NCBI GenBank assembly: GCA_947384285.1
Contig: CANDGI010000034.1
Span: forward strand, 1-35,406
Length of the DNA stretch: 35,406 nucleotides
Origin: an uncultured Lachnospiraceae bacterium
GTDB taxonomy: Bacteria > Bacillota > Clostridia > Lachnospirales > Lachnospiraceae
Direction of reading: 5' to 3'
The position numbers and the translations under genes are program-made. Of this stretch, positions 1-35,406 are shown in pieces (position 1 is the stretch's first letter; each line of letters starts with the position of its first letter). The notes under the pieces were generated by a model. It had not been told where the DNA came from, did no database searches, and worked only from the letters and a program-made list of their open reading frames with translations.

Positions 1-1335
1 TTTGAACTTCTCATAGTCATTTACCAGAGGATAGGTCCTGAATGGATTTGCATAAGGCTCTACCACCAATGCGTTAGGATCTACGCCCGCTGCAAGCCTT
101 TCAGCGGTAGAACGCTTTGTTGCAAGTGTTGCGCCCATAACAGAAGCCAGGGAAGCGCCCTTTAATTTTACTACCGGCGGAATGGTGGGGTCTTTCATAA
201 TCCAGAAAATAGCATTTACCGGAGCTTCAATCTTATCCACACGGTTTGGAGACCACAATTTGGACTTGATTGCACGTCCATTGCCGTTACGTACATCTTC
301 CGTTACCAGTACGACTTTTCCATCCTCATCTAAAGTTGCAGAACAGTTCTGGGCGGTCAATAGGAACTTATTATCTTCGCATGCAGTAGGATAATCTGCT
401 GTCTTGTCAAAGTAAGTAGGCTCCAACGCTACCGAAGAGCATGTCTCTGCATTGATGATAAACGCATCGTCATGAAGCACTTTGATGGATGGGTATTTAT
501 TGTTATGTTTTGCATGTGTCAATGTTGATTTGCCTGATCCAGACAAACCAAATACAGCTGCAACATACTTAGAACCATCTTCCAATGTATATTCTTTCTG
601 TCCGCCGTGGCAGGAAGCATAACCGTTCCTGTTTGCCAGAGCCCATGCCAGGGTCAGTGTTCCCTTTTTGTGCTCGCCGAAGTATCTCATGCCCAGAATT
701 CCTGCACAGTTTGTATCTGTATTAAAGTAGCACAGGCAGTTGGGATCAGAAATATCCGTCTTATCTGTCCCAACCCACTGGGGATCAGAGAAGATATAAA
801 TATCCGGCTCATTCTCATATAATTTGGACGACTTATACATCTTTACATAATTGTCAGACATATACTGGAAATTCAGCATCCAGGAATAAAGGAGGTTCTC
901 TTCTCCTTCTGGAATCAGCAGGTGTGCTTTCACCATGAATTCTGGATCAAGGCCGATAAATACTTCTGCATGATACATGGTCTTCCATCTGGTATCATAA
1001 ACTGCATCCATCAGAATCTTATCCAGCTCTGTGGTATTCACTCCAGGTTTTCCTGTAATTCTTCTTGCAGGTGCATAACGTCCTGTAATAGAGCCATCAT
1101 TGAACAGCAATACTTTTGCATCTGGTTCCAGGCCGAATTCCTCGCCCCTGTACACAGGCATGTCTGTCACAACAGTCCCTGGGGAATTCTTAGCCAGCTC
1201 ATATGCCTCCTTCAGCGTATTCACCTTCACCACATTGTTTCCATAGAAAGCAGCTTCAATAATGGAACGGGTCTTTGAAAAACCAACTTTGTTCGGCCCG
1301 ATCTCTGTTCTTGGATAATATGCCTTTGTTGCCAT
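1..1335 (-). CDS. pckA: Phosphoenolpyruvate carboxykinase (ATP), 3' end cut by window edge
   Basis: Reversible ATP-dependent conversion of oxaloacetate to PEP and CO2 in the cytosol (gluconeogenesis, or anaplerotic CO2 fixation in anaerobes). The 445 codons present run from ATG at 1335 to the left edge; the family is about 530-540 residues, so roughly the last 90 are missing. The kinase-1 P-loop GLSGSGKS is at residues 263-270, followed by the HDDAF metal-binding stretch, as in ATP-type PEPCK. The start is fixed by TAAGGAGGAAAG just upstream and by a sigma-A-like promoter 43-71 nt upstream. The gene follows cdd on the same strand, but with its own promoter it is probably a separate unit. Family identification is secure; the C-terminus cannot be judged. 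Confidence 0.97.
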   Translation of the reverse strand, partial: MATKAYYPRTEIGPNKVGFSKTRSIIEAAFYGNNVVKVNTLKEAYELAKNSPGTVVTDMPVYRGEEFGLEPDAKVLLFNDGSITGRYAPARRITGKPGVNTTELDKILMDAVYDTRWKTMYHAEVFIGLDPEFMVKAHLLIPEGEENLLYSWMLNFQYMSDNYVKMYKSSKLYENEPDIYIFSDPQWVGTDKTDISDPNCLCYFNTDTNCAGILGMRYFGEHKKGTLTLAWALANRNGYASCHGGQKEYTLEDGSKYVAAVFGLSGSGKSTLTHAKHNNKYPSIKVLHDDAFIINAETCSSVALEPTYFDKTADYPTACEDNKFLLTAQNCSATLDEDGKVVLVTEDVRNGNGRAIKSKLWSPNRVDKIEAPVNAIFWIMKDPTIPPVVKLKGASLASVMGATLATKRSTAERLAAGVDPNALVVEPYANPFRTYPLVNDYEKFK

Positions 1336-1377
1336 TGTACACTTTCCTCCTTAAAATTTTAAAGTTCTCTAACCTAT

Positions 1378-1406
1378 AGCATATCCTTTTGTTATTTCTT
1401 TGTCAA
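1378..1406 (-). promoter_or_regulatory. Sigma-A promoter of pckA
   Basis: Minus strand reads TTGACA, 17 nt, TATGCT. The -35 box directly abuts the cdd stop codon. The predicted leader is about 35 nt and contains the 12-bp AT palindrome TTAAAATTTTAA (1351-1362) next to the ribosome-binding site. Confidence 0.75.
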
Positions 1407-1823
1407 TCATTTTTTATCTTTTTCCTGATTTAGATTTTCTGGCCGGAAAGCTTCTGGAAGCAATTCCCCCAGCGTCATAACCCGGTAATCCGACTGGTCT
1501 TTCGCGAGAATTACCTGAAAGGCATCGGGATCGCAAAACTCTGCCAGCACCTGCCTGCATATGCCGCAAGGGGGCAGATATCTGCCGGTATCTCCATTTA
1601 CCACAATTGCCTTAAATTCCCGCTCTCCTTCTGACACCGCTTTGAATACCGCCGTCCGTTCCGCGCAATTTCCAGCCGGAAAACTTGCATTCTCAACGTT
1701 GCAGCCAGTATAAATTTTCCCGCTTTCCGTCAAAAGCGCAGCCCCTACGCGAAAATTTGAATAGGGGGCATAAGCTGATTCTTTGGCTTTTACTGCCTGG
1801 GCAATCAATTCCTGGTACACCAT
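1407..1823 (-). CDS. cdd: Cytidine deaminase
   Basis: Hydrolytic deamination of cytidine and deoxycytidine to uridine and deoxyuridine in pyrimidine salvage (cytosolic, zinc enzyme). The 138-residue length is typical of the homotetrameric Cdd family. The zinc/catalytic motifs are intact: C53-A-E55 (E55 is the proton shuttle) and PPCGIC with C86 and C89. The open frame extends 28 codons further upstream, but those residues are unlike the family, and AAAGGAGAAGGG sits just before the ATG at 1823, so 1823 is chosen. The stop overlaps the edge of the pckA promoter. No clear promoter was seen upstream. In many Firmicutes cdd sits near era/dgkA; here it has no such neighbours. Confidence 0.95.
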   Translation of the reverse strand: MVYQELIAQAVKAKESAYAPYSNFRVGAALLTESGKIYTGCNVENASFPAGNCAERTAVFKAVSEGEREFKAIVVNGDTGRYLPPCGICRQVLAEFCDPDAFQVILAKDQSDYRVMTLGELLPEAFRPENLNQEKDKK

Positions 1824-1958
1824 TCCCTTCTCCTTTCCATCTTCATTCGGACATCCATATTTTAAACTATTTTCTAAAAAAAATCCATGGGAAAAATCAA
1901 AAAACATATAAAATTTTATCCGTAAATATAAATTTTTTATGAAATCACATTATTTTTC

Positions 1959-1988
1959 TTGAATAGAGCTTGAAATATATGCTAATAT
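1959..1988 (+). promoter_or_regulatory. Possible extended -10 promoter, distal
   Basis: TTGAAT, 18 nt, TAATAT with a TGC extension before the -10. It lies in the 303-nt gap between the divergent cdd and response-regulator genes, upstream of the better promoter at 2066-2094. Could be an alternative start or chance in AT-rich DNA. Confidence 0.35.
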
Positions 1989-2030
1989 GTTAAAGTATGT
2001 GAAAATAGAAAAGCTATATAAGTCAAGGAA

Positions 2031-2050
2031 ATTGCATCAAATTGCATCAA
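2031..2050 (+). repeat. Tandem 10-bp direct repeat upstream of response regulator promoter
   Basis: ATTGCATCAA occurs twice head to tail, ending 15 nt before the -35 box at 2066. Two copies exactly one helical turn apart in this position resemble an activator site. No known consensus is recognised. Confidence 0.5.
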
Positions 2051-2065
2051 ATATGAAAGAAATGA

Positions 2066-2094
2066 TTGAAACTTCCAACCACTTAGTGTAGAAT
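2066..2094 (+). promoter_or_regulatory. Sigma-A promoter of the response regulator/CheX-like pair
   Basis: TTGAAA, 17 nt, TAGAAT. The predicted transcript start is about 25 nt before the ATG at 2127, and the leader carries AAGGAG at 2113-2118 with 8 nt spacing. Confidence 0.65.
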
Positions 2095-2126
2095 TAAAAC
2101 ATATAAATCAACAAGGAGCGATTCGA

Positions 2127-2498
2127 ATGGAAAACAGAAAAATATTAATTTGCGATGATTCTGTTCTGGCAAGAAAACAGCTTAAAGACATCATCAAAAA
2201 ATGTGGCTATGATAATTTTGTAGAGGCTTCCAACGGCCAGGAAGCATTTGACTTGTATAAGGAGCACCAGCCAGACCTTTCTTTTTTAGACATTGTAATG
2301 CCTGTAAAAGATGGTGTTGAGGCAATCCGCGATATCCGCGGCTTTGACCCCAAAGCGTATATCGTTGTTGTTTCATCTGTCGGCACCCAGACACAATTAA
2401 AAAATGCTATTCTGGAAGGAGCACGCGATTTTGTACAGAAGCCTTTCTCTTCTTCTGCAATTGCAGAAATTTTAAAAGGACGTTTTGAAGGGAGATAA
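2127..2498 (+). CDS. Single-domain (CheY-like) response regulator
   Basis: Stand-alone receiver domain of 123 residues with no output domain, so it should act by protein-protein contact, like CheY. Key residues are in place: acidic pair D10-D11, phospho-acceptor D55 in the FLDIVMP stretch, switch Ser83/84, and K105-P106. The start ATG has AAGGAG 8 nt upstream. It is followed after 5 nt by a CheX-like gene, so the two are almost certainly co-transcribed and probably form a phospho-signalling pair in which the second protein dephosphorylates or is switched by the first. No histidine kinase, flagellar or chemoreceptor gene lies nearby, so the input kinase is unknown. Receiver identity is sure; the partner relation is inferred from position. 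Confidence 0.93.
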   Translation: MENRKILICDDSVLARKQLKDIIKKCGYDNFVEASNGQEAFDLYKEHQPDLSFLDIVMPVKDGVEAIRDIRGFDPKAYIVVVSSVGTQTQLKNAILEGARDFVQKPFSSSAIAEILKGRFEGR

Positions 2499-2503
2499 CA
2501 GTT

Positions 2504-3391
2504 ATGCATACGCAGTTTTTTGGTAATTTTTTGCTTAATAAGGGAGTTATCACTCCCGAGCAGCTCATTGAGGCTTTAAAGATACAGTCCTCTACCCACA
2601 AAAAATTCGGTACACTGGCAATTCATTCTGGATATATGTCAGCAAGTGAAGTCGCAGATGTCTATATTACACAAACACATTATGACAAGCGTTTTGGAGA
2701 ACTTGCCGTAGAGCTTGGCTACCTCACTCCCGAACAGGTGGACAAACTGCTGACCATTCAGCTTCCTAATTACATGTTACTGGGACAGATTCTGGTGGAT
2801 AAAAAAATAGTGACCCACATTGAACTGGAAAATCTCATTACAGAATACAAATCTGAATATGAGATTTACGAATTGGACATGATGGAAGAACAAAAAAATA
2901 TGGTAGACAAACTGCTGGCCAGCCTGTATCTTCCAGAGGATCTGCCTGATGCCCAGAATATTACTTGTTACCTTACGCTCCTTTTCAACAATCTGGTACG
3001 TTTTATTGGAGAAGATTTTACGCCTTTGAATATTATGACTCTGCCGGAAGTTCCTACGAATTATTGTGTATCCCAGCAAGTAGATGGACAGTTTGCTTTT
3101 CTGTCAGCGCTTGATATGGATTCTGAGACTGCTATCGCTTTCGCAAGCAGGTATGTGGACGATGAATTCGAAGAGTTTGACGAATATGTCAGCGCTTCTA
3201 TGGAAGACTTTTTAAACTTACATAACGGGCTGTATTCTGTAAACATGTCCAATGACTATACGTTAGAGCTGCATCTGCAGCCGCCAGAGTGCCATGAAAA
3301 CACTGTTTTGGCAACGGAAGCGCCTTCTTATCTGCTTCCTGTCATTTATTCATTTGGAACCATCAATTTTATATTCTCTATTACTTCTTAA
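2504..3391 (+). CDS. MshEN-like repeat protein with C-terminal CheX-like domain
   Basis: Not a named gene. Residues 5-115 hold four copies of a 24-residue motif (hydrophobic-GxxL..xxG.(L/I)(T/S)xxxLxxxLxxQ) with the key Gly at 7, 36, 65 and 94, an exact 29-residue period. This resembles the MshEN/GspE-N motif known to bind c-di-GMP in Vibrio MshE, although there the two motifs are separated by a longer spacer. Residues about 130-295 look like CheC/CheX/FliY-type phosphatases: an AxxxAS strand, then D235-x2-N238-x3-G242 in place of the usual ExxNxxxG. It follows the response regulator by 5 nt with its Shine-Dalgarno inside that gene's 3' end. A plausible reading is an output or phosphatase partner that also senses a nucleotide. 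The repeats are seen directly; the ligand is not. Confidence 0.7.
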   Translation: MHTQFFGNFLLNKGVITPEQLIEALKIQSSTHKKFGTLAIHSGYMSASEVADVYITQTHYDKRFGELAVELGYLTPEQVDKLLTIQLPNYMLLGQILVDKKIVTHIELENLITEYKSEYEIYELDMMEEQKNMVDKLLASLYLPEDLPDAQNITCYLTLLFNNLVRFIGEDFTPLNIMTLPEVPTNYCVSQQVDGQFAFLSALDMDSETAIAFASRYVDDEFEEFDEYVSASMEDFLNLHNGLYSVNMSNDYTLELHLQPPECHENTVLATEAPSYLLPVIYSFGTINFIFSITS

Positions 3392-3392
3392 A

Positions 3393-3426
3393 AAAACAGG
3401 CTCCCCATAGCGTGGAGCCTGTTTTT
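3393..3426 (+). terminator. Terminator hairpin 1 of 3
   Basis: AACAGGCTCC pairs perfectly with GGAGCCTGTT across a 9-10 nt loop and is followed by a T run. It begins immediately at the CheX-like stop codon. Confidence 0.85.
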
Positions 3427-3450
3427 AATAGTCTGCCTCATATCATCAAC

Positions 3451-3484
3451 GAAACAAACTCCCCATAGCGTGGAGCCTGTTTTT
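3451..3484 (+). terminator. Terminator hairpin 2 of 3 (degenerate copy)
   Basis: The right arm, loop and T-rich tail are a direct copy of hairpin 1, but the left arm reads AACAAACTCC, leaving two mismatches. The copy includes trailing sequence, giving a roughly 55-60 bp duplicated unit. Confidence 0.65.
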
Positions 3485-3496
3485 AATAGTTTGTCT

Positions 3497-3544
3497 TATA
3501 TCAAAAACAAGCTCCCTATAAGCGGGAAGCTTGTTTTTGATATA
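3497..3544. terminator. Terminator hairpin 3 of 3, bidirectional
   Basis: A 17-bp perfect stem (TATATCAAAAACAAGCT and its complement) with CCC/GGG further in. It has A/T runs on both sides, so it can serve both the plus-strand pair and the converging thrC. Confidence 0.8.
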
Positions 3545-3593
3545 TCGTCTCATACATCCTAAAGGGAGCTGTCCTGTTTATACTCCGCGTATC

Positions 3594-5075
3594 TTATATC
3601 TTTAAAAATCCTTTGACTGCCGCCTGCATCTCTCCTATCTCACATACTGTCTTATGAAGAATTGGAGCTGTGCGGATATCCTCAATGGCTTTTGGGATTG
3701 CTGTCCCAGACAGCGCTGCAAGATCATCTATCAGCGTAAAATCCGGCTTATCCTTATACTTTTCATCAATGGCCGCCATAACGCTCCTGGTAAACTTGTA
3801 TGGGCTTGCAGTAGACGCAATCACTGTTTTGGCCGTATCGCCGGTTTCCTCCCGGTACTTCTTATATACCGAAGCGGCTACCCCTGTGTGGGTATCCATA
3901 ATATAACCGGATGTCTGGTAAACCTCCCGGATGATGGAGGCGGTCTCCGCTTCGCTGGCATAATTTCCATAAAAATCCGATAACTGCTCTCGCATCTCTT
4001 CTGTGATGGTATATTTTCCATCCTCCTGCAGCTCCCGCATCAGAGACTGGTTCTTTCCTGGATTGTTCCCTGCAATCCGGTAAATCAGCCGTTCCAAATT
4101 GCTGGAAATCAAAATATCCATGGAGGGCGAGGAGGTTAAGACAAATTCACGGTTCCTGTCATATGTACCTGTGGAAAAGAAATCATATAATACCTTATTT
4201 TCATTGGAAGCACAAAGCAGCTTTCCAATGGGAAGCCCCATATTTTTTGCATAAAAGGCCGCCAGGATATTGCCAAAGTTTCCAGTGGGAACTGCCACAT
4301 TTATCTTTTCTCCGCTTTTTATCTCTCCCATCTGCACCATTTTTGCATAAGCATAAACATAATATACAATCTGCGGAACCAGCCGGCCGATATTTATAGA
4401 ATTGGCAGAGGAAAACTGATATCCTGCCGCTTCCATGGTTTTGCCCAGGTCCTTATCTGAAAACATCTGCTTCACGCCTGTCTGCGCCTGGTCAAAGTTC
4501 CCATTGATTCCTACTACAAAGGTATTATCCCCCTTCTGGGTTACCATCTGCTTCTGCTGTATAGGGCTTACGCCGTCTTTTGGGTAAAAGACAATAATCT
4601 TTGTCCCTTTCACGCCAGCAAAGCCTGCCAGCGCTGCTTTCCCGGTATCCCCTGAGGTTGCGGTTAAAATAACAATCTCATTTTCCACCTGATTTTTCTT
4701 TGCGGCAGTAATCATAAGATGAGGCAGAATGGAAAGCGCCATATCCTTAAAAGCAATCGTAGCCCCATGAAATAACTCCAGGAAACAAACGTCCCCCGCT
4801 TTTTTTAAGGGTGCAATCTCTTCCGTATCAAATTTCCCGTCATAGGCGCTTTGGATGCAATGCTTCAACTCTTCCTCGGTAAAATCGTCCAGGAACAGCT
4901 TCATGACCTCATAAGCGGTCTCCTGGTATGTCATGGATGCCAATTTGTCCATCGAAATATCTAATGACGGTATCTGTTCCGGCACAAACAATCCGCCGTC
5001 TGCTGCCAGCCCTTTTAAAATCGCCTGGGATGCAGCTGCCTTCTCCTCGTTATTCCTTGTACTTACATATAACAT
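3594..5075 (-). CDS. thrC: Threonine synthase
   Basis: PLP enzyme converting O-phospho-L-homoserine to threonine and phosphate, the last step of threonine synthesis. At 493 residues it matches the long type found in E. coli and clostridia. The N-terminal YVSTRN and ADGGLFVPE stretch is family-typical. The PLP lysine is K110 in GATIAFKD, and the phosphate-binding TSGDTGKAAL lies further on. ATG at 5075 has GAAGGATGG about 8 nt upstream. A textbook promoter sits at 5143-5171 and a strong inverted repeat at 5113-5141 occupies the leader, suggesting control at initiation or by leader structure. The gene is alone; no hom or thrB flanks it. It converges on the CheX-like gene with shared terminators between. 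Confidence 0.97.
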   Translation of the reverse strand: MLYVSTRNNEEKAAASQAILKGLAADGGLFVPEQIPSLDISMDKLASMTYQETAYEVMKLFLDDFTEEELKHCIQSAYDGKFDTEEIAPLKKAGDVCFLELFHGATIAFKDMALSILPHLMITAAKKNQVENEIVILTATSGDTGKAALAGFAGVKGTKIIVFYPKDGVSPIQQKQMVTQKGDNTFVVGINGNFDQAQTGVKQMFSDKDLGKTMEAAGYQFSSANSINIGRLVPQIVYYVYAYAKMVQMGEIKSGEKINVAVPTGNFGNILAAFYAKNMGLPIGKLLCASNENKVLYDFFSTGTYDRNREFVLTSSPSMDILISSNLERLIYRIAGNNPGKNQSLMRELQEDGKYTITEEMREQLSDFYGNYASEAETASIIREVYQTSGYIMDTHTGVAASVYKKYREETGDTAKTVIASTASPYKFTRSVMAAIDEKYKDKPDFTLIDDLAALSGTAIPKAIEDIRTAPILHKTVCEIGEMQAAVKGFLKI

Positions 5076-5112
5076 ACGATATTTCCATCCTTCATTTTTC
5101 TTTTATCACTAT

Positions 5113-5141
5113 AGGGGTGTCCAACTTTTTCGAACACCCCT
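5113..5141. promoter_or_regulatory. Inverted repeat in thrC leader (operator or 5' hairpin)
   Basis: AGGGGTGT and ACACCCCT are perfect 8-bp arms (10 bp with one mismatch) separated by 13 nt. The repeat starts 1 nt downstream of the thrC -10 box. There is no T run, so it is not a canonical terminator. It could be a repressor site or the 5' stem of the mRNA. Confidence 0.65.
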
Positions 5142-5142
5142 C

Positions 5143-5171
5143 ATTATAAAAGCTTTCCTCTTTCCTGTCAA
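5143..5171 (-). promoter_or_regulatory. Consensus sigma-A promoter of thrC
   Basis: TTGACA, 17 nt, TATAAT on the minus strand: a perfect consensus match located between the hydrolase stop (5180) and the thrC start. Confidence 0.85.
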
Positions 5172-5179
5172 TGAAAATA

Positions 5180-5977
5180 TCAGGGAAGCGTATAAAACTC
5201 ATGTCCGCCATACTGGAACAGCCAGGTTAAATTATTATCAAACCATGCCATATCATTTGGATTTGCTTTCCTCCGGGCAGAAAAAAATAATGCTCCCTGG
5301 GACAAATCCTCCTCATGTATCGCCTTCTCCACTGCCTCCATGGTACTCTGAGTCACCTCAACCGAATAGTACCGCCCGTCTGCAGTAGGAGCAAACTGGG
5401 AGCTTCCGCCGCTTTTCTCAAAAATCACATCATATACCGTAGACGCAAATTCCTCTGCCAGCACCCGGTTTAAGATGACCTCCGCCACCAGGATTCTTCC
5501 CTGCTCATCCTCCCCGCCTGCTTCTGCCTGTACAATCCGAAGAAGCGCATCATAATCCTCCTGGGAAATGATAATGTCGCTGTAAGGATTTACTGGAGGT
5601 TTTTGTATCTCATTGTGGACTGGCTCTATGCTGGCGCACACGGCAGCCACTTCCTTTTTCTCTATCTGGGCCTTTTTTGCCTCTTTCATTTTACTCTGTT
5701 CTAATTCAATTGCCTGTTTGCAGGAAGCAGCAAAATCGCCGGCGGCTGAATGCTCTGTCTGCGGATTTTCCCCTTGGATTTCCTCTACGTTCCTCATGCT
5801 GCTGCATTCCACTGCATGTTTGTTTTTTCCTGTACCGCCAAAGCCGTTGGCGTTAAGGGAAACCATTGCAAATACCGAAAAACCAGAAACAAGGACTGCA
5901 CAATTCCGATAGGACTTTTTGGGTATATTCCGAATACAGCAATACACCTTCTTTAGTAAGTTTTGAATTGTCAACAT
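5180..5977 (-). CDS. SleB/CwlJ-like cell-wall hydrolase (Hydrolase_2)
   Basis: Probable peptidoglycan lytic enzyme of the SleB/CwlJ type, which cleaves spore cortex or vegetative wall glycan. Of 265 residues, 23-46 are hydrophobic (a membrane anchor or uncleaved signal), about 50-130 are a charged linker rich in Lys and Glu, and about 135-265 form the catalytic domain. The domain contains AEAGGED (likely catalytic Glu152), ILNRV, a YDVIF..GGSSQFAPT stretch and a closing GGHEFY. ATG at 5977 is used; the Shine-Dalgarno AGAGGAAC is acceptable. Its promoter was not resolved. It is divergent from the AP2-like gene and its start region faces a 10-bp perfect dyad (6012-6043). Many Lachnospiraceae carry several paralogues, so a direct role in germination is not certain. 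Confidence 0.85.
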   Translation of the reverse strand: MLTIQNLLKKVYCCIRNIPKKSYRNCAVLVSGFSVFAMVSLNANGFGGTGKNKHAVECSSMRNVEEIQGENPQTEHSAAGDFAASCKQAIELEQSKMKEAKKAQIEKKEVAAVCASIEPVHNEIQKPPVNPYSDIIISQEDYDALLRIVQAEAGGEDEQGRILVAEVILNRVLAEEFASTVYDVIFEKSGGSSQFAPTADGRYYSVEVTQSTMEAVEKAIHEEDLSQGALFFSARRKANPNDMAWFDNNLTWLFQYGGHEFYTLP

Positions 5978-6011
5978 AATCGTTCCTCTTTTCCATTGGA
6001 CTTCTCCATTC

Positions 6012-6043
6012 TCACAAAAACTTGCGTTTCTTTGTTTTTGTGA
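6012..6043. promoter_or_regulatory. Perfect 10-bp dyad between hydrolase and AP2-like genes
   Basis: TCACAAAAAC, 12 nt, GTTTTTGTGA. The left arm lies just upstream of the -35 box of the plus-strand promoter, the -35 lies in the spacer, and the right arm abuts the -10. This is the layout of a repressor operator. It is an equally good candidate for controlling the divergent hydrolase. Confidence 0.6.
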
Positions 6044-6049
6044 TATACT
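6022..6049 (+). promoter_or_regulatory. Promoter of AP2-like gene
   Basis: TTGCGT, 16 nt, TATACT with a TGA extension at the -10 (extended -10 type). It overlaps the dyad at 6012-6043. Confidence 0.6.
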
Positions 6050-6105
6050 TATTTTGTATTTTTTTACCGAAAAAATACATAGAAATATGATTTATGGAGG
6101 TTCTC

Positions 6106-6906
6106 ATGCTGCCAGGCGTCTACATTGCTTACAAAAAAAATGGAACTGCATATTACCGTGCCAGCATCACTTACCGAAGCAAGCACATATCCCTTGGCAG
6201 CTTTGACACGGAGGAGAACGCGCATCTTGCTTACCAGGAAGCCGCCCGGCTGCTGGGAGATGCTTCCATCTCTTTTGAAGACGCCTTTTTGCTCCCTACT
6301 ATTTTAAGTTTTAGCAAAGTGATTTCTTTGTTGAATTTTCGGGATAATCTTATTTATTTTAAAAATCCCATCTATTTAAGGAATAATTATTTTATTTACT
6401 ATATTTCCAAATCGGACGAATTAAAATTTGACATTGACGATTTATTTTATTATTCCAGCCATAAAATTATGCGCCGGCAGGGACATCTTTTTGTCAGCGA
6501 TTATGGAATGCAGATTAATATTCTTTCCCGTTACGGCATAAAAAATTATGGGGTTGCAGGACGGGACTACTATTTTGCCAACGAAGACCCCACAGATTTC
6601 CGCTACTCCAACATAATTGTCGTCAATCAATACTACGGTGTGACAAAAATTTCTTCTTCCCGGGGCGTGGCCTATAAAGTACAGATTCATATCAATGGAA
6701 ATTATACGGTAGGAACCTACCAAAATGAAGAAAAAGCAGCAATTGCTTATAACAAGGCCGTAGATTTGGCAAAAAAGCATGGGGTTTCCAAGAACTTCCA
6801 GGCGAATTACCTGGAACATTATTCGCCCCGGGAATATGCCGAAATCTACAGCCAAATAAAAATTTCAGAAAAATATATCAGTTACCTTAAGCATCTTTCT
6901 GGTTAA
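6106..6906 (+). CDS. AP2-domain protein with degenerate HNH core
   Basis: 266 residues from ATG 6106, chosen because GGAGG at 6096-6100 precedes it by 5 nt; an in-frame ATG at 6094 overlaps that site. The N-terminal AP2-like module (about 4-51) has GVY...YRASI...[19 protein letters not shown] second AP2-like module (about 176-226) has YYGVTK...YKVQI...[17 protein letters not shown]. Between them, about 85-170 follow the layout of phage HNH homing endonucleases, but the usual DHxNGxxxDNRxxN block reads [14 protein letters not shown], so the catalytic Asp-His is gone. In phage enzymes AP2 modules bind DNA. The inferred role is a DNA-binding protein derived from a homing endonuclease, perhaps regulatory. 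The middle third is AT-rich relative to neighbours. It overlaps leuD tail to tail by 20 nt. Confidence 0.65.
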
Positions 6907-7378
6907 TATAATTCACCAGCCCCTCCGCTTTGATGATTTTCTGCATAAATTCTGGGAATGCCTGCCCCTGGAAGGCAGTTCCCTTGGTTTTGTTGGTAAT
7001 CACTCCGCTGTCAAAATCAACTTCTACCTCATCTCCGTCCTCAATGCCTTCTGCTGCCTCTGGACATTCGATAATAGGAAGGCCGATGTTGATAGCGTTC
7101 CGATAGAAAATTCTTGCAAAGGTCTCTGCAATCACACAGCTCACCCCTGCTGCCTTGATGGCAATAGGCGCATGTTCCCTGGAGGAGCCGCAGCCAAAAT
7201 TCTTATCCGCTACAATGAGATCCCCCGCCTTTACCCTGTTTACAAAATCCTTATCAATGTCTTCCATGCAATGGGATGCCAATTCTTTTGGATCAGAAGA
7301 ATTCAGGTATCTTGCTGGAATAATCACATCTGTATCTACATTATCTCCATACTTAAACACTGTTCCGCTGGCTTTCAT
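6887..7378 (-). CDS. leuD: 3-Isopropylmalate dehydratase, small subunit
   Basis: With LeuC it isomerises 2-isopropylmalate to 3-isopropylmalate (leucine synthesis). The 163 residues match the short clostridial/archaeal LeuD type. Family motifs are [16 protein letters not shown] at the N-terminus and [15 protein letters not shown] (swivel-domain loop), followed by a [15 protein letters not shown] stretch. The open frame extends 17 codons upstream, but ATG 7378 is preceded by CAGGAGGG and gives the family N-terminus. It begins 1 nt after the leuC stop, indicating translational coupling and a LeuCD heterodimer. The last 20 nt overlap the converging AP2-like gene, leaving no room for a separate terminator. 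Confidence 0.96.
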
Positions 7379-7379
7379 A

Positions 7380-8648
7380 TTATATCGTTCCCTCCTGTTC
7401 TGGCGCTGAAATTTTCCCGGTGATGGCACTGGCTGCTGCTACTGCCGGGCTTGCAAGGTATATCTCTGATTCCACATGTCCCATGCGCCCCACAAAATTC
7501 CGGTTTGTGGTGGACACGCAGCGTTCTCCTTCTGCCAGTATCCCCATGTACCCTCCAAGACAGGGGCCGCAGGTGGGCGTACTGACAATTGCCCCAGCTT
7601 CTATAAATGTCTTTAAAAGCCCTTCCTCCATTGCTTCCAGGTAGATTCTCTGGGTTGCGGGAATCACGATACAGCGGATTCCTTTTGCTACCTTCTTTCC
7701 CTTTAACACTTCTGCAGCCACGCGCAGATCGTCCAAACGCCCATTGGTGCAGGAGCCAATCACCACCTGGTCAATGGAAATCTCCCCTATCTGGTCAATG
7801 GTCTTTGTGTTCTCCGGTAAATGGGGAAACGCCACGGTAGGCTTTAAAGCGCCAAGATCAATGGTATACTCCTCCTCATATTCTGCATCCGCATCTGCCT
7901 CGTATATTTTAAATTCCCGGCTGGAATGCTCTTTCATATATGCAATTGCTTTCTCATCCACAGGGAAAATTCCATTCTTCCCTCCTGCCTCGATGGCCAT
8001 ATTGGCAATGGTAAACCGATCGTCCATGGACAGGCTGCTGATGCCTTCCCCGGTAAACTCCATGGATTTGTACAAGGCTCCATCCACGCCGATCATGCCG
8101 ATAATATGCAGGATAACATCCTTTCCGCTCACCCATTTTGGCAGTTTTCCGGTAAGGTTGAACTTGATTGCGGAGGGAACCTTAAACCATGCCTTTCCGG
8201 TAGCCATTCCTGCTGCCATGTCTGTGCTTCCCACGCCAGTGGAAAAAGCTCCCAGCGCCCCGTAGGTGCAGGTGTGGGAATCCGCCCCGATTATCACATC
8301 CCCTGCCACCGTAAGGCCTTTTTCCGGGAGAAGCGCATGCTCAATCCCCATCTCGCCCACATCAAAAAAATTGCTGATTTCATGCTTGCAGGCAAACTCC
8401 CGGACACATTTACAGTGCTGTGCAGACTTGATATCCTTGTTTGGCACAAAATGATCCATAACCAAAGCAATCTTATCCTTATGGAATACGCCCTCCAGGG
8501 TAAACTTATCCATCTCATGTATTGCTACCGGTGCAGTAATGTCATTTCCAAGTACCAAGTCCAATTCTGCTTCTATCAGCTGCCCTGCCTTTACTTCTGG
8601 AAGTCCTGCTGCTGCCGCTAAAATTTTCTGCGTCATCGTCATTCCCAT
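7380..8648 (-). CDS. leuC: 3-Isopropylmalate dehydratase, large subunit
   Basis: Aconitase-superfamily catalytic subunit carrying a 4Fe-4S cluster. The 422 residues fit the short LeuC type that pairs with a 163-residue LeuD. Cluster cysteines are C300 (GSCTNGR) and C360 and C363 (TCGPCLGG), all intact. Other family motifs are MDHFVPNKD and [16 protein letters not shown] 8648 has AGGAGG 8 nt upstream. The gene is first of a two-gene leuCD unit and is divergent from a LysR-type regulator 114 nt away, so regulation by that protein is likely. leuA and leuB are not in the window. Homoaconitase-type paralogues cannot be excluded by sequence alone, but the ilv genes nearby favour leucine synthesis. 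Confidence 0.95.
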
Positions 8649-8716
8649 ATTACAATCCTCCTGTTCCTTTCTTTCTGCTTGCTATTTTACCATATTACAT
8701 AGTATAATAGAAATAC

Positions 8717-8736
8717 ATAATAAATATAATTATTAT
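8717..8736. promoter_or_regulatory. Dyad between leuC and LysR gene
   Basis: ATAATAA, 6 nt, TTATTAT. It sits upstream of a TATACT -10 candidate for leuC (8701-8706, minus strand), which has a poor -35, and just before a TATAAT (8734-8739) for the regulator. This arrangement suits LysR-type activation, although AT-rich DNA makes such dyads common. Confidence 0.45.
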
Positions 8737-8762
8737 AATATATAGTTATAGGTGGTGCTCAT

Positions 8763-9659
8763 ATGGAACAAAATCTTTCCTCATATAGAATTTTTTATGC
8801 CGTTGCCAATACCAGAAACATTTCTAAGGCTGCAAAAGAACTGTATATCAGCCAGCCCGCCATCAGCAAATCCATCCAAAAATTAGAAGAAAACATAGGC
8901 GTAAAACTATTTGACCGCAGCTCCAGGGGAGTTACCCTGACCCCGGAAGGAGAGCTTTTGTACATCCATGTGAAATCTGCTTTCGAAACCCTCACCTTGG
9001 GCGAGGACAAGCTGCGCCGCTCCATCGCATTAGGCGTGGGAAACCTGATCATCGGCGTAAGCTCCACCTTATGCAAATATATCCTCCTTCCTTATCTGCG
9101 GGATTTTATCAAGAAATATCCGCACATCAACATCTCCATTGCCTGCCATTCCACCAACCAGACCTTAAAGCTTTTGGAAGAGGGGAAACTGGATATCGGG
9201 CTCATCGGCAAACCGGAGGTTTTTAAGGACATCGACTTTTATCCCCTCCGGGAAATTGAGGACATTTTTGTTGCCGCCAAGGATTACCTGCGCAACCTGA
9301 AAATCCGCGGCGTGGAAAAACAATATATCCTGCAAAGCTCCACCCTGCTGCTTTTGGATAAGGAAAATATGACCCGCCAGTATATTGACGGCTATTTCCA
9401 GGACAGCCATATTATGATTCAGGACATGATTGAAGTCTCCAACATGGATCTTTTGATTGAAATGTCAAAAATCGGCTTGGGGATAGGCTGTGTCATCCGG
9501 GATTTCGTTGAAAATGAATTAAAAGACGGAACCCTGGTAGAAATCCCCCTTAGCGTCCCAATTTCCAAACGCTTCATCGGTTTCGCCTACAAGAAGGATG
9601 CCAAAGTATCAAAATCCCTGAAACACTTTATTGACTTTTATGAAGGATACCATTTGTAA
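8763..9659 (+). CDS. LysR-family transcriptional regulator
   Basis: 298 residues, the normal LTTR length. An N-terminal winged helix-turn-helix (about 1-60) contains the family pattern NISKAAKELYISQPAISKS..LE..GVKLFDR. A periplasmic-binding-protein-like effector domain follows (about 90-295), with DIGLIG and GLGIGCVI stretches. ATG 8763 has AGGTGG about 8 nt upstream. It is divergently transcribed from leuCD, the classic layout for an LTTR that controls its neighbour and itself. The effector is unknown; an intermediate of leucine synthesis would be a reasonable guess, by analogy with IlvY and acetolactate. A terminator shared with ilvC follows the stop. Confidence 0.9.
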   Translation: MEQNLSSYRIFYAVANTRNISKAAKELYISQPAISKSIQKLEENIGVKLFDRSSRGVTLTPEGELLYIHVKSAFETLTLGEDKLRRSIALGVGNLIIGVSSTLCKYILLPYLRDFIKKYPHINISIACHSTNQTLKLLEEGKLDIGLIGKPEVFKDIDFYPLREIEDIFVAAKDYLRNLKIRGVEKQYILQSSTLLLLDKENMTRQYIDGYFQDSHIMIQDMIEVSNMDLLIEMSKIGLGIGCVIRDFVENELKDGTLVEIPLSVPISKRFIGFAYKKDAKVSKSLKHFIDFYEGYHL

Positions 9660-9670
9660 GCTCCCATGTA

Positions 9671-9707
9671 AAAATACCCCTGCAGCATTCCGCAAACAGG
9701 GGTATTT
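9671..9707 (-). terminator. Terminator of ilvC (also usable by the LysR gene)
   Basis: An 11-bp perfect stem AAATACCCCTG/CAGGGGTATTT with a 14-nt loop. On the minus strand it is followed by TTTTTAC. Confidence 0.75.
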
Positions 9708-9726
9708 CCCTCAAAACTCTTTTGAT

Positions 9727-10758
<1,032 letters not shown>

Positions 10759-10837
10759 CTAAAATATTTATACTATCGTATCTGCTTTTTCTTTTGCAGA
10801 TGCGGATAATGCTGCTTTGCCTTTTTTGTGATATCAT

Positions 10838-11338
10838 TCAATCAAACATCTTAACATCCGAAGATCCTCTGGTGAGACCGGTAATCCCTGTCCTGGCCAG
10901 CTCCAGTATCTCATAGCCCTCCAGCAGCTCTAAAAAAGCATCCAGCTTGCTCTGGCTCCCAATCAGCTCAATCATCATAGAGTCATTGGTCACATCCACA
11001 ATCTTTGTCTTGAAAATCTCCGCCAGTGAAATAACCGCCTGCCGTTCTGTGCTTTTTACGCTGATTTTAATTAAAATCAGTTCCCGGCACACGGAACTGC
11101 CGCTTTCCAGCTTCTTAATATCCACCACATCTTCCAATTTTGCAAGCTGTTTCTCAATCTGCTCCAAAATCAGCTCATCGCCGCTGGATACAATCGTAAT
11201 CCTTGTAAACCTGGGATCAGCTGTCACTCCGGCAGATATACTGTCTATATTGTATCCTCTCCGGCTGAATAGGCCGGATACATGGCTGAGTACGTTGGGG
11301 GTATTCTCAACCAGAATCGATAACGCCTGTCTTTCCAT
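10838..11338 (-). CDS. ilvN: Acetolactate synthase small (regulatory) subunit
   Basis: 166 residues with the N-terminal ACT domain (ALSILVENTPNVLSHVSGLFSRRGYNIDSIS) that binds valine and conveys feedback inhibition to the catalytic IlvB subunit, then the C-terminal ALS_ss domain. The name ilvH is equally used for this length. The large-subunit gene ilvB is not adjacent, so the holoenzyme partner is encoded elsewhere. The start is ATG 11338 with GGCAGG about 9 nt upstream, a modest site. A strong promoter at 11421-11448 gives a leader of about 75 nt that can fold (11368-11410). It heads an ilvN-ilvC unit. No T-box specifier or antiterminator pattern could be recognised in the leader. Confidence 0.95.
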   Translation of the reverse strand: MERQALSILVENTPNVLSHVSGLFSRRGYNIDSISAGVTADPRFTRITIVSSGDELILEQIEKQLAKLEDVVDIKKLESGSSVCRELILIKISVKSTERQAVISLAEIFKTKIVDVTNDSMMIELIGSQSKLDAFLELLEGYEILELARTGITGLTRGSSDVKMFD

Positions 11339-11367
11339 CTATAAAACCTGCCTTTTCCTCTCACTGC

Positions 11368-11410
11368 CGCGCCAAGGTTACAGATACCTTCGTGATTTTC
11401 CTTCTGCGCG
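11368..11410 (-). promoter_or_regulatory. Folded leader of ilvN transcript
   Basis: On the minus strand CGCGC (11410-11406) pairs with GCGCG (11372-11368), enclosing AAGGT/ACCTT (11390-11386 with 11378-11374). It begins about 4 nt after the predicted transcript start. No T run follows, so a 5' stabilising stem or protein site is more likely than an attenuator. Confidence 0.45.
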
Positions 11411-11420
11411 ATTACTAATA

Positions 11421-11448
11421 AGTTTAGCATATTAAATCCGTTTGTCAA
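11421..11448 (-). promoter_or_regulatory. Sigma-A promoter of ilvN-ilvC
   Basis: TTGACA, 16 nt, TAAACT with a TGC extension before the -10. Confidence 0.75.
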
Positions 11449-11663
11449 TAGGTTCCTGGCTTTGTTTTTCCCATTGCCCATATGAATTATTTTTGATATC
11501 CATTCCTCCCAGTTATATCTAAATGCGTTCTCATAACTAGGACGTGTTTGAAAAATCATTTCTGCCATCTGCCTCCCCGCTTTGCGCGATATTTGCACCT
11601 CATTCGGCCAGCGCAGCCCGAACAATCGCAGAATACCATGTACAAATCACACAGGGCAAACGG
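11449..11663. other. Intergenic stretch without a convincing gene
   Basis: Together with the ilvN leader this is a 325-nt gap between the C39-like gene and ilvN. An open minus-strand frame crosses it and runs on into ilvN out of frame, but it has no ribosome-binding site matching a start and no recognisable domain. It shares short motifs (TTTCTGCCAT, CGTGTTTGAAAA) with the gap at 24081-24175, so a dispersed intergenic element is possible. No terminator for the C39-like gene was found. Confidence 0.4.
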
Positions 11664-12518
11664 TTAAAACCCTTCCGGGCAGTTCCACACCTCGTCGATT
11701 CCGTCTGCCTTCCACTGGTTGTCCTCCTCCAAATACCCTTTCACCAAAAGATACTGGAACCTGCTGATGGATTTCAATGCATCATAAATATACCGCAGGG
11801 GCACCCTGGAGCGGTTGTTTTCCGGGCTTCCTGGTTCTGCCAGAAAAACCGTATCATCATCCTCCTGGTACAGCCAGATATTCACATAATGCCCAGGCGT
11901 ATCCTGCCAGTAAGTGTCATCGTCCCCGCTGCAGATCAAAACAATTGCGGACTTTGCATTCTTTATCTGGCTCTGGAATTTCTTATAGCTTCTGGGCTTT
12001 CGGTACAGCTTGCTGCGGATGCCGCAGCTTCTCAGGGTATCACGCATCGGTTCCCAGTCAATTGCCCCATATGTTCCGTCCGGCGCATACTTTGATGCCT
12101 GGATGGCATATTCAAACATATCCCAGGGCGAAACCTCATAGGGCGACAAGGTATTGTAAATATTTGCCAGACAGCATAATCCGCATCCAAACCCTCCGAA
12201 AGGATTACCCTCTATCCGAAACTGGCTCCATTCCCCGGACCAGGAAATCCCTTCCTCCCAGGATCTTGGCCCTTGCAGAAACGTATAAACATCCTCTTCC
12301 TCAATGGCAAATGCCTGTATCAGCGACTGCTTCTCCTCCTCCGACAGGTTCTCCTTCAGCCAGTTTGCCGGACCTGCATACAATCCGTTTTCCCCTGTCT
12401 GGGTATTGCTTTCCCGCTCTGCTTCCTGCTGTTCTTCCTCTTTTGTAAACTGCATAGCCAGAAGAAACAGCAGCAAAAACACCAAAAGAACGCCCAGCAC
12501 GGGCAGATATTTTTTCAT
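11664..12518 (-). CDS. Membrane-anchored C39-like (papain-fold) peptidase
   Basis: 284 residues from ATG 12518, preferred because GGAGGGAAGC precedes it and because it yields a clean MKKYLPVLGVLLVFLLLF signal-anchor; the open frame extends four codons more. After the hydrophobic segment (about 5-24) comes an acidic linker, then from about residue 104 a peptidase_C39_2-like domain. The presumed catalytic Cys is C112 in FGCGLCCLANIYN, His210 lies in PGHYVNIW, and Glu228 in FLAEPGS takes the place of the usual Asp. Inferred: an extracytoplasmic cysteine peptidase or transglutaminase-fold enzyme. It is last in an operon after DUF4280 and YwqG-like genes (22-nt gap). Substrate unknown. An inactive fold is possible given the acid substitution. 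Confidence 0.65.
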   Translation of the reverse strand: MKKYLPVLGVLLVFLLLFLLAMQFTKEEEQQEAERESNTQTGENGLYAGPANWLKENLSEEEKQSLIQAFAIEEEDVYTFLQGPRSWEEGISWSGEWSQFRIEGNPFGGFGCGLCCLANIYNTLSPYEVSPWDMFEYAIQASKYAPDGTYGAIDWEPMRDTLRSCGIRSKLYRKPRSYKKFQSQIKNAKSAIVLICSGDDDTYWQDTPGHYVNIWLYQEDDDTVFLAEPGSPENNRSRVPLRYIYDALKSISRFQYLLVKGYLEEDNQWKADGIDEVWNCPEGF

Positions 12519-12540
12519 GCTTCCCTCCATTTTGGATCCT

Positions 12541-13395
12541 TTAACAGCAGTCCCAATTGTACAATATCCTGCTAAAATCCCTCTTTTCCAAATCCTTCTG
12601 GTTGATAAAGAAATTCGCTACCCCAGCATCCCCCCACATAATGTAATCCTCCCCATCATCACCATAGTCGGAGTCCATCTGGAACAATAAGGTATCATAA
12701 TATTGATACTTCTCCTCATATTCCCGGGGATCTGTCTGGGTAAAATATGGATAGCCCGTCAGCCAGTGCTTTTCATTGGACAGCTCCTCCTGCATATTGT
12801 CATAAGCCTCATCATCCAAAAGCTGGTACAGAGACAGCTCCTCCTGCTGCTCCCCGGATTTTTCTTTCTGGATTTCGTGAAAAAGCATGGAAAACCGGTA
12901 GTCTCCTTCTCCCATATAAACATTCTTCCGGATAAATTTTATGGATGCTTCCCTCCAAATGGGAGAATACTCTTCAAAATCATCATCCGTACATACCGGG
13001 ATATGAAGGCTTTTAACCTGCGCCTCTGCCACCTCATAATTCACCTTCTCATGGTAAACCACCCGGAAATTCTTCTGCACATCCGGTTCGTCAAAATCCA
13101 TGCCGTATACATCATCCAGTGCAATAAAAAATTGGAGCATCCCTGTTTCTGGAAGCACCCCGTCATATTCTACTTCCTGGAACATGCGTTCCAAATTAAT
13201 CTGCGCCAAAAGCATTAATTTCTTTTTTTCAGAGTCCACAGGATATTCCTTTTCCATATCCCAGTAAGGCAGGCCGCCAAATTTGCTGTCGAAAAGATCC
13301 GGCTGCCTTCCCTTGTCAATCACCAGGGAATATGCCTTCTTTCCTGTTCTTCGTTTGATTTCCTCCACCACTGTTTTTGCTTCCTTCCAATCCAT
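12541..13395 (-). CDS. YwqG-like DUF1963 protein
   Basis: 284 residues of the DUF1963/YwqG family. Visible hallmarks are SKFGGLPYW near the N-terminus, a KLMLLAQINLERM strand, LPETGMLQFFIALDD, and the C-terminal region with LLFQMDSDYGDDGEDYIMWGDAGVANFFI. ATG 13395 is selected over an upstream frame extension because GGAGGAAGG lies at the right distance and the family N-terminus begins there. No enzymatic role is established for the family. In B. subtilis ywqG sits beside the ywqH-L LXG toxin locus, and related DUF1963 genes are often found near polymorphic toxin modules. Here it sits between a DUF4280 PAAR-like gene and a C39-like peptidase, which fits such a context; an immunity or adaptor role is only a guess. 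Confidence 0.8.
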   Translation of the reverse strand: MDWKEAKTVVEEIKRRTGKKAYSLVIDKGRQPDLFDSKFGGLPYWDMEKEYPVDSEKKKLMLLAQINLERMFQEVEYDGVLPETGMLQFFIALDDVYGMDFDEPDVQKNFRVVYHEKVNYEVAEAQVKSLHIPVCTDDDFEEYSPIWREASIKFIRKNVYMGEGDYRFSMLFHEIQKEKSGEQQEELSLYQLLDDEAYDNMQEELSNEKHWLTGYPYFTQTDPREYEEKYQYYDTLLFQMDSDYGDDGEDYIMWGDAGVANFFINQKDLEKRDFSRILYNWDCC

Positions 13396-13503
13396 ACGGT
13401 ACCTTCCTCCATTCTGTTGTATTTTGTTTTTTCCATGCCAAAACCATTCCATCCGCACCCAAAATTGCTGCAATCCATAAGCCCCGCAATCACTTGCAAA
13501 ACC

Positions 13504-13893
13504 TTAAAGCTGCACACTTTGGCAGCCTGGATTTGTAAACTGTATCATTCCCCCGTAAGAACAGGTTAATCTGCACTGATGGTTCAGCGCAGGCTTACCC
13601 CCAATCAGCACTCCTGGGACTCCAGGAGCCCATGGGCCTGCCGGAACTGGCGTACAAGGCATAGGCGTCAACACCCCCAGAGCCGCCGCAGTTGCCGAAG
13701 CCACCGCAGGATTCGCCAAGCTCTGGCACATCCCGAAAGGCATAATATTTACAAACGGCACATAATCCGCAATGGTTGCAAAGGGCATCGACGACATAAC
13801 CCTTGCCGTAGGCAGAACATTCAACGTGGAAGGCGCCATGCCGAACGTGCAAGTCATAACCGCGCCCCCTGTCACACATAATCCCATAAGCAT
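13504..13893 (-). CDS. DUF4280 (PAAR-like) protein
   Basis: 129 residues of the DUF4280 family, a PAAR-related fold found on spikes of contractile injection systems or as a module of secreted toxins. The sequence shows the family order: CTFGMAPSTLNVLPTARV, an ADYVPFVNIMPFGMC stretch, SLANPAVASATAAALG with LTPMPCTPV, a PGVPGVLIGGKPALN strand and a Cys-containing C-terminal SYGGMIQFTNPG. Start ATG 13893 is set by the promoter at 13913-13941, which places the transcript start near 13906 and so excludes the in-frame GTG at 13908. It is first gene of an operon with DUF1963 and the C39-like peptidase. No VgrG, sheath or LXG gene is in the window, so its delivery system, if any, is elsewhere. Confidence 0.82.
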   Translation of the reverse strand: MLMGLCVTGGAVMTCTFGMAPSTLNVLPTARVMSSMPFATIADYVPFVNIMPFGMCQSLANPAVASATAAALGVLTPMPCTPVPAGPWAPGVPGVLIGGKPALNHQCRLTCSYGGMIQFTNPGCQSVQL

Positions 13894-13912
13894 CACCCAT
13901 CCTTCCACCCCT

Positions 13913-13941
13913 ATTATAGTCTGTCACGTCAAAATTTACAA
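13913..13941 (-). promoter_or_regulatory. Promoter of the DUF4280 operon
   Basis: TTGTAA, 17 nt, TATAAT on the minus strand, with the predicted start about 13 nt before the DUF4280 ATG. Confidence 0.7.
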
Positions 13942-14036
13942 TGTCATATTCCATGAAAATCTTCCGTTTTCTTTTTCCGCCATTTGGTATATACTATATT
14001 CCAGAATAATTTACATAATATAGAAGGAGAATAACC

Positions 14037-15776
14037 ATGGCTTTTGACGGAATCACAATCGCAAACTTAGTAAAAGAATTAAATGAAACAATCATAAATG
14101 GCCGAATCAGCAAAATCGCCCAGCCGGAAAACGATGAGCTTCTGCTTACCATCAAAGGAAACAGCGGGCAGGTGCGCCTCCTATTATCTGCAAGCGCTTC
14201 CCTTCCCCTGATTTACCTAACCCAAAATAACAAACCAAGCCCCCTGACCGCTCCAAATTTCTGCATGCTGCTGCGAAAGCACATTGCAAATGGAAAAATC
14301 ACCCGGATTTGCCAGCCCGGGATGGAACGGATCATCAATTTTGAAATTGAACATCTCAATGAATTGGGCGATATCTGCCGCAAAAAAATGATTGTGGAGC
14401 TTATGGGCAAGCACAGCAATATTATTTTCTGCAATGAGGAAGATATGATTATCGACAGCATCAAGCATATTTCCGCCCAGGTCAGCTCCGTTCGGGAAGT
14501 GCTGCCAGGAAGAACTTATTTTATACCAAAAACACAGGAAAAATCAAATCCCCTGGAAGCGGATCAAGAATCCTTTTGGGCAAAGGTTTACGGGAAACCC
14601 CTCCCTGTGCAAAAGGCAATTTATACCTCCTACACAGGAATCAGCCCGATGATTGCCTCTGAGCTTTGCTTCCGCGCCAATATAGACGGGGACCGGCCGG
14701 CGCAGGCTCTGTCCGAAGAAGAAAAACTCCATCTTTTCCACCATTTTTCCTGGCTGGCGGAAGATATCGCAGAGGGAAAATTCGCGCCGAATATTATAAA
14801 AAACGGTAAGGAACCCATCGATTTTGCCGGGGTGGAGCTGAAACAATATGCTGATTACACAACCATCCGATACGATTCCATGTCAGAAGTATTGGAAACC
14901 TTTTACGCTGCCAAAAACGTCTATACCAGAATCCGGCAGAAATCCGTGGATTTGCGGAAGGTTGTCGCTACTGTTTTAGAGCGCAGCCGGAAAAAATATG
15001 ATTTGCAGATGAAACAGCTCAAGGATACCGAAAAGAGGGAAAAATACAAAGTGTACGGAGAGCTGATCCACACCTACGGGTATGGCCTGGAGGAAAATGC
15101 CAGGAAGCTTGACGCCCTCAACTACTACACCAATGAAATGATTTCCATTCCGCTGGATCCCCAGCTGACGGCTTTGGAAAATGCGCAGAAATATTTTGAT
15201 AAATACAACAAATTAAAACGTACCTTTGAAGCATTGACAAAATTGATTGAGGAAACAAAAGAAGAAATCCTTCATTTGGAGTCTATCTCCACGTCCCTGG
15301 ACATTGCCGCCTCGGAGGATGACCTTGCCCAGATTAAGGATGAATTAATCCAGTTTGGCTATATCAAAAAGAGACAGACCGGAAAGAAAACGAAATCAAA
15401 AAGCAAGCCCTTCCACTATATTTCCTCCGACGGATACCACATCTATGTGGGGAAAAACAATTTCCAGAATGACGAGCTTACCTTTAAATTTGCCGCAGGA
15501 AATGACTGGTGGTTCCATGCAAAGGGAATGCCCGGCTCCCATGTGCTGGTAAAAACCAACGGGGACGAACTGCCCGACCGTACCTTCGAGGAAGCCGGCC
15601 GCCTGGCTGCCTACTATTCCAAAGGCAGGGAAAACGATAAAGTAGAAATTGATTACCTGGAAAAGAAAAATGTGAAAAAGCCAAATGGAAGCAAGCCCGG
15701 ATTTGTGGTTTATTACACCAATTACTCCCTGGTTGCCTCCCCTGACATTACAGACCTTAAGCCTGTGACAGAGTAG
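14037..15776 (+). CDS. rqcH: RqcH/NFACT ribosome quality-control protein
   Basis: 579 residues of the NFACT family (Rqc2 homologue, historically FbpA 'fibronectin-binding'). RqcH binds the obstructed 50S subunit and recruits tRNA-Ala to add C-terminal alanine tails that mark stalled chains. NFACT-N (about 1-260) starts MAFDGITIANLVKEL. A long helical coiled-coil region (about 290-430) follows, then NFACT-R (about 445-560) with DGYHIYVGKNNFQND, WWFHAKGMPGSHV and a basic patch. The residues aligned with the B. subtilis D97-R98 tRNA-binding pair are E97-R98 here, a conservative change. ATG 14037 follows AGAAGGAGAATAACC. It is divergent from the DUF4280 operon; no clear promoter was resolved, though a TATACT lies at about 13989. 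Confidence 0.93.
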   Translation: MAFDGITIANLVKELNETIINGRISKIAQPENDELLLTIKGNSGQVRLLLSASASLPLIYLTQNNKPSPLTAPNFCMLLRKHIANGKITRICQPGMERIINFEIEHLNELGDICRKKMIVELMGKHSNIIFCNEEDMIIDSIKHISAQVSSVREVLPGRTYFIPKTQEKSNPLEADQESFWAKVYGKPLPVQKAIYTSYTGISPMIASELCFRANIDGDRPAQALSEEEKLHLFHHFSWLAEDIAEGKFAPNIIKNGKEPIDFAGVELKQYADYTTIRYDSMSEVLETFYAAKNVYTRIRQKSVDLRKVVATVLERSRKKYDLQMKQLKDTEKREKYKVYGELIHTYGYGLEENARKLDALNYYTNEMISIPLDPQLTALENAQKYFDKYNKLKRTFEALTKLIEETKEEILHLESISTSLDIAASEDDLAQIKDELIQFGYIKKRQTGKKTKSKSKPFHYISSDGYHIYVGKNNFQNDELTFKFAAGNDWWFHAKGMPGSHVLVKTNGDELPDRTFEEAGRLAAYYSKGRENDKVEIDYLEKKNVKKPNGSKPGFVVYYTNYSLVASPDITDLKPVTE

Positions 15777-15778
15777 AT

Positions 15779-15821
15779 GCAGAAACGCCGCCCCGTTTGT
15801 ATGGGGAAGCGCGCTTTTGCA
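15779..15821 (+). terminator. Probable rqcH terminator
   Basis: An imperfect GC-rich stem (outer GCAGAAACGC with GCGCGCTTTTGC, inner CCCC/GGGG) directly after the rqcH stop, with TTTTGCATTTTC after it. Confidence 0.45.
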
Positions 15822-15890
15822 TTTTCATGGGTATTTCACTTTAAGAGCCAATCTGCCTTCTGGAATTTTTTGTAAAAAACGGAAAGAACT

Positions 15891-15922
15891 GCATGTCTAA
15901 TCCTGTCTCTGATGCATATACT
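15891..15922 (+). promoter_or_regulatory. Possible sporulation promoter of SASP gene
   Basis: SASP genes are normally sigma-G dependent (GNATR, 17-18 nt, CATNNTA). Here GCATG (15891) and CATATACTA (15915) are 19 nt apart, a loose fit. TATACT at 15917-15922 could alternatively be a sigma-A -10 lacking a -35. Confidence 0.3.
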
Positions 15923-15926
15923 ATGG

Positions 15927-15946
15927 TTGTAACAAATGAGTTACAA
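15927..15946. promoter_or_regulatory. Inverted repeat upstream of SASP gene
   Basis: Perfect 7-bp arms TTGTAAC, 6 nt, GTTACAA, lying just downstream of the putative -10 and about 75 nt before the SASP start. An operator or a leader hairpin. Confidence 0.5.
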
Positions 15947-16020
15947 ACAAAGCTGTAGGAAAATACAGTACGCGGCATTGCCATAAATGTCAATAACAAA
16001 AGACAACAGGAGGTAACGAT

Positions 16021-16224
16021 ATGTCTAACTCATCTAACAAAGCGGTAGTACCGGAAGCAAAAAGTGCACTGGATAAGTTTAAATTCGAAGTTGCGAACGA
16101 AATTGGAGTACCGTTAAAAGAGGGCTACAATGGAGACTTAACCTCTAAACAGAACGGTTCTGTCGGCGGTTATATGGTGAAGAAAATGATCGAAGCCCAG
16201 GAGAGACAGATGTCTGGCCAGTAA
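16021..16224 (+). CDS. Small acid-soluble spore protein, alpha/beta type
   Basis: 67 residues. These proteins coat and protect spore DNA (A-form shift, UV and hydrolysis resistance) and are degraded by the GPR protease on germination. Family marks are present: ALDKFKFEVANEIGVPL, which includes the GPR cleavage region around FEVANE; NGDLTSKQNGSVGGYMVKKMI; and the Gln-rich C-terminus. ATG 16021 follows ACAGGAGGTAACGAT. The gene stands alone between rqcH and recG with its own strong terminator, as expected for a monocistronic forespore gene. It is direct evidence that the organism, or its ancestor, forms endospores. Confidence 0.95.
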   Translation: MSNSSNKAVVPEAKSALDKFKFEVANEIGVPLKEGYNGDLTSKQNGSVGGYMVKKMIEAQERQMSGQ

Positions 16225-16298
16225 CAGCGAAATCTTGAGGAATACGAAAGAAAACGACACTCAGACATTCTAAACCTGCTTGAATTACCAGGCAGGCC

Positions 16299-16327
16299 AG
16301 AAAAAGCGCCAATCTGGCGCTTTTTCT
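16299..16327. terminator. Bidirectional terminator between SASP and recG
   Basis: A 13-bp perfect stem (AGAAAAAGCGCCA) with a 3-nt loop. A and T runs on both flanks let it end the SASP gene and also recG from the other side. Confidence 0.88.
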
Positions 16328-16367
16328 GATTGCGAAAACACTGCATCTTGTTAATAGTCCTGCCATT

Positions 16368-16417
16368 CTCCCTGATGGCTCAAATATGCCTCTCCCTGAT
16401 GCGGCTCAAATATGCCT
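16368..16417. repeat. Two tandem copies of a 24-27 bp repeat downstream of recG
   Basis: CTCCCTGATG..GGCTCAAATATGCCT occurs twice in tandem, differing by a 2-bp insertion. The core CCTGA..GGCTCAAATAT.CC recurs at 24108-24130. On the minus strand the unit's CATCAGGG also matches the end of recG (its HQGE codons). Confidence 0.6.
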
Positions 16418-16427
16418 GTATCTCTTG

Positions 16428-18563
16428 TTACAGGTTTACCGTTTCCCCCTGATGTTCCAGATAAAGCTGTATCTGCTCCCGGAGCTTTTCATGCTCCGGC
16501 AAGATTAGCTGCCCATCCTCCGACAAAAGCAGGCTGGCTTCCTCCGAAGCCTGTTTTAACAAATCTGCATTCTGGTAGATATCGCCCAGCCTGAATTCTA
16601 ACAGGCCGCTTTGGCGGATGCCGAAAAAATCTCCTGGCCCCCGCAGCTTTAAATCCTCCCCGGCTATGAAAAAGCCATCGTTGGATTTGTTCAATATCTC
16701 CAGCCGCTTTTTGGCCTTGCTGGAATCTGTGGTATTAATCATAATACAATAAGACTGAGCGTCTCCCCTTCCCACCCGCCCCCGCAGCTGGTGGAGCTGG
16801 GCAAGCCCAAACCGCTGGGCATCCTCAATCATCATAACTGTGGCGTTTGGCACGTTTACGCCCACCTCTATGACGGTGGTAGACACCAGCACCTGGATTT
16901 CATTACGGGCAAACTGTTCCATAATCAGGTTTTTCCTGCCGGATTTCATTTTTCCATGCAAAGATTCCACCTGGATTCCAGAGGGAAGCGCCTCCCTTAA
17001 CACCTGGGCATAATCCGTAACATTCTCTGCCTCTAACCCCTCGCTCTCTTCCACCAGAGGGCAGATTACGTAAGCCTGATGCCCCAAAGCAATCTCTTTT
17101 CTTAAAAAATCATAAGAGGTTTTCCGGGAGCTTTTTCCAACCACGCAGCTTTTCACTGGAAGCCTTTTTGCCGGAACCTCATCCATTACGGAGATGTCCA
17201 GGTCGCCGTAGAGAATAATGGCAAGGGTCCGGGGAATGGGCGTGGCGCTCATCACCAGAATGTGAGGCTGGGAACCCTTGAGAAACAAAGTCTCCCGCTG
17301 CTTCACCCCAAACCTGTGCTGTTCGTCTGTAATCACCAAGGCAAGATTGTCGTACAAGGCGCGCTCCTGAATCAGCGCATGGGTTCCAATCACTATGGCA
17401 TTGGGATAAAGCTGCATCCGCTCATAGGCCCGCCGTTTCTCTTTCTGCGTCAATGAGCCTGTCAAAAGCACCAGCGGAATGCGCAGATTATTTTTTTCGC
17501 AAAGCTCTGTAAATGTCTGGAAATGCTGCAGGGCTAAAACCTCCGTAGGCGCCATCAGAGCCGATTGACAGCCTGACTGGGACACGTCCAACATGGCTAA
17601 AAATGCAACAATCGTCTTCCCGGAACCTACATCCCCCTGAACCAAGCGCTGCATCACCTTCCTGCCCCGCAAATCTGTTCGGATTTCCTGCAGGGTGCGC
17701 CTTTGCGCCCCGGTCAATTGATAGGGAAGTCCTTTCATTACCTGGTCCGCCCAAAGTTCCTGGTTTTCCAAAGGAAGAAAAGAAAATCCATTCAGCACTT
17801 CTTCCATCTGCCCCTTTTGGATTCCCGCCGACAAAATAAACTGGAAAAACTCATCGAAAATCAGCCGTTTCCTTGCCTGCTCCAAAGCTCTTTCATTTTC
17901 TGGAAAATGAATATTCTCCAGTGCAAAATTGTACTCTGCCAATCCACAACGCACCCGGATATCCTCTGGCAGATAATCCACCGATAAATCCAATTCCTCC
18001 AGCGCTTTTTTGATGGTCTGGGAAATTTTATTTTTCCCAAGCCCGGCGGTCAATGGATAGCAGGGCCACAGGCATTCCTGCATGGATTCATATTTCTCCG
18101 GCGGAAAAATCTGAGGCTGCTCCACATGGAACAGCTTTCCTTTTCTGGTTATCTTTCCCAGAAATACGAACCATTCTCCTGGCTTTAAAGTATTTTTCAA
18201 ATAAGGCATGCGAAACCAAACCAATTCCAATTTTACCTGCTGTTCCTGTAAGGCCAGGGAGGTTACCTGCATCCTCCTTCCTGCCCGTACAAAAGGCGCT
18301 TTATCCACCCGTGCCGCAATTGCCGCCGTAGTCTCCTCCAGCCTATTTGGCTTATGGGAATCAGCGTCATTCCCCAGCGTATCTTCGGAGCCATCCATAA
18401 GCTCCCCCAGCTGGGATAAGGGCGTGATTGGCGGCAGTTTTTCATAATCTCTGGGATAATGAAGGAGTATATCACCAACGGTGTATACTCCCAAATTATG
18501 AAATAACTGTTCTGTTTTTGCGCCAATCCCTTTCAATACACCGATGCTGGATGCTTTGTCCAT
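16428..18563 (-). CDS. recG: ATP-dependent DNA helicase RecG
   Basis: Branch-migrating helicase that reverses stalled forks and processes Holliday-like junctions. The 711 residues are the normal length (about 680-700) plus an acidic, Asn/Ser-rich insertion at about 57-80. The wedge/OB domain occupies the first 250 residues. Walker A GDVGSGKT is at 310-317, the DEQH box with the RecG-type DEQHRFG at 413-416, and motif VI LRGRVGRG with TRG-type sequence after it. ATG 18563 has AAAGGAG 9 nt upstream. It follows yloV by 16 nt, reproducing the yloU-yloV-...-recG order of B. subtilis, and is presumably co-transcribed. It ends at the bidirectional terminator shared with the SASP gene. Confidence 0.97.
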   Translation of the reverse strand: MDKASSIGVLKGIGAKTEQLFHNLGVYTVGDILLHYPRDYEKLPPITPLSQLGELMDGSEDTLGNDADSHKPNRLEETTAAIAARVDKAPFVRAGRRMQVTSLALQEQQVKLELVWFRMPYLKNTLKPGEWFVFLGKITRKGKLFHVEQPQIFPPEKYESMQECLWPCYPLTAGLGKNKISQTIKKALEELDLSVDYLPEDIRVRCGLAEYNFALENIHFPENERALEQARKRLIFDEFFQFILSAGIQKGQMEEVLNGFSFLPLENQELWADQVMKGLPYQLTGAQRRTLQEIRTDLRGRKVMQRLVQGDVGSGKTIVAFLAMLDVSQSGCQSALMAPTEVLALQHFQTFTELCEKNNLRIPLVLLTGSLTQKEKRRAYERMQLYPNAIVIGTHALIQERALYDNLALVITDEQHRFGVKQRETLFLKGSQPHILVMSATPIPRTLAIILYGDLDISVMDEVPAKRLPVKSCVVGKSSRKTSYDFLRKEIALGHQAYVICPLVEESEGLEAENVTDYAQVLREALPSGIQVESLHGKMKSGRKNLIMEQFARNEIQVLVSTTVIEVGVNVPNATVMMIEDAQRFGLAQLHQLRGRVGRGDAQSYCIMINTTDSSKAKKRLEILNKSNDGFFIAGEDLKLRGPGDFFGIRQSGLLEFRLGDIYQNADLLKQASEEASLLLSEDGQLILPEHEKLREQIQLYLEHQGETVNL

Positions 18564-18579
18564 AGGGATTGCTCCTTTC

Positions 18580-20283
18580 CTATTCCACTGACATTACGTA
18601 ATAATAGATAGGCTGTCCGCCAAAATGCACTTCCACTTCACAATCTGGATAAGCTTCTTCCAGTTCGGATCCTAGCTTTTCTGCAGCTGATTCCTCAATT
18701 TCCTCGCCATAATAGATGCTGATAATTGCCGAATCCTCGTCTACCAGCTGGGAAATCATTTCTTTGATTACCGCATCCATATCCTTGCCAACGGAAAGGA
18801 TGGAGCTGTCGCCCATGCCCATATAGTCTCCCTGCTTGATGGCCTTATCTTCAATCAGGGTATCACGCACTGCATAGGTAACCTGCCCGGTCTTCACGTT
18901 GGCCAATTCCTCTGTCATCCGCGCAGCATTTTCCTCTGCACTGCTGTCGGGCATAAAATTAATCAGGGCTGTAATCCCTTGCGGCACCGTTTTGGTTGGA
19001 ATTACAAAAATATTCTTATCTTCATTCAAGGAAGCTGCCTGGTTTGCTGCAAGGATAATATTTTTATTATTTGGAAGGATAAAAATATTATCTGCGTTCA
19101 CTTCTTCAATGGCGTTGAGCATATCCTCCGTGCTTGGGTTCATGGTCTGGCCCCCGGCGATTATATAATCTACCCCCAGCCCTTTAAAAATCTCATTGAT
19201 GCCTTCCCCGATGGAAACGGAGATAAATCCCATAGCTTTTTTCGGTGCTTTCTGGGCTTCTGCCAAAGCGTCTTTTTCAGATCGTTTTTTCTCATCTGCT
19301 TTTTTCTGTTCTTCTGCGGCTTTCTCGGCATCTTTGATTAATTTTTCCTGATGCTCCTCCCGCATGTTGTCAATCTTTATCTTGCTTAAGGATCCATACT
19401 CCAATGCCCTCTGGATTGCAAGTCCAGGATCATTGGTATGTACATGGACCTTTGTAATCTCATCATCTGCAACCACTACAATCGAATCCCCGATAGATTC
19501 CAGATATGCCTTGAAATCCATCTCCTCTTTCTCCTCCAATGGCTTTTGCAGTACAATGATAAATTCTGTACAATACCCAAATTTAATATCCTGCTCGGTC
19601 TGCTGGGAAATCTTCACCACGCCGCTTCCTGTCCCGGAAGCTTCAATGGTATAATCCACTTCCTTTCCCATCAGGGCGTCATAAGCCCCCTTGAGCACCG
19701 TAATCAGCCCTTGTCCGCCGGAATCCACCACGCCAGCCTGTTTCAGGACCGGAAGCATCTCTGGCGTCTGGCTTAAAATATAATCGGCATGCTGAATTAC
19801 CTCATCTATAAATACGGTAAGGTCATCTGTTTCCCCAATCAGCTCCAGCGCCTTATCTGCACCGCCCTTAGCCACGGTAAGAATTGTACCCTCCTTGGGC
19901 TTCATAACCGCTTTGTAAGCTGTCTCTACTGCTTTTTGCAGGGCATCGCAGAGAATCACGGTATCAATCACATCATATTTGCTGATTCCTTTGGTAAATC
20001 CACGGAACAGCTGGGACAAAATAACCCCTGAATTCCCTCGTGCTCCCCGTAAGGAACCGGAAGAAATCGCTTTTGCCAGGGAAGCCATATCCGGCGATTC
20101 TCCCAGGCTGCTTACCTCTGCTGCCGCCGACATAATTGTCATTGTCATATTCGTCCCTGTATCGCCGTCCGGCACAGGAAATACATTCAATTCATTAATC
20201 CATTCCTTTTTTGATTCCAGGTTCTTCGCTCCTGCCAAAAACATTTTCGCAAGCATTGGTGCATCTATTGTAGTTACCGCCAC
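18580..20283 (-). CDS. yloV: DAK2/FakA-like kinase (YloV)
   Basis: 567 residues from a GTG at 20283. AAGGAGG lies 8 nt before it, whereas the longer frame would need a TTG inside the yloU 3' end. The N-terminal DAK2 nucleotide-binding domain (about 1-200) carries NVFPVPDGDTGTNM, LRGARGNSGVILSQ and a GGADKALELIGE stretch. Middle and C-terminal domains (about 300-567) match YloV/FakA, the ATP-binding subunit of fatty-acid kinase, which phosphorylates fatty acids held by a FakB (DegV) protein. A Lys/Glu-rich helical linker lies at about 310-350. FakB is not in the window, so the kinase role is by family only. The gene is 13 nt after yloU and 16 nt before recG. Confidence 0.9.
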   Translation of the reverse strand: MAVTTIDAPMLAKMFLAGAKNLESKKEWINELNVFPVPDGDTGTNMTMTIMSAAAEVSSLGESPDMASLAKAISSGSLRGARGNSGVILSQLFRGFTKGISKYDVIDTVILCDALQKAVETAYKAVMKPKEGTILTVAKGGADKALELIGETDDLTVFIDEVIQHADYILSQTPEMLPVLKQAGVVDSGGQGLITVLKGAYDALMGKEVDYTIEASGTGSGVVKISQQTEQDIKFGYCTEFIIVLQKPLEEKEEMDFKAYLESIGDSIVVVADDEITKVHVHTNDPGLAIQRALEYGSLSKIKIDNMREEHQEKLIKDAEKAAEEQKKADEKKRSEKDALAEAQKAPKKAMGFISVSIGEGINEIFKGLGVDYIIAGGQTMNPSTEDMLNAIEEVNADNIFILPNNKNIILAANQAASLNEDKNIFVIPTKTVPQGITALINFMPDSSAEENAARMTEELANVKTGQVTYAVRDTLIEDKAIKQGDYMGMGDSSILSVGKDMDAVIKEMISQLVDEDSAIISIYYGEEIEESAAEKLGSELEEAYPDCEVEVHFGGQPIYYYVMSVE

Positions 20284-20296
20284 TTTTCTTTCCTCC

Positions 20297-20653
20297 TTAA
20301 TCAATCACTCTGACACCTTCAACAAAGATGTTGACTTTCTCAATTTCCATACCGGTGAATTCCTCTACCTGATACTTTACCGTGCTGATTAGATTATCAG
20401 AAACAGTAGAAATACTAACCCCATAAGAAACAATGACATGAAAATCCAATGTAATCTTATTATTCTTCAACGTAACATTTATTCCATGATTCAGGTAATC
20501 GCGCTTCAGAAGCCTTACCAGGCCGTCTTTTACATTCACGGCAGCCATTCCTACAATTCCAAAACATTCCACTGCCACAGAGCCTGCGTAAATTGCAATT
20601 ACATCTGTATCAATTAACACTTTTCCATATTGTGTGTCCACTTGTCCTTTCAT
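20297..20653 (-). CDS. yloU: Asp23/Gls24-family protein (YloU)
   Basis: 118 residues from ATG 20653, set by GGAGG 8 nt upstream; an upstream ATG two codons earlier is too close to that site. The Asp23/Gls24 family is linked to envelope or alkaline stress in Gram-positives, and the yloU member is strictly conserved next to yloV. Visible hallmarks are GKVLIDTDVIAIYAGSVAVECFGIVGMA and a C-terminal VNIFVEGVRV. It is the first gene of yloU-yloV-recG and diverges from rpmB, as in B. subtilis. A 12-bp dyad and a TATAAT box lie in its leader and promoter zone, suggesting dedicated control. Molecular function is unknown. Confidence 0.9.
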   Translation of the reverse strand: MKGQVDTQYGKVLIDTDVIAIYAGSVAVECFGIVGMAAVNVKDGLVRLLKRDYLNHGINVTLKNNKITLDFHVIVSYGVSISTVSDNLISTVKYQVEEFTGMEIEKVNIFVEGVRVID

Positions 20654-20711
20654 AAACATAACCTCCAAAATGATATGATAACTCGAAAAAACACTTGGTA
20701 TTTTTCCTCGT

Positions 20712-20750
20712 TAAACCATCAGAACCCACGCTGCGGTCTCTGATGGTTTA
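20712..20750. promoter_or_regulatory. 12-bp perfect inverted repeat ahead of yloU
   Basis: TAAACCATCAGA, 15 nt, TCTGATGGTTTA. It starts 1 nt downstream of the yloU -10 box. No T run follows on the minus strand, so it is not a simple terminator. Operator or 5' mRNA stem. Confidence 0.65.
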
Positions 20751-20751
20751 T

Positions 20752-20780
20752 ATTATAACCGTTTTTTTGGAAAAATGAAA
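20752..20780 (-). promoter_or_regulatory. Probable yloU promoter
   Basis: TTTCAT, 17 nt, TATAAT on the minus strand; the -10 is perfect, the -35 is weak. Confidence 0.5.
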
Positions 20781-20818
20781 CATATATTTTCTGTTTTTAT
20801 AAAAAATTCATTTTCTAC

Positions 20819-20847
20819 TTGCATTCTGCCCTTCTATCTGTTAAAAT
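20819..20847 (+). promoter_or_regulatory. Sigma-A promoter of rpmB
   Basis: TTGCAT, 17 nt, TAAAAT, with the start predicted about 50 nt before the rpmB ATG. Confidence 0.65.
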
Positions 20848-20905
20848 AGCTTTGTTGTGAGTTCGTACTATATATGGGCTTAATACAGTGCAAGGAGGTG
20901 CAATT

Positions 20906-21091
20906 ATGGCAAAATGTAGTATTTGTGGAAAAGGCGCGCATTTCGGAAATAATGTCAGCCATTCTCATAAAAAGACCAGAAGGATGTGGAAATCCAACAT
21001 CAAATCCGTAAGGTGCAAAGTGAATGGAGCCTCTAAGAAGATGTATGTTTGTACTTCTTGCTTAAGAAGCGGAAAAGTGGAAAGAGCTTAG
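20906..21091 (+). CDS. rpmB: 50S ribosomal protein L28
   Basis: 61 residues from ATG 20906; AAGGAGG lies upstream, and a further in-frame GTG at 20888 is upstream of that site and is rejected. Sequence MAKCSICGKGAHFGNNVSHS is diagnostic. It keeps both cysteine pairs (C4/C7 and C49/C52), so this is the zinc-binding C+ form rather than the Cys-less zinc-independent paralogue. It diverges from yloU-yloV-recG, a conserved Firmicute arrangement. Monocistronic, with its own promoter and a clear terminator. Confidence 0.98.
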   Translation: MAKCSICGKGAHFGNNVSHSHKKTRRMWKSNIKSVRCKVNGASKKMYVCTSCLRSGKVERA

Positions 21092-21107
21092 TTTTATGAG
21101 AACACTG

Positions 21108-21147
21108 GAAGCAGTCATTGATTGGAATGTACTGCTTCTATTTTTTT
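21108..21147 (+). terminator. rpmB terminator
   Basis: GAAGCAGT/ACTGCTTC stem with a 15-nt loop, followed by TATTTTTTTACT. Confidence 0.82.
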
Positions 21148-21241
21148 ACTGCAATTTAGGTGCTGTGCAGAAATAACTTATGCAGGCTGCGCCAGGGGAT
21201 AAAAAACAATCAGATATTATCGGTTGCTTTTGCACAGTGCT

Positions 21242-21379
21242 CTAGCAGCAAAACAAATTATATCCCAGCAACAGCAAGACAAAGATAATCAATATTCCAA
21301 GAACTTCATAAGGCAGGAAAAGCATAATCGCCATTCCCACTGCAATCCAAAACAGTATAAAACCGATGAGTCGTTTCAT
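21242..21379 (-). CDS. Small membrane protein, 45 residues
   Basis: ATG at 21379 to TAG at 21242. The translation begins MKRLIGFILFWIAVGMAIML and continues to a YNLFCC terminus, giving two hydrophobic segments (about 4-22 and 26-40) separated by Pro-Tyr-Glu: a small two-helix membrane hairpin with a positive N-terminus. The ribosome-binding site (GGTGATGG) is only moderate. It lies downstream of ytfJ on the same strand, behind a 12-bp inverted repeat, in a gap otherwise lacking genes. The unbroken amphipathic-free hydrophobic pattern and lack of stops argue for a real gene; similar short proteins are familiar from Lachnospiraceae, but this was not checked by search. Function unknown. Confidence 0.6.
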   Translation of the reverse strand: MKRLIGFILFWIAVGMAIMLFLPYEVLGILIIFVLLLLGYNLFCC

Positions 21380-21394
21380 GCCATCACCAGAAAA

Positions 21395-21422
21395 GAGCAT
21401 ATATTACTACTAATATATGCTC
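21395..21422 (-). terminator. 12-bp AT-rich inverted repeat after ytfJ
   Basis: GAGCATATATTA, 4-nt loop, TAATATATGCTC; on the minus strand it is followed by TTTTCTGG. Likely the terminator of the ytfJ unit; alternatively an operator for the 45-residue gene that starts 16 nt downstream. Confidence 0.6.
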
Positions 21423-21461
21423 TCCTGCTAAAAAAATTCTCTTTTCCCAAACCTGGAAAAT

Positions 21462-21896
21462 TTATTTTTCTTCCTCTTCTTTGGAAAGATTCAGCTTCTC
21501 TGCCAAATCCTGCGCTGCCGCCTCCCTGGCTGCCTCATCTGCTTTCGGCTGTTTCTTTGCTGCATTCCGGTCCGCAAACTTATTAACCAGCTCTGGAACC
21601 ATATCTAAAATCTTGGTAATGCCGTCCTGGTTCTTCACATTCACCAGCTTCGTACTTCCATTCTGAATCACCAGCACCGCGCTTGGCGTTATCCTTCCAC
21701 CCAGCCCTCCGGCAGCATTATTCTTTTTTTCATGGCAGAATGCGCCCGCGCCCACGCCGAATGAAACCTCTATCAATGGAAGAATAATCGTATCTCCAAT
21801 ATGCACTGCCTCCCCAACCACTGTCTTTGTAGTGATAAAGCTGTCCATCCCTTTGAACAAGGATTGTACGGTTGTGTTAAAATTATTTTCCTGCAT
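21462..21896 (-). CDS. ytfJ: Sporulation protein YtfJ (GerW family)
   Basis: 144 residues. YtfJ/GerW proteins are made in the forespore and are needed for normal nutrient germination in B. subtilis. Family features seen: N-terminal VQSLFKGMDSFITTKTVVGEAV, the central strand VSFGVGAGAF, and GGLGGRITPSAVLVI, then a helical Ala/Lys/Glu-rich tail (about 110-144) that is longer and more charged than usual. ATG 21896 follows ACAGGAGGTCATACC. It is 14 nt after the DUF2953 gene, matching the conserved ytfI-ytfJ pair. An inverted-repeat terminator follows. Confidence 0.93.
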   Translation of the reverse strand: MQENNFNTTVQSLFKGMDSFITTKTVVGEAVHIGDTIILPLIEVSFGVGAGAFCHEKKNNAAGGLGGRITPSAVLVIQNGSTKLVNVKNQDGITKILDMVPELVNKFADRNAAKKQPKADEAAREAAAQDLAEKLNLSKEEEEK

Positions 21897-21910
21897 GGTA
21901 TGACCTCCTG

Positions 21911-23011
21911 TTATTTTCTTATATTTGTTATGAATTTTCGTATATTTTTGTCTGCGATCAAACGGATTCCCACCACTGGAATATGCAAAAACCGCATATG
22001 CCCTGCCACATAGACAATCCCCTTCGCATAAAATGATTCGGAAAGGAAATCAGGCATGACAACCAGTTTTGATCTTGCCCAGAAGGGAAGGAAGCTTACC
22101 GCGCCAAGCGCCTTTCCCGTCTGCTCTGGATTCCCCATGGAAAAAGTCACATTGCCTGAAATTGTTCCCGGGATGTAGTGGCGCAATAGATACCGGGCTT
22201 CCCGCAGAACATGGAAAAATGCGTTCTGGCTGCTTTCCTCTGAAAGAATGCCCCTTATGTGGGCAATTTGTTCTTTCACAGTAGTTGTCCCATTCTTAAC
22301 ATCTTCTATCCGCTGTCCAAATCCACGAACCGCTGCTTGGATGCTTTGGTTAAAATCATATATGTTAGCTTTCACTTTTTCCCAAAAACTTTTTTTTGCC
22401 TTTTGTTTTCCTTTTTTCTTTTTTGCTGAAGAATGTTTTCCTTTTCTGGATAAAACCTCCCCTTCCACGGAGCCGTTTTTCCAAACGCCTTCTTTTGATG
22501 GAACTGCGCTTTCCATGGAGCCTTCTTTTGAGAAATCCTCCTCTGGAAAATCCTCTTTTTCCATGGAGCCTTCTTTTGAGAGATCCTCCTCTGGAAAATC
22601 CTCTTTTTTCATGGAGCCTTCTTTTGAGAAATCCTCCTCTGGGAAAATATTATCTTCCGGAAAATCCTCCTGGCCTGCCTGCGTATCGTCTTCTGCTTTA
22701 TCTGGTATATTTTTCGCTTTTTTCCCTTTCTTTATTCTTCCTGTGCCTCCCCGCCCTTTCTCCTTTTTCTTTCCCAAGGGCAACGGAATCCCAAATATGC
22801 GCAGTTTAAAAGAAATATCTTTTTCTTTGTAATATATCCTTACATCCACCAAGTGAAGCAGCCAGTGGATCACGGCTTTCCCTTCCACCGCATCCTGCAC
22901 GTTCAGATTGACACGATACCGGACCGGAACCAGAATCAGTGTAATACATAATAATAGCAGAAATGCCAGAATTATACCGATTATCTTTAAAATTAAAAAC
23001 AGGATTTCCAT
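21911..23011 (-). CDS. ytfI: DUF2953 (YtfI-like) membrane protein with repeat-rich linker
   Basis: 366 residues. An N-terminal membrane helix (about 5-28) leads into VPVRYRVNL and a beta-rich segment ending FGIPLP, then a charged linker (about 85-215), and the conserved DUF2953 C-terminal part (about 225-366) with FSMGNPEQTGKALGAVSFLP and HMRFLHIPVVGIRLIADKN. The gene is the usual partner of ytfJ in spore formers and lies 14 nt upstream of it. The linker includes three tandem 16-residue acidic repeats (DNA 22511-22650), so the protein is longer than most homologues (about 200-230). Start ATG 23011 overlaps the 3' end of the 118-residue gene by 19 nt. Function unknown; presumably acts with YtfJ in the spore. 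Confidence 0.85.
   Translation of the reverse strand: MEILFLILKIIGIILAFLLLLCITLILVPVRYRVNLNVQDAVEGKAVIHWLLHLVDVRIYYKEKDISFKLRIFGIPLPLGKKKEKGRGGTGRIKKGKKAKNIPDKAEDDTQAGQEDFPEDNIFPEEDFSKEGSMKKEDFPEEDLSKEGSMEKEDFPEEDFSKEGSMESAVPSKEGVWKNGSVEGEVLSRKGKHSSAKKKKGKQKAKKSFWEKVKANIYDFNQSIQAAVRGFGQRIEDVKNGTTTVKEQIAHIRGILSEESSQNAFFHVLREARYLLRHYIPGTISGNVTFSMGNPEQTGKALGAVSFLPFWARSKLVVMPDFLSESFYAKGIVYVAGHMRFLHIPVVGIRLIADKNIRKFITNIRK
22511..22650 (-). repeat. Three tandem 48-bp repeats inside the DUF2953 gene
   Basis: A 48-bp unit repeats about three times with few differences and keeps the reading frame. It encodes EEDFSKEGSMKKEDFP-type 16-residue units (about residues 121-167). Confidence 0.85.
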
Positions 23012-23349
23012 TTATGCCCTTTCTCTTGATTCTCTCTATGTTTTTTAAGAAAGTAATCTCTTATTTGAAATGTTCCGGTCTCCTGATATACATCCATTAC
23101 AATCATCCCTGCCAATTCCATGGCATTTTCATACCCTTTCTCCAGCCCTACAGCCAGGAGGTCCGATTTGGGATAATACTTCTGCATCAATTCCCAGGAA
23201 GGAATAATATCCAGCAGATTCTCTGGATTACTGCTCAATGTAATCACATAGATGCCAATCTGCCCTTCCTGGCGGAGAATTTTTCGCTTTATCTTATCCT
23301 TTTTTCCTGCAATACCCTCTCCTGCATAAAATTCCTCATACCAATCCAT
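22993..23349 (-). CDS. Conserved-looking hypothetical protein, 118 residues
   Basis: I do not recognise the family. The protein is soluble, mixed charged, with a central IGIYVITLSSNPENLLDIIPS and ALVGLEKGYENAMELAGMIVMDVY-like helix. It has no signal or membrane segment. ATG 23349 has CAGGAG 6 nt upstream. It overlaps the DUF2953 start by 19 nt, so the two are translationally coupled, giving an operon 118-residue protein-DUF2953-YtfJ. That context suggests a spore-related or accessory role, but nothing in the sequence proves this. Coding potential is good: a proper start signal, no overlap on the other strand, and tight operon spacing. Confidence 0.8.
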   Translation of the reverse strand: MDWYEEFYAGEGIAGKKDKIKRKILRQEGQIGIYVITLSSNPENLLDIIPSWELMQKYYPKSDLLAVGLEKGYENAMELAGMIVMDVYQETGTFQIRDYFLKKHRENQEKGHKWKSCF

Positions 23350-23439
23350 AAAGCTCTCCTGAAACTCTCATCTGTCCATACGAAATGTGAACGTGTATAG
23401 GGTTATCATATCAAAGCCCGAAGACCTTTCTAATATGAT

Positions 23440-23470
23440 AAAAAGGTGCTCATGGGAAGAGCGCCTTTTT
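23440..23470. terminator. Bidirectional terminator after the Nudix gene
   Basis: AAAAAGGTGCTC pairs with GAGCGCCTTTTT (one G-T wobble) across 7 nt, with A/T runs on both sides. It separates the Nudix gene from the 118-residue gene unit. A second GC-rich stem without a T run (GCCC/GGGC, around 23541-23557) directly follows the Nudix stop. Confidence 0.75.
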
Positions 23471-23559
23471 CTGTGTGTAAGGAACTGCCACGGAAAAAAC
23501 GTACAGGTAAGCTGTCCATTCCATTCCGTGACAATCACTGCCGCCCCATAGGGCAGGCT

Positions 23560-24012
23560 TTAGAAATATTTTCTGTTGCCCCAAAGATTACTTTTCTTTA
23601 AATCCAAATATTCATTATAGGCTTTTTCCAATATCTGCTTTTCATTGGCAAAACGGAGCAGATGGTAGGCCTCATGAAATTTGTAATACCCTGAATCAAC
23701 AAAATATTCTTCCCGTTGTGGTTTGCTGTAATAACTGTCTGCCATCATAAGATACCAATGCACATCCTTTTCCACCGTATCATCCGGCACCGTAAAAGTA
23801 TACTGGCTCTTCCCTACATACTTAATGATAGAGGCGTCTACTCCTGTCTCTTCCAACACCTCTCTCGCTGCTGTGTCTCTGTATTCTTCACCTGGCTCCA
23901 CAGTTCCTTTTGGAAGTACCCAGCCCTCATATTTGTTCTTATAATTCTTATACAAAAGCAAAATCTTTCCGCGAAATATTACCACACCACCACAACTCGT
24001 TGCTTCAATCAT
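23560..24012 (-). CDS. NUDIX hydrolase
   Basis: 150 residues with a complete Nudix box G36-x5-E42-x7-REVLEETG (36-58), preceded by a beta-strand LLLYKNYKNKYEGWVLPKG. The layout, with GGVVIF near the start and HWYLM after the box, resembles Ap4A/diadenosine polyphosphate-type or general bis(5'-nucleosyl) hydrolases (MutT/YmfB-like small members), but the substrate cannot be read from sequence. ATG 24012 has AGGAGGTATTGCA upstream. It has its own promoter (24052-24080) and terminator and so is monocistronic, although it is on the same strand as the upstream PBP gene. Confidence 0.92.
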   Translation of the reverse strand: MIEATSCGGVVIFRGKILLLYKNYKNKYEGWVLPKGTVEPGEEYRDTAAREVLEETGVDASIIKYVGKSQYTFTVPDDTVEKDVHWYLMMADSYYSKPQREEYFVDSGYYKFHEAYHLLRFANEKQILEKAYNEYLDLKKSNLWGNRKYF

Positions 24013-24051
24013 TGCAATACCTCCTGATGTGGTTTATAGAACTTTGAAATT

Positions 24052-24080
24052 AGTATACCCCTTTTTCCATTTTCTTGCAA
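24052..24080 (-). promoter_or_regulatory. Sigma-A promoter of the Nudix gene
   Basis: TTGCAA, 17 nt, TATACT on the minus strand. Confidence 0.7.
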
Positions 24081-24175
24081 GAAGTTTCTGCCATTTGGAC
24101 GATGCAACCTGAATCTGGCTCAAATATCCCACCGGCTGCACCGCAATCCCGGGGAAAACAATTTTCAAACACGCG
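24081..24175. repeat. Possible dispersed intergenic element
   Basis: Non-coding stretch between the PBP stop and the Nudix promoter. Its CCTGAATCTGGCTCAAATAT (24108-24127) matches the tandem repeat downstream of recG, and it shares TTTCTGCCAT and CGTGTTTGAAAA (here inverted) with 11530-11575. Multi-copy status cannot be shown from one window. Confidence 0.35.
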
Positions 24176-25642
24176 CTAGCTTTCGCTGAAATACCGGTCA
24201 AAGACCTGCTTTGCAATGGGAACCGCCGCCGTACTTCCCGCACCGCCTTTTTCCACAATGACGGTGACCGCTATCGTTCCCTTCTCCTGTGTGGACGCGT
24301 ATCCGGTAAACCATGCATGGCTTTCCGATTTGTTATTGCTGAACTCCGCAGAGCCCGTCTTGCCCGCTGCCTGATAATTCTGGCCGTTTAATTGGGAGCC
24401 GGTTCCTTCGCTTACCACCAGCGACATAAATTCCCCCAGCTTTGCAGCCTCCTCCTCCGATAACAGGGCTCCATACTGGGAAGAACGGTATTTTTTTACC
24501 GTGACGCCTTTATAATTTTCGGTATGGTCAATCACATAGGGACGCATCAATACGCCTTTGTTGGCGATTGCCGATGTTATCACAGCCATATGCATGGGCG
24601 TTACCAACGTCTCTCCCTGCCCAATGGCCGTCTGGGTCGCCTCATCTGTATTGGAATTTTCCTTCAGCACAAAACTGCTCTTATTGGAAGGATAGGAAAT
24701 GGGCAGAGCCTTGCCAAACAGCATACTGTCACAAAGCTGTCCAAAAGCCTTTTTGTCCAGCCCCAAACCGATATTCGCATAAGAGGTATTGCAGGATTTG
24801 GCAAAGGAAACCTCCAGGTTTTCCGTTCCATGGACTGCATGGTTATAGCAGTGTATCTCTGTATTCTCCATAGCAATGCTTCCAGTGCATTCATAAGAAT
24901 AATTATGGTAGCTGGGATTTTCCCGGATGTACTCTAATGTAGTTAAAATTTTAAAAGTAGAGCCTGGCGGGTACAAGCCCTGGGTCACCCGGTTGACCAA
25001 AATGGAATTCTCACTGTCCGTATCCGAAATAATATTTTCCCATTCCGCTTCTATGGTATTCGGGTCAAAATCCGGCTTTGAAACCATGGCAAGGATTTTT
25101 CCGGTGGAGGGCTCCAGCACAACCACTGCACCCCGGTTTGCTCCCAATGCCTGGTATGCCGTTTCCTGCAAATCATAGTTGAGGGTGGTTACAATATTAT
25201 CCCCCTGGTTTTTCTGGTTCTGTATGCCATGGAACACCTGCTCCAAAAAAAACGCATGGGAGCGGAGCAGGCTGAAATTCCCGAAAGATTCGATTCCTGA
25301 TTTTCCATTGCTGTCATATCCTACCGCATGGGCAAACATGCTGCCATAGGGATAATACCTTGTCTCACTTCCATCTTCTCCCACCACCGTCTGTGCCAGC
25401 GTCTTGCCGTCTGCGGAACGGATTTCCCCCCGGACCACATGCTCTGCAAAGGTATTCTGCCTGGTATTGTAAGGGCTGTTGATAAAATCTTCACTGCGGA
25501 AAATCTGAAAATAAGCGAAATACCCCATCATCAGCATAAACATGCCCACAAACAGATAGGTAATCACCACAAATTCCCTGTTCTTTTTCTTATTGATGTG
25601 AGTCGAATTTCTGGACTTTTGTTCCACGGATGATTTCTTCAT
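24176..25642 (-). CDS. Class B penicillin-binding protein (transpeptidase)
   Basis: Membrane-anchored DD-transpeptidase that cross-links peptidoglycan made by its SEDS partner. 488 residues: cytoplasmic basic tail, one membrane helix (about 24-47), dimerisation region, then the transpeptidase domain with all three catalytic motifs: S228-T-F-K231, S283-C-N285, K428-T-G430. The short N-terminal module resembles PbpA of Actinobacteria and short clostridial PBPs rather than full-length PBP2/FtsI. It begins 24 nt after the SEDS gene, the normal pairing. ATG 25642 is used, with AAGGAAGGG somewhat far upstream. The first 41 nt of the gene and its upstream base are present as an imperfect copy inside the SEDS 3' end (see repeat). 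Beta-lactam target by family. Confidence 0.94.
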   Translation of the reverse strand: MKKSSVEQKSRNSTHINKKKNREFVVITYLFVGMFMLMMGYFAYFQIFRSEDFINSPYNTRQNTFAEHVVRGEIRSADGKTLAQTVVGEDGSETRYYPYGSMFAHAVGYDSNGKSGIESFGNFSLLRSHAFFLEQVFHGIQNQKNQGDNIVTTLNYDLQETAYQALGANRGAVVVLEPSTGKILAMVSKPDFDPNTIEAEWENIISDTDSENSILVNRVTQGLYPPGSTFKILTTLEYIRENPSYHNYSYECTGSIAMENTEIHCYNHAVHGTENLEVSFAKSCNTSYANIGLGLDKKAFGQLCDSMLFGKALPISYPSNKSSFVLKENSNTDEATQTAIGQGETLVTPMHMAVITSAIANKGVLMRPYVIDHTENYKGVTVKKYRSSQYGALLSEEEAAKLGEFMSLVVSEGTGSQLNGQNYQAAGKTGSAEFSNNKSESHAWFTGYASTQEKGTIAVTVIVEKGGAGSTAAVPIAKQVFDRYFSES

Positions 25643-25711
25643 GAATCCATGCCCTTCCTTTCCTCATTAATCAAAATCCTGGACTTTTGTCCCATGGATA
25701 GTTTCTTCATG
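25603..25711 (-). repeat. Imperfect direct repeat spanning the SEDS-PBP junction
   Basis: 25671-25711 and 25603-25643 are 41-nt copies with 34 identities, 68 nt apart. The second copy is the PBP start (CATGAAGAAA...). The first lies, in another frame, at the end of the SEDS gene and encodes its last residues (HEETIHGTKVQDFD). Confidence 0.8.
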
Positions 25712-27238
25712 GGATGATAGTTTTTCCTTTCTCTTTTTTCTGCCAGGCTTTTTCACCTTTTCCGTCTTTGCCTCATCAAAAGTTTTCGTATTTCCCTCAT
25801 TTGCTTCACCAAGGTTTTTCGCAACCCAGGAACCGATTTCTCTGGATTCCTGGGAAATTTTTTCTTCTACTTCATCTATCTGGCGGCTCTTCTGTTTCTT
25901 TTTCTTAGGTTTTGCGGCCATCTCCACCTCTTCTTCCCCACGCTCCCGCATCAAATACAGGCCCTGAATCACCGCAAAGAGAATCAACGTACTAAGAAGG
26001 GAACTGCCTCCGTAGCTTACAAGGGGAAGGGTCACGCCTGTGGAAGGGATAAATTTGATATCTCCCCCAATGGAAAGGAAAATCTGGAACCCATAAATCG
26101 TCCCCAGCCCCAACGCCACCAATTTATAAAAAAAATCCTTCATCTGCATAGCGATATTCAGAAACATCAAAAAGCAGCTTACGCAGACTAAAATCAGGCA
26201 GACAGCAAAAATTCCGCCCAATTCTTCTGCAATTGCAGAAAAAATAAAATCTTGTTTTACTTCTGGTATCTTATAGGGCATCCCCTGATTCAATCCCATG
26301 CCGAACCATCCGCCTGTCCCGATTGCAAACAGCGAGTTGGATACCTGGTTCCCCTCCCTTTCAAATACTGCAAGGGGATCCTGCCAGGCCACCACACGCA
26401 CCCGGACGTGGTCGAACAAAAAATAGGCAGCCACGGAGGCAGCTGCGCCGCACAGCAGCCCTCCTGCGAAATAGTACAGCTTTCTCGTGGCCACATACAG
26501 CATCACCATATAGGCAATAAAAAATATCAGCGCAGCCCCTAAGTCCCGGGATAACACTAAAATTACCACATGCATTGCCGCCACCAGGGTAGCTTTTACC
26601 ACCTGCACAAATTCAGTTGACTCGTAAAACATAGACGCAGCAAAAAAAACAAATATAATTTTAATAAATTCCGAAGGCTGGACCGTAATTCCCGCTACAG
26701 AAAAGGACAGCTTGGCTCCATGGGATACTGCACCCAGCACCGCCACCACCCCCAGCATGGTGATTCCTGCCAGGGCATACATCCAGGTAAGGCTTCGGAC
26801 AAATTTCCAGCGGCTGATAAAATATGGAATCAGCATGGTAAGCGCCATGGAAACAATGGCAATGACAAATTGCTTTACCGCATGCTTGTAGGAAAGACGG
26901 GTCAGCATCACAAAGCCGATGCACATAAGCATACACATATTATTCACCACAAGCTTGGATACCCTCTTGTAAAAAATTCCATATAAGGCCTGCACTGCAA
27001 GAAAGAAAACCACCTGTTCCAGATAAAATTTCAGCAAATCCTGGTTCTTTGTAGACAGGTACAGAACTGCGTAGGCATTCAGATGGAACAAATACATATA
27101 AGCCATCTGCTTTTTGAATTTCCATGCCTGTTCTTCCAAATCTACATGTCTGCCCAAAGCAGAAAAGCACTGCCAGGTATAAAGCGCAAACAGTATAATC
27201 ATTGTGTACTTGGATAGTTCAGTAATTAAATGTACCAT
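25667..27238 (-). CDS. SEDS-family peptidoglycan glycosyltransferase (RodA/FtsW/SpoVE type)
   Basis: Polytopic membrane polymerase that extends glycan strands from lipid II with a class B PBP. 523 residues, about ten hydrophobic segments. The SEDS signature includes VQPSEFIKI (about 187-193), catalytic Asp232 in SRDLGAAL, and LPLVSYGGSS near the C-terminus of the membrane part. The N-terminus has an additional segment before the first classical helix, as in other Lachnospiraceae members. From about residue 440 a long hydrophilic tail rich in Lys and Glu extends about 80 residues; its last residues derive from the duplicated PBP start. ATG 27238 is 3 nt after the U32 stop. RodA versus FtsW cannot be settled from the sequence. 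Confidence 0.93.
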   Translation of the reverse strand: MVHLITELSKYTMIILFALYTWQCFSALGRHVDLEEQAWKFKKQMAYMYLFHLNAYAVLYLSTKNQDLLKFYLEQVVFFLAVQALYGIFYKRVSKLVVNNMCMLMCIGFVMLTRLSYKHAVKQFVIAIVSMALTMLIPYFISRWKFVRSLTWMYALAGITMLGVVAVLGAVSHGAKLSFSVAGITVQPSEFIKIIFVFFAASMFYESTEFVQVVKATLVAAMHVVILVLSRDLGAALIFFIAYMVMLYVATRKLYYFAGGLLCGAAASVAAYFLFDHVRVRVVAWQDPLAVFEREGNQVSNSLFAIGTGGWFGMGLNQGMPYKIPEVKQDFIFSAIAEELGGIFAVCLILVCVSCFLMFLNIAMQMKDFFYKLVALGLGTIYGFQIFLSIGGDIKFIPSTGVTLPLVSYGGSSLLSTLILFAVIQGLYLMRERGEEEVEMAAKPKKKKQKSRQIDEVEEKISQESREIGSWVAKNLGEANEGNTKTFDEAKTEKVKKPGRKKRKEKLSSHEETIHGTKVQDFD

Positions 27239-27241
27239 AAA

Positions 27242-29497
27242 TTATTCGACTCCTCGCGTAAAATGGCCGTTGGTATAGTCTGAAAAATATTTCTCCCGGT
27301 AATCCGGAGCAGAAAGCACCCGCCTTAAGCATTCAAACACATGCTCTGCTTCTTTTGGGCTTTCCTGGGTAAAGGACACCCGGATTCCCTCTGGGCATAG
27401 CTCATATATTTTTTCCATATGATGCAGTAAAGATGTGGGACTGGTATTATAAATGATATTATAGCAATCCTCACATTGCTTTTTCACCGGAAATCGTTTG
27501 CCATAACGGTCTTTTAAGTAAGAAATATTATTGCCATGGTCACAGTCTGATGTGTTTTTCCCAAGGCACTGGCTGCTAATCATCAAAGGCTGGCAGCCAT
27601 AAACAATCAGCTCTCCTCCAGCAGCATTCATTTCTTTTAATTCTTTAAAATTTAATTCCACTGGAAAAGTCACATGGGAGACAGATAATTCCTCCAATGC
27701 CCTGGCTGCTTCGCTGGAATATCCATACAGGTTATAATCTCCCTGCACCGATTTAAAATTCGCCTTCATTTCTTTTAAAAATTGAATCTCCTCATAATTT
27801 CTTATCAGATACCCGTCTGGCTGGGCTTTCTCTATCTCGCCCCAGTTTTTACAAAACCATAGTGCTGTTTCCCTGCGGAAAATATAAGGCAATGCCAGAT
27901 AGCAATTCTTTCCGGCTTCATGCGCCTGATAAACCTGGGCCTTAAGCTTATCTGCCAATGCTTTCCTGTGAAATGCCGACGACTCAAGATAAATCCGGGC
28001 TGTTTCCGGCTGTCTCAGTGCAGCCTGGAATTGTTCGAATGTCTCTGCCAGAACGCGAAGCTCCATTCCACGTCCCAATGCGTCCTTTGCCATACAGGCT
28101 TCCGGGATTCTTTTCCCTGCCGCTGCAGCAGAAGGATTCTTCCAATGATTCTTTGCTTCTTCCAGATGCCCCGGATTTCTGCGGTATCTTTTCAAAATCT
28201 CTTCCTGCAGGCATTGGAGCCCCGCCCTGCGCAAATGGTTTAAGGCTCCCACCGTAAGAAACACATTCTCATCCATCTCAACTTCTAATTCTTCAAATGT
28301 AAAAGGCGTGTTCCCCGTCTTTTTCATCTTTTCCAACACTGTTTCCCGGGACAAAGGCTGATTCAAAGCCGGGCAAACCATTTCCCCAATTGCTTCCGCT
28401 TCAATCCCTTTATACTGTAACATAAGATGGGCAGGACTTCCTTGAAAAAGTCTTAAGATTCCTTTTATTTTTTCTTTTCCTTCTATCCGGCCTTCATTTC
28501 CCCTGGGATGCTCCCTCAGGCTTTCCTTGTCTTTTTCGTGGGAAGGTTTGAGAAAGGTAACCATATCTTTCCCATTTTTCCTGGTATAATATCCATCTGT
28601 AAATCCGCATCGATTGCCTAACGCCAACAGAAGCTCTTTGTCCTCTTCCACAACCTTATAAGGCTGCGCCGGATCGGACTCGTATTTATCCAGATACTTC
28701 CGGTAAATCCTTGTCACCCCTGCGGCATATTCCACCTGCTTCATTCGTCCTTCAATTTTTAAAGAATAAACGCCGCTTTGGATTAATTGAGGAAGAAGTT
28801 CAATCGTGCATAAATCTTTTAAGCTCAAAAGATATCCGCCCTTCCCTTTTCGGGATGCCTCCTGCCTGTCCCCCAGCAATTCATAGGGCAGACGGCAGGG
28901 CTGGGCGCACCTGCCGCGGTTTCCGCTCCTGCCTCCAATCATGCTGCTCATCAAACATTGACCCGAATAACAGTAACAGAGGGCGCCATGGACAAAGCTT
29001 TCAATCTCTGCCCCGGTTTCTTCATAAATATGGGAAATTTCCTCCAGGCTCAGCTCCCGGGCGGCAACAATGCGGCTGCATCCTGCTTCCAAAAGCAATT
29101 TTGCCCCATACACCCCGGTAACCGTCATCTGTGTGCTGGCATGGATGGGAAGCCCCGGGAAATAATTCCGTATAAAACGAAGCACGCCTATATCCTGCAC
29201 AATCACAGCATCCAGCCCTGCCTCGTAAAGAGAGCTGAGATAGGAATACAGCTCTCTCATTTCCTGCTCTTTCAACAACGTATTTACTGTAAGGTAAAGC
29301 TGCTTTCCCCTAAGGTGAAGGTAATCTAAAGCTTCTAACAATTCCTGTTTGGTAAAATTATCTGCATAAGCCCTTGCGCCAAATTTATTCCCTGCCGCAT
29401 ATACTGCGTCTGCCCCGGCATCCGCAGCTGCCTTTAAAATGTCCAAAGAACCTGCCGGTGATAATAGCTCTGTTTTTCTTTTTATGTTACGGCACAT
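27242..29497 (-). CDS. U32-family peptidase-like protein with DUF3656
   Basis: 751 residues. The U32 (YhbU/PrtC/RlhA/TrhP) family includes enzymes for tRNA or 23S rRNA hydroxylation and reputed collagenases. The N-terminal TIM-barrel part begins TELLSPAGSLDILKAAADAGADAVY. The Cys cluster is at 174, 176, 181, 197 and 201 (ALCYCYSGQC...GRCAQPC), likely binding Fe-S. A long C-terminal extension (about 320-751) fits the DUF3656 arrangement of large clostridial U32 proteins. ATG 29497 has AAGGAG upstream. It lies between zapA and the SEDS gene, 3 nt from the latter, suggesting co-translation. The prevailing role is RNA hydroxylation rather than proteolysis, by family knowledge only. Confidence 0.92.
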   Translation of the reverse strand: MCRNIKRKTELLSPAGSLDILKAAADAGADAVYAAGNKFGARAYADNFTKQELLEALDYLHLRGKQLYLTVNTLLKEQEMRELYSYLSSLYEAGLDAVIVQDIGVLRFIRNYFPGLPIHASTQMTVTGVYGAKLLLEAGCSRIVAARELSLEEISHIYEETGAEIESFVHGALCYCYSGQCLMSSMIGGRSGNRGRCAQPCRLPYELLGDRQEASRKGKGGYLLSLKDLCTIELLPQLIQSGVYSLKIEGRMKQVEYAAGVTRIYRKYLDKYESDPAQPYKVVEEDKELLLALGNRCGFTDGYYTRKNGKDMVTFLKPSHEKDKESLREHPRGNEGRIEGKEKIKGILRLFQGSPAHLMLQYKGIEAEAIGEMVCPALNQPLSRETVLEKMKKTGNTPFTFEELEVEMDENVFLTVGALNHLRRAGLQCLQEEILKRYRRNPGHLEEAKNHWKNPSAAAAGKRIPEACMAKDALGRGMELRVLAETFEQFQAALRQPETARIYLESSAFHRKALADKLKAQVYQAHEAGKNCYLALPYIFRRETALWFCKNWGEIEKAQPDGYLIRNYEEIQFLKEMKANFKSVQGDYNLYGYSSEAARALEELSVSHVTFPVELNFKELKEMNAAGGELIVYGCQPLMISSQCLGKNTSDCDHGNNISYLKDRYGKRFPVKKQCEDCYNIIYNTSPTSLLHHMEKIYELCPEGIRVSFTQESPKEAEHVFECLRRVLSAPDYREKYFSDYTNGHFTRGVE

Positions 29498-29628
29498 AAC
29501 ATCTCTCCTTAAAAAGATGATCCAAAGAAGGGGACGCCGGGAAATGACAGGTTATCTGGAATATACTGTGATACCTTACGAAGCACAGCGGTATATTTCA
29601 GATAAATTTCATTTTCCGGCAGCCCCTT

Positions 29629-30312
29629 TCACCCATTTGCAGGCTGCGCCTGGCTGTTTCCCAGTCCCTGGCGACTGCCATTATCGGAATTATGGTTTAC
29701 AGGCTGCGCCTGGCTCTTCTCCTGTCCAGGACGGTTCCCATTGTCAGTCTCATGATTCACTGGCTGCACCTGGCTGTTTCCCAGTCCCTGGCGACTGCCA
29801 TTATCGGAATTATGGTTTACAGGCTGCGCCTGGCTCTTTTCCTGCCCGGAATGTGTTCCGGCAGCGGGCTCATGGCTGATGGGCTGTACTTGTCCTTTTA
29901 CTTTCCCCAGCAGCGCATCTTCCAGTGCATTTTCCAGTTTCGATTTATGTAATAAAAGCTTCCGGTTCTCCTTCTCAAGTTCCGCCGCTGTCTTTTCACC
30001 GCTTTCCGCTTTAATTCTCAGGGAAATTAATTCATGCTTTAATTCATAAATCTCCCTTTCCTTTTCTTTTACATCCTGATCCAGCTTCTCTGCCTGATCT
30101 CTGGCTTTAAAATAATCGTCCGCTATATTTAATTCTACCAGGGTAGCCTTCATCTCCGCCGGAAAACGGCGAAACTGCTCCATTTCATCAAATTCATTCA
30201 TCTTGCCATTAATATATTTTGCCACTTTCTGCAAATAATCTTCACTTTCATAGCCGCTTAACGTATAAATCTTTCCTCCAATTAACACGTCGGCACTGGT
30301 TTTTGCTGACAT
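29629..30312 (-). CDS. zapA: Cell division protein ZapA with repeat-bearing C-terminal tail
   Basis: 227 residues from ATG 30312, set by AGGAGAGG upstream. ZapA binds and bundles FtsZ at the division site. The ordinary ZapA domain occupies about 1-80 (ADVLIGGKIYTLSGYESEDYLQKVAKYIN with the typical EMEQF), followed by a coiled coil (about 75-140). Unlike the usual ~90-130-residue protein, it carries a Gln/Asn/Ser-rich tail (about 145-224) of four 20-residue repeats encoded by 60-bp DNA repeats, probably disordered. It has its own promoter beside the ruvB stop. It is the first of a zapA-U32-SEDS-PBP series, so division genes group together. The tail is lineage-variable by its nature. Confidence 0.88.
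   Translation of the reverse strand: MSAKTSADVLIGGKIYTLSGYESEDYLQKVAKYINGKMNEFDEMEQFRRFPAEMKATLVELNIADDYFKARDQAEKLDQDVKEKEREIYELKHELISLRIKAESGEKTAAELEKENRKLLLHKSKLENALEDALLGKVKGQVQPISHEPAAGTHSGQEKSQAQPVNHNSDNGSRQGLGNSQVQPVNHETDNGNRPGQEKSQAQPVNHNSDNGSRQGLGNSQAQPANG
29641..29880 (-). repeat. Four 60-bp tandem repeats in zapA
   Basis: Units at 29641, 29701, 29761 and 29821. Units 1 and 3 differ at only 2 of 60 positions and units 2 and 4 resemble each other less, so the array has a 120-bp higher-order period. The frame is kept throughout. Confidence 0.9.
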
Positions 30313-30356
30313 ATATCCACCCTCTCCTGACACTAATCTGTTCCGCCACTCTCTTA

Positions 30357-30384
30357 ATTATAACTGATTTCTACAGAAAAACAA
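30357..30384 (-). promoter_or_regulatory. Sigma-A promoter of zapA
   Basis: TTGTTT, 16 nt, TATAAT on the minus strand, directly after the ruvB stop at 30388. Confidence 0.65.
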
Positions 30385-30387
30385 ATA

Positions 30388-31380
30388 CTATTTTGCAATT
30401 CCGAAATGTTTATAAGCAAAATCAGTGGCAACCCTGCCCTTAGGCGTTCGGTTGATAAACCCGTTCTTCACCAGATAAGGCTCATATACGTCCTCAATGG
30501 TTCCGGCATCCTCCCCAAGGGAAGCCGCAAGGGTATCCAGCCCTACGGGTCCTCCCTGGAATTTTTCTATCATAGCCATTAAAATATTCCGGTCGTTCTG
30601 GTCCAGGCCGAACTTATCAACCTCCAGCAAATCCAGTGCAAAAACCGCCACCTCCCTGGTAATCTTCCCCTGGTATTTTACCTGGGCAAAATCCCGCACC
30701 CGCTTCAGCAGCCGGTTGGCCAGCCTGGGCGTCCCTCTGGAGCGCCTTGCCAGTTCAAATGCCCCCTCATCGTCAATTTCAACCTGAAGCTTTTTTGCAG
30801 AATGAAGGATAATGGTTTTCAACTCCTCTGGATAATAAAATTCCAGATGGTGCACCACACCAAAACGATCCCGCAAAGGCGCCGACAAAAGCCCCGCCCG
30901 GGTGGTGGCTCCTACCAGGGTAAAATGGGGCAAATCCAGGCGGATAGAACGGGCGCCAGCTCCCTTTCCAATCATAATGTCAATCACATAATCTTCCATC
31001 GCAGGGTAAAGCACCTCTTCCACCTGCCGGTTCAGGCGGTGGATTTCATCTACAAAAAGGATATCCCCTTCCTGCAGGCCGCTTAAAATCGCTGCCATTT
31101 CCCCAGGTTTTCCAATGGCAGGCCCGGAAGTAATTTTCATATGTACGCCCATCTCGTTAGCGATAATTCCTGCCAGCGTCGTCTTTCCCAATCCTGGCGG
31201 CCCATAAAAGAGCACATGATCCAAGGCCTCCTGCCGCTGCCTGGCGGCTTCTATATAAACCTTCAGGGTTTTTTTTGCCTTTTCCTGTCCAATATACTCT
31301 TCCAACCGCTGCGGGCGCAGACTGGTTTCTATTTTCAGATCTTCTTCCTGAATCTGGGTGGAAATCACACGTTTTTCCAT
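30388..31380 (-). CDS. ruvB: Holliday junction branch-migration ATPase RuvB
   Basis: 330-residue AAA+ motor that forms hexameric rings on both sides of RuvA-bound Holliday junctions. Walker [10 protein letters not shown] at 60-68, Walker B DEIH at 111-114, sensor 1 [11 protein letters not shown] and arginine finger in LRDRFG, then a winged-helix domain (about 250-330) with FINRTPRGR-like ending (here NRTPKGRVA). ATG 31380 follows GAAAGGAAC. It begins 20 nt after ruvA, as a ruvAB pair. ruvC is not adjacent, as is usual in Firmicutes that use RecU instead. Confidence 0.98.
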
Positions 31381-31400
31381 GGAGGATGTTCCTTTCTATT

Positions 31401-32009
31401 TTAAAATGCCATTTGCTTTAAGGCTGCCTTCAACACTTCCTCTACCGTAATGTCTGGGGTAAACTCTACCCCGTTCACTGCTTTCAAAGCTTCCGAAGAT
31501 GAGTATCCCAAAGCCGCCAGCGCCTGCACGGCTTCGCTTTTCACGCCGGAAAGCGCATCTCCCTGGCTAACTGCCGCATCAACGGCCTTCCGCTCAAAGA
31601 CATCCTCTAACTTTAACTTATCCTTTAACTCCAGGATTAACCTCTGGGCTGTCTTGCTGCCGATTCCAGGAGCCTTGGCAATTGCCTTGGCATCCTCCCC
31701 AAGCACTGCAAACCGCAGGTCGTCCGGCGTCATCACCGTCAAAATTGCCAGCGCGCCTTTGGGGCCTATGCCGCTGACCCCCAGAAGAAGCTTGAAGATG
31801 TTCAGGTCGTCCCTGGTGAGAAATCCATAAAGCTCCATCAGCTCTTCCTTCACATGAAGGTAAGTATAAATCTTTATTTTCTGGCCTGTTCCGGTAAAGT
31901 TATCTATCATGCTGGCTGGAATATGCACATTATAACCCACATTATTTACTTCTACTACAATGGTATCATCTAAAATCTCAACCAGTTCACCTTTCAGATA
32001 AGAATACAT
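31401..32009 (-). CDS. ruvA: Holliday junction-binding protein RuvA
   Basis: 202 residues: OB domain (about 1-63), two helix-hairpin-helix motifs in domain II (VSGIGPKGALAIL and APGIGSKTAQRLILELKDK), an acidic hinge, and the C-terminal domain III that contacts RuvB (ALAALGYSSSEALKAV). ATG 32009 has AAAGGAGGC upstream. It is 27 nt after miaB and 20 nt before ruvB, so miaB-ruvA-ruvB reads as an operon. Length and order are typical for clostridia. Confidence 0.98.
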   Translation of the reverse strand: MYSYLKGELVEILDDTIVVEVNNVGYNVHIPASMIDNFTGTGQKIKIYTYLHVKEELMELYGFLTRDDLNIFKLLLGVSGIGPKGALAILTVMTPDDLRFAVLGEDAKAIAKAPGIGSKTAQRLILELKDKLKLEDVFERKAVDAAVSQGDALSGVKSEAVQALAALGYSSSEALKAVNGVEFTPDITVEEVLKAALKQMAF

Positions 32010-32036
32010 GAAGCCTCCTTTTCAGCATCCGCAGCA

Positions 32037-33485
32037 TTACTTTGCCGCTTCCCCATAAAAGTAAAATCCCTTACATTCTTTCAATTCCACGTTTACAATT
32101 TTTCCAATCATCTCTTCTGTCCCAGGAAAATGCACCACAAAATTGCTGCTCAAACGTCCGGTTACCAGAGTTTTATCCTGTTCATTCACTTCCTCTACCA
32201 AAACAGGCTCTATGCTCCCAGTGCGCTTTTCTGCCTTTATGGCTGCAATGGCCTGTACCCTCTTTAACAATCGGTCAAAACGGTCTTTTACCACATCCTC
32301 TGGCACCTGGTCTTCCATGGAAGCTGCAGGCGTCCCCGTGCGTTTCGAATAAATAAAGGTAAAGGCGCTTTCATATCCCACCTGCTCCACCACATCCATG
32401 GTTTCCAGAAAATCCTCTTCCGTCTCCCCCGGAAACCCTACAATGATATCTGTAGTCAGCGCAATGTCTGGCACTGCTTTTCTTATTTTTTCCACCAAAG
32501 ACAAATACTGCTCTTTATCGTAATGGCGGTTCATGGCTTTTAAAATGCGGCTGCTGCCAGATTGGAGAGGAAGATGAAGATGGCGGCATATTTTTTTTGA
32601 TTTTCCCATGGCTTCAACCAATTCGCCAGAAAGATCCTTGGGATGGGAAGTCATAAAGCGGATACGCTCTATCCCTTCTATATCTTGGATTCTTTTAAGC
32701 AATTCAGCAAAAGTTATAGGTTCCTTTAAGTTTTTTCCATAGGAATTCACATTCTGTCCCAGCAGCATGATTTCCACCACGCCATCGGCAGCCAGACCCT
32801 TGATTTCGGCGATAATATCTTCCGGCTTCCGGCTCCGTTCTCTTCCACGCACATAAGGGACGATGCAATAGCTGCAGAAATTATTACATCCAAACATAAT
32901 ATTGACGCCAGACTTAAAACCATATTTCCGTTCTACCGGCAATTCCTCCACAATTTTATCTGTATCCTTCCAGATATCAACAAGTATTCGTTCCTGTGCC
33001 AGGGAATCTGCAAACAGCTCCGCGAACTTATAAATATTGTGGGTGCCAAAAACCAAATCCACAAAGGGATAGCTTTTTTTTATTTTTTCTACAACCTCTG
33101 CCTCCTGCATCATGCAGCCGCAAAGGGCAATCTTCATGTGAGGATGGCGTTTCTTATATGCGTTTAAGTAACCCAGGCGTCCCCAGACCTTATTGTTTGC
33201 ATTTTCCCGGACCGTACAGGTATTGTATATTACAAAATCCGCCTCCTCGTCCTTGGCCTGGCAATAGCCAATGGATTTAAGGATTCCCGCCAGTTTTTCG
33301 GAATCCCTTGCATTCATCTGGCAGCCGAAGGTCTGCGTAAATGCAGTCGGCTTCCGGCCGTTTTCCCATTCAAACTTCCGCACCCACTCCCGGCATTTTG
33401 CCATATAATAGTATTGTCTGTCTGGTTCCTCTATGGGCGGTTTTGCATTTATATCTATTCTGTCTAAATCAATTTCATTATACAT
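32037..33485 (-). CDS. miaB: tRNA-2-methylthio-N6-dimethylallyladenosine synthase MiaB
   Basis: Radical-SAM methylthiotransferase acting at tRNA position A37. 482 residues. N-terminal MTTase domain cysteines are C55 (QTFGCQMN), C90 (NTC) and C124 (CGC), for the auxiliary 4Fe-4S cluster. The radical-SAM triad C200-x3-C204-x2-C207 lies in FGCNNFCSYCIVP. A TRAM domain ends the protein (about 420-482). An N-terminal extension of about 45 residues before the MTTase domain is common in clostridia. ATG 33485 has only a weak AAGAGA, so the start is slightly uncertain. It opens the miaB-ruvA-ruvB operon. The 225 nt upstream contain no clear promoter; the only structured part is the phosphofructokinase terminator. 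Confidence 0.95.
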   Translation of the reverse strand: MYNEIDLDRIDINAKPPIEEPDRQYYYMAKCREWVRKFEWENGRKPTAFTQTFGCQMNARDSEKLAGILKSIGYCQAKDEEADFVIYNTCTVRENANNKVWGRLGYLNAYKKRHPHMKIALCGCMMQEAEVVEKIKKSYPFVDLVFGTHNIYKFAELFADSLAQERILVDIWKDTDKIVEELPVERKYGFKSGVNIMFGCNNFCSYCIVPYVRGRERSRKPEDIIAEIKGLAADGVVEIMLLGQNVNSYGKNLKEPITFAELLKRIQDIEGIERIRFMTSHPKDLSGELVEAMGKSKKICRHLHLPLQSGSSRILKAMNRHYDKEQYLSLVEKIRKAVPDIALTTDIIVGFPGETEEDFLETMDVVEQVGYESAFTFIYSKRTGTPAASMEDQVPEDVVKDRFDRLLKRVQAIAAIKAEKRTGSIEPVLVEEVNEQDKTLVTGRLSSNFVVHFPGTEEMIGKIVNVELKECKGFYFYGEAAK

Positions 33486-33674
33486 TTCTCTTGACTTTTT
33501 CCCTTTCTATCATATAACCATCAAAAAGAAGCGGGTTTTTTACCGTACAGCTTTACTGCTCAGCCTCATCCCAATCTATATTTCATTTTCCTTTAAACCG
33601 AATGTCATTCACAATAACGATCTGATTCCCATTCACATTTAATTCCCAACCACACTTCCGGCACATGATAAAAA

Positions 33675-33701
33675 GCAGGAGGCTGGCGCCCAGCTTCCTG
33701 C
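33675..33701 (-). terminator. Phosphofructokinase terminator
   Basis: GCAGGAAGCTGG (minus strand) pairs with CCAGCCTCCTGC (one G-T wobble) over a 3-nt loop and is followed by TTTTTATC (33670-33674 outward). Just downstream of the stop at 33711. Confidence 0.9.
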
Positions 33702-33710
33702 CCTTAAACT

Positions 33711-34958
33711 TTATAATTTTTCCTGAAATCCCGGTTTATACAGATGTCTCGGAATTCCGTCTACCATAACCGGTGACACATCACCTTGAATCAACGGCTT
33801 CACATAGGTTACGAATTCGTCTGTCACATAAGTGCCATCCTTTGTCACCCAATCCCTTGGCACAAGCTTCTCATCATTTGCAATCTTATGCACATCCTTC
33901 ACTGCCGTCGTGCTCTGATAAGGATCATCTGAAATTCTTTCCAGCACAACCATCTTCCCGGTATCGCCTTCATCTGCTGCTTTTACAGCGGCGCCGCCTA
34001 CCTGGTAAGCCTCCAGGATATCAACCCGTGAAGCGGAGTGGGAAGCAGAACGCTGCAAAGTGCTCAATTCAATGGCACGCGTCTTGCATCCAATCTCCCC
34101 AGCAACAAAGTTTGCCAGATATGCTGCTGTTCCTGAGAGCTGCTTATGTCCAAATGCATCCACAAAATCCACGCTGTTTCCAAGCTCGCAGACATATTTC
34201 CCATCTGCTGTGCGGATTCCTTCTGAAACCGCTACCACTACGGAAGATTTCTTTTCCAGCAGCTTGCGGATTTTCGCAATAAATTTCTCCACATCAAACT
34301 GCAATTCCGGAAGATAAATCAAATCAGGGCCTGTGCTGTCCTCGCCCTTTGCCAAGGCTGCAGCGCCCGTCAGCCAGCCAGCGTTGCGCCCCATAATCTC
34401 AACAATGGTAACCAGCCCTTTGTTATATTCCAGGCAGAAGCTATCGCAGATAATTTCTTTTACAGATGTACCGATGTACTTTGCCGCGCTTCCATATCCC
34501 GGCGTATGGTCGGTCAATGCCAAATCATTGTCAATGGTCTTCGGGCAGCCGATAAAGCGTACCGTCTGTCCGGTGATAATGGCATAATCGGATAATTTCT
34601 TAATGGTATCCATGGAATCATTTCCGCCGATGTAAATAAATGCTTCAATATCAAGCTTATCTAAAATCTCGAAAATCTTCTCATAAACGGCCATATCCTC
34701 ATGGATTTCCGGCAGCTTATAACGGCAGGAGCCCAGATAGGCAGCTGGCGTACGCTTCAAAAGCTCTGCGTCCAGTTCATTTGTAATATGTTCTGAAAGG
34801 TCAATATACCTTTCCTGAAGAAGACCCTGAATCCCGTGCAGCATGCCATATACCTTTTTGGCTCCACGGTCTTTTGCTGTTCTGTATACCCCTGCAAGGC
34901 TGGAATTAATCGCTGCAGTAGGGCCTCCTGATTGTCCCACAATAACATTGCGTTTCAT
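33711..34958 (-). CDS. pfp: 6-Phosphofructokinase, PPi-type
   Basis: Phosphorylates fructose 6-phosphate; the sequence indicates pyrophosphate as donor, making the step reversible. 415 residues, larger than the ~320-residue ATP-type PfkA. Diagnostic positions: GGNDS at 111-115 has Asp114 where ATP enzymes have Gly104 (E. coli), and K140 in PKTIDND replaces the Gly of PGTIDND. N-terminal VGQSGGPTAAINSSL and a MGRNAGWLTG stretch are family-typical. The middle of the usual GGD motif is Asn113 rather than Asp. ATG 34958 has GGAGGTGCAAAT upstream, and a strong promoter lies 42-70 nt upstream. Monocistronic, with a strong terminator. Substrate choice is by residue rule, not tested. Confidence 0.92.
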   Translation of the reverse strand: MKRNVIVGQSGGPTAAINSSLAGVYRTAKDRGAKKVYGMLHGIQGLLQERYIDLSEHITNELDAELLKRTPAAYLGSCRYKLPEIHEDMAVYEKIFEILDKLDIEAFIYIGGNDSMDTIKKLSDYAIITGQTVRFIGCPKTIDNDLALTDHTPGYGSAAKYIGTSVKEIICDSFCLEYNKGLVTIVEIMGRNAGWLTGAAALAKGEDSTGPDLIYLPELQFDVEKFIAKIRKLLEKKSSVVVAVSEGIRTADGKYVCELGNSVDFVDAFGHKQLSGTAAYLANFVAGEIGCKTRAIELSTLQRSASHSASRVDILEAYQVGGAAVKAADEGDTGKMVVLERISDDPYQSTTAVKDVHKIANDEKLVPRDWVTKDGTYVTDEFVTYVKPLIQGDVSPVMVDGIPRHLYKPGFQEKL

Positions 34959-34999
34959 ATTTGCACCTCCATCTTTATTTTACAAAACCCGTAATGTAT

Positions 35000-35028
35000 A
35001 TTATAGCAAAAAAAAGCGCCTTGTACAA
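35000..35028 (-). promoter_or_regulatory. Sigma-A promoter of the phosphofructokinase gene
   Basis: TTGTAC, 17 nt, TATAAT with a TGC extension before the -10. Confidence 0.8.
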
Positions 35029-35162
35029 GTTTTTCTTTTACCAGGATGCAGAATATATATTTGACGGACAGATTGCAGCAAAGCGGAAGAAGGATTAAAA
35101 ACAATACCATATTCCTTTGCACAGCACAGTCCCGGCGGTTTATAAAAATGCCAAAATGGACG

Positions 35163-35195
35163 CAAAAAACAGGAAACCTTTTCTTGATTTCCTGT
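35163..35195 (-). terminator. Terminator of the truncated right-edge gene
   Basis: ACAGGAAA/TTTCCTGT stem with an 11-nt loop, followed on the minus strand by TTTTTTGCG. About 85 nt after the stop at 35279. A second, weaker stem (ACCGAAA/TTTCGGT, 35242-35272) lies between. Otherwise 35029-35278 holds nothing I can name. Confidence 0.7.
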
Positions 35196-35278
35196 CTTGG
35201 TATGCTGCTGTGATGGGCAGGTGGTATTTAGTTTTTAGTCAAACCGAAATAATGTAAGAACTATTTTCGGTCTGTGCA

Positions 35279-35406
35279 TCACGCCTTACTGCTGATATGG
35301 AACATATTGTTAAGCAAAGACAGGACTTTCTCCATGCTGCCCTCTTTAGAGCCGGAAGTCTTGTAGGCATCCCTCCATTCCTGTGCCAGCCTTTTCATTT
35401 TCTGCC
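35279..35406 (-). CDS. 3' end of an unidentified gene, cut by the window edge
   Basis: The last 41 codons of an open minus-strand frame reach the right edge and stop at TGA 35279. The visible tail contains MKRLAQEWRDAYKTSGSKEG and ends NNMFHISSKA; it is helical and charged, with no membrane segment. A terminator follows at 35163-35195, which supports a real gene end. The family cannot be told from this fragment. It has a separate terminator from the phosphofructokinase gene downstream, so it is probably a distinct transcript. Confidence 0.55.
   Translation of the reverse strand, partial: QKMKRLAQEWRDAYKTSGSKEGSMEKVLSLLNNMFHISSKA

Follow-up and report, generated by a model that had tools for sequence, protein, structure and literature searches.

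The effects of cyclic di-GMP (c-di-GMP) on motility are known mostly at the level of gene expression or of the flagellar motor. Within the phosphatase superfamily that includes CheX, CheC and FliY, FliY sits in the flagellar switch, and CheX is represented by structures of the Thermotoga maritima and Borrelia burgdorferi proteins (PDB 1xko, 1squ and 3hzh). Control at the level of CheY dephosphorylation has been proposed in Borrelia where, according to a review, PlzA, a receptor for c-di-GMP, may regulate chemotaxis through modulation of CheX or CheY3 (PMC4013479). Furthermore, a Vibrio cholerae study lists the CheX-family gene VC0377 as mutated in one motility suppressor (PMC8789113). Finally, a single sentence in the paper of Wang et al. 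(2016) on the MshEN domain mentions that MshEN occurs in association with CheX and with REC (PMC5013675). Our literature search, with subscription journals and supplements outside its scope, found no study of an MshEN-CheX protein.

Here we describe such a protein and its partner receiver, encoded in a stretch of 35,406 nucleotides from an uncultured Lachnospiraceae bacterium, which we refer to throughout as the window. An original prediction, made from the letters of the window, had proposed that the two proteins could form a small circuit in which a cyclic nucleotide modulates dephosphorylation of the receiver.

Results

The window contains a compact two-gene unit

A gene for a lone CheY-like receiver of 123 residues (2127-2498, + strand; hereafter CheY2) is followed after 5 nt by a gene for a 295-residue protein (2504-3391, + strand; hereafter the MshEN-CheX protein). 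CheY2 matches Pfam Response_reg at E 1.7e-25, and the lone receiver predicted 5 nt upstream was thereby recovered; its assignment also draws on paralogue and residue comparisons, and that of the MshEN-CheX protein on NCBIfam and Pfam matches and a family profile.

Upstream of the pair, a promoter-like site of sigma-A type (TTGAAA, 17 nt, TAGAAT; 2066-2094, + strand) lies inside a block that is conserved over 20 aligned upstream regions (the window and 19 other loci); beyond this block, upstream DNA lacks such conservation in the same set. A search of the region with a sigma-A-like pattern returned 6 sites where 5.5 were expected, and a match to the pattern therefore does not by itself argue for a promoter. 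We rejected a flagellar sigma-D promoter for the pair, as a pattern search of the 20 upstream regions gave no match and the conserved site is sigma-A-like. On the other side, the stretch that separates the pair from the convergent gene for threonine synthase (3392-3544) contains inverted repeats that form three terminator-like stem-loops. The terminator search placed these three sites on the minus strand, and found 4 sites in the searched region against 1.1 expected. Two of the three stem-loops fall in a direct repeat of 57 nt, whose copies are 88% alike and have a spacing of 58 nt.

The immediate neighbours of the pair are a cytidine deaminase gene upstream and the threonine synthase gene downstream. 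No che, flagellar or motility family was recognised among the 23 other window genes scanned (two of which had no family), and no kinase gene was recognised adjoining the pair. A scan of 20 neighbouring genes in ten distant loci likewise found no che or flagellar family; most of these neighbours are unrelated housekeeping genes, and we rejected the idea that gene neighbours name the function of the pair. Elsewhere in the window, a 270-aa open reading frame (6094-6906) weakly matches the AP2 domain over residues 26-52 (E 1e-4, which is below cut-off), with a second similar stretch near its end recognised by eye, and a frame like it in place and size occurs in 17 of 38 loci compared.

The receiver and the MshEN-CheX protein are inherited together

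Matches to the MshEN-CheX protein at E <= 0.001 were found in 50 of 99 related genomes, its own included. Ten of these 50 genomes were left out for having weak matches only (E 5.5e-7 to 5.6e-4), nine of them in frames of 561-591 residues; the one left-out match that was read (L066) looks like a pilus-type ATPase. The MshEN-CheX protein is present in 40 related genomes, and in 38 of these a receiver is adjacent or fused to it, in agreement with the conservation of the pair that the original prediction had called for. The receiver lies upstream in 29 genomes, downstream in five and is fused at the C-terminus in four (G045, G036, G051 and G086), while the two copies without an adjoining receiver (G008 and G082) lie at contig ends. 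The natural fusions mark the receiver as the expected partner of the MshEN-CheX protein. In a phylum-wide sample the protein was found in 17 of 398 genomes. Of the 18 loci, counting that of the window, 17 have an adjoining receiver; only one of the two G319 copies (L084) departs from this, with no receiver found within ~1.5 kb on either side.

Pairwise distances among MshEN-CheX proteins correlate with those among their receivers at r 0.82 (15 genomes; none of 2000 permutations as high), compared with r 0.36 for the unlinked flagellar CheY. Because linked inheritance would give the same correlation, the value of 0.82 shows inheritance as a unit and not contact.

The acidic pair, phospho-acceptor Asp, Ser/Thr and Lys of receivers are kept in all 18 aligned sequences. 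The genome has 47 other receiver matches, of which the CheY of the flagellar operon is by far the closest paralogue of CheY2 (100 bits, 43% identity), the next scoring 49.7 bits. Each of 16 genomes tested encodes one CheY that is 75-100% identical to this flagellar CheY, and in 14 of the 16 the paired receiver is 42-48% identical to it; the paired receivers of G082 and G094 gave no match to it within E 1e-20. Some genomes encode further CheY-like receivers (G059, G086 and G094, at 56-59%). In a tree, the paired receivers and the flagellar CheYs are separated at a moderate support of 0.86, and the paired group also includes one outgroup receiver on a long branch. In the window and in the neighbours scanned at the ten distant loci, the paired receiver is not encoded with che or flagellar genes. 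Judged by these comparisons, it is a second CheY, separate from that of the flagellar operon.

The N-terminal half carries one canonical pair of MshEN-type repeats

The N-terminal half of the protein scores 85.7 bits (E 1.4e-24) against NCBIfam NF053729, an MshE-related model of a c-di-GMP motif with a curated cut-off of 38 bits, and no other protein of this genome (83% complete) exceeds the MshEN cut-off. Its glycines at residues 7, 36, 65 and 94 follow an exact 29-residue period, and the four MshEN-type repeats originally read from them are confirmed. The prediction had named assignment to an unrelated repeat fold as one outcome that would overturn it; the MshEN motif is instead the strongest match by far. 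Pfam hits of the protein up to E 10 do not include any MshEN model, and the two Pfam matches on the repeats, DUF4388 (residues 35-88, E 1.9e-4) and FumaraseC_C (residues 41-85, E 3.4e-4), are below their cut-offs in the window protein and were taken as cross-matches.

A relaxed MshEN motif, as published in PMC5013675, occurs in the protein at residues 34 and 63 only. In 100,000 shuffles of the same protein, two copies never arose and at least one copy arose in 29. The earlier reading of the repeats as MshEN motifs accordingly holds in full for two of them. Repeat 2 (residues 34-57; 2603-2674, + strand) and repeat 3 (residues 63-86; 2690-2761, + strand) carry the c-di-GMP signature, as K-h-G...G...Q and R-h-G...G...Q respectively, and would supply the first and second halves of a c-di-GMP site. 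They have the MshEN arrangement of two 24-residue motifs and a 5-residue spacer, and the family profile aligns them gap-free with MshE (5htl) at E 1.7e-7. Repeats 1 and 4 are degenerate. Repeat 1 (residues 5-28; 2516-2587, + strand) is MshEN-like and begins with Phe, not Arg/Lys; repeat 4 (residues 92-115; 2777-2848, + strand) has Leu for Arg, Lys for the second Gly and Tyr for Gln.

The contact positions of the domain (Arg/Lys, Gly, Gly and Gln) are all present in both central motifs, as K34, G36, G43 and Q57, and as R63, G65, G72 and Q86. In an alignment of 56 homologues, 25 of them from the window's genus and with counts taken over the rows that have a residue at the position, repeat 2 keeps K/R34 in 49/52, G36 in 49/52 and Q57 in 51/53 rows, and repeat 3 keeps R/K63 in 45/53, G65 in 50/53 and Q86 in 50/54. 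The first position of repeat 1 is Arg/Lys in none of 52 rows, and repeat 4 has Tyr or Phe in place of Gln in 52 of 55. The four repeats therefore amount to one canonical MshEN unit, made of repeats 2 and 3, flanked by two degenerate repeats. Structure models of the protein were poor in quality.

The hydrophobic pocket departs from that of MshE, in which Leu29 packs on a guanine. The equivalent residue 54 is Leu in none of 53 rows, and in the window protein the guanine-packing Leu cluster is replaced by F35, V50, Y54, F64, V79 and L83, all hydrophobic with one Leu of six. According to PMC5013675, a change of any single conserved hydrophobic residue lowers the affinity of MshE more than tenfold, and calorimetry detected practically no binding once two or three Leu were changed together; the G11L and G40I variants bound poorly, if at all, while ligand still stabilised several variants with Ala in the Leu cluster. 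Set against these mutant data, c-di-GMP binding by repeats 2 and 3 is plausible, not assured, because the contact residues are kept but the pocket leucines are altered.

The same observations bear on a reading that we consider rather unlikely, in which the repeats no longer bind c-di-GMP and serve as a docking or dimer-forming module that places a CheX-type phosphatase for CheY2 at the array or the motor. The invariable absence of Leu at the MshE Leu29 position would fit such a loss, as would the abolition of MshE binding by multiple Leu changes (PMC5013675). So would four genomes of the f62 lineage (G127, G369, G415 and G458; L091-L094), which keep the CheX domain and the receiver and have lost the c-di-GMP residues or most of the repeats, despite 15-18 GGDEF matches each. 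Conservation is nevertheless selective, with Arg/Lys, Gly and Gln kept in repeats 2 and 3 and varying positions in repeats 1 and 4. Moreover, the kept glycines are at the positions whose change left MshE with little or no binding, and some MshE variants with Ala for pocket leucines kept their stabilisation by the ligand (both from PMC5013675). We also considered whether the f62 losses follow a loss of c-di-GMP enzymes, an idea contradicted by the GGDEF counts just given.

The C-terminal half resembles CheX and retains an acidic-x-x-Asn motif

Pfam CheX matches residues 189-278 (3068-3337, + strand) of the window protein at E 2.6e-4 and 21.4 bits, below the curated cut-off (27 bits), and matches 14 of 16 family members at E <= 0.01. 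A profile of the C-terminal half finds the CheX structures 3hm4, 3hzh, 1squ and 1xko at E 2e-4 to 7e-4. Together, the family-wide matches and the structural hits bear out the CheX-like domain of the original prediction. The stretch D235-F-L-N238 (3206-3217, + strand) aligns in the profile with the catalytic E-x-x-N of these structures.

Asn at 238, the catalytic position, is invariant in 55 of 55 homologues, and residue 235 is acidic in all 55, as Asp in 28 and Glu in 27. The replacement of the catalytic Glu by Asp that had been noticed at the outset is thus correct for the window protein, in which Asp stands three residues before the Asn, and does not extend to most relatives outside the genus: Asp235 marks the window's genus (25 rows) together with G042, G044 and G343 of the family, and the other relatives have Glu. 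The substitution may weaken catalysis in the window's genus.

Asp in about half of the homologues (28 of 55) could also be taken to mean that the CheX half is not, or hardly, catalytic. In such a case the protein, as a phosphorylation- and ligand-dependent adaptor or phosphate sink, would compete for CheA phosphate with the flagellar CheY, and the occurrence of receiver and CheX in cis in the four fusions would suit that role. We hold this to be unlikely, as a pure scaffold would need neither the acidic residue nor the Asn that are kept throughout the 55 homologues, and all four fused forms carry Glu at the catalytic acidic position.

The pair occurs in flagellated genomes

That no motility genes surround the pair, as first remarked, is true of the window but not of the genome, which is flagellated. 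A large cluster of flagellar and chemotaxis genes on contig C9 includes CheY, CheB, CheA, CheW, CheC, CheD, FliY and a YcgR-type protein (CheC, FliY and YcgR assigned by Pfam, CheA by its dimer domain and the rest by eye), and Flagellin_N is matched six times in the genome, CheA twice and GGDEF four times.

Outside the genus, with each genus of the family represented by one genome and shared ancestry left uncorrected, CheA was matched in 10 of 10 genomes with the pair and 6 of 22 without it (Fisher p 2.5e-4), and Flagellin_N in 10 of 10 and 7 of 22 respectively (Fisher p 3.5e-4). Over all 99 genomes, Flagellin_N is found in 40 of 40 pair genomes and CheA in 39 of 40, the CheA exception being G008, which is 74% complete. 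The pair occurs in only 3 of 32 flagellated genomes elsewhere in the order, so flagella do not require the pair, and two genomes of the window's own genus (G012 and G017) have CheA and Flagellin_N matches with the MshEN-CheX protein absent. In the phylum sample, CheA is matched in 17 of 17 genomes with the protein and 328 of 398 overall, a weak enrichment. All 40 pair genomes have GGDEF matches, but so do 93 of the full set of 99.

Some loci have a GGDEF gene nearby. A GGDEF-EAL gene adjoins the pair in G030 and lies one gene away in G032 (L057, 3381-5831; L059, 1321-4398), and in G319 (C2:37687-38157) a GGDEF match in an 818-aa frame lies ~1.3 kb from one MshEN-CheX copy. These neighbours are suggestive, but G030, G032 and G319 all belong to one family.

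The position of the pair away from flagellar genes and its conserved promoter-like site of housekeeping type could point to an output other than flagellar rotation, served for example through another histidine kinase or through a second chemosensory cluster. Such a cluster exists on contig C24 (L068), with a histidine kinase, CheR, CheB, a lone receiver, CheA, CheW and an MCP, and is a candidate partner of the pair. We nonetheless find a non-flagellar output very doubtful, given that Flagellin_N is missing from none of the ten pair-bearing family genomes outside the genus and that eight of these ten have a single CheA match.

Discussion

We can now propose how the pair may work. The explanation that best accommodates the comparisons, and one in which we place about even confidence, is that the locus encodes a second CheY and, to go with it, a CheX-type phosphatase that c-di-GMP tunes, the two feeding into flagellar chemotaxis. 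The two genes would constitute a second chemotaxis branch, with CheY2 kept separate from the CheY of the flagellar operon and most likely phosphorylated by CheA. The CheX half would dephosphorylate CheY2 by inserting the helix that bears D235 and N238 into the active site of the receiver. Repeats 2 and 3 would form one 53-residue c-di-GMP site, capped by the degenerate repeats 1 and 4, and binding or release of the messenger would change the action of the CheX half on CheY2. The level of c-di-GMP would in this way set how long CheY2 stays phosphorylated, and CheY2-P would either act on the flagellar switch or drain phosphate from CheA. The comparisons themselves show the sequence-based domain assignments, conserved ligand-type and catalytic-type residues, regular pairing and fusion with the receiver, kinship with CheY and, within the family, co-occurrence with flagella and CheA; in this scheme we infer the identity of the ligand as c-di-GMP, the phosphatase activity, CheA as the kinase, the direction of control and the output. 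Several observations count against the scheme: the altered pocket, the f62 genomes, Asp for Glu in the window's genus, the sub-cut-off CheX match of the window protein, G012 and G017, the weak CheA enrichment in the phylum sample, the rarity of the pair among flagellated genomes elsewhere in the order, the poor structure models, and a neighbourhood in which no kinase gene was recognised. The circuit of c-di-GMP and receiver first suggested for this locus thus remains the leading reading; that suggestion was incomplete with respect to the flagellar context, the single canonical repeat pair and the distribution of Asp and Glu at the catalytic position.

The presence of a spare CheY with an MshEN-CheX protein in swimming gut bacteria suggests a candidate direct route from a lifestyle signal to the tuning of chemotaxis. 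In its most general form, which we put forward tentatively and with rather less than even confidence, the proposal is that flagellated gut Clostridia possess a c-di-GMP-gated CheY phosphatase with a dedicated second CheY, fused in some species into one sensor-phosphatase-receiver protein, that would run a direct post-translational line from c-di-GMP to the lifetime of the chemotaxis messenger. As one protein joins both domains and regularly occurs with one receiver, the question of control at CheY dephosphorylation would become testable with two purified proteins, and the f62 lineage offers a natural comparison for binding. Such a protein would also indicate a way in which chemotaxis may be tied to the choice between swimming and settling in flagellated gut commensals.

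Several described systems share parts of this arrangement. The MshEN domains of MshE, PilB/PilF and NfrB-type proteins (PDB 5htl and 8pdk) are likewise built from two 24-residue motifs and a 5-residue joint, with the same contact residues (Arg/Lys, two Gly and Gln). In contrast to these, the protein described here has four repeats of which the central two are canonical, never has Leu at the position of MshE Leu29 (53 rows), and is joined to CheX, not to an ATPase or glycosyltransferase. CheX (PDB 1xko, 1squ and 3hzh) shares the C-terminal half, the E/D-x-x-N catalytic helix and a CheY as partner, whereas here the phosphatase-type domain has its own N-terminal ligand-type domain, carries Asp for Glu in the window's genus and goes with a second receiver that is encoded away from the che operon. 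CheC and FliY belong to the same phosphatase superfamily as the CheX half and are both encoded in the flagellar cluster of this genome; they differ in that location, and neither was found by the MshEN motif search of the genome. In Borrelia, PlzA is a separate protein whose link to chemotaxis is only proposed, while the CheX protein described here contains the receptor-type domain itself. The sentence of Wang et al. (2016) names MshEN-CheX and MshEN-REC, with neither characterisation nor a dedicated receiver in the passages concerned. With the domain combination itself named in 2016, what appears to be new here, from comparison of sequences, is an arrangement in which a CheX-type phosphatase has an MshEN-type sensor built in and a receiver dedicated to it.
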